From contig PANE01000005.1 in the NCBI GenBank assembly GCA_002708305.1, positions 107,086 through 146,586 on the forward strand: a stretch of 39,501 nucleotides of DNA, in the 5' to 3' direction. Positions 1 to 39,501 of this stretch are shown piece after piece. This DNA is from Rhodospirillaceae bacterium. Lineage in GTDB: Bacteria > Pseudomonadota > Alphaproteobacteria > Thalassobaculales > Thalassobaculaceae. The first letter of the stretch is position 1; each line of letters opens with the position of its first letter. A model generated the notes under the pieces. It was not told the DNA's origin, did not search any database, and saw only the letters and a program-made list of their open reading frames with translations. The position numbers and the translations under genes are program-made.

Positions 1-393
1 CTCACATCTAGGCTCTATGAAAGATATTTCGCATCCGCAAAGGATAAAGATTTTTCTAGGTTTTTGGCTAAAGATTGGTCTAAAGATGGTATGGAAGATT
101 ATGAATATTGGCGTATTACGCTCTGGATAAATACTATACTAGTAGATTTATTCGATACCTATGACCAACACCGTCAAAACCTCATAGATAGCACTCACCT
201 TAAAATGCGTGTAACTCTATTAAAAACAGGCCTTATGAAAACAAAAATGGGGGGACCTACCTGGCGGATATGGAGAGAATCCAGAGATCCTGAATTTGTG
301 GAATGGTTTGAGACCGAGTTTTTTGGACGAACACTTAGTACTTTAGACGAAAGGACTAATCCCGAGTGGGAGCGATTAAATATGAAGAACTAA
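1..393 (+). CDS. Hypothetical protein, 5' end outside window
   Basis: The reading frame is open from base 1 without a stop, so the gene begins to the left of the window; the internal TTG at 64 need not be its start. At least 130 residues are visible, ending with a TAA at 391-393. The visible part looks soluble and alpha-helical, rich in Trp, Tyr and charged residues (motifs such as YEYWRITLWIN and WRIWRESRDPEFVEW), with no membrane segment. The spacing of aromatic residues loosely recalls a widespread family of uncharacterised proteobacterial proteins with a conserved W/F-rich helical core, but I cannot name it firmly. No function is proposed. A short hairpin lies just after the stop codon. 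Confidence 0.6.
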   Translation, partial: LTSRLYERYFASAKDKDFSRFLAKDWSKDGMEDYEYWRITLWINTILVDLFDTYDQHRQNLIDSTHLKMRVTLLKTGLMKTKMGGPTWRIWRESRDPEFVEWFETEFFGRTLSTLDERTNPEWERLNMKN

Positions 394-408
394 TGAACCT
401 ACTCCATC

Positions 409-429
409 CCCTAACGATTTTGGTTAGGG
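409..429 (+). terminator. Weak hairpin after the first gene
   Basis: CCCTAAC (409-415) and GTTAGGG (423-429) form a perfect 7-bp stem with a 7-nt loop, 15 bases after the stop of the first gene. No clear T-run follows, so this is at best a weak intrinsic terminator or an mRNA 3'-end stabiliser. Confidence 0.3.
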
Positions 430-527
430 TGTCGTTGATATTCTTTTGGCATGTTACCAGTCTTATTATGAGGGCGCTTTTAATATGCTATATAGTATAG
501 TTAGTCGATAGAATAGGAGAGCATAAT

Positions 528-938
528 ATGACAGATAGTCGTACGGGGCGATGTCAGTGTAAAGCAGTTGATTATGAATTTACTGGCCTACCGAGAACTG
601 TTCACGCCTGCCATTGCAGCGAATGTCAAAAACGTTCGGGGAGTGCTTTTGGGCTAACTATGGTTGTGGGTAAAGATAGTTTTGTTCTAAATGGCAAACT
701 CACTACTTACGTCAGAGTGTCTGATAGTGGTCAAAGAGTCACTGCATATTTTTGCCCAATGTGCGGCAGCCCTATTTATGGTGAGCTGGAACGATTTCCA
801 GATATTGTCGCTATAAGGCCAGGGACCTTAGACGATACAAGTTGGTTTAAGCCAGAAAGACATATCTGGACCAGTAGTGCACAGAATTGGTTTGAGTTTC
901 CAGAAGGATGCGAGGGCTTACCAAAAGGAAGATGGTAG
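528..938 (+). CDS. GFA / CENP-V family zinc protein
   Basis: A 136-residue protein of the glutathione-dependent formaldehyde-activating enzyme (GFA/CENP-V) fold. The cysteine pattern fits the family: C9-x-C11, C28-x-C30-x2-C33 (in the HACHCSECQ block) and C76-x2-C79 followed by G-S. These bind one or two zinc ions in characterised members. The length is normal for single-domain members. Only some family members bind an S-hydroxymethyl-glutathione adduct, and most are uncharacterised, so the substrate is unknown. The ATG at 528 has a good ribosome-binding site (AGGAGA, 515-520, 7-nt spacing). It appears to be a single-gene unit between the truncated gene and the tRNA. Confidence 0.85.
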   Translation: MTDSRTGRCQCKAVDYEFTGLPRTVHACHCSECQKRSGSAFGLTMVVGKDSFVLNGKLTTYVRVSDSGQRVTAYFCPMCGSPIYGELERFPDIVAIRPGTLDDTSWFKPERHIWTSSAQNWFEFPEGCEGLPKGRW

Positions 939-1039
939 AGGATTAACCTAGCATCCATCTCACGTGACCCAATTCTCTATTTAAAGGTTGACGGTTTTTA
1001 CGTGATAATTCTAACTAGGTGTTAACAATATGAAAAAGG

Positions 1040-1116
1040 TGGTGGGCGCAGTAGGGCTCGAACCTGCGACCCGCTGATTAAGAGTCAGCCGCTCTGCCAG
1101 CTGCAGCCATGCGCCA
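1040..1116 (-). tRNA. tRNA-Lys(CUU), structurally degenerate
   Basis: A full cloverleaf can be drawn on the minus strand: acceptor TGGCGCA/TGCGCCC, anticodon stem GCTGA/TCAGC with loop CTCTTAA (anticodon CUU, Lys), T-loop TTCGAGC, discriminator A and an encoded CCA. Three defects are visible: a T1-C72 mismatch at the acceptor end, an extra G bulging the D stem (77 nt instead of 76), and a C50-A64 mismatch in the T stem. It may be a decaying or divergent isoacceptor; tRNA-Lys(UUU) elsewhere in the genome could also read AAG. CCTTTTT follows the CCA end. Confidence 0.75.
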
Positions 1117-1127
1117 CAGTGTTAATT

Positions 1128-1156
1128 AAAATAAAGAGTAAAAGAAGGTAAGTGAA
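1128..1156 (-). promoter_or_regulatory. Possible sigma70-type promoter of the tRNA-Lys gene
   Basis: On the minus strand TTCACT (1151-1156) is 17 nt from TATTTT (1128-1133), each matching 4 of 6 consensus bases. The predicted start falls only a few bases upstream of the tRNA 5' end. The match is moderate, in AT-rich DNA. Confidence 0.3.
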
Positions 1157-1231
1157 ATGAATGCCTTTATAATTGTAAATTTAACAGCTTCTATAAAGCT
1201 TTTAAAAAAAAATTAATGACACTGAGGCCCT

Positions 1232-2395
1232 CTAATCTAATCCAGCACTAAATCTACTAATTTTCAGATTACGATGAACATAGCAATTAATTATAAATCC
1301 TATAGCACTCATTGAAGCTAGAAGAGCTGTTCCACCGTAAGAAACAAAGGGTAAGGGAACACCAACAATTGGAACAATTCCCATTACCATGCCAATATTG
1401 ATAAACACGTAGAGAAATATTGTTGCAGTCATGCCTAGTGTTAACAAGCGACCAAACTGACTTTGGATAAAAAAACTGATGATATATCCGTATGAAATTA
1501 TTCCCATGAAAAGAATAATAACTGTTAATCCCCCCATCAGCCCAAATTCTTCTGCAAGCATTGTAAAAACAAAATCTGTTTGTTTCTCTGGAAGAAAATT
1601 TAAATGACTTTGAGAACCATTGAGAAAACCTTTACCAAATAAGCCCCCTGAGCCTAAAGCTATTTTTGATTGAAATAAGTGATAACCGGCACCAAGGGGG
1701 TCTATCTCTGGGTTCAGAAAGATCAAGATCCGACGTTTTTGGTAATCAAGAAGAAATTGCCACGCTATAGGAATTGAAATAACGGCTATGATTATTAATG
1801 TAACAAATTTCCATATCTTTACGCCAGCAAGGAAAAATATGATTCCACCGCCTAGTAAAATCATACCCGCTGTACCCAAGTCGGGTTGACGCATCACTAA
1901 GATTACTGGTCCTAAAACCATTAAAATTGGGATAAGTAAGTAAATTGGCCTAACAACTTCTTCTACTGTGCGGCCATGAAAATATCTAGCCAACGCTATG
2001 ACTAAAACTATCTTCATAAATTCAGAGGGTTGAAGCTTTATAAAATGTAAATCAATCCAACGTTGCGCCCCCATACCAATATCCCCTATTAGCTCTACAG
2101 CTATAAGCAAGATCAGGTTTAATGCATATAGTAGGTACGCACAGCGTAATAAGAATCTTAAATCAATCAAAGCAATCACAATGATGAGTATCAAACCCAC
2201 AAGATATCTCTGAATGTGTCTTTCCGCCCAGGGAGTCATATTGCCATTAGCAGCGGAATATAACATAGCTACACCGATACCACACATAATGGTAACTAAG
2301 AGTAATAATCCAAAATTAAGTTGCTTAATTTTGGAGCCTAAAGCTGAACTGCGCTCTTCCTTCAAATGTGACCTCTTAATATTTGGCATATTCAA
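1232..2395 (-). CDS. rodA: RodA, SEDS peptidoglycan glycosyltransferase of the elongasome
   Basis: A 387-residue polytopic membrane protein of the SEDS family, which polymerises lipid II into glycan strands during side-wall growth together with the class B PBP2 encoded just upstream. Family motifs are visible in order: GAQRW, QPSEFMK, RQPDLGT, the extracellular block with FLPEKQTDF and AEEFG, and near the C-terminus VPLPFVSYGG. About ten hydrophobic segments can be counted and the length is normal for RodA. It follows mrdA by 24 bp and is the last gene of the mreB-mreC-mreD-mrdA-rodA operon. The GQ-and-division features of FtsW are absent and the context is elongasome, so RodA is preferred. 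The start could be M1 or M3. Confidence 0.95.
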   Translation of the reverse strand: MNMPNIKRSHLKEERSSALGSKIKQLNFGLLLLVTIMCGIGVAMLYSAANGNMTPWAERHIQRYLVGLILIIVIALIDLRFLLRCAYLLYALNLILLIAVELIGDIGMGAQRWIDLHFIKLQPSEFMKIVLVIALARYFHGRTVEEVVRPIYLLIPILMVLGPVILVMRQPDLGTAGMILLGGGIIFFLAGVKIWKFVTLIIIAVISIPIAWQFLLDYQKRRILIFLNPEIDPLGAGYHLFQSKIALGSGGLFGKGFLNGSQSHLNFLPEKQTDFVFTMLAEEFGLMGGLTVIILFMGIISYGYIISFFIQSQFGRLLTLGMTATIFLYVFINIGMVMGIVPIVGVPLPFVSYGGTALLASMSAIGFIINCYVHRNLKISRFSAGLD

Positions 2396-2419
2396 GAAAT
2401 TCTATGGGACGTTTTGGAT

Positions 2420-4375
2420 TCAGAACCGTGATGGGTCTAGTCTCATTGTTTGTTCCAGAATATCCCGGGCGATTGGAGCTGCCATTGTACTACCACCTCC
2501 CCCGTGCTCCACCACGACAGATGTTACATATCTTGGTGATTTTATTGGTGCATAAGCAACAAACATAGCATGATCTCTCTCTTTCCATGGTCTATCTTCA
2601 TTTTTAATTTTACCAGTTAATCTATCGTTTAATGATATACGCTTGACTTGAACTGATCCACTTTTCCCCCCAAAATTGAATTTTGATGATGGATTTTGCA
2701 CCTTTCGCGCCGTACCCTGACTGCCATTTGTTACTCTATTCATTCCTTCCATAACTATTTTTAGATGTCCCGGGTTTAGCTTTAGAGAAGGACCAAATTG
2801 ATTCCTCTCTCCTTCAAGTTTCAATAATTTAGGCTTAACGGCTCGCCCACCATTTATGAGACGTGCAGTCATAACTGCCATTTGTAACGGAGTACAAAGA
2901 ATGAATCCTTGGCCAATACTTGTAATCAATGTCTCTCCCTGATGCCAACTTTTTCCAAGAGTTGACCTTTTCCATTTTTCTGTCGGTACAAGTCCTTTAC
3001 TTTCTCCCGGTAGCTCAATATTTAATTTTTCACCAAAGCCAAATCTTCGTGCCATATTTCCTATTCTTTCTATGCCTAATTTCTTGGCTACTTCATATAA
3101 ATACACATCACAGCTTTGTTCAATCGCTCCCACCATATCGACCCACCCATGGCCATGTTGCTTCCAGCAGTGAAATCGAGAATCTCCCAAATCAAGATAC
3201 CCTGGGCAGTTAATTCTTTTTTGTTCATTCCAAACCCCAGCCTCTAGCGCAGCAAGACACACAACCATTTTAAATGTTGATCCTGGGGAATATTGTCCTG
3301 CGATTGCTTTATTAGTCATTGGAGATCGTGGGTTAGCCAAAAGTCGTTCCCAGTCCTTCGCAGTCAATCCGTCATTAAACTGGTTTGGGTCAAAGCCAGG
3401 TGTAGATGTCATTGCCAAAATATCCCCATTAAAGGCATCCATAACAACCGCAGCACCGCTCTCTGGAATTGTAATTTTATTAGATTTATTAATATTCACT
3501 GAACCAGTTGTAGGGTGTATTTCTGGCGGCAACCGTTGACCATCTCTAAGTGCGGCTATAACTCTTGGGTCATCTACAGACATAGACAACGAATTACCCT
3601 CAGAAAGTCGTTGATTAAGAAATGTTTGCAATCGCATATCTATCGTGAGCTTCACATCATCCCCAGTTTTTCTGCCCTCACTCGGCAAACGTCGTACTAC
3701 TCGACCAAAAGCATTAACCTCCACCTGCTGTTGTGTTCCCACTCCTCGCATATTTTTATCGAATGCTTTCTCGATTCCGCTTTTACCAACCCTAAAATCT
3801 GGAAGTTCTAATAACGGATCACCCATTTGTTCATTGTGCGAAACTGCTGCAACATATCCTGTTATATGAACAGCGTTTTCTTTGAATGGATACGACCTAC
3901 TTCTCCCAACGTCTACCCGAATGCCAGGTAGATACGGGGTGTTTATGGCAACAGACGAGACCTCTTCCCATGTTAAGTTATCCACAACTGGTATTGGCAC
4001 AAAACTTCGTTTCAACTTTATTTCACTTAAAACTCTTTTTAAGTTAGATCTATCTATCTCAATAATTTTTCCAAGTTTATCTAGCGTATTTCCAATATTT
4101 TTGGCTCTTTCAGGTATAATTTCTACTCTAAAATTATCCTTATTTAGTGCTAACGGAACACCTTGCCTATCTAAGATACGACCTCTGATTGGCGGTAATA
4201 ACTCGACATTAAATTGATTGTTTTCTGAAAGCGTCTTGTATTTATCTGAGTCGATCACTTGCAGGTAGTAAAGACGCCCAGCGAGTATGCTAAATAACGT
4301 TAATTTCCCACCTGCAAGAATTAGAGTGCGGCGGGTTATTAATTCTTTAATTTTTTGGTCTCTTTTATTTTTCAT
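2420..4375 (-). CDS. mrdA: Penicillin-binding protein 2 (elongasome transpeptidase)
   Basis: A 651-residue class B PBP that cross-links peptidoglycan in the periplasm during elongation and activates RodA. A single N-terminal anchor helix lies at about residues 20-40, followed by the PBP dimerisation domain (motif RGRILDRQG at about 64-72) and the transpeptidase domain from about 305. The catalytic motifs are S366-T-F-K369 in SPGSTFK, S421-C-D423, and K571-S-G573 in place of the usual KTG. The length is normal. It lies 12 bp from mreD and 24 bp from rodA, in the operon's standard order. The serine in the third motif is a conservative change and activity is expected. Confidence 0.95.
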   Translation of the reverse strand: MKNKRDQKIKELITRRTLILAGGKLTLFSILAGRLYYLQVIDSDKYKTLSENNQFNVELLPPIRGRILDRQGVPLALNKDNFRVEIIPERAKNIGNTLDKLGKIIEIDRSNLKRVLSEIKLKRSFVPIPVVDNLTWEEVSSVAINTPYLPGIRVDVGRSRSYPFKENAVHITGYVAAVSHNEQMGDPLLELPDFRVGKSGIEKAFDKNMRGVGTQQQVEVNAFGRVVRRLPSEGRKTGDDVKLTIDMRLQTFLNQRLSEGNSLSMSVDDPRVIAALRDGQRLPPEIHPTTGSVNINKSNKITIPESGAAVVMDAFNGDILAMTSTPGFDPNQFNDGLTAKDWERLLANPRSPMTNKAIAGQYSPGSTFKMVVCLAALEAGVWNEQKRINCPGYLDLGDSRFHCWKQHGHGWVDMVGAIEQSCDVYLYEVAKKLGIERIGNMARRFGFGEKLNIELPGESKGLVPTEKWKRSTLGKSWHQGETLITSIGQGFILCTPLQMAVMTARLINGGRAVKPKLLKLEGERNQFGPSLKLNPGHLKIVMEGMNRVTNGSQGTARKVQNPSSKFNFGGKSGSVQVKRISLNDRLTGKIKNEDRPWKERDHAMFVAYAPIKSPRYVTSVVVEHGGGGSTMAAPIARDILEQTMRLDPSRF

Positions 4376-4387
4376 ATTAGTTTTACC

Positions 4388-4882
4388 TTAGTCCACTAAA
4401 TGACGTTGTAGTCGAACAAAAAACCAAATAACCACAGGGAAAATTACAACAGAAAGGAAATACTGCATTAAAGGAATCATCAGTACACCGACTCTTCCTA
4501 AAAATAAAGCTGACATTACCCAGATAATAAACAATGAGGCTCCTGATATCACTGCAAAACCAAACCATGTATAATAAAATGTTTTACCTATAAAAAACCT
4601 TCGTTGGCCAAAGGAAACACTATAAATAATGAGAAAAACACTGGCCATTAAGCCAACAGGGGTTCCAGTACCAATGTCCTTTAACAAACCAATCAGAAAA
4701 ATAAAGACTGGTGGAACTAGATCTGGTCGGTATATCGCCCAGTAGAATATTGCAATAATTGTTAGTGACGGAAAAATTACCACTTCTTGGGATATGTTAA
4801 AAGGTAGGAAACTCGCAATTACTAGCACAGTAATTGTGAGAACGGGGACTATTAAACGTACAATGTCAAAAATGTTATGCAC
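4388..4882 (-). CDS. mreD: MreD, rod shape-determining membrane protein
   Basis: A 164-residue, very hydrophobic protein with five or six membrane segments and few other features, as expected for MreD. Identity rests on size, topology, the segment with GLLKDIGTGTPVGL (family pattern G-L-x-D-x3-G-x2-G) and position between mreC and mrdA. MreD is an integral part of the Mre elongation complex and modulates the MreC-PBP2 interaction. It starts 33 bp after mreC and ends 12 bp before mrdA. Confidence 0.9.
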   Translation of the reverse strand: MHNIFDIVRLIVPVLTITVLVIASFLPFNISQEVVIFPSLTIIAIFYWAIYRPDLVPPVFIFLIGLLKDIGTGTPVGLMASVFLIIYSVSFGQRRFFIGKTFYYTWFGFAVISGASLFIIWVMSALFLGRVGVLMIPLMQYFLSVVIFPVVIWFFVRLQRHLVD

Positions 4883-4915
4883 GCATTTTGCCCAAAGATT
4901 TATAAAACTGTTTTA

Positions 4916-5767
4916 TTACTTTGTTAGTATCGCACCATCAAATTTATAGTTTAGAATCCTAATATACCCTAGGTCTGACCAATCTTCAAAAGGCTCAACC
5001 TTGAATAATGCCCCCGAACCTCTTCTGACGATACCTATTGGGAGGTCTGGCGGTAATACTCCCCCTCCCCCTGAGGTAACAACAATATCACCTTCAGATA
5101 TTGCTGAATTTTGTGGCAGAAAAAATAATTTAGTCATTTTTGAATTATCACCCATCATTATGCCAGGGTCGCCCGTATTTTGAATACGCACAGGCACTTG
5201 AGAGTTAAGATCAGTTATCAATAAAACACGTGAATAATTATTACCAGTCTGAACTACTACACCGATTAAAGCCACTCCTGACATGACTGCCTGACCTGTT
5301 TTAGCTCCGTTTATTTTTCCAATGTTTATTAGAACACTTTTAGAGAACACTCCACCCGAAGAGGCTATAACACGGCCAGAGATGGAGCCTGCAGGGGCTA
5401 AAGGAATAAAATTGTGTAGATTACGTAATGCTGCATTTTGTGTGGCCAATGCACCCGCTTTATGTTTCCAATCACTCAGTAATTGGTTCTCTTTTTTTAA
5501 CCGATCTAGCTCATTTTTCAGGTTACTTATTTGTTTTAGAGTATCAAGGTTATCACGAATTATACTAGTTGATTGGGTTCCTAGCTCTAGAAAAATTCCC
5601 ATAATGTCAAGCACACTTGATTTGACCTGTTTAATTGTTGCAACGCCTGCCTGATCAGAGATCATCAAGAAGAAGGAGACCCCAACAAGCCCACCAATTG
5701 CGAACTTTTGCCATAAATTCCGTAGCGGTTTAGCAACTTCAGAAAACAATATAGGTCGGCGAGACAT
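4916..5767 (-). CDS. mreC: MreC, rod shape-determining protein
   Basis: A 283-residue bitopic protein: a short cytoplasmic N-terminus, one membrane helix at about residues 23-40, a coiled coil at about 70-105 (heptad-like Leu/Lys/Glu pattern), then the periplasmic beta-domain with the family segments VIASSGGVFSKSVLINIGK and VVTSGGGGVLPPDLPIG. MreC links cytoplasmic MreB to PBP2 and RodA in the periplasm and activates PBP2. The length is typical. It lies 32 bp downstream of mreB in the same operon. Confidence 0.95.
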   Translation of the reverse strand: MSRRPILFSEVAKPLRNLWQKFAIGGLVGVSFFLMISDQAGVATIKQVKSSVLDIMGIFLELGTQSTSIIRDNLDTLKQISNLKNELDRLKKENQLLSDWKHKAGALATQNAALRNLHNFIPLAPAGSISGRVIASSGGVFSKSVLINIGKINGAKTGQAVMSGVALIGVVVQTGNNYSRVLLITDLNSQVPVRIQNTGDPGIMMGDNSKMTKLFFLPQNSAISEGDIVVTSGGGGVLPPDLPIGIVRRGSGALFKVEPFEDWSDLGYIRILNYKFDGAILTK

Positions 5768-5799
5768 TGTTTAATCTCAACTCAAAAAAGTGTTTAAAC

Positions 5800-6843
<1,044 letters not shown>

Positions 6844-7022
6844 TTATCAATCCATCTAGTTACCATATTACAGTAAACCAATTCCCACTGAAAAGTGAAT
6901 GCTATTCTACTTTTATAGCTCCACAGTTCAATCAACTATTCGTATATAGCATAATACAGTTCATGAATCCAGAAATCGAATTTCATATCTCAGTTATTGG
7001 CTAGAAACCTTTAACCACCCGT

Positions 7023-7547
7023 TTACGAGGGAGCACCAAGTTCGATTTTGCTACCTCGTGCGATAGCAACCACTCCTCCACGGCATACTTCAGTATTCCC
7101 AATGGCACTCATTAGATTTATAAATGCATCTACTTTGCGCGGACTACCAGTGACTTCAAAAACAAAACTCGTCAGAGTACTATCAATGGCTCGCGCCCTA
7201 AACATATCAGCAATACGCATAGCCTCAATTCGTTGCTCACCTGTATTATTGATTTTTATTAATGCTAATTCCCTCTCTAAGTGGGGACCTTCTATCGATA
7301 AATCATGAACTTCATGAACAGGTACGATTCTCGAAAGCAGCGCCTTTATTTGCTGGATGACCATCTCAGTACCTGATGTAACTATAGTTATCCGAGAGTA
7401 TCCTTTAACAGTATCGACTTCCGAAACAGTCAGACTTTCTATATTATATCCCCGTCCAGCGAATAGACCTATCACGCGGGCTAAAACCCCCGGTTCGTTG
7501 TCAACCAGAAGCGCAATTGTATGTCGTTGCTCTAAACTTTCAGACAT
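7023..7547 (-). CDS. ilvH: Acetolactate synthase small (regulatory) subunit
   Basis: A 174-residue regulatory subunit of acetohydroxyacid synthase. The N-terminal ACT domain is at about residues 9-85, with the family block NEPGVLARVIGLFAGRGYNI that binds branched-chain amino acids. The C-terminal half (about 90-165) is the AHAS small-subunit domain. It activates the catalytic subunit and confers valine feedback inhibition. It is encoded 88 bp downstream of ilvI and is presumably co-transcribed with it. The length is typical of IlvH/IlvN in alphaproteobacteria. Confidence 0.95.
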   Translation of the reverse strand: MSESLEQRHTIALLVDNEPGVLARVIGLFAGRGYNIESLTVSEVDTVKGYSRITIVTSGTEMVIQQIKALLSRIVPVHEVHDLSIEGPHLERELALIKINNTGEQRIEAMRIADMFRARAIDSTLTSFVFEVTGSPRKVDAFINLMSAIGNTEVCRGGVVAIARGSKIELGAPS

Positions 7548-7635
7548 TTATTTCTCTGAACCTTCCTTGGACCAAATGCACTATTTATTCTTCAAATATT
7601 GATTTTGGACACCAATTGAATTTTAATGGCATTCT

Positions 7636-9426
7636 TCAAACTAACGCCATGCCAGCAGTAGTCGTTTTAGGGGTTACTCCACTGTCACCTGAATTCAATA
7701 TCATTTCGTTATGAGCCGCCCCTGACGGAATCATTGGAAAACAATTTTCTTCTTTTGCAACTCTAATATCCGCCAGGAAGAACTTTTCAGAATTTAACAT
7801 GGCGTCTATAACACCATCAAGTTCATCAACAGTCTCAGCTACCATACCATCACCACCAAAGGAATCTGCCAATTTAACAAAGTCTGGCAAAGACTCAGTA
7901 TAGCTTTGTGAGTATCGACTGCCATGGTTCAGTTCTTGCCACTGCCGCACCATCCCCATCCACTGGTTATTTACGATAAATGCTTTTATAGGCATCTTAT
8001 ACTGAGCCATTGTCGATAACTCTTGTATATTCATTAGAATTGAGGCCTCACCTGCAATATCAATAACTAATGATTCCGGGTGGGCAATTTGAACCCCCAT
8101 AGCTGCAGGAAGTCCATATCCCATAGTGCCTAAACCACCAGATGTCATCCATCTGTTTGGCTGTTCAAAACCATAATACTGTGCGGCCCACATTTGGTGC
8201 TGTCCAACCTCGGTCGTAATAAATGTATCTTTATTCGCAGTTTTCTCAAATAGCCGTCTGATGGCATACTGTGGCTTTATAATTTTTCCTTCTTGCTTAA
8301 ATTCAAGACATTTCTCTTCACGCCAACCTTCTATGTCGCTCCACCACTCTTTTATTTGGGGGTCATTTTTCTGATACCCTTTGTGTTTCCAGATTTTAAT
8401 CATTTTCTCTATAGTCATAGAAGCGTCGCCAATTATTGGTAAATCTACCTTAACATTCTTATTGATTGATGAGGGGTCAATATCAACATGTATTTTTGTT
8501 GAACGTGGAGAAAAGTCTGATAAACGCCCAGTGACCCGGTCATCAAATCGTGCGCCAATATTTAACATTACGTCGCATTGGTTCATTGCTAAATTAGCTT
8601 CGTATGTCCCATGCATCCCGAGCATTCCAAGGAATTGTGAGTTTGAAGCGGGTAAAGCTCCCAGTCCCATCAAGGTCAGAGTGACCGGATAACCTGTTAA
8701 CTCCGCTAATTCTAACAAAAGTTCACTAGCTCTCGGCCCTGAATTTATCAACCCACCACCACCATAGATAATTGGGCGTTTACCTTTTGCCATAAGATCA
8801 ACAGCAGTCTCTATTTTTTTCTCATCATCCAGCACTTGAGGTTTGTAGGCACAAGGACGGACCTCTTCTACCTTATGATAAGGTCCTTCCGAAAAAAGTA
8901 TATCCTTTGGCAAATCAATCACGACAGGTCCGGGTCGACCACTTGCCGCCACATAAAAAGCCTCATGCATCACATCTGCTAAATCTTCCGCCTTTTTTAC
9001 TAGGTAATTATGTTTTGTACACGCCCTAGTGATCCCCGTCGTATCCGCTTCTTGAAAAGCATCCGTCCCGATTAGATGGGTAGGCACTTGACCTGTCAAA
9101 CAAACAATAGGAATGCTATCCATCAGAGCATCTGTAAGTCCCGTTACCGTATTAGTCGCCCCTGGCCCGGACGTAACAAGCACTACACCAGGTTTTCCTG
9201 TAGATCGTGCGTAACCTTCCGCTGCATGCACAGCGGCTTGTTCGTGCCGCACCAAAATATGCCTCAGATTATTTGTTTTAAATAACTCGTCATACAATGG
9301 TAGTACGGCGCCCCCCGGATAACCAAAAATGACCTCGACACCCTGTTCCTGCAGCGCTTTAACGATAATTGCAGCGCCACTCATGCAGTTGTTAGACTTC
9401 CGGTTTTGATATTTAGCGAATTTCAT
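7636..9426 (-). CDS. ilvI: Acetolactate synthase large (catalytic) subunit
   Basis: A 596-residue ThDP-dependent enzyme making 2-acetolactate or 2-aceto-2-hydroxybutyrate, the first common step of Val, Leu and Ile synthesis. The PYR domain carries FGYPGG and catalytic E62 (RHEQAAVHAAEG); the central FAD-binding-type domain includes GARFDDRVTG at about 291-300; the PP domain carries the ThDP/Mg motif G459-E-A-S with NN at 486-487. The motif normally reads G-D; here position 460 is Glu (codon GAG). The first 14 residues look like an optional extension, and M15 (SGAAIIVKALQEQG follows) is an alternative start. Pairing with ilvH confirms AHAS rather than another ThDP enzyme. Confidence 0.95.
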   Translation of the reverse strand: MKFAKYQNRKSNNCMSGAAIIVKALQEQGVEVIFGYPGGAVLPLYDELFKTNNLRHILVRHEQAAVHAAEGYARSTGKPGVVLVTSGPGATNTVTGLTDALMDSIPIVCLTGQVPTHLIGTDAFQEADTTGITRACTKHNYLVKKAEDLADVMHEAFYVAASGRPGPVVIDLPKDILFSEGPYHKVEEVRPCAYKPQVLDDEKKIETAVDLMAKGKRPIIYGGGGLINSGPRASELLLELAELTGYPVTLTLMGLGALPASNSQFLGMLGMHGTYEANLAMNQCDVMLNIGARFDDRVTGRLSDFSPRSTKIHVDIDPSSINKNVKVDLPIIGDASMTIEKMIKIWKHKGYQKNDPQIKEWWSDIEGWREEKCLEFKQEGKIIKPQYAIRRLFEKTANKDTFITTEVGQHQMWAAQYYGFEQPNRWMTSGGLGTMGYGLPAAMGVQIAHPESLVIDIAGEASILMNIQELSTMAQYKMPIKAFIVNNQWMGMVRQWQELNHGSRYSQSYTESLPDFVKLADSFGGDGMVAETVDELDGVIDAMLNSEKFFLADIRVAKEENCFPMIPSGAAHNEMILNSGDSGVTPKTTTAGMALV

Positions 9427-9502
9427 CTTAGATAATCTCTTCTATAAGGCGAGTCGAGCAGTGCTGAGCCCAACACCCTTGTTATTAAAAAAACTTGCGA
9501 TC

Positions 9503-9531
9503 GTTTACACCAATTACCTGTGTTACGTCAA
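9503..9531 (-). promoter_or_regulatory. Candidate promoter of ilvI-ilvH
   Basis: On the minus strand TTGACG (9526-9531) is separated by exactly 17 nt from GTAAAC (9503-9508). The -35 matches 5 of 6 bases and the -10 is weak. It lies about 80 nt upstream of the ilvI start, leaving a leader of roughly 70 nt. I saw no convincing attenuator hairpin in the leader. Confidence 0.4.
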
Positions 9532-9588
9532 GAATAAATAACTTTCAGAAAGCTTTTAATAATTTATTGATATTTAATTAGTTTTTTT

Positions 9589-10533
9589 TTATGTTTTAAG
9601 AAACTTTATTAATATTTGCAAAATGTCTGATATGTGACGACCCGTATGGGGTGAATGGTCAGTGTAATCTGAGTTCAATTGATTTCGGAACCATGTCATT
9701 TGACGCTTTGCATAATTTCTTGTTTTTTGTTGAGCTCGCTCAATGGCGGCATCAAGATTTATTTTACCTTCTAGATAATCTATCAGTTGCAGAAGTCCCA
9801 ATGCCTTCATTCCAGGTAAAGATGGATCAAGTTCCAAATCCCTTATAGTTTTAGCTTCATTTAAAGCCCCTTTATCGACAAATCCTAAAAAACGACGATC
9901 ACACGAGGCATATAAAAATTCTCTATCCGGCATGAGCAAAATATTGCACACGGTCAAATCTGTTTTGCTCGGGGTTACCGCTTGCCAGGCATATACCGAT
10001 TTTCCTGTAGCCTCAAATACTTCCCACGCGCGCACTAAACGTTGGCTATCACCGAGTGGAATTTTCCCTTCCATTTGTGGATCTAGCTTAACCAATTCTT
10101 GATAGAATTTTTCGTTCCCAAGTTTCATCAACTTTTCGCGCGTCATCAGTCTTACATCAGCAGGTATATTAGGAACCGTTGCAAGTTTTGTAGACAAATA
10201 CTTTATATACATACCCGTTCCACCGCAAACTATAGGAACACATCCTCTACTAACTGCATTCTCAATCGCTTTTTGCGCCAAATTATTCCAAATACTTACT
10301 GAACAAGGGTTAATAATCTTTCTGACACCAAACAATTTATGAGGTACTGTTTTCAGGTCATTACGATCAGGTCTAGAGGTCAGGATTTCAAGCTCTTTGT
10401 AAATCTGCATAGAGTCAGCATTTATTATCTCACCCCCCAATTCTTGTGCTAACGTGATGGCTAGATCAGATTTTCCAGACGCAGTTGGACCGCAAATAAC
10501 TATGCATTTATTTTTTCGTTTCTCACTAGACAT
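9589..10533 (-). CDS. miaA: tRNA dimethylallyltransferase
   Basis: A 314-residue MiaA, which transfers a dimethylallyl group from DMAPP to N6 of A37 in tRNAs that read UNN codons. The P-loop is G15-PTASGKS (15-22). Further family motifs are NADSMQIYKEL (about 38-48), VPIVCGGTGMYIKYL and, near the C-terminus, the block with YAKRQMTWFRNQ that contacts tRNA. The length is typical. Its start is only 31 bp from the divergent serB start, so the two promoter regions must overlap or lie in each other's coding sequence. The gene order ilv genes / miaA / serB is familiar from alphaproteobacteria. Confidence 0.95.
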   Translation of the reverse strand: MSSEKRKNKCIVICGPTASGKSDLAITLAQELGGEIINADSMQIYKELEILTSRPDRNDLKTVPHKLFGVRKIINPCSVSIWNNLAQKAIENAVSRGCVPIVCGGTGMYIKYLSTKLATVPNIPADVRLMTREKLMKLGNEKFYQELVKLDPQMEGKIPLGDSQRLVRAWEVFEATGKSVYAWQAVTPSKTDLTVCNILLMPDREFLYASCDRRFLGFVDKGALNEAKTIRDLELDPSLPGMKALGLLQLIDYLEGKINLDAAIERAQQKTRNYAKRQMTWFRNQLNSDYTDHSPHTGRHISDILQILIKFLKT

Positions 10534-10564
10534 AGGTTCTGCCGATACGTCATAAACTTATATT

Positions 10565-11464
10565 ATGCAATATGTGATTACATTAACAGCCAATCCAAAT
10601 TTAGCCCCGCTAACCGACCAGCATGTCATATTAGCAGATATGTCGCTAATGTCTCTAGGTGCACATATCTGCTCTAAACGTTGGTTATCCATGGGTTCGG
10701 CAATTGATATTGTGTTTGAACAGATCTCAATGGAAACAGCAAGGAAAGTAGTTTCCATTGCCTTAAAAAATTTTCCAATAGACGTAAATATTCAGGAAAT
10801 CGATAATAGACGTAAAAAAATTCTCGTGGCAGATATGGATTCAACCATAATAGTAAACGAATCTTTGGATGAATTAGCAGATTTTATAGGATTAAAAACA
10901 AAAGTAGAGACTATAACCCAAAAAGCCATGCATGGTGAAATTGATTTCGAAATAGCACTCAAACAGCGCGTAAAATTATTTGAAGGTCAGTCTGAAACAC
11001 TTATTGATAGATTCCTTGTAGAAAAAATTAATATTACTTCAGGAGCTGAATGCCTTATTAAAACAATGAAGGCAAATAAGGCTAAGACTGCATTAATTTC
11101 TGGTGGGTTCTCGTATATCACAAAATATATAGCAGAAAGACTTGGTTTTGATATTCATTATGGAAATCAATTAATAATTAAGGATAGGAAATTAACGGGC
11201 AAAGTATCTACTCCGATATTGAATGCAGATTCTAAAAAGGAAATATTAATCAACCTTGCAAAAAACAATAATATACAATTAAACCAAACAATGGCTGTGG
11301 GAGACGGCGCAAATGATATAAAAATGCTACGATGCGCAGGAACCGGCATCGCTTTCCGTGCGAAACCTATAGTGAAAGCGTCCACACCATATCATGTCAA
11401 GCATGGAGACCTCCGGTCACTATTATTTCTTCAAGGCTACCACGAGGACGAGTTCGTTGAGTAG
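10565..11464 (+). CDS. serB: Phosphoserine phosphatase
   Basis: A 299-residue HAD-superfamily phosphatase catalysing the last step of serine synthesis (O-phosphoserine to serine). HAD motif I is D90-M-D92-S-T94, motif II is in ALISGGFS, and motif III/IV is VGDGANDIKM. The first roughly 80 residues form the ACT-like N-terminal region of the long SerB type. The ATG at 10565 has no recognisable Shine-Dalgarno sequence; the AT-rich 31 bp before it separates it from divergent miaA. The C-terminal segment HGDLRSLLFLQGY is typical of proteobacterial SerB. Confidence 0.95.
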   Translation: MQYVITLTANPNLAPLTDQHVILADMSLMSLGAHICSKRWLSMGSAIDIVFEQISMETARKVVSIALKNFPIDVNIQEIDNRRKKILVADMDSTIIVNESLDELADFIGLKTKVETITQKAMHGEIDFEIALKQRVKLFEGQSETLIDRFLVEKINITSGAECLIKTMKANKAKTALISGGFSYITKYIAERLGFDIHYGNQLIIKDRKLTGKVSTPILNADSKKEILINLAKNNNIQLNQTMAVGDGANDIKMLRCAGTGIAFRAKPIVKASTPYHVKHGDLRSLLFLQGYHEDEFVE

Positions 11465-11511
11465 AGTAAGCAGTTCTCCAAGATAAGCTGTATTAGATAA
11501 TTTTAATGTTA

Positions 11512-13014
11512 TTAGTTTAATTTCAATCCTATAAATCTTATTGATCCTTGGCGATTGATTGTGAAAAGCACCGATTTTTTCGCACCTTTTTTGAGTATTT
11601 TGTCGATAACCGCAACCACTTCTGACGGTTTATTTACAGTTCCCTGATCAACTTCAACAATTACATCCCCCATGCGGACGCCTTTCCCTGCTGAAATGCC
11701 ATCGGGCACTAAACCGACTACAACGACACCTTTAACCTTATTATCGATTGAAAACTTTTTCTTTAGTTTGGCATTCAAACTGGATAGTGCCAGGCCCAAA
11801 CCATCTATTTTAACAACCTCATTCTCTTTCTTCTTCTGGGTATTTTTTGATGCTTTTTTGGAGGCGACTAAATCCTCCTTAAGCTCTCCAATCTTGACCA
11901 TTACCTTATTCTTCTTGCCTTTACGCCACAATATAACAGGCACATCAATACCAATCGGTGTTTCCGCCACTATCCTAGGCAGCCTCCGCATTGTTTCTAC
12001 CTTTTGATTATTGAACATTAATATTATATCTCCAGCCCTTATCCCCGACTGCTTAGCTGGTCCGTTCTCCGAAACTTCAGCGACCAGCGCGCCGGCCGTT
12101 TCTTTCAACCCAAAACTATCAGCGATTTCACTAGTAACCATCTGAATACGAACACCTAACCAGCCTCTCCTGGTCCTGCCAAATTTAGTCAGCTGCGTAA
12201 CTACTGGCTTCGCTAACCTAGAGGCAACCGCAAATCCAATACCCACGGACCCGCCACTCTGGGAGAAGATAGCTGTATTAATACCAATCACCTTCCCGTT
12301 TAAATCGAATAATGGGCCACCCGAATTACCTTTATTGATTGATGCATCAGTTTGGATAAAGTCATCATATGGCCCCTGGTTGATATCTCGACCACGAGCT
12401 GACACAATTCCTACAGTAACAGTGCCACCAAGACCAAATGGGTTTCCGATAGCCATCACCCAGTCACCCACCCTTAACTTTTTCGAGTCTCCAAACTCTA
12501 CGGCTGTAAGTTTTGTTTTCCCTGGTTTAATTTTCAGTACTGCAATATCAGTCTTCGGATCACGCCCTAAAATTTCTGCGTCAAATTCTGTATCATCCTG
12601 GAGTCTAACTTTTATCTCGTCAGCTTCGGCGATAACATGATTATTTGTTATAATTATACCCTTTTTATCGATAATAAAACCTGACCCTAACGATTGCGCC
12701 TTTCTGCGCGGCCGTTTTCCCCGCCGTTCACCGTTTTTACCATTACGCTCCATAAAATCCTTGAAGAATTCTTCGAATGGAGACCCAGGCGGAAATTGTG
12801 GCATATTCTGCTGGGGGTTAACACCACCTTCGATCGCCTGCATCGTAGAGATGTTTACGACGGAGGGCAGAAGCTTAGCCGCTAGATCGGCAAAACCATC
12901 GGTTGGGGTTTTAGCCGCCAATGCCCCTATCGGCAAAACAAAAAAGAGAACTATTACCTTCAAGCTCGCTAACGGTAATCTAAACATTTTAACAACCTTA
13001 TTTCTCAGTTTCAC
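11512..13014 (-). CDS. Do-type periplasmic serine protease (DegP/HtrA family)
   Basis: A 500-residue HtrA protease/chaperone. An N-terminal signal peptide (about residues 1-34, AxA-like end at GALAA) directs it to the periplasm. The trypsin-like domain has the triad H126 (TNNHVIAE), D156 (KTDIAVLK) and S231 (GNSGGP). Two PDZ domains follow (about 290-375 and 410-495), joined by a Lys-rich linker at about 385-402 (SKKASKNTQKKKE). Two PDZ domains and this length indicate a Do (DegP/DegQ/MucD) rather than a DegS type. It lies downstream of hflK-hflC-DUF2065, in the classical membrane quality-control cluster. M10 is an alternative start that would give a more usual signal peptide. Confidence 0.93.
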   Translation of the reverse strand: MKLRNKVVKMFRLPLASLKVIVLFFVLPIGALAAKTPTDGFADLAAKLLPSVVNISTMQAIEGGVNPQQNMPQFPPGSPFEEFFKDFMERNGKNGERRGKRPRRKAQSLGSGFIIDKKGIIITNNHVIAEADEIKVRLQDDTEFDAEILGRDPKTDIAVLKIKPGKTKLTAVEFGDSKKLRVGDWVMAIGNPFGLGGTVTVGIVSARGRDINQGPYDDFIQTDASINKGNSGGPLFDLNGKVIGINTAIFSQSGGSVGIGFAVASRLAKPVVTQLTKFGRTRRGWLGVRIQMVTSEIADSFGLKETAGALVAEVSENGPAKQSGIRAGDIILMFNNQKVETMRRLPRIVAETPIGIDVPVILWRKGKKNKVMVKIGELKEDLVASKKASKNTQKKKENEVVKIDGLGLALSSLNAKLKKKFSIDNKVKGVVVVGLVPDGISAGKGVRMGDVIVEVDQGTVNKPSEVVAVIDKILKKGAKKSVLFTINRQGSIRFIGLKLN

Positions 13015-13156
13015 TTAACTAAACGTCTTAATATTTAAAAAACTTACTTTTTGAGGAATCAACAATAAGTTTAGTACTTTCATTATAAAATGTGGCCAAA
13101 ACAAGTCCTAGCCTTGGAGATTCAACGGCACTAAAGCTTTGCACAACTTGGAGTAT

Positions 13157-13342
13157 TTATCCTCTTATCAACCAAACGAAAGCTACGCCGACACAGATTG
13201 CTATGAGGCCCGAATTCCTCAATGACTTATCCGGAAAATCTAGCATCCTAACAATCAGCTGTCGCATTTTCGTTGGAAATAACGCATACAAGACACCCTC
13301 GATAACAAAAACAAGAGCTAACGCCGTAAACAAATCCTCCAA
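13157..13342 (-). CDS. DUF2065 family small membrane protein
   Basis: A 61-residue protein with two hydrophobic segments (about 4-22 and 45-60) joined by a basic loop with KMRQLIVRMLDFPDKSLR. The pattern (an acidic N-terminus, VIEGVLYALFP, then a C-terminal GVAFVWLIRG) matches the DUF2065 family, which is encoded almost invariably beside hflC. Its molecular function is unknown. It is 40 bp downstream of hflC and 142 bp upstream of the Do protease, on the same strand, so it probably belongs to the hflKC operon. Confidence 0.85.
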   Translation of the reverse strand: MEDLFTALALVFVIEGVLYALFPTKMRQLIVRMLDFPDKSLRNSGLIAICVGVAFVWLIRG

Positions 13343-13382
13343 AAAGCAACCTCGATCCTAGTAACTATGAAATGTGCGATTA

Positions 13383-14264
13383 TTATTTTTTTGCAACCCC
13401 ACGACCTGTAATGTCACCGAAAAATCTGAAAAAATCAGAGTTAGGCGATAGAACCATTGTAGTATCTTGCGAGTCCATCGATTTTTTGTATGCTTGCATA
13501 GACCTATAAAAAGCAAAGAATTCTGGATCCTGACCAAAGGCGTCGGCATAAATTTTAATAGCTAATCCGTCCCCTTCACCACGGAGTGTCTCCGCTTTCT
13601 TCTGAGCTTGTGCAAGAAGAACTATTTTTTGCTTACCAGCGTCTGCACGTATCCCTTCAGCCATCTCAAACCCTCTAGCGCGAAACTCTTTTGCTTCTCG
13701 CTCGCGCTCAGATTTCATTCGGTTCTCAATATTGCTCCTGGTTTCCTCCGGGTAATCCGCTCTCCTAACTCGGACCTCCACGATTTCCATCCCAAACCGC
13801 ATCACCGCATCATTTACAGCTTTTTGTATATCAACCATTATCTCAGCTCGTTTGCCTGAGAGAATTTCGAGAAGTGTTTCATTCCCCAATACACGACGCA
13901 ATGATGAGTTGATTATAGGACTCATTTTTCCCGAAACTTCGGTAACACGCCTAGTAGTTTGATAGAAAAGCAACGGATCAACGATCCTATATCGTGCGTA
14001 TGAATCAACATCTAGCCTTTTCTGATCGGCCAAAATCATCCGCTCTTTAGGAGGATCTAGGTCCAGCACTCGCTTATCGTAGTACACAACCTCTTCACCG
14101 AACGGTATTTTGAAATAAAGCCCCGGATCTTGAATTGTTTTCTGCGGTTTACCAAAGAACAAAACAATTGCCTGCTGAGTTTGCTCCACTATAAACAAGG
14201 AACTACTCGCCACAACTCCCACTATGAAAAGGATAACGCCACCTACAATTAATAACTTATTCAT
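13383..14264 (-). CDS. hflC: HflC, SPFH-domain modulator of FtsH
   Basis: A 293-residue stomatin/prohibitin/flotillin/HflK-C protein. One N-terminal membrane helix (about 5-25) is followed by the SPFH domain with SLFIVEQTQQAIVLFFGKP and DVDSYARYRI, and a helical coiled-coil C-terminal half rich in Arg, Glu and Lys (NRMKSEREREAKEFRARG). With HflK it forms a large membrane cage around the FtsH protease and regulates its access to membrane substrates. Its ATG overlaps the hflK stop (TAATG, 14262-14266), indicating translational coupling. Confidence 0.95.
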   Translation of the reverse strand: MNKLLIVGGVILFIVGVVASSSLFIVEQTQQAIVLFFGKPQKTIQDPGLYFKIPFGEEVVYYDKRVLDLDPPKERMILADQKRLDVDSYARYRIVDPLLFYQTTRRVTEVSGKMSPIINSSLRRVLGNETLLEILSGKRAEIMVDIQKAVNDAVMRFGMEIVEVRVRRADYPEETRSNIENRMKSEREREAKEFRARGFEMAEGIRADAGKQKIVLLAQAQKKAETLRGEGDGLAIKIYADAFGQDPEFFAFYRSMQAYKKSMDSQDTTMVLSPNSDFFRFFGDITGRGVAKK

Positions 14265-15430
14265 TAGTTGGCACTCCCAGTTGATTCACTAGATTTCTTC
14301 TGCCGTTTCTGTATCTCCGGCAGCGGCAAATACGGAACAACACCAGCCCCAGATTTTCCAGTGCCAGCAACATCACTATCGATAATCACCTTATTAACAT
14401 TAGAGAAGATCCCCTCCAAAGTTTCTAAATAAATTCTGGTCTTAGTAACGTCTTTGGACTGGCTATATGCTTTGTAAACGGCATTAAAACGATTAGCATC
14501 ACCCTCAGCTCTATTAACGACCTCTTGACGATATGCATCCGCTCCTTGAACTAGCTGCTGTGCCTCACCACGCGCCCTGGGCACTATATCATTTCTAAAA
14601 GCTTCTGCCTCGTTCTTGAGACGATCCATATCTTGCCTTGCCCTGGAGACTTCGTCGAAGGCATCTATGACATTCTTTGGCGGCAACACAGCCAGCAGTT
14701 GAACTTGCCGAACCTCAATTCCTGCTTTGTACTCTGACATCAATTTCTGTAATGACCCGAGGGTACGGCTTTCAATATCCTCCCGCCTGCTTGTTAAGGC
14801 TTCCTGGATTGGGGTCTGACCTATTATGGCACGCATCACCGATTCGGCAGCCATTTTAACTGTTTCATCTGGATTTCGGATGTTAAAAAGATAGTTAGCT
14901 GCATCTGATATTTTCCAGAAGACAACAAAATCAATATCAACAATGTTTTCGTCCCCGGTTATCATCTGGCTTTCTTCAGGCATGTCTCTTACTGAGGCCC
15001 CCCTTCGGGTCGCCTCACCAGTGGTCCGTAGGCCAATTTCAATCCTATTCTCCGCTGTTACATCCGGAGTATAAACATTCCCAATCGGAGATGGCCAGTT
15101 CCAATGAAGACCTGGGTTGGTCGTAGTTCCTAGAAAACGACCCAATACTAGGGGGACCCCTTCTTGGTTTGGCTGAACCCTGTAAAACCCATTAGCAGCC
15201 CAGAGCAAAGAAAGTGCCACCAGACCAAGTATGATAACTTTCTTGCCTCCAAAGCCACCAGGGATCATTCCCTTCAACTTTTCTTGCCCTTTTCGGATAA
15301 CCTCATCTATGTCGGGTGGCTGTTGACTACCACCGCCGCCTGTTGGTTTGCCGCCCCATGGAGAACCTCCACCGCCGTTACCGCCGTTACCGCCCCATGG
15401 CCCACCGCCACCTTGATTACCCCACGACAT
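14264..15430 (-). CDS. hflK: HflK, SPFH-domain modulator of FtsH
   Basis: A 388-residue partner of HflC. The N-terminal 35 residues are almost wholly Gly, with Asn, Pro, Ser and Trp (a low-complexity region typical of HflK). A membrane helix follows at about 64-80, then the SPFH domain (FYRVQPNQEGVPLVLGRF onward) and a coiled-coil region at about 265-340. The C-terminal tail is Ser/Lys rich. It is the first gene of the hflK-hflC-DUF2065-Do group, divergent from mrp across 147 bp. The start at 15430 has a plausible purine-rich ribosome-binding site (AAAGGAG upstream). Confidence 0.95.
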   Translation of the reverse strand: MSWGNQGGGGPWGGNGGNGGGGSPWGGKPTGGGGSQQPPDIDEVIRKGQEKLKGMIPGGFGGKKVIILGLVALSLLWAANGFYRVQPNQEGVPLVLGRFLGTTTNPGLHWNWPSPIGNVYTPDVTAENRIEIGLRTTGEATRRGASVRDMPEESQMITGDENIVDIDFVVFWKISDAANYLFNIRNPDETVKMAAESVMRAIIGQTPIQEALTSRREDIESRTLGSLQKLMSEYKAGIEVRQVQLLAVLPPKNVIDAFDEVSRARQDMDRLKNEAEAFRNDIVPRARGEAQQLVQGADAYRQEVVNRAEGDANRFNAVYKAYSQSKDVTKTRIYLETLEGIFSNVNKVIIDSDVAGTGKSGAGVVPYLPLPEIQKRQKKSSESTGSAN

Positions 15431-15577
15431 TGATCTCTCCTTTAAGCGAGTGTGTAGAAGCTAATAACAGATCTACAACGGGTATTGCAAAACATTCAGT
15501 TAATTTTGCTGTTTTAATATCGCACTGTTGTCACAAACTTGTTATTACATATGGTATTTAACTGGGGGTTTTCAAGA

Positions 15578-16711
15578 ATGACTAGTCTAACTGAGGGGCA
15601 TATTTTAAAAAGTTTAGAGAATGTCTTGGATCCTGCGACCCAAAAAGATTTAGTAACATCAGGAATGGTGACAGGAGTAGTCATAAAAGACGGTAATGTA
15701 GGTTTCTCGATAGAGGTTGAGCCAAGTCGCGGCGCAGCTCTTGAGCCAATGAGGAAAGCAGCTGAGAATGCTGTTGCTTCTCTAAAAGGAGTGTTATCGG
15801 TCACGGCAGTTTTAACAGCACACAGAAGCAATAATTCCCAGAACCAACCTAAACCTAAAACTCAAACTAACCAAGACGGCACATCAACCCAAGCCAAAAG
15901 GGACCTGGCACCCAATGTTAAACATATCGTAGCTGTTGCTTCTGGGAAAGGTGGGGTCGGAAAGTCAACAACGGCAATAAACTTAGCTATCAGCTTTGCC
16001 TCAATCGGGTTGTCTGTCGGGATACTTGATGCTGATATCTATGGCCCATCTCTTCCGAGAATGATGGGCATTAACGAAAAGCCAACGAGTATAGATGGCA
16101 AAATCCTCGAACCAATCGAGAAATATAATATTAAGTGCATGTCAATTGGGTTTTTAGTTCCAGAAGATTCTCCTACAATTTGGCGCGGACCAATGGTTAT
16201 GAGTGCGCTAGAGCAAATGTTACGGGACGTAAATTGGGGTAGCTTAGACATAATGGTAGTAGATATGCCACCAGGTACCGGTGATGCACAATTGACAATG
16301 TCTCAACGCGTTCCTTTAGCAGGTGCCGTGATCGTTTCAACCCCTCAAGACATAGCTCTTCTGGATGCCAGAAAGGGGCTAAATATGTTCCGCAAAGTTG
16401 ATGTTCCCGTTTTAGGGATAATAGAGAATATGAGCATGTTTATTTGTCCAAACTGCGGCGAAAGAAGCAACATATTTGGACATGGTGGAGCTAAACAGGA
16501 AGCAAATGACTTAGCAGTCGATTTTCTGGGTGAAGTGCCTTTGCATATGGATATTAGAGAAACTTCAGATGCAGGAACGCCAGTGGCGTTAAAATCGCCA
16601 GTTGGCGAACATGCTGTTATCTATAAATCTATTGCTAGCACAATTTGGAGCAAATTAATTAGAAACACAAACGCCGAACAAAAAATAGCACCGAGAATTG
16701 TCATGTCTTAA
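15578..16711 (+). CDS. mrp: Mrp/ApbC family Fe-S cluster carrier ATPase
   Basis: A 377-residue P-loop protein that carries or inserts [4Fe-4S] clusters in the cytoplasm. An N-terminal MIP18/DUF59-like domain (about 5-83) is joined by a Gln/Thr/Lys-rich linker to the ATPase domain. The deviant Walker A is GKGGVGKST at 123-131; a CPNC motif (C290, C293) provides the cluster-binding dimer site. The reading frame extends 39 bp upstream to a TTG at 15539, but the ATG at 15578 gives the family N-terminus (MTSLTEGHILKSLENV), so I place the start there. It is divergent from hflK and converges on folA with a 21-bp gap. Confidence 0.93.
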   Translation: MTSLTEGHILKSLENVLDPATQKDLVTSGMVTGVVIKDGNVGFSIEVEPSRGAALEPMRKAAENAVASLKGVLSVTAVLTAHRSNNSQNQPKPKTQTNQDGTSTQAKRDLAPNVKHIVAVASGKGGVGKSTTAINLAISFASIGLSVGILDADIYGPSLPRMMGINEKPTSIDGKILEPIEKYNIKCMSIGFLVPEDSPTIWRGPMVMSALEQMLRDVNWGSLDIMVVDMPPGTGDAQLTMSQRVPLAGAVIVSTPQDIALLDARKGLNMFRKVDVPVLGIIENMSMFICPNCGERSNIFGHGGAKQEANDLAVDFLGEVPLHMDIRETSDAGTPVALKSPVGEHAVIYKSIASTIWSKLIRNTNAEQKIAPRIVMS

Positions 16712-16732
16712 TTCTCAATAATCTCTTCTTTT

Positions 16733-17266
16733 TTATCTTTCGGTCTTTCTATCTAACTGGACAAAACTGAAAGCACTCTCGTCTTTATCATTCGCTGGAA
16801 AAAATTGGCGTTCAGTTTCCGTCCATTCCGCATCATCATACTCCGGAAAATATGTTTCACCGATGGGTGAACAGTGGACCTCTGTTTTATAAATCGTTTG
16901 CGCTAAAGGAATTGCATTTGCATATATAGACCGTCCCCCAAAGGCAATAACTTGGTTGGTCCCCATTTCGATCGCTTCATAACATGCACTGACTAACGCT
17001 TCCGAGAACGTCCGGTACACACTCACTCCAGGAACTGAAAACTTTAGATCACTCGTCAACACAATAGTTTTTCTATTAGGAAGTGGAAAACCTATCGAGT
17101 CGTAAGTTCGACGCCCCATCAACAAGACTTTTCCTGTTGTTAACTCTTTCACGCGTTTCAAATCCGACGAGATCTTCCACGGCAATCCACCTTTTGCCCC
17201 TATAACGCCGTTATCAGCGATAGCTACTACAATAATTAAGTTTAACCCTTGGATCATCTTCGTCAT
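16733..17266 (-). CDS. folA: Dihydrofolate reductase
   Basis: About 177 residues; NADPH-dependent reduction of dihydrofolate to tetrahydrofolate. Family motifs: VAIADNGVIGAKGGLPW near the N-terminus, the active-site acid in ISSDLKRVKELT, the cofactor site LLMGRRTYDSIG and VIAFGGRSIY. The reading frame begins with a TTG at 17275 that would overlap the thyA stop; the ATGs at 17266 and 17257 are also possible and none has a clear Shine-Dalgarno, so the start is uncertain. It follows thyA directly. This makes functional sense because ThyA converts its methylene-THF cofactor to dihydrofolate, which FolA regenerates. Confidence 0.93.
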   Translation of the reverse strand: MTKMIQGLNLIIVVAIADNGVIGAKGGLPWKISSDLKRVKELTTGKVLLMGRRTYDSIGFPLPNRKTIVLTSDLKFSVPGVSVYRTFSEALVSACYEAIEMGTNQVIAFGGRSIYANAIPLAQTIYKTEVHCSPIGETYFPEYDDAEWTETERQFFPANDKDESAFSFVQLDRKTER

Positions 17267-17271
17267 CTTGA

Positions 17272-18066
17272 TCAAACAGCAACCGAGGCGGCGATATGTG
17301 GCTCAGGGTAATAATCGACTAACCGAAAACTTTCATAACCAAAACTAAAGATATCTTTTATCTCCGGATCTAAAATCATTGTTGGGAGCACTTTGGGGTC
17401 CCGTTCTAATTGCTTTTCCACCTGAAGACAGTGATTCTTGTAGATATGCGCATCTCCTAGCGTGTGAACAAACTCCCCAGGTTGCAATCCCACTACCTGT
17501 GCAATCATCTGGGTTAACAGTGCATATGAAGCGATATTAAAAGGCACCCCCAGAAAAATATCAGCACTTCGTTGATACAATTGGCAGGATAATCTGCCAT
17601 TCGCCACATAAAATTGGAATAAACAGTGGCATGGAGGCAACGCCATTTTATCCACATCCGCAGGGTTCCAGGCAGTGACGATTAATCTTCTTGAGTTTGG
17701 ATTAATTTTCAGATCATTGATGAGATTAGAAATTTGATCAATTGTCGAACCATTTCTGCCAGGCCAGGATCGCCACTGAGCTCCATAAACGGGCCCTAAA
17801 TCCCCGCTCTTATCCGCCCATTCATTCCAGATATTCACCCCATTTTTATTTAAATAACCAATATTCGTATCACCCCTTAAAAACCAAATTAGTTCATAGA
17901 TAATCGATTTTAGATGAAGTTTTTTGGTCGTTAGCAGAGGGAACCCCTCGGACAAATCAAATCGCATTTGATGGCCAAACACAGATAGTGTGCCAATACC
18001 AGTTCTATCTAGCTTCTCTACCCCTGTGTTCAAAACGGCCTTCATCAGATCCAGATATTGTATCAT
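17272..18066 (-). CDS. thyA: Thymidylate synthase (ThyA type)
   Basis: A 264-residue ThyA, the same length as the Escherichia coli enzyme. It converts dUMP to dTMP with 5,10-methylene-THF. The catalytic Cys is C146 in LPPCHC. The nucleotide-binding segment [20 protein letters not shown] and the C-terminal AHIAASVAV-like tail (PHIAASVAV) are conserved. It is the upstream gene of the thyA-folA pair, divergent from the TPR gene across 151 bp. Confidence 0.97.
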
Positions 18067-18217
18067 TTGTTAAAACCTCTTAAACATCACTATGAAATAA
18101 AACGCTTCTTGTTTTATCTTCAATAAATAATAACCGTTAATCTTATCTTTCGGTACTATACTTTTAACAAATTTTACTATTAGAAATCCAAATTATTTTT
18201 GAAGGTTTTCCAGGTAA

Positions 18218-19768
18218 ATGATGGAGCAAATAGAAATTCAAGAAATTACTGATAGTGTGCAAGCTCTACTGCAACAAAAAAAACTAGATGCAGCTATGGC
18301 AGTGTTAAAAAGAACTTACGAAGAAATTCCTAACCATCCTTTAATAACTCTCCAACTAGGTTACGTTTTATTTCTAAAAAACAACCTGGAGGAGGCTGAA
18401 TACTATCTAGAGATCACTTTGCAAAAAAGTCCTTTATTACCTGGCCTCATTGAAACACTAATACCAGTCTATCAAAATTTGGGGCAATCTCAAAAAGCAA
18501 CACAGTTATTGAAGAAGGCATTGATACGAGAGCCAGAAAAAATAAATTTATTATTGGAATACGCTGACTTATTATATTCTAAACAGTCTTTCGAACTGGC
18601 GTTAATTTGCTATAAAAAGGCATTAACTATTAATCCAACCGAGACAAGAGCTCAGGCAAATATTGCTGAATCCCTAGCGGAACTGCAGCGCCCCCATGAA
18701 GCCTTATCTTTCATAGAGATGGCGCTTTCACGAAACCCTAATTCAAAGCAACTAGCGCTTAATAGAGCATTAACCCTTTTGTCATTGAAAAAGTATAAAG
18801 AGGGATGGCATGCTTATGAAGCTAGACTTAGTGATGAAATCGATGAGGCGCCAAAACGCTTGATCAATATCCCCAGATGGACCAGTCAGTCATTAACCAA
18901 TAAAACTATTTTAGTTTGTAGCGAGCAGGGAGTTGGGGATGAGCTGCTTTTTTCTGCATACCTCCCAAAATTAGCTCCATTAGCCAAACGAATAATTGTG
19001 GAAACAGATCCTCGACTAGTACCACTCTTCTCCCGGTCATTTGAGAACTTAGAAATTCATCCTTATTCAAGAAGAGTGTCAGGCACCCGTGTTATCTATG
19101 ATTATCACTGGTTGAAACAATGCAGGGCCTACCCAGACTTATTTGTTGAGGCGGCAAGTCTCCCCTATTTTTTAAAAGAAACTCATAAAGAACCAGTGGC
19201 CATTACCCCTCATCTTAAAGACGATATAAACGCAACTAAAGTTTGGAAAAATAGATTAAAGAAAATATCAAATGGAAAACCACTTATTGGGCTTTTTTGG
19301 CGCAGTAGCCTTTATACAAATGATCGGAAACATTTTTATCCAACAATTGATCTCTGGCAACCTATATTATCTCTAAAAAACGTTAAATTTCTGAGTTTAC
19401 AATTCGATGATGATAGTCACGACATATCCCTAGTAAAGCAACTTTTTGGTGTAAACATTTTAAAGGTTGACGGTATAAATCTACGTAATGACTTTGATGA
19501 AATAGCTTCATTATGCAAGGGCTTAACAGGTGTTATTGCGCCCTCCACAACCACTGCGCATCTGTCTGGTTCCGTGGGGACAAAAACAATTGTTATAGAT
19601 AGGACGACAAATTGGTCACCAAAGATAAATAATTTTGATGCGGTTCTTCCTTCTATCCAACATATTTGGCCACCCCAGGTCGACGATTGGAACTGGGTTT
19701 TCACAAAGGCTCGGTCAGTAGCCCAAAGATGGATTCAAGATGAAAACCATAATCAAATAATACCATAA
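18218..19768 (+). CDS. TPR protein with glycosyltransferase-like C-terminal domain
   Basis: A 516-residue protein of two halves. Residues 1 to about 205 are tetratricopeptide repeats (at least five 34-residue units; for example the helix pairs ending QKSPLLPG, IREPEKIN, TINPTETR and SRNPNSKQ). Residues about 225-505 form a GT-B-like domain with the block VCSEQGVGDELLFSAYLPKL and a later APSTTTAHLSGSVGTKTIV segment, resembling the nucleotide-sugar site of GT9/GT41-type enzymes. Such TPR-glycosyltransferase proteins are common in alphaproteobacteria and are suspected protein or glycan modifiers, but substrate and donor are unknown. It is not obviously operonic with the tmRNA gene that follows. 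No signal peptide is seen. Confidence 0.75.
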   Translation: MMEQIEIQEITDSVQALLQQKKLDAAMAVLKRTYEEIPNHPLITLQLGYVLFLKNNLEEAEYYLEITLQKSPLLPGLIETLIPVYQNLGQSQKATQLLKKALIREPEKINLLLEYADLLYSKQSFELALICYKKALTINPTETRAQANIAESLAELQRPHEALSFIEMALSRNPNSKQLALNRALTLLSLKKYKEGWHAYEARLSDEIDEAPKRLINIPRWTSQSLTNKTILVCSEQGVGDELLFSAYLPKLAPLAKRIIVETDPRLVPLFSRSFENLEIHPYSRRVSGTRVIYDYHWLKQCRAYPDLFVEAASLPYFLKETHKEPVAITPHLKDDINATKVWKNRLKKISNGKPLIGLFWRSSLYTNDRKHFYPTIDLWQPILSLKNVKFLSLQFDDDSHDISLVKQLFGVNILKVDGINLRNDFDEIASLCKGLTGVIAPSTTTAHLSGSVGTKTIVIDRTTNWSPKINNFDAVLPSIQHIWPPQVDDWNWVFTKARSVAQRWIQDENHNQIIP

Positions 19769-19798
19769 TAGAGGGTTTTTAATTCTAAATTTTTTGCG

Positions 19799-19804
19799 TA
19801 TACT
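19799..19804 (+). promoter_or_regulatory. Likely -10 element of the ssrA promoter
   Basis: TATACT (5 of 6 consensus bases) lies about 7 bases before the hairpin that opens the tmRNA precursor. No convincing -35 is seen at the right distance; only an AT-rich stretch. Confidence 0.45.
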
Positions 19805-19810
19805 ATCTGG

Positions 19811-20070
19811 GCTAACTTGTTAGCTATGGTAATAAACGGATCGTGGAATAAGCGTAGCGGACCCGGGGGCAGTACCCGGCGCCTCCACCAAGTAGTGTCG
19901 ACACGCTAATGAGGGGGCGAAACAGGATCGACGCGCGTTGTAAAGACGTTACTTTTACTCGGCATGGTACCACCGTTATCGGACTAATAGAGTAGTTGCA
20001 AATGACAACTATGCGGAGGCACGCCTCGCTGCGTAAGCAGTCGGGTAGCCTTATTTAAGTCCATATGGCT
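19811..20070 (+). ncRNA. ssrA: Two-piece (circularly permuted) tmRNA
   Basis: Alphaproteobacterial permuted tmRNA. The acceptor piece comes first (about 19825-19890): it has the T-arm CCGGG-GGCAGTA-CCCGG and ends in CGCCTCCACCA. After a 22-nt intervening segment (19891-19912) the coding piece starts at 19913 with GGGGGCG, which pairs with CGCCTCC as the acceptor stem, followed by AAACAGGATCGAC, the D-like segment. The tag reading frame is 19998-20036 and encodes ANDNYAEARLAA; its UAA stop lies in a GUAA loop closed by CTGC/GCAG. TATGG (19825-19829) can pair with CCATA (20061-20065), holding the two mature pieces together and suggesting the ends. Outer boundaries are estimates. It rescues stalled ribosomes and tags their products for ClpXP. 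Confidence 0.93.
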
Positions 20071-20159
20071 CGCACCGTATGGCGGGGTTCGGGGTGCACC
20101 TGGCAACAGAAGCACCTCATATATTGATTAAACATAATGGAATTTTTATAGAGGTTGGC

Positions 20160-20654
20160 ATGTCAAACGGAAATTTTAAATATGACATGATGGTTGAAGA
20201 AGCGCTCAAAGGAGTTGTTGCTAAAGTCCTAAAACAGGCCGTCACGGAAGGATTGCCAGGTGAACATCACTTTTACATCACGTTTAAAACAAATCGTAGC
20301 GATGTCGATATACCTTTGTTTTTAAAAGAACGTTATTCAGATGAGATGACAATTGTGCTTGAACACCAATTCTGGGATTTAAAAATTCATGAAAATGAAT
20401 TTGAAGTAGCTCTCAGCTTTAATGATAAAAAAGAGCGGTTGCTGATTCCTTTCAATGCAATAACAGCATTCTCTGACCCCTCAGTAAAATTTGGATTGCA
20501 ATTTCAAGAAATCAAAGTCACAGAGTTAGAAAATATCGATAGCCGTAGCATCGAAAAAGATGGTTCTAAAAAACAAGAAAAAAATATAACTAGCCCTGGC
20601 GAAATTGTTTCCTTAGATAAATTTAGAAATAAGCATACAAACAAAAAACTGTGA
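20160..20654 (+). CDS. sspB: SspB, ClpXP adaptor for ssrA-tagged proteins
   Basis: A 164-residue alphaproteobacterial-type SspB, which binds the tmRNA tag and delivers tagged proteins to ClpXP. The N-terminal segment FKYDMMVEEALKGVVAKVL and the central block GEHHFYITFKTNRSDVDIP are family signatures. The C-terminal stretch GEIVSLDKFRNK after a variable charged linker is where the ClpX-binding peptide is expected. The frame is open upstream to an ATG at 20079, but that lies just after the tmRNA 3' end; the ATG at 20160 gives the family N-terminus and has GAGG five bases before it. It lies about 90 bp after ssrA with no terminator visible between them. Confidence 0.92.
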   Translation: MSNGNFKYDMMVEEALKGVVAKVLKQAVTEGLPGEHHFYITFKTNRSDVDIPLFLKERYSDEMTIVLEHQFWDLKIHENEFEVALSFNDKKERLLIPFNAITAFSDPSVKFGLQFQEIKVTELENIDSRSIEKDGSKKQEKNITSPGEIVSLDKFRNKHTNKKL

Positions 20655-20707
20655 TCTAAACATCATTAATATGAAATTTCTGAAAGTTGAAGGAGCTACT
20701 ACCTGTT

Positions 20708-22315
20708 ATGGATATGCTTTATAGTGAACTTTTCCCACTTGGATCAGACACTACTGATTATCGAAAAATAACGAGCGACTATGTCAGCAAAGACAAACGC
20801 GGCAGCAGCTCGTTTATCCGAGTTGAACCGGAAGCACTAACCTACTTGGCAGAAACAGCGTTTAAAGATATTTCGCATCTTTTGCGCCCAAGCCATCTAG
20901 CCCAATTGAGATTAATCCTCGAAGATAAAGATGCATCAAAAAATGACCAATTCGTGGCGATGGAGCTATTAAAGAATGCAAATATTGCGGCAGCTGGTGT
21001 TTTACCCATGTGTCAAGATACAGGGACAGCCATCGTCATGGCCAAAAAAGGCCAAAACATTTTCACAGGTTTTGATGATGAGGAAGCACTAGCAAAAGGT
21101 ATCTACAATACATACACAAACCATAATCTTCGTTATAGCCAGTTAGCTCCCCTTGATATGTTTGACGAACTAAACACTGGGACCAACCTCCCAGCGCAAA
21201 TAGAACTTTATGCAGTTCCAGGTGATAATTATAAATTTATGTTTGTTCAAAAAGGCGGCGGCTCTGCAAATAAGACTTTTTTGTATCAAGAATCTAAAGC
21301 AGTTCTTAACCCAACCGCGTTAAAGTCCTTCCTTGATGAGAAAATTAGAACATTAGGTACGGCCGCTTGTCCCCCTTACCATTTGGCAATAGTTATCGGC
21401 GGCACATCTGCTGAATTTAACCTTAAAACTGTCAAACTTGCTTCCACAAAGTATCTCGATAATTTGCCGACCACGGGCAGCAAAAGTGGCCATGCATATA
21501 GGGATTTGGAATGGGAACAGGTTATCCTTGATATGACACGAGAAATGGGTATTGGTGCGCAATTTGGCGGCAAGTATTATTGTCATGATGTTAGAGTAAT
21601 CCGACTACCAAGGCATGGCGCCTCGTGTCCCATAGGACTAGGAGTCTCATGCTCCGCAGACCGCCAAGCATTTGGAAAAATAACTGCTGATGGAATTTTT
21701 TTAGAACGCCTTGAGACTGATCCATCGAAATTTATTCCTGAGGTGCAAGATACTGAGGTTTCCGAAGAAGTAATACAGATAGACTTGAACCAACCAATGG
21801 ATCAGATTAGAGCTCAATTGAGCCAGTACCCTATTAAAACACGCGTAGAACTCTCAGGCCCTATGATTGTGGCGAGGGATATAGCGCACGCCAAATTAAA
21901 AGAACGATTGGATTCAGGGCACGGACTACCTGATTATATAAAAAATCATCCCATATATTATGCGGGTCCCGCAAAAACTCCAACTGGAATGGCATCTGGG
22001 TCTTTTGGGCCGACTACGGCAGGTCGAATGGACTCTTACGTCGACCCATTTATGGAAGCTGGGGCAAGTTTCATTACGTTAGCAAAAGGGAACCGATCAC
22101 CGGTTGTTCGCTCTGCTTGTAAAAAGTATGGAGGCTTTTATTTAGGTTCAATAGGAGGAGCGGCTGCCATTTTAGCTTTAAATAGCATAAAAAAGGTAGA
22201 AGTAGAGGAATATCCTGAGCTTGGCATGGAAGCTGTTTGGCGTATTGAAGTAGAGAAGTTTCCAGCCTTCATTGTGGTCGATGATAAAGGGAATGATTTT
22301 TTTAGCTCGATCTAA
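20708..22315 (+). CDS. Class I (iron-sulfur) fumarate hydratase
   Basis: A 535-residue class I fumarase (FumA/FumB type), catalysing fumarate to malate in the TCA cycle with an oxygen-sensitive [4Fe-4S] cluster. The N-terminal alpha-type region has the motif MCQDTGTA with C102; the other ligands are C221 (AACPPYH) and C315 ([11 protein letters not shown]), matching the spacing of the E. coli FumA cluster ligands. The C-terminal beta-type domain includes [19 protein letters not shown] and [17 protein letters not shown] lies 21 bp upstream in frame, but GGAG at 20692-20695 sits inside that extension, 12 nt before the ATG at 20708, which I prefer. It lies between sspB and apt, same strand. Confidence 0.95.
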
Positions 22316-22340
22316 ATCCTTTCATAGCGGCATTGTACTT

Positions 22341-22889
22341 ATGGATAATGACAAGAATAATTTAACTGTTCTGAAATTAGAGAATTATATAGAGAGTATT
22401 CCAGATTTCCCCAAACCCGGAACACTATTTTATGACCTTTCTCCATTGATCGAATCACCCCAAGCATGGAAGTTAGCCATCGATAAACTATGCAGCATTC
22501 TAGCAGGATCCAAAATTAATATGGTTTATGGAATTGAAGCAAGAGGGTTCTTAGTAGCCTCCGCGGTAGCATTAAAACTAGGTATAGGAATGCAAATGGT
22601 CCGGAAAAAGGGCAAACTACCGGGTGCTACAGTCGCTCTCACATATGACCTCGAGTATGGAACAGACACGATAGAAATACAGAATCGGCCAATCAATTAT
22701 AACAACCGTGTTGCTATAGTAGATGATGTATTAGCAACTGGTGGCACGATGCGCGCAGCTATCGATCTATTATCAAAAGTCAGTATTCCGGTTGTATGCT
22801 GCGCCACTATAATAGAGTTGCCATTTTTAAAAGGCAGAGAACGGCTAAATACAGATTTCGATTCTTTATTAACCTACGATGGAACTTAA
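22341..22889 (+). CDS. apt: Adenine phosphoribosyltransferase
   Basis: A 182-residue type I phosphoribosyltransferase that salvages adenine with PRPP to AMP. The PRPP-binding motif VAIVDDVLATGGT is at 124-136; the APT-type segments SIPDFPKPGTLFYDLSPL and YGIEARGFLVASAVAL are clear. The frame is open upstream inside the fumarase gene, but the ATG at 22341 gives the family start. It is 25 bp after the fumarase stop, so co-transcription is likely. It converges on the thiolase gene with only 20 bp between. Confidence 0.93.
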   Translation: MDNDKNNLTVLKLENYIESIPDFPKPGTLFYDLSPLIESPQAWKLAIDKLCSILAGSKINMVYGIEARGFLVASAVALKLGIGMQMVRKKGKLPGATVALTYDLEYGTDTIEIQNRPINYNNRVAIVDDVLATGGTMRAAIDLLSKVSIPVVCCATIIELPFLKGRERLNTDFDSLLTYDGT

Positions 22890-22909
22890 ATTCCAATAAA
22901 ACTTTCAAA

Positions 22910-24073
22910 CTACCTAAGTGGCTCTAAAATAGATACGTAATTGGCCACAGCAACGCCACCCATATTAAAAATACCCCCTAAATTGGCTCCTTCTACCTGC
23001 ATTGAACCAGCGTCACCTCGAACCTGCATAGCTGTTAGAACATGCATTGAAACTCCTGTCGCCCCTATGGGATGCCCTTTGGCCTTAAGGCCTCCTGATG
23101 GGTTTATAGGTAACTTTCCATTTTTTTGCGTTATACCCTCCGCAATAACCTGTGCCCCCTGCCCAGGTTTAGCAAGTCCCATTGCTTCATACTCAATTAA
23201 TTCAGCTATTGTAAAGCAATCATGCGTTTCTACCAGAGATATATCATCTAGTGTAAGTCCTGCCGAAGCAAGCGCTATAGCCCATGCACGAGAACATCCC
23301 TCAAACTCGATTACATTTCTTTTTGACATCGGAAGAAAGTCGTTTACATGCGCCCGAGCCCTAATAGCAACCGCTTTTTGACATCCAAAAGCCGTATCTA
23401 CATTAGTAAGTACTATTGCTGCTGCACCATCTGAGACAAGCGAACAATCTGTCCGTTTTAGGGGACCAGAAACAATCGGATTTTTTTCCGACACATTACG
23501 ACAAAACTCAAACCCAAGATCCTTCCTTATTTGTGCAAAGGGATTTTCGACTCCATTTTTATGATTTTTGGCCGCTATGTGAGCGAGCACATCACTTTGA
23601 TCCCCATATTTTTGGAAATAAGCCTGCGTTATTTGGCCAAAAACGCCTGCAAATCCCCCCTGAACTCCAGCTTCTTCTTTCAAGTAACTTGCTGTTAGAA
23701 GCGCCTCACCGACTGACTTATTATCTATATCAGTCATTTTTTCCACCCCAACGACTAATACAACTTTCCCTCGACCTGCTTCGATAAAATCGACCCCTTG
23801 GTGAACTGCTGCGCTTCCGGTGGCACACGCATTTTCAATTCGCGTCGCTGGCTTGAACCGAAATTCTGGTGATGCTTGAAGCACTAAGCTAGACGTGAAA
23901 CCTTGTGATGAGAATGCCCCACCAAAATGCCCAAGATAAATCGCATCTACATCCCGAGGTTCAAAACCAGAGTCATGGACTGCCTCTGCAGCAACTTTTG
24001 CAATCATACTTTCTACATCGTCTTGTTTTTTACCAAAAGGCAAGTGGGACCAGCCAACAATACATGCTGTCAA
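22910..24073 (-). CDS. Thiolase / acetyl-CoA acetyltransferase-like (SCP-x type)
   Basis: A 387-residue thiolase-superfamily protein. The nucleophile Cys is in ENACATGSAA (about C83); the second half has VETHDCFTIAE in place of the classical NEAF loop and GGLKAKGHPIGATG with the catalytic His. The classical C-terminal CxG motif is replaced by GANLGGIFNMGG. HDCF and the altered third motif are characteristic of the SCP-2/SCP-x thiolase branch, often annotated acetyl-CoA acetyltransferase; the true acyl-CoA substrate is unknown. The start is a TTG: AAGGAG (24080-24085) is six bases before it and a good promoter lies just upstream. A longer frame to 24130 would begin inside that promoter. Confidence 0.85.
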   Translation of the reverse strand: MTACIVGWSHLPFGKKQDDVESMIAKVAAEAVHDSGFEPRDVDAIYLGHFGGAFSSQGFTSSLVLQASPEFRFKPATRIENACATGSAAVHQGVDFIEAGRGKVVLVVGVEKMTDIDNKSVGEALLTASYLKEEAGVQGGFAGVFGQITQAYFQKYGDQSDVLAHIAAKNHKNGVENPFAQIRKDLGFEFCRNVSEKNPIVSGPLKRTDCSLVSDGAAAIVLTNVDTAFGCQKAVAIRARAHVNDFLPMSKRNVIEFEGCSRAWAIALASAGLTLDDISLVETHDCFTIAELIEYEAMGLAKPGQGAQVIAEGITQKNGKLPINPSGGLKAKGHPIGATGVSMHVLTAMQVRGDAGSMQVEGANLGGIFNMGGVAVANYVSILEPLR

Positions 24074-24109
24074 AATCGGCTCCTTAGATATAGTTATTAT
24101 TTTGAGATT

Positions 24110-24137
24110 ATTATCAAGTATTTCTGACAATCGTCAA
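24110..24137 (-). promoter_or_regulatory. Promoter of the thiolase gene
   Basis: On the minus strand TTGACG (24132-24137) and GATAAT (24110-24115) each match 5 of 6 consensus bases with a 16-nt spacer. Transcription would start near 24103, giving a leader of about 30 nt that holds the AAGGAG ribosome-binding site at 24080-24085. Confidence 0.6.
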
Positions 24138-24214
24138 GGTAGCAGAGACACCGAGCTTTACCAAATACGAATAAGTTGAGGTGTTCTTTTTGATTTTTCA
24201 TAGCAGTTAATCTT

Positions 24215-24229
24215 AAAAAGAGCCTTTTT
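24215..24229 (-). terminator. A/T-rich hairpin after atpF
   Basis: On the minus strand AAAAAG-GCT-CTTTTT forms a 6-bp stem with a 3-nt loop, ten bases after the atpF stop. It could end the F0 operon before the thiolase promoter. The stem is mostly A-T, so it is weak by intrinsic-terminator standards. Confidence 0.35.
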
Positions 24230-24239
24230 TATAGTCTCT

Positions 24240-24722
24240 CTAGTGGTGGAATTTTTTTATTAAATCATTTGAAGCATCTTTAACTAAATCGTTTTGTACC
24301 TTCTTAGTCATTTTGTCTTCTATCAATTTTGTAGCAACCCCAATAGCGAGCTCTATAGCTTGATCCCTCACGTCTTTGAGTGCCGTTGCCTCAGCTTGGG
24401 CTATACGCTCCACAGCCTGCTCTTCTCGCCTTTTCAGAGTAACCGTCAACACCTCTTCAGCCTGAGTTTTCAGTCTCTCCGCATCTACTTTTGCTTGAGC
24501 CACAATTTCATCTGCCTCTATTAATGCATCTCTCTGCTGTCGCTGATAACTCGCTAAAGCTGCCTGGGCCTCTTCTCTTAAGTTTTGTGTTTCGTCAAGC
24601 TGCTTTCTAATAGCTTCTGCGCGTTGATCCAATCCCGCAGTAATTTTTTTTGTTCCTTTCCAGGCAACAAGCACCACAAAGATAACAAAAGCAATTGCAA
24701 CTGATAATTCTGCTGTAATCAT
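24240..24722 (-). CDS. atpF: ATP synthase F0 subunit b
   Basis: A 160-residue peripheral-stalk subunit: one N-terminal membrane helix (about 5-22, SVAIAFVIFVVLVAW) and a long charged amphipathic helix (about 25-140) rich in Ala, Glu, Gln and Arg, which forms the right-handed coiled coil with b'. It links the a subunit to F1. Its ATG overlaps the b' stop by four bases (ATGA, 24719-24722), implying translational coupling. It is the last gene of the F0 operon. Confidence 0.92.
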   Translation of the reverse strand: MITAELSVAIAFVIFVVLVAWKGTKKITAGLDQRAEAIRKQLDETQNLREEAQAALASYQRQQRDALIEADEIVAQAKVDAERLKTQAEEVLTVTLKRREEQAVERIAQAEATALKDVRDQAIELAIGVATKLIEDKMTKKVQNDLVKDASNDLIKKFHH

Positions 24723-25339
24723 CTTGTTTGCTCTCTGACTGTATTTGAAATGGCTTTATCGATATCATTTGATGATACGTCCACACCTATCAACTTTCGC
24801 ACTGTGTCTCCGACGATATCACGAGCAACACTTTGTTCTAGAGTATCAGCGGATGCATCTCCTCCACTATCAACTTCAAGACGAGCTTTTTCTATTCTAT
24901 TCTCAGCATCTTTAAGCATATTAGATACCTTCTGATTTGCTAAAGCTTCAACCTCTGCTCCACGTTTTGTTATCTCATCTTGAGCTTTCCGGGTGGCATT
25001 ACTGGCCCTTTCTCTAGCGGACAAAAGAGCCTTTTCATACTCTATTTTTACTAGATAAGCTTCTTTTTTTAAAGTTTCTGCTTTATCAAGATCATCCTCA
25101 ATTCTTTCCTGACGTTCCTCTAAAACTTCAGAAATTCTGGGCATCGCGACTTTAGCAACTAAAAAGTATAGAACGATAAAACTGACTACAAGCCAAAAAA
25201 TTTGGGAAGCATAGGTCTGAACATCTAATTGCGGTAACTTTGGCCCAGCATCCCCCGAAGCGGCTTTCGCTTGGGGAATTAGGAACCATAAAGAACAATG
25301 CAATATAGCCGTTAGACTAAGTAAACTTTTGCAATTCAT
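24719..25339 (-). CDS. atpG: ATP synthase F0 subunit b' with N-terminal signal-like extension
   Basis: A 206-residue second b-type stalk subunit, as found in photosynthetic bacteria and alphaproteobacteria. The core starts at about residue 35 with PQLDVQTYASQIFWLVVSFIVLYFL (membrane helix at about 45-65, named here in part) followed by a long coiled-coil region. Ahead of it is an extra hydrophobic segment with a Lys near the start and PQAKAAS at about 22-28, which looks like a cleavable signal peptide. The core and the position between c and b identify it. In this naming atpG means b', not the gamma subunit. Confidence 0.9.
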   Translation of the reverse strand: MNCKSLLSLTAILHCSLWFLIPQAKAASGDAGPKLPQLDVQTYASQIFWLVVSFIVLYFLVAKVAMPRISEVLEERQERIEDDLDKAETLKKEAYLVKIEYEKALLSARERASNATRKAQDEITKRGAEVEALANQKVSNMLKDAENRIEKARLEVDSGGDASADTLEQSVARDIVGDTVRKLIGVDVSSNDIDKAISNTVREQTR

Positions 25340-25415
25340 TTATTTGTCCGATTCAGCCTACAAAATACTCATTAAAAATTAGTCGAGTAAATTGTATAGT
25401 TTTGACCTAATATTT

Positions 25416-25640
25416 TTAAGTAAAAAGAATTAAGAAAGAGACGAGCAATGCAAAAAGAGCAATCGCTTCGGTCAAAGCAAATCCAAGTATTCCTATACCA
25501 AAAACCTCTCCCCTAGCAGCGGGGTTTCGGGCAATAGACGACACAAGGGATGAAAAAATATTACCTATACCAACACCAACACCAGCTAGTGCTATCACAG
25601 CCAGCCCAGCACCAATCATCTTAGCAGCTTCTAGTTCCAT
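25416..25640 (-). CDS. atpE: ATP synthase F0 subunit c
   Basis: A 74-residue hairpin of two membrane helices forming the rotor ring. Helix 1 has the Gly-repeat packing motif AGVGVGIGN; the polar loop is [10 protein letters not shown] (Arg-Asn/Gln-Pro type); helix 2 carries the ion-binding E58 in [12 protein letters not shown]. There is no Ser/Thr directly after the Glu and no helix-1 Gln of the sodium type, so proton coupling is expected. It lies between atpB and atpG in the F0 operon. Confidence 0.97.
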
Positions 25641-25701
25641 TTTATTTTCCTCTCCAATTAATTAAAATGATTTAAAATAAGTATGTCTTAATAAAAATTA
25701 C

Positions 25702-26424
25702 TTAATGAAGGTGTATCGCGTCGTTTAAATACAAGCATGTCAAAACTGTGAAAACATAAGCTTGCAGTACCGCTACCATTATTTCAAACCCCGTAAGTGC
25801 CACTAACAGGATTATTGGCGCAACACCAAGAACACCTAGTAGAACAGTGAAACCGCCAAAAACCTTCATCATGGTATGACCCGCCATCATGTTCGCAAAA
25901 AGACGAACTGATAGACTTACCGGCCTTACAAAATAGGAGATAATTTCAATTGGGATTAGAAGTGGCGCCAAAATTAATGGTGTTCCCGATGGCACAAACA
26001 ACGAAAAAAAGTGCAGCCCATGGCGGATTAGTCCAATAACTGTTACTCCGACGAAGATCGTTGCCGCCATTACAAATGTTACTATAATCTGACTCGTAAA
26101 AGTATAGGCAAACGGGATCATCCCAACTAAATTTCCAACCAATATGAACATAAACAACGTGAATATAAACGGGAAATACTTACGGCCCTCGGCTCCAACG
26201 TTTTCCCTAATCATGTTAGCTATAAACTCATATGACATTTCCGCCATTGACTGCCAGCGCCCTGGGACCAATCGTCCGCCTCGCATACTAAGCGTTAAAA
26301 AAGCTGTAACAGCAGCCACCGTAACTGTCATCCAAAGGGATGACGTTGTGAACGAAAGATCTACTCCCCCCAATTCTAATGGAACAAGCGATTTTAATTT
26401 AAACTGTTCGACAGGCGAAGCCAC
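25702..26424 (-). CDS. atpB: ATP synthase F0 subunit a
   Basis: A 240-residue polytopic subunit with the essential half-channel arginine R174 in SLSVRLFANMMAGH, and the last-helix block GFEIMVAVLQAYVFTVLTCLYLNDAIHLH (shown only in part here as VLQAYVFTVL). It has five or six membrane helices and the normal length. It forms the proton path with the c ring. It follows atpI by 18 bp and precedes atpE by 61 bp. Confidence 0.95.
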   Translation of the reverse strand: MASPVEQFKLKSLVPLELGGVDLSFTTSSLWMTVTVAAVTAFLTLSMRGGRLVPGRWQSMAEMSYEFIANMIRENVGAEGRKYFPFIFTLFMFILVGNLVGMIPFAYTFTSQIIVTFVMAATIFVGVTVIGLIRHGLHFFSLFVPSGTPLILAPLLIPIEIISYFVRPVSLSVRLFANMMAGHTMMKVFGGFTVLLGVLGVAPIILLVALTGFEIMVAVLQAYVFTVLTCLYLNDAIHLH

Positions 26425-26442
26425 TGTTATCCCTTTCTTGCA

Positions 26443-26853
26443 TCACTTACTTTTATTTTGATCAGTTTCTGAGTTCTTACTTGTATAACCTAAGGCCATC
26501 CCCATACCGTTTACCGCTCTGTAAACATTCAGCATACCTGCAACAGATCCTAAAATAAAACAAACAACGAGCATCCACGGAGACGATTCCAACCATGCAT
26601 CTAGTCCGTAACCCACACCGGCACCTACTGCAACTCCCGCGACTAACTCCACTCCTGCTCTGGCAGCTATCCCAGCTAATGAGGGAGGGAGCGCTACATC
26701 CTTGCCACTTAGAGATTTTCTTCCTACGTCTTGTCTTAACGAACGAATTTTCGAATCTAGTTCTTTAAGGCCATCCGGATTCTTTTCTAAATCAATCGGC
26801 ATTAAGCCCTGAGGTCCTTTAAAACTGCTTGCTTGTCTTTGATCTTTCACCAT
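26443..26853 (-). CDS. atpI: AtpI, F0 assembly protein
   Basis: A 136-residue protein with a charged N-terminal region (about 1-55) and two membrane helices (about 68-86 and 93-112) containing VAGVAVGAGVGYGLDAWL and ILGSVAGMLNVYRAV. This is the AtpI/F0F1-ATPase subunit I pattern; AtpI helps c-ring assembly. It is the first gene of the F0 operon. M1 at 26853 lies directly behind AAGG with almost no spacing; M18 at 26802 (119 residues) is a reasonable alternative start. Confidence 0.88.
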   Translation of the reverse strand: MVKDQRQASSFKGPQGLMPIDLEKNPDGLKELDSKIRSLRQDVGRKSLSGKDVALPPSLAGIAARAGVELVAGVAVGAGVGYGLDAWLESSPWMLVVCFILGSVAGMLNVYRAVNGMGMALGYTSKNSETDQNKSK

Positions 26854-26871
26854 CCTTAAAAATTTGGCTCA

Positions 26872-26900
26872 ACATAAGGAAATATCATATATAATGTCAA
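26872..26900 (-). promoter_or_regulatory. Candidate promoter of the F0 operon
   Basis: On the minus strand a perfect TTGACA (26895-26900) is followed after 17 nt by TTATGT (26872-26877). The -35 is ideal and the -10 weak. It is 19 bases before the first possible atpI start and well placed for the M18 start at 26802. Confidence 0.45.
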
Positions 26901-26988
26901 GAAAGAAGAATTCATATAATTATTTGAAAAAGTGTATATTTTTCAACAGCTGGCGTTAGAACGTATCCCAACACTCGATAGCTCTCCA

Positions 26989-29900
26989 TTATACAGCCTC
27001 TCTCAGTTCTTCCGCTCCTTCTAAATTAACGGAAACAAGTTGACTGACACCTTGTTCAGCCATTGTAACACCATACAAACGATCCATTCGTGCCATAGTG
27101 AGGCGATGATGCGTTATTATTAAAAATCTAGTTTTAGTCGTTTTAGAGATATCAGACAGCAAAGAACAGAATCGATCCACATTGCTATCGTCTAACGGCG
27201 CATCAACCTCATCTAAAACACAAATCGGTGATGGATTGGTCAAGAAAGCTGCAAAAACCAGAGCCAGTGCTGTAAGCGCCTGCTCACCGCCGGACAATAA
27301 CGACATGGACTGTAATTTTTTTCCTGGTGGGCTAGTCATAATCTCAACCCCAGCATCCAATGGATCATCAGCCTCAACCAATGTTAAATGGGCTGTTCCT
27401 CCCCCAAATAGTCTAATAAACAGATCCTGAAAGTGTTTATTCACAGCATCAAATGCCTCAAGCAATCTATCCCGCCCCTCTTTGTTTAGGGAGGCTATTG
27501 CTCTACGGAGGCGGTCAATAGCACCTGTTAAATCGTCTCGCTCTTTTTCCATAGTTGATAACTGGGTCTCTAACTCAGTAACTTCTATTTCCGCCCTAAG
27601 ATTGACAGGCCCTATTCTTTCTCGTTCTCGGGTCAGGCGTTCCAGCCTAGACTCAGTTGCTTCCAGATCAGGTAGTTTCTCTGAACTTTGAATATTTGCT
27701 CTATCAAGTATATTTTCTGGAGAACACTCCAACCGTTCTTTGATACGCTCTTTGGTCAATTCGATTGAATGATTTATTTGCTCTAAAGCGGCTTCAGTTC
27801 GAACACGCTCTTCTCTTCTCTTAGATAAGTCTTGATCCGCCTGCCTCGAAACCGTATCAGCCTCATTCACTGCTATCTCCGCCACCGCCAATTTATCCGC
27901 AGACGATTTTCTTGCTACTTCAGCTATTTGGCCTTTATCCATTAATTCTTTACGCTGAGCCATGATTTCTTCTGGCCTTTTTTCTAATCGCTCAATCTCG
28001 GATTTTTCAAATTGCTTTCTACTCTCCAGCTCTACTATCCTTATCCTGGCCCGCTGAGAGCGCTCTATCCATGTTTTATCCTCAATTCTTATAGATGCAA
28101 GCCGAGAGGTTCTTTCCTTAGATAATCTTACTATTTCGCCATAGGCGGCTCTAGCATCAACCAAATCAGACCGTTGTTCAGACAACTTCTCTCTATTTTC
28201 AGAATTAACTGCTCGGAGGCTCTGAATGTCCTCTAGCGCCCCCAACTCCTTCTCTGCCAGCTGTTTCTGGTCCAATGCTTCAGATTTATCGCTTGTTAGC
28301 TGATGAATAATTTCATCCAGTCTATTTGCACTATTTTTCCACTCAGATATTCGAGCCGATGCGTCAGTTAAACGTTGACGAGCTTGATCAAGCTTTTCAT
28401 ATGCATCCTTGTATCTTAATCGTTCACTTTTTTCTTGTTCGACCAATCCCTCTAATCGTTCCCGTAATTCTGTTAGCGCCGCTGTCAAAGTCTTTTTTTC
28501 TTCAGACAAAGTTTCGACGTTAAGAGATATCTCTTTAATCCGGTTTCGGTGTTGAATACGGATTTCTGCCGAAGTCACTGTATCAACATTAGCTACATAG
28601 CCATCCCAACGCCAAAGACCACCTTGAAGAGTAGTAAGGCACTGACCATGCTTTAATTCAGTTTGCAATCTAATTGCGGCCTCCATATCACTGGCTACAC
28701 CAACCTGTTTCACGCGCTCTTGAAGTTCCTGCGGCACACTAACTTTATTGGCTAGCACCTCGACACCATCAGGTAAACTAGAGCCTGGATGCTTCGAACC
28801 ATTTTTTGTCCAAACCCGTTTTTCTGAAATAATATCGTCTTTTTTGATCGGTGCTGTGAGATCATCTCCTAACGCAGCCGACAAAGCGGTTTCGTATCCA
28901 TCCTCGACTTCAATTTCATCAACAATTGGTGTGATTATATTATCTAAATCTCCAGATAGCATCGCAGATAGTGAGCCTGATTCAGCCTCTAAGCGCGCCA
29001 GCCCTGCTGAGATGTCCTGTACAGAAGTGTAAGCCTTATCGACTAAATCAGCACAGATTGTTTTTTCATTTTCTATGAAGCCCAGTTTCTTATTAGCCTT
29101 ATTCGCCGCATCATTTGACTCTTGCACAACTGAATTAAGCCCCTCAACCTGGTCCGCATTAGCTGAATTTTCTTCTAAGACTATCCTTTGTGTTTTAGAG
29201 TCAGCTATTTGCATCATCAGCCTTTCTTCCCTTTCAGTGGCTAATTTTAATTGCCTACCGAATGATGAACGGCTCGCCTCATTTAATGCGATTTTTTCTG
29301 TTATTTCTGCTACTTTTAATTCTAATAAATCCGCCTCTCTATTGATTTTCGTTAGCAAAGATGCTGCCTCTTTTTTACAGCCTTCTTCATTGGTCAGATC
29401 ATTTTCAATATTTGCATATTCAATTTTTAACTTTTTCACAGCTTCTGAAGACTCTTTTTCTAGCGATCCTTCCCGTGTTATGTCGTCACTTATCTGCATC
29501 AACCTCGTGGCAGCCTCTGTCCTAGCAGTATCGATACGCCCTTGTTCCCCGTCCAGCTCATTTATTCCGAGGGTTATTGTTTGCAGAGCAGCGGCAGCCT
29601 CAACATCTTCCGCTCTAAGGCCAGGCAATTTTTCCACTGCATCAGCCCGCTTTGTGGACGCTCTAGCCGCAAATTCAGTTGCAGTCCTAACCTTATTATT
29701 TGATTCTCGATGGTTGTCAGTTGCAATCTCTTTTTCCAATAAAATTGATTGCCAGCGACTAAATAATAAAACCGACTCTGCTTGGCGAATTTGTTCATTG
29801 ACTGCCCTATATCTGGCTGCCTGCTTTGCTTGTTGCTTAAGCCCTTTTAATTGAGATTGGATCGATGTTAAAATGTCTTCTAACCTCTCAAGGTTAGTCT

Positions 29901-30462
29901 CCGCAGCCTTCAACCGCAACTCAGCTTCGTGACGTCTCGTGTATAGGCCCCTGATATTTGCTGCCTCTTCCAAAAGAATCCGGCGTTCTGATGGCTTCGC
30001 ATTAATCAAGGCACCGATTCTACCTTGGCTGACGATCCCAGCCGAGCGAGCACCCGTTCCTGCATCTGCAAACAGGAGTTGAACGTCCCGACTACGAATA
30101 TCCCTACCATTCACTCTATAATTGGAGCCTTTGCTACGCTCTATACGTCGTATAACATTCAATTCACTAGAGTCATTGAAAGAATTTGGTGCTTTTAAAT
30201 CTGAATTATCTATTAAGAGCGCAACCTCAGCTAAGTTACGGGCAGGGCGGCTTGACGTACCATTAAAAATGACGTCGTCCATCTCACCGCCACGCATTCT
30301 TTTGGCAGATGTTTCACCCATAACCCAGCGCAAACCCTCTACTAGATTAGATTTTCCACAACCATTTGGGCCTACAACACCAGTTAAACCATTCGAAATA
30401 TCAAGTTCGGTGGCATCAACAAATGACTTAAAGCCACTCAATCGAAGTCGGCTAAACTGCAC
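26989..30462 (-). CDS. smc: SMC chromosome-condensation ATPase
   Basis: A 1157-residue structural-maintenance-of-chromosomes protein. The N-terminal head has the Walker A GPNGCGKSN (31-39) and DDVIFNG; two long coiled coils (about 165-495 and 660-980) flank a hinge at about 500-650 (segments DEIEVEDGYETALSAALGDD and LQGGLWRWDGYV). The C-terminal head has the signature LLSGGEQALTALAL and Walker B CVLDEVDAPLDD. With ScpA/ScpB it forms the condensin that compacts and segregates the chromosome. Full length; no gap or frameshift seen. It follows dsbA on the same strand (gap 43 bp). Confidence 0.97.
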   Translation of the reverse strand: MQFSRLRLSGFKSFVDATELDISNGLTGVVGPNGCGKSNLVEGLRWVMGETSAKRMRGGEMDDVIFNGTSSRPARNLAEVALLIDNSDLKAPNSFNDSSELNVIRRIERSKGSNYRVNGRDIRSRDVQLLFADAGTGARSAGIVSQGRIGALINAKPSERRILLEEAANIRGLYTRRHEAELRLKAAETNLERLEDILTSIQSQLKGLKQQAKQAARYRAVNEQIRQAESVLLFSRWQSILLEKEIATDNHRESNNKVRTATEFAARASTKRADAVEKLPGLRAEDVEAAAALQTITLGINELDGEQGRIDTARTEAATRLMQISDDITREGSLEKESSEAVKKLKIEYANIENDLTNEEGCKKEAASLLTKINREADLLELKVAEITEKIALNEASRSSFGRQLKLATEREERLMMQIADSKTQRIVLEENSANADQVEGLNSVVQESNDAANKANKKLGFIENEKTICADLVDKAYTSVQDISAGLARLEAESGSLSAMLSGDLDNIITPIVDEIEVEDGYETALSAALGDDLTAPIKKDDIISEKRVWTKNGSKHPGSSLPDGVEVLANKVSVPQELQERVKQVGVASDMEAAIRLQTELKHGQCLTTLQGGLWRWDGYVANVDTVTSAEIRIQHRNRIKEISLNVETLSEEKKTLTAALTELRERLEGLVEQEKSERLRYKDAYEKLDQARQRLTDASARISEWKNSANRLDEIIHQLTSDKSEALDQKQLAEKELGALEDIQSLRAVNSENREKLSEQRSDLVDARAAYGEIVRLSKERTSRLASIRIEDKTWIERSQRARIRIVELESRKQFEKSEIERLEKRPEEIMAQRKELMDKGQIAEVARKSSADKLAVAEIAVNEADTVSRQADQDLSKRREERVRTEAALEQINHSIELTKERIKERLECSPENILDRANIQSSEKLPDLEATESRLERLTRERERIGPVNLRAEIEVTELETQLSTMEKERDDLTGAIDRLRRAIASLNKEGRDRLLEAFDAVNKHFQDLFIRLFGGGTAHLTLVEADDPLDAGVEIMTSPPGKKLQSMSLLSGGEQALTALALVFAAFLTNPSPICVLDEVDAPLDDSNVDRFCSLLSDISKTTKTRFLIITHHRLTMARMDRLYGVTMAEQGVSQLVSVNLEGAEELREAV

Positions 30463-30505
30463 TACAATGTTCCATTTTGATATAAATGTAATTGATCCGG
30501 CATAA

Positions 30506-31120
30506 TTATTTTTCTAATGCTTTGTCCAACAATATTTCAAATTTCTCAAATTCAAATGCGTCAATCTTCTGTCCGTTCAAAAGAAACGACGGTGTGGTGT
30601 TGACATCATATTTTTTATTTCCGTTCATCCGCATAGAGATGATACCGTCTAACAATTTGTTACTAGTCATGCAACTTTCAGCACGCTTCTTACTTAAACC
30701 AGCCAACTGGCCTATCTTCAGAAGAGAGCCTAAAATATTCTCTGACTGTGTCCAAGTGCTCTGTTGCTTCAATAAAACATCTATCATAGCACTATAGTAC
30801 TTGGGCCCAACGCAACGTGCTAACGCTGCCGCACGAAGTCCCCATTGGTCTAGAGGGAAATCTCGATATTCCATCTGAATTAGCCCAGTATCAACATATT
30901 TTTGCTTTATTTTTGGATATACCTCTTTGTGAAATTTTGCGCAGGCTGGGCACGTCAACGAAAAATACTCCACTAATTTAACCTTGGAATCTGGGCCACC
31001 CTCAGTCCTAGGAGATAGCGCCGCAGCCACGTCGATGCTCTCCTTATCAGCATCAGCAATTGCCGTGCCTAGTACCGTAAAAGAAAAACCAATAATTAGT
31101 ATTAATGCCTTCAACTGCAT
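30506..31120 (-). CDS. DsbA-like periplasmic thiol:disulfide oxidoreductase
   Basis: A 204-residue thioredoxin-fold protein with a signal peptide (about 1-21, hydrophobic core ALILIIGFSFTVLGTAIA). The active site is C57-P-A-C60 and the cis-Pro loop is NTTPSFLLNG. A helical insertion separates the two halves, and two more Cys (ARCVG, ESCM) may form a structural disulfide. It oxidises or isomerises disulfides in the periplasm. The frame runs 132 bp further upstream to a TTG overlapping the dciA-like stop, but the ATG at 31120 has GGAG six bases upstream (31127-31130) and gives a proper signal peptide. It sits between the DUF721 gene and smc. Confidence 0.88.
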   Translation of the reverse strand: MQLKALILIIGFSFTVLGTAIADADKESIDVAAALSPRTEGGPDSKVKLVEYFSLTCPACAKFHKEVYPKIKQKYVDTGLIQMEYRDFPLDQWGLRAAALARCVGPKYYSAMIDVLLKQQSTWTQSENILGSLLKIGQLAGLSKKRAESCMTSNKLLDGIISMRMNGNKKYDVNTTPSFLLNGQKIDAFEFEKFEILLDKALEK

Positions 31121-31248
31121 ACCACGCTCCATTTTTCTATCGACAGCATAAAACCCACTTAGGGCACCCGCAATATATAGTGGATAATATTTAACAAACT
31201 TGTTGAAAATAAGGTTTGACTTAAATAAACGATTTTGCAACTCATCAT

Positions 31249-31755
31249 TCAATTATGTTTTAAAATGGCTGTCCCCAAAGCTTCGAGGGCTTTTTTCAAA
31301 CCTGAATTAGTGTTGTTTTTAATCTGATGGGAAATCCAGAGCTTTTCATTGTCTGTTAATGATCTTGTAACTGGCGCCACCTTTTCCTTTTGCCGAAGAG
31401 CGTTCACTTGCCGAATCGCTATTTTACTAATTGCCTTATAACCAAAAACTACATTTATACGTTCTAGCAAGACCGGTTCTCTATGTTGAATTTCTAATGC
31501 TCGGGCCGAAAGCACATCAACGTGCAAAGTGGCATCTAGTTTACTTCCTCGGAGAAACACAATTCGGTTTGGTGAACTCCAATCAGCAATCTCGCTTCCA
31601 ACAATACTTGCCCACTTGTTTACAACAGCAGCCTCAACAAATCCTCGCTTTCGTATAGCTTTATCGGTTATTTTTGTTACAATTCGTTCAAGGGTTCTAA
31701 GACCAACCCTTTGACTGGAACCCATTGGGATCGTTTTAATAGGAAGATCCGTCAT
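31249..31755 (-). CDS. DUF721 (DciA-like) protein
   Basis: A 168-residue DUF721 protein. The N-terminal domain has the family pattern VVNKWASIVGSEIADWSSP, then a run of beta-strand-like segments (LDATLHVDVLSARALEIQHREP, cited only in part as LHVDVLSARALEIQ) and a helix ending the domain at about 115 (VFGYKAISKIAIRQV). DciA of this family loads the replicative helicase DnaB in bacteria that lack DnaC, and many alphaproteobacteria have this gene beside mutY, so helicase loading is a reasonable but unproven role. It is divergent from mutY across 103 bp and upstream of dsbA. Confidence 0.8.
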   Translation of the reverse strand: MTDLPIKTIPMGSSQRVGLRTLERIVTKITDKAIRKRGFVEAAVVNKWASIVGSEIADWSSPNRIVFLRGSKLDATLHVDVLSARALEIQHREPVLLERINVVFGYKAISKIAIRQVNALRQKEKVAPVTRSLTDNEKLWISHQIKNNTNSGLKKALEALGTAILKHN

Positions 31756-31858
31756 AAATTTTTAGACCTTAACTCATTCTATTTTCTAATTTTAAGTGAC
31801 TACACGTTAAATATTTCATTACTGCAATTAGTGGCTGATCATATACAATTAGTTAACC

Positions 31859-32923
31859 ATGAAAATAAAAATATCTGATCCTATTGGAAAAGTACCTGAG
31901 AAACTCTTAAGCTGGTACGACAAACACGGGCGAACCCTGCCATGGCGGCTAAAGGACGGTTCAAGGCCAGATCCGTACAAAGTTTGGTTAAGTGAAATCA
32001 TGCTTCAGCAGACTCAAGTTGTTACCGCAATTCCTTATTTTGAGAAATTTTTAACATTATGGCCTTGTGTAACTAAATTAGCAGAAGCTGATTTAGATGA
32101 TATTTTTGTTGAATGGGCAGGTCTTGGCTACTACGCTAGAGCTCGAAATTTACATAAATGCGCTAAAATTATCGCCACTAGCTTGGATGGCGTGTTTCCA
32201 GATAATGAATTAGAGCTCGTTAAACTCCCCGGAATAGGCGCTTATACCGCTGCAGCGATAGTAGCTATTGCATTCGATTTCAAAGCAACCCCCATGGACG
32301 GTAATTTCGACCGAGTTATGGCGCGGCTTCACGCGATTGAAACTCCGTTACCAAATGCAAAGCCAGTATTGAAAGCGCTTGCAACGAAGATCACACCAGA
32401 TCTCCGACCAGGTGATTATGTTCAAGCGGTTATGGATCTCGGTGCAACAATATGCACTCCTAGAAACCCACAATGTCTTTCATGCCCTGTCAATGCCTGT
32501 TGTCTAAGTTTGAAAAAAGGACAAACGACAATAATTCCTAGGAAGAAGACCAAACAGGGCAAACCTGTGAGGTACGGAATGGCATTCCTGTGCATCAATG
32601 ACAAAAAGGAGGTATTATTGCGCAGACGCCCAAATTCTGGACTTTTTTCAGGAATGATGGAAATTCCAGGAACACCCTGGACAGATTGTCTACCCACTTT
32701 ATTACAGATAGAGGCATCGAAGCCCACTATAGCCACATGGAGCGACATTCAAGGAACAGTCTTCCATTTTTTTACTCACTTTAAACTCGAGATAAAGGTC
32801 GTAAGGGCAGACATAAAAAAAAGCATAAAAAGCAACGGGCTATCATGGCATCCACTAGAATCAATTGATAAGGCAGGACTACCTTCTCTCATGCTAAAAA
32901 TTATTAAACATGGGCTAAAGTGA
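31859..32923 (+). CDS. mutY: A/G-specific adenine DNA glycosylase
   Basis: A 354-residue MutY that removes adenine mispaired with 8-oxoguanine. The catalytic acid E46 is in LSEIMLQQTQV, the helix-hairpin-helix is LPGIGAYTAAAI (123-134), the second acid is D147 in MDGNFDRV, and the [4Fe-4S] ligands are C199, C206, C209 and C215. The C-terminal domain (about 235-350) is the NUDIX-like 8-oxoG recognition domain with FHFFTHFKL. Length and domain order are normal. It is divergent from the DUF721 gene and converges on the aminotransferase gene. Confidence 0.95.
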   Translation: MKIKISDPIGKVPEKLLSWYDKHGRTLPWRLKDGSRPDPYKVWLSEIMLQQTQVVTAIPYFEKFLTLWPCVTKLAEADLDDIFVEWAGLGYYARARNLHKCAKIIATSLDGVFPDNELELVKLPGIGAYTAAAIVAIAFDFKATPMDGNFDRVMARLHAIETPLPNAKPVLKALATKITPDLRPGDYVQAVMDLGATICTPRNPQCLSCPVNACCLSLKKGQTTIIPRKKTKQGKPVRYGMAFLCINDKKEVLLRRRPNSGLFSGMMEIPGTPWTDCLPTLLQIEASKPTIATWSDIQGTVFHFFTHFKLEIKVVRADIKKSIKSNGLSWHPLESIDKAGLPSLMLKIIKHGLK

Positions 32924-32963
32924 CATTCTTATAAGATAACTAGAAAAATATTAGTCACAAATG

Positions 32964-33887
32964 CTAAAGCTTAGATAAATACTGGCTGTACCAGTCAAAA
33001 CCTACCAGCTCTATATAAGAATTTATTAATTGTGTAGTGATTGGTCCAGGCACCTCAGCTGCCTTAAGATGGCGCCCATTTAGACTTTGGACAGGACAGA
33101 TACAAAAACTCGTAGACGTTATAAATGCCTCATCAGCGTTGTAGGCGTCAAATAGATCAATATCATCTTCCTTTATCTCGTATTCTAATATTTTACTTAG
33201 CTCTATTACGACCTCTCGGCTGACACCTGGCAACACATATTTTTCTTTTGGCGTTACCAATTTTTCATCTTTAATTAAAAAAATATTACTTCCCTTACCT
33301 TCTGCTAAGTTCCCATTTTTATCCAACAAAACTGACAGTGCATCTGAGTTCTGTGCCTCTACTTCTAAATCTCCCAGAACAAAATTAAGATAATTATGGG
33401 TTTTAGCTCGCGGACTGGCCATTTCGGGGGCAACTCTTCTTATCGAGGGCGTGATTATCTGAATTCCATCACGATAATATTTTGCTCTAGAAGCCAAGGG
33501 TAAAGGAGTACATTCAATTATAACCGTTGCATTTGGCCAATCCGGCCAAGCTTCGTTGTCATCTCCAGTTAATCCACGAGTAACCCTCTGTGTTACCCAA
33601 TAATCATCACCCGAGTTCAACAATGGCAGATTGCGCGCCACCACTTCTTCTGTAATACGCGCCAACTCTTTAATCGATAAACCTGGGTCTAAATTCAAAT
33701 ATTTTAAGGACTTTTCGAAACGTTCCAAATGCTCATGAAGTTTGAATATCTTGTGACCAAATGTTCGCGTCGTATCAAAAACACCATCGCCGTATTTGAA
33801 ACCCTGGTCTTTTATCGGAATGACAGCTTCATTTTCTGGCAGGTAAGCACCGTTTAGATAGACTATTCGTTGATTTGATAAAGACAT
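32964..33887 (-). CDS. Class IV PLP-dependent aminotransferase
   Basis: A 307-residue fold-type IV aminotransferase (branched-chain / D-amino-acid transaminase superfamily). The PLP lysine is K162 in RAKTHNYLNF, the phosphate-contacting Glu is near 197 in LAEGKGSNIF, and the N-terminal active-site strand is GDGVFDTTRTF. The C-terminal SSTS-like segment AFITSTSFCICPV contacts PLP. The KTHNY form is close to ilvE-like enzymes, but the N-terminal FDT segment differs from classical IlvE, so the substrate may be a branched-chain amino acid, a D-amino acid or an amine. It starts the accessory metabolic region; it may not be co-transcribed with the MFS gene (81-bp gap). Confidence 0.8.
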   Translation of the reverse strand: MSLSNQRIVYLNGAYLPENEAVIPIKDQGFKYGDGVFDTTRTFGHKIFKLHEHLERFEKSLKYLNLDPGLSIKELARITEEVVARNLPLLNSGDDYWVTQRVTRGLTGDDNEAWPDWPNATVIIECTPLPLASRAKYYRDGIQIITPSIRRVAPEMASPRAKTHNYLNFVLGDLEVEAQNSDALSVLLDKNGNLAEGKGSNIFLIKDEKLVTPKEKYVLPGVSREVVIELSKILEYEIKEDDIDLFDAYNADEAFITSTSFCICPVQSLNGRHLKAAEVPGPITTQLINSYIELVGFDWYSQYLSKL

Positions 33888-33968
33888 GTTTACTCCCTTG
33901 TATTAAAAAAGATAAACAGTAGGGCATACACCCAACCCCAATTTATCAATATTTACCCAGCTAATATT

Positions 33969-35480
33969 TTAGCTCCTAGATCGCAACAAAAATATCAATG
34001 GCATAGCTAAAAAAGCAACAACCATCAAAAAAACAAAATCATTCAGAAAAGCTATCATATGTGCCTCAGATAAAACTATATTTTGGATAGTTTCCAATCC
34101 TAGTTCAGAGGCAACATTAAGCATTCCACCAAATCCATTAGTAATAGTAAATGCCTGAAATTCACTAATCTGAGACCGCATCTCTATATAATTTGTCTGT
34201 GTTGATCTTACTAAGATAGACACGACTATAGAAGTCCCCATACTTGCCCCAATAGCTCGGATAAGTGAGAATAATGAAGCCGCTTCGACTCTGAAGATTG
34301 TCGGCAAGGTAGAAAAAGTAACTGTTGTTAGTGCTACCCACATCATTCCCATACCAAACCCATTAATCATTGTAATCCAAATCACTTCTTCCATGCCTAC
34401 ATCTGCGTTCCACTGAGTCATCCAAAGATTACTGCCACCAACGCAAATTAGGCCAAATAAAATCAAAAACTTTCCAGGCATTAAGCCGAGTAAAAAGCCA
34501 GAACATAGCATAGCACCCATTGTGCCAAGGCCACGAGATGATATTACCCAACCTGCAGATAAAACAGGATATCCCTGCACATTTTGGAGAAACAACGGTA
34601 AAACAAATAATGATGCAAAAACAGCAATGCCAAAAGTAAAAATTAATGCTAAGCCAATAACATAATTTCTATCAGAAAATATCTTGAGACTAATGTAAGG
34701 CGAAGCAGTCGTCAGTGAGTGTACAATAAATATATAAAATGCAACGCCCGATACCATTGAATTAAACAATATTTCGGATGACTCAAACCAACCAAGACGC
34801 TCCCCACGGTCAAGTACAAGCTGTAAACATACCACCGCTACTATAAGAGAAAAAATACCCAGCCAATCTGTTTTCTGACGCATTGAACGTGCAGCGGGTA
34901 GCGTTATTAAAATTGAGACAAAAGCTAGAATACCAAATGGGATATTCATAAAAAATACATATCTCCAATCATAAAACTCTGTAAGCATAGCGCCGACAGT
35001 CGGTCCAGCGACAGGTCCCAATATCATTCCCATCGACCATATACTCATAGCAAACCCATGCTTTTCCCTGGGATAAGTATCGAGCATTATTGCCTGCGAA
35101 ATAGGTAACAATGGGGCAGAAACAAATCCTTGCAACATTCTATGAAATACAAGTTCACTCAAGCTTCCTGAGGTTGCTGCAAAAAGAGATGTTATGGTGA
35201 AACCAGCTATAGAAGCTAAAAAAACTCTTCTTCGTCCAAATTTTTGGCTAAATAAATTTGTCAATATAGTGCCTATTGCGGTAGCAACAACGAAGGCTGT
35301 TATCACCCAACCCACCTGATCTGGGGCGGCTGATAAATTGCCTTGAATATTAGGAAGCGCTACATATGCGGTACTCATATTCAAAGAATGCAATAGCGAC
35401 GCCGCAAGAACCGGGATAGTAATAACTATACGCTCAATTTTCGTAAATGGCCCGTGAGCCGGCTTATTAACGGTAAACAA
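33969..35480 (-). CDS. DHA2-family (EmrB/QacA-type) MFS transporter
   Basis: A 503-residue inner-membrane drug:H+ antiporter-like protein with about 14 hydrophobic segments. Motif A appears as LFSQKFGRRRVF after helix 2 and motif C as GMILGPVAGPTVGAML in helix 5; WRYVFFMNIPFG is the DHA2 signature after helix 6. EmrB-type pumps usually need an EmrA membrane-fusion partner; none is encoded here. The substrate is unknown. The gap to the amidohydrolase gene upstream on the same strand is 84 bp, so it may be co-transcribed with it. Confidence 0.88.
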   Translation of the reverse strand: MFTVNKPAHGPFTKIERIVITIPVLAASLLHSLNMSTAYVALPNIQGNLSAAPDQVGWVITAFVVATAIGTILTNLFSQKFGRRRVFLASIAGFTITSLFAATSGSLSELVFHRMLQGFVSAPLLPISQAIMLDTYPREKHGFAMSIWSMGMILGPVAGPTVGAMLTEFYDWRYVFFMNIPFGILAFVSILITLPAARSMRQKTDWLGIFSLIVAVVCLQLVLDRGERLGWFESSEILFNSMVSGVAFYIFIVHSLTTASPYISLKIFSDRNYVIGLALIFTFGIAVFASLFVLPLFLQNVQGYPVLSAGWVISSRGLGTMGAMLCSGFLLGLMPGKFLILFGLICVGGSNLWMTQWNADVGMEEVIWITMINGFGMGMMWVALTTVTFSTLPTIFRVEAASLFSLIRAIGASMGTSIVVSILVRSTQTNYIEMRSQISEFQAFTITNGFGGMLNVASELGLETIQNIVLSEAHMIAFLNDFVFLMVVAFLAMPLIFLLRSRS

Positions 35481-35564
35481 TCTGTAGCCTCTTAGCTCTA
35501 ATGATTGACTAGAATGGAAGAGTTCCGTTCAGTCATACACCTTCTTCGAAAAAACAAACCACAT

Positions 35565-36590
35565 TTACAGACTGTAAACCCTGGTTGCCGTATCATGAAA
35601 CAGTGCAGATTTCTCTGCATGTGTAGCTCCAGAAGCTATTCGTTTAAAGGTGTTCCAAATAATTTGATAACTGCAGCTCAGTTTATCGACAGGGAAATTA
35701 GATTCGAACATACAGCGATTAGGCCCAAATGCCTCGATAGTGTGGTCATAGTACCGCCGGGTTGCGTCAGCCAGCTCCTTACTCGATGGTGGGTTAGACT
35801 TCTGATGCCACCCAAAACCATTGACATCCATATTTATCCCTCCAAGTTTCGCAAATACGTTATCGCAAGTTGCTAATTCGAGAATTAAGGGCTTCCAAGC
35901 CTCAAAAACCTCGTTTGCATTCCCCGCATATGGACCAGTGCCAAGAGGCCCACCAAAATGGTCCAAAATAATTGTCGTTTCGGGGAATTTTCTGGCCAAA
36001 TCTGTTACTTCGGCAATTTGCGTGTGGTAGCACCAAGCCTCAAATGTCATGCCACGAGGACCTAATTCAGCAAAACCACGACGAAAATCGTCTTGCAACA
36101 ATAAACCCTTTGGTGGATTCGTTCTATGATTTCTAATTATATCAGCAGCATCCCAAGCCACTGCTCTTCTTATCCCGCGAAATCTTCCACCACCTGCTTT
36201 TATGTGAGCATCTAAGACTTCTCCAGCTAGAGCGCCTATTGTGAGATCGACGGTACCCACAATACCTGCCGCAATTTTGAGTTTATCATAGTTTCCACTG
36301 GCGCTCATGGCCGCAATACCGTTAACAAATTCTGTCTCGCCAACAGGCTTCATATGTTCAGGACCATCATTCTTAAACATCGCCCCACATTCAATAAAAA
36401 CTGTAGATACGATATTATGTCCACATTGAATATCGTCTAATATTTCATCTAAGAGGTATCGCGGTTGAATAGGTTGATGCGAATTTCTATCCCAAAGGTG
36501 ATGGTGGGGATCACAAATTGGCAAATCAGGCTCTATGATTTCTTCTTTCAATAAGTCAAGCCATTCTGAGTTGCTTGATAAGCCAACCAT
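35565..36590 (-). CDS. Amidohydrolase-2 family metal-dependent hydrolase
   Basis: A 341-residue TIM-barrel hydrolase of the amidohydrolase-2 family (relatives include lactonases such as 2-pyrone-4,6-dicarboxylate lactonase and L-fucono-/L-rhamnono-lactonase, and decarboxylases). Metal or active-site residues seen are H29 and H31 in the DPHHHLWD motif after strand 1, H189 in WCYHTQ, H211 in ILDHFGG and D302 in FESNFPVD. The substrate cannot be read from the sequence; the DPHHHLWD type most often hydrolyses lactones. A promoter lies just upstream, and GGGGG (36601-36605) is 10 bases before the ATG. The MFS gene lies 84 bp downstream on the same strand. Confidence 0.85.
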   Translation of the reverse strand: MVGLSSNSEWLDLLKEEIIEPDLPICDPHHHLWDRNSHQPIQPRYLLDEILDDIQCGHNIVSTVFIECGAMFKNDGPEHMKPVGETEFVNGIAAMSASGNYDKLKIAAGIVGTVDLTIGALAGEVLDAHIKAGGGRFRGIRRAVAWDAADIIRNHRTNPPKGLLLQDDFRRGFAELGPRGMTFEAWCYHTQIAEVTDLARKFPETTIILDHFGGPLGTGPYAGNANEVFEAWKPLILELATCDNVFAKLGGINMDVNGFGWHQKSNPPSSKELADATRRYYDHTIEAFGPNRCMFESNFPVDKLSCSYQIIWNTFKRIASGATHAEKSALFHDTATRVYSL

Positions 36591-36624
36591 CTTTATCTAT
36601 CCCCCGATATCTTCACTAGACAAA

Positions 36625-36654
36625 ATAATAAGACCACAAGGAAAAGAATTTCAA
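36625..36654 (-). promoter_or_regulatory. Promoter of the amidohydrolase gene
   Basis: On the minus strand TTGAAA (36649-36654) and TATTAT (36625-36630), each close to consensus (5 of 6), are 18 nt apart. Predicted start is near 36618, with a leader of about 28 nt. Confidence 0.5.
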
Positions 36655-36842
36655 CACCTTCTAAACAATTCATCATCCCAGAAAGCAGAATATCACATTA
36701 TTAGAATAAAGGACTATTTAGTTCGAGTAGTTTTGATCAAGAAATAATTCATCAGCAATCATATGATAGATACCCTAATACCTTGGATTACACCTCGAAT
36801 AAGTATTACCATGATTGCAAACTGTAAACTAGAGCTGGGGAT

Positions 36843-37721
36843 ATGACCATGAACGCTAAATATGACCGAGGAGAACAATCGGCAGGGAATATTGTCCATA
36901 TGGAGCATGTCAATCTTATGATCCCTGAGCAACCGTCAGCACTTTTGTTCTACATTACTGGTCTTCGACTTACCCGGGATCCCTATTTAATGACAGGTTT
37001 AGACAATATGTGGATTAATATGGGTAGGAGCCAGTTTCATCTTCCAAGGCGTGATCCATCCCCTCAAATTCTTCGCGGTACAATCGGGTTAGTAGTGCCA
37101 GATCTTGAAGCAATAGAAACATCCTTAAACTCAGTAAAAGAACAGTTAAGTGGATCAGCATTTTCTTTTGAGAGAAAAAACAATTACGTAGAAGCAATAT
37201 GCCCTTGGGGTAATAAATTAAAAATACATGAACCAGCAGCCGAATACGGCAGCATGCAATTGGGTATGCCCTATGTGGAAATATCTGCTCCTAGAGCAAG
37301 CTCGAAGAAGATAGCAAGATTTTATCAAGAAATACTGGGTGCTAAGGTTTCTACCAACCTCCGCCACGGTGTTCCTTGTGCTTCAATTACGACCGGTGCG
37401 GCCCAATTTATACATTTTGTTGAAACAGATATCCCTCAGCCAGACTATGATGGACATCATGTTGCTATCTATATTGCTGATTTCGCAACGCCATACAGAA
37501 AACTACGCGAGAGAGATTTAATATCCAGAGAGTCCGACGAGCATGAATGGAGATTCATTGACGTTATAGATTTAGATACAAATGAAACAATTTTTCAAAT
37601 AGAACATGAGGTACGCAGTGTTACGCACCCCTTGTATGCCCGCCCGTTAGTTAATCGTAACCCGGCACAAACCAATAGGAGTTACCATCGAGGCCAAGAT
37701 GGTTTTCTTGGCGAAATATAA
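36843..37721 (+). CDS. Two-domain VOC (vicinal oxygen chelate) family protein
   Basis: A 292-residue protein with two glyoxalase/dioxygenase-like modules (about 18-132 and 138-256). Possible metal ligands in module 1 are H22 (MEHVNL), H66 (QFHLP) and E130 (KIHEP); in module 2, E146, H191, H205/H206 (DGHHVAIY) and E254/E256 (QIEHE). The C-terminal 35 residues are a basic tail with YHRGQDGF. It could be a ring-cleaving dioxygenase, lyase or epimerase; nothing in the sequence decides. The start ATG has GGGG six bases upstream. It is transcribed divergently from the amidohydrolase across 252 bp. Confidence 0.75.
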   Translation: MTMNAKYDRGEQSAGNIVHMEHVNLMIPEQPSALLFYITGLRLTRDPYLMTGLDNMWINMGRSQFHLPRRDPSPQILRGTIGLVVPDLEAIETSLNSVKEQLSGSAFSFERKNNYVEAICPWGNKLKIHEPAAEYGSMQLGMPYVEISAPRASSKKIARFYQEILGAKVSTNLRHGVPCASITTGAAQFIHFVETDIPQPDYDGHHVAIYIADFATPYRKLRERDLISRESDEHEWRFIDVIDLDTNETIFQIEHEVRSVTHPLYARPLVNRNPAQTNRSYHRGQDGFLGEI

Positions 37722-37738
37722 AAACAATACAGTAACCA

Positions 37739-38662
37739 CTATTGCTTAAAATTAGATTCACGGCCACGTATCAAACTAGATATTAATTCATTGATAGGTG
37801 CTGTCATCCCTATTTTGGCAGCTTCAATAGGTACTGCACCATTAATGCCATCAATCTCAGAGGGTCGAAGCGCCATATGGTCTAACAGCATCGATGGCCT
37901 AGCATCGGGCATATTTGCGCCGAAATCGCGCACATAGCTCTCAACATCATCAAAACTTAACTCGATTTCTTTTGCTCTCGCAACCGCATCAGCTTCTTTG
38001 GCACAGGAAAGAGCAACTGACCACGAATCAGGATTTTCTTGAATTTGACCGATTGTTGCATTCATCAGAGCGCAAGGTGCGCTGTATGTAACATTACATA
38101 TAAATTTTTCCCAAATCATCTGATGAATATCAGGATACCCTTTGGCGGTGAAACCAGCGCTAACCCATGCTTGGACAACTTTCTCCAAGCGATCGCTCAC
38201 CCCTCCATTCATCTCACCAATTCGAACTAATTGCATCCCGTTATGATGTGCATGGCCCGGACCTTTCATGGAGGCACCAAATCCACCAACCACGCCAATC
38301 ATAACTTGTTTGGTCTCAATCGATTCGGCGATACGTTCTGCCGCTCCTAATCCGTTTTGTATGGTGAGAATAATACTATTAGGTCCAGCTATACTCTTTG
38401 CGGCAACTGCGGCGCCGGCGACACCACTTGCTTTTGTTGCGACGATTATAAGCTCGCATTCACCAGCACTTCTTGGATCTGTGGTTGCATTTATTGATAC
38501 TGTTCTATCACCACTGGCACCCTCAACACGTAACCCATTGCGATTTATTGCCGAGATGTGATCCTCCCATGTATCGATTGCCCAAACTTCATTTCCTGAA
38601 TCAGCTAGCAAAGCTGCATAAACTGAACCCATCGCACCACAACCAATAATAGCGATCTTCAT
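37739..38662 (-). CDS. 2-dehydropantoate 2-reductase family (ApbA/PanE-like)
   Basis: A 307-residue NAD(P)H-dependent ketoacid reductase-like protein. The Rossmann motif is GCGAMG at 7-12, followed by the PanE pattern ATKA and ILTIQNGLGAAE; the catalytic Lys is in IWEKFICNVTYSAPCAL. The C-terminal helical domain has the conserved PSMLLDH...EIDGINGA-type segment. Real PanE makes pantoate, but the family contains many reductases of other 2-ketoacids; the neighbours here are catabolic-looking rather than pan genes, so I do not assign panE. AAGGAG lies 11 bases before the start. It converges on the VOC gene (gap 17 bp). Confidence 0.82.
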   Translation of the reverse strand: MKIAIIGCGAMGSVYAALLADSGNEVWAIDTWEDHISAINRNGLRVEGASGDRTVSINATTDPRSAGECELIIVATKASGVAGAAVAAKSIAGPNSIILTIQNGLGAAERIAESIETKQVMIGVVGGFGASMKGPGHAHHNGMQLVRIGEMNGGVSDRLEKVVQAWVSAGFTAKGYPDIHQMIWEKFICNVTYSAPCALMNATIGQIQENPDSWSVALSCAKEADAVARAKEIELSFDDVESYVRDFGANMPDARPSMLLDHMALRPSEIDGINGAVPIEAAKIGMTAPINELISSLIRGRESNFKQ

Positions 38663-38890
38663 AATCTATTAAACTCCTTTTTTAAAATTTATAACCATTT
38701 CCTTAAGATTAACTCAATCGGAGAGTTACGACATTATTTCTCTCAAGATGACTGGTAATATCATATAGAAGCAAATAAAAATTGGAGGGCTAGTAGATCC
38801 CCATCCTTTATTGCTACGCTATCAGATAATCGACCATGATTAATCAATCGTTATTATTTCTCAATAAAGTTCAACCCTAACGGAGCAGTA

Positions 38891-39501
38891 ATGGAAAAAG
38901 GCAAAACTATAGCGGATTTAATTGAAAATCGATACGGTATTTCCACTGAGACCGGCAGCAAAATGTCGGCAGCAAGCGAATTAGGCAGTATTCTCAATCA
39001 TAGAACCCATAGAAGGTTTACCGAAACTCAAGTTCCCGATGAAATTCTCGAAATTTTATTAGCCGCAGCTTTCTCTGCACCAGCCAAATCAGATTTACAG
39101 CAAGCATCAGTCGTTATTATCAAGGATGAAATCAAGAGGAAAGCAATAGCCGGCCTTATGCCCGCTATGCCGTGGATTGGAACGTGTCCAATTCTTATGA
39201 TTTTCCTAGGAGATAGTCGAAGGATAAGACGTATTTGTGAGATGCGTGGGAAACCTTTTGCGAATGATCACCTAGATGCTTTTTTAAATGCAGCCGTCGA
39301 CAGTGGCTTAGTTTTAATGAATTTCATACGAGCAGCCGACTCTTTAGGAATTGGCTGTTGTCCCATCAGCGTAGTCAGAAACCACATCGATGAGATAGCG
39401 GAGATAATTGACCTCCCTGATCATGTGTTTCCAGTAGCAGGAATGACCGCGGGATATCCGATAGATGAGGGATATATAAGCCTTAGGCTGCCGCCAACCA
39501 T
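38891..39501 (+). CDS. Nitroreductase family flavoprotein, 3' end outside window
   Basis: The frame is open from ATG 38891 to the window end without a stop, so the gene is truncated at 203 residues. GGAG (38882-38885) is five bases before the ATG. A 30-residue N-terminal region precedes the nitroreductase core, which starts with ILNHRTHRRF (the FMN-phosphate contact, usually R-R/S-x-R-x-F), continues with APAKSDLQQASVVIIKD and DSLGIGCCPI, and ends with PVAGMTAGYPIDEGYISLRLPP, the pattern of the NfsA/FRP branch of NAD(P)H:flavin/nitro reductases. The physiological substrate is unknown. It is divergent from the PanE-like gene across 228 bp. Confidence 0.8.
   Translation, partial: MEKGKTIADLIENRYGISTETGSKMSAASELGSILNHRTHRRFTETQVPDEILEILLAAAFSAPAKSDLQQASVVIIKDEIKRKAIAGLMPAMPWIGTCPILMIFLGDSRRIRRICEMRGKPFANDHLDAFLNAAVDSGLVLMNFIRAADSLGIGCCPISVVRNHIDEIAEIIDLPDHVFPVAGMTAGYPIDEGYISLRLPPT

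Follow-up and report, generated by a model that had tools for sequence, protein, structure and literature searches.

A permuted tmRNA gene directly upstream of the gene for its tag adaptor SspB, an arrangement that recurs across the Alphaproteobacteria

Why should a tmRNA gene be followed immediately by the gene for an adaptor that recognizes the tag of this same tmRNA? The question is raised by a 39,501-nucleotide stretch of DNA from a Rhodospirillaceae bacterium (contig PANE01000005.1), the whole of which is referred to below as the window. The answer favored here is that ssrA and sspB would constitute a unit of two genes, a single strand encoding first a two-piece tmRNA and then the adaptor for the tag of this very tmRNA. 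Taken jointly, the identity of both genes, their role and the existence of a class-wide ssrA-sspB unit are given a probability of about 0.8, a figure from which co-transcription of the two genes is excluded. The window locus is of an ordinary kind that is widely conserved among alphaproteobacteria, and its parts belong to known families in conserved synteny; the useful additions are the class-wide extent of this synteny and the co-occurrence of the tag with its adaptor.

Regarding the tmRNA gene, the covariance model RF01849 matches strongly and over its full length (model positions 1-355 of 355) at 19772-20121 on the forward strand, with 284 bits against a gathering score of 50 (E = 5.7e-83), and this match is the only one at E <= 0.001 in the whole assembly. 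ARAGORN, an independent method, also returns a permuted tmRNA, at 19798-20127 and with the tag ANDNYAEARLAA. The permuted tmRNA gene of the original prediction is thus borne out, its start being moved from 19811 to 19772, where the match begins further upstream and takes in a promoter-like stretch. A candidate -10 element, TATACT, can be read from the sequence at 19799-19804 (+), where the Rfam consensus is UAUAUU; this element is absent from the promoter-scan output for the window. The acceptor piece ends at 19880-19890 (+), on the evidence of sequence and model structure, with the 3' half of the acceptor stem, an A and the encoded CCA (19888-19890), which lies ahead of the coding piece and so gives the permuted order. 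The coding piece starts with the 5' half of the stem (19913-19919, +), which pairs with 19880-19886 over 7 bp, with a G-U at the third pair; a G3-U70 pair in the acceptor stem is the alanine identity element. The tag reading frame and its stop codon occupy 19998-20036 (+), according to both ARAGORN and the translation. Compared with the two-piece tmRNAs of Caulobacter and Sinorhizobium meliloti (RF01849), that of the window is alike in the whole-model match, the acceptor-before-coding order and the tag ending in LAA, and no structural difference is seen, only ordinary sequence divergence. In S. meliloti, the tmRNA transcript is reported to be processed into two pieces in vivo (PMC2873474). A match to snoR31 at 19320-19408 was rejected as due to chance (E = 0.64; its 24.7 bits fall short of the cut-off of 44).

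The open reading frame at 20160-20654 (+) encodes, as originally predicted, an SspB of the alphaproteobacterial type, a family of ClpXP adaptors; the protein has 164 amino acids. It matches PF04386 with 145.2 bits against a cut-off of 27 (E = 2.1e-42; profile positions 2-131 of 156), as well as all three alphaproteobacterial SspB sequences 2nys, 2qas, and 2qaz from the PDB. Near its C-terminus, VSLDKFR lines up with the corresponding motif of 14 relatives (alignment A1), with which it shares the form VSLDxFR, L152, F155, and R156 being invariant in all 15 sequences. With respect to other alphaproteobacterial SspB proteins, a few residues are found beyond the FRxK end, likewise in one of the aligned relatives (L009). 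A motif of the VSLDKFR type is assumed here to be the part of SspB that docks on ClpX. Together, the matches of both genes uphold the view that the tag, its degron, and the adaptor have neighboring coding sequences.

Whether this adjacency is confined to one lineage, a point left open by the original prediction, was addressed in 192 genomes sampled evenly across the class, each at least 90% complete; the adjacency proved to be class-wide. RF01849 is found in 184 of these genomes and PF04386 in 177. Both searches were run on all 192, and the places of the genes were taken from the best 150 matches for each, which gives both places in 131 genomes, that of tmRNA only in 19, that of SspB only in 19 and neither in 23. 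If the genes count as adjacent when fewer than 350 nt separate the tmRNA from the start of an SspB match downstream on its strand, ssrA is directly upstream of sspB in 97 of the 131 genomes with both places. The same order and strand, but with 395-7984 nt between the genes, are found in 18 further genomes, and the genes are apart in the other 16, of which 10 have them on different contigs (one with the tmRNA at a contig end) and one has them 7 kb away from each other on opposite strands. In 116 genomes, the two genes lie no more than 10 kb apart, and ssrA comes first and on the same strand in 115 of these. These distance tallies leave out the 19 genomes with only an SspB place and the 23 with neither. 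As for the 19 lower-scoring genomes with only a tmRNA place, 6 have no SspB match and 13 have SspB, adjacent in 12 of the 13; in G160, adjacency was not found within the stretch fetched. Such class-wide recurrence means that the adjacency is not peculiar to the window genome, and it refutes a chance adjacency special to this genome, in favor of which nothing was counted and which is given virtually no credence. One permuted tmRNA gene (L260, in G085) measures 540 nt according to ARAGORN, as against roughly 310-400 nt in most others.

The same picture emerges from named sspB loci. Among the best-scoring 80 of 563, a sample that favors close relatives, ARAGORN places a tmRNA at most 450 nt upstream in 63, including loci from Rhizobium, Bradyrhizobium, Bosea, Azospirillum, Magnetospirillum, Sneathiella, and Kordiimonas. 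In the rest of these 80, the tmRNA lies beyond 450 nt in 2 and none is returned by ARAGORN in 15; in the latter, a tmRNA-end signature can be found within 230 nt upstream in 6, farther away in 4 and nowhere in 5. The negative gaps at L045 and L082, where the sspB start would overlap the tmRNA, are an artefact of the ARAGORN end and the match start, and both loci have an in-frame GTG after the tmRNA tail. Outside the class, no tmRNA was seen by ARAGORN alone, run with no positive control, up to 5 kb on either side of sspB in 20 loci from other classes of the phylum (taken from 101 genomes with a match; 3 loci are cut at a contig end). In E. coli, ssrA neighbors smpB and sspB follows sspA; the two arrangements are alike in having a gene of the tagging system beside a partner and differ in that ssrA of the window directly precedes sspB. 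An unlinked case within the class is Pelagibacter, where the neighbors listed on the two sides of the tmRNA are thyX and a gene of COG4696 (PMC2704228). No description of the ssrA-sspB adjacency was encountered in the literature searched; an earlier statement may exist in Lessner et al. (2007) or in the paper on the structure of Caulobacter SspB.

How the two products might work together can be outlined from known systems. In the E. coli system, the N-terminal box of the tag is the part read by SspB. By analogy, the tmRNA of the window would add an A followed by ANDNYAEARLAA to stalled chains, SspB would bind the N-terminal part of the resulting tag peptide AANDNYAEARLAA, and it would dock on ClpX via its C-terminal VSLDKFR motif, with ClpX engaging the LAA end. 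Beforehand, RNase P and tRNase Z would probably separate the acceptor piece of the precursor from its coding piece, a route of processing proposed in one review. That the ssrA tag binds SspB and that ClpX reads the ALAA end is described in a source (PMC3985003) that extends this to alphaproteobacteria only with a "perhaps"; an SsrA/SspB pathway in Caulobacter is mentioned in another (PMC8119881).

With regard to the tag itself, its sequence goes with the presence of the adaptor. The tag starts with ANDN in 117 of 130 SspB-bearing genomes versus 1 of 9 without SspB (Fisher p = 6e-7, uncorrected for kinship) and contains [AC]NxN in 127 of 130 versus 2 of 9 (likewise uncorrected). These counts omit genomes for which ARAGORN gave no tag, namely 14 of those fetched with SspB and 2 without (L282, L277), and one of the counted tags, GRDDGRAAAPV, may be a misreading. 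The 9 tags without SspB come from 7 families and from a total of 15 genomes, in which the absence of SspB was confirmed by a second, alphaproteobacterial profile that did find two SspB-bearing genomes included in the search; 3 of the 9 belong to one-piece tmRNAs, and when only permuted tmRNA genes are kept, ANDN is found in 1 of 6 genomes without SspB. The exceptions are the 13 of 130 SspB-bearing genomes with non-ANDN tags and one genome (G051) with ANDN and no SspB. Such co-occurrence fits SspB as the reader of the tag, a role given in two sources (PMC3985003, PMC8138137), and, together with family membership, it suggests that the SspB of the window would bind the tag of the window. Long or odd tags, several with an internal ANxN, were observed at nine loci (L123, L126, L131, L179, L180, L191, L244, L264, and L269), all with SspB and, except for L244, with the two genes adjacent. 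A one-piece tmRNA (RF00023), searched in 12 genomes only, was found in three genomes that are placed in the class and have no detectable SspB (L283, L284, and L285, from G094, G176, and G191); their tags are ADDNFEYAMAA, ANNDFEYKLAA, and AKAKSNVIAFRPRTSAGAYAMAA, respectively.

The genes around the pair bear on a rival explanation, according to which ssrA and sspB are neighbors by inherited gene order only, sspB having a promoter in the gap or at the end of ssrA and being regulated separately. The window block upstream of sspB is taken to comprise miaA, serB, degP, hflC, hflK, mrp, dfrA, and thyA (names in this neighborhood come from translations of the open reading frames, except those obtained by a profile scan), and many sspB loci share miaA, serB, degP, hflC, and hflK, at times with mrp, dfrA, and thyA. 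In the best 80 of 563 named loci, relatives of thyA and dfrA are present in 44 and of hflK in 36 (raw counts over loci that include short contigs), a recurrent block that agrees with inherited order, as do the 16 of 131 genomes in which the two genes are apart. The constancy of order and strand in 115 of the 116 linked genomes argues against order alone. Mobile elements are not favored as the source of the 0.4-8 kb gaps in the 18 genomes with distant genes: on reading the longest open reading frame in each of these gaps, no mobile-element gene was recognized, some of the frames looking non-coding. Downstream, a fumarate hydratase gene (20687-22315, +; PF05681 and PF05683) comes next after sspB in the window, its limits being those of the longest open reading frame, with a possible ATG at 20708; ssrA, sspB, fumarase, and a phosphoribosyltransferase lie close together on one strand. 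In the same 80 loci, by the same raw counts, a fumarase relative is found in 22, and in 17 of these it begins no more than 0.75 kb past the point where the sspB match starts. Between thyA and ssrA, the window also has a gene for a TPR-repeat protein (18218-19768), which looks like a lineage-specific insertion into the old block because only 2 of the best 80 of 563 named loci have a tblastn match to it, one of these on the opposite strand.

The spacer bears on whether the two genes share a transcript. While the gene next to ssrA is sspB, as predicted, the gap of about 90 bp that had been given does not hold: 38 nt lie between the end of the covariance model (20121) and the sspB ATG (20160), and 123 nt between the tag stop codon and this ATG. 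The 38 nt (20122-20159, +) comprise the spacer and the sspB leader, with a Shine-Dalgarno-like AGAGG at 20150-20154. No terminator-like site was found in the window spacer (0.9 expected by chance) and no convincing sspB promoter, the best candidate there having p = 0.43. In the genus of the window, for which five genomes were taken and three used, two giving no tmRNA match, CAACAGAA and the start codon are 47-48 nt apart and the sequence in between drifts, except near the Shine-Dalgarno sequence. Over the 97 adjacent genomes, 8 to 267 nt separate the end of the tmRNA model from the start codon, with at most 45 nt in 29. Terminator-like sites are found in only 3 of the 97 gaps versus 9 of 97 equally long stretches that follow sspB, which speaks against separate regulation of merely inherited neighbors; so does the lack of a promoter excess in the gaps of 8-45 nt (1 of 29 such gaps has a promoter-like site with p <= 0.05, by an insensitive scan). 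The scan detects ssrA promoter regions at p <= 0.05 in only 33 of 97 genomes, that of the window itself scoring p = 0.7, and a missing sspB promoter is therefore weak evidence. In favor of the rival, 18 of the 68 gaps longer than 45 nt have a promoter-like site at p <= 0.05, where about 3 are expected, so that some lineages probably possess a separate promoter for sspB. Pairs of same-genus genomes with longer gaps, for example G159/G050 (loci L186 and L134) and G130/G215 (loci L172 and L216), have near-identical promoter-like sites ahead of sspB, and these too agree with separate regulation. Inheritance of gene order as the sole cause is thus a serious contender, held at somewhat under even odds.

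For the two-gene unit, the shortness of its gap and the lack there of a terminator-like site and of a convincing promoter make it slightly favored, as a reading of sequence signals, that the ssrA transcript of the window runs on into sspB; more generally, we infer co-transcription for the genomes with short gaps, the window included, whereas in some others sspB would have a promoter of its own, alone or in addition. Were the transcript to reach sspB, the supply of adaptor would be tied to the production of tmRNA. It can be proposed, tentatively and with the balance tilted somewhat to the contrary, that throughout the class sspB is the ancestral 3' cistron of the tmRNA precursor: one transcript would then yield both a stable non-coding RNA and the message for the adaptor of its tag, with the dose of adaptor fixed to the tagging capacity. 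As part of this proposal, the unit may go with permuted tmRNA, because the three one-piece genomes (out of 12 searched) lack a detectable SspB. If sspB does come from the tmRNA precursor, tag and tag reader would be made in a fixed ratio, matching tagging to disposal. The synteny and the co-occurrence offer annotators a check for both genes, and the coupling is directly testable in common laboratory alphaproteobacteria.

A last alternative concerns translation, in that the CCUC tail of the tmRNA could pair with the sspB Shine-Dalgarno sequence in the uncut precursor and regulate it. The window does have ACCUC at the tmRNA end and GAGGU in the leader, with a pairing energy of -9.2 kcal/mol versus -4.2 on average with 12 leaders that come from other genomes and are close in GC content. 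Over 96 loci, however, the native pairing is stronger than the median of the swapped ones in 47 and the means are -7.1 (native) and -7.2 (swapped), i.e., there is no class-wide signal, and the predicted fold of 20060-20200 keeps the tail inside a tmRNA hairpin; tail pairing is thus considered very improbable. In the same minimum-energy fold, a single prediction with no control, part of the Shine-Dalgarno stretch (20151-20156) is paired with tmRNA bases 20085-20090, and in the window alone the sspB Shine-Dalgarno sequence may be masked by these other bases of the tmRNA.
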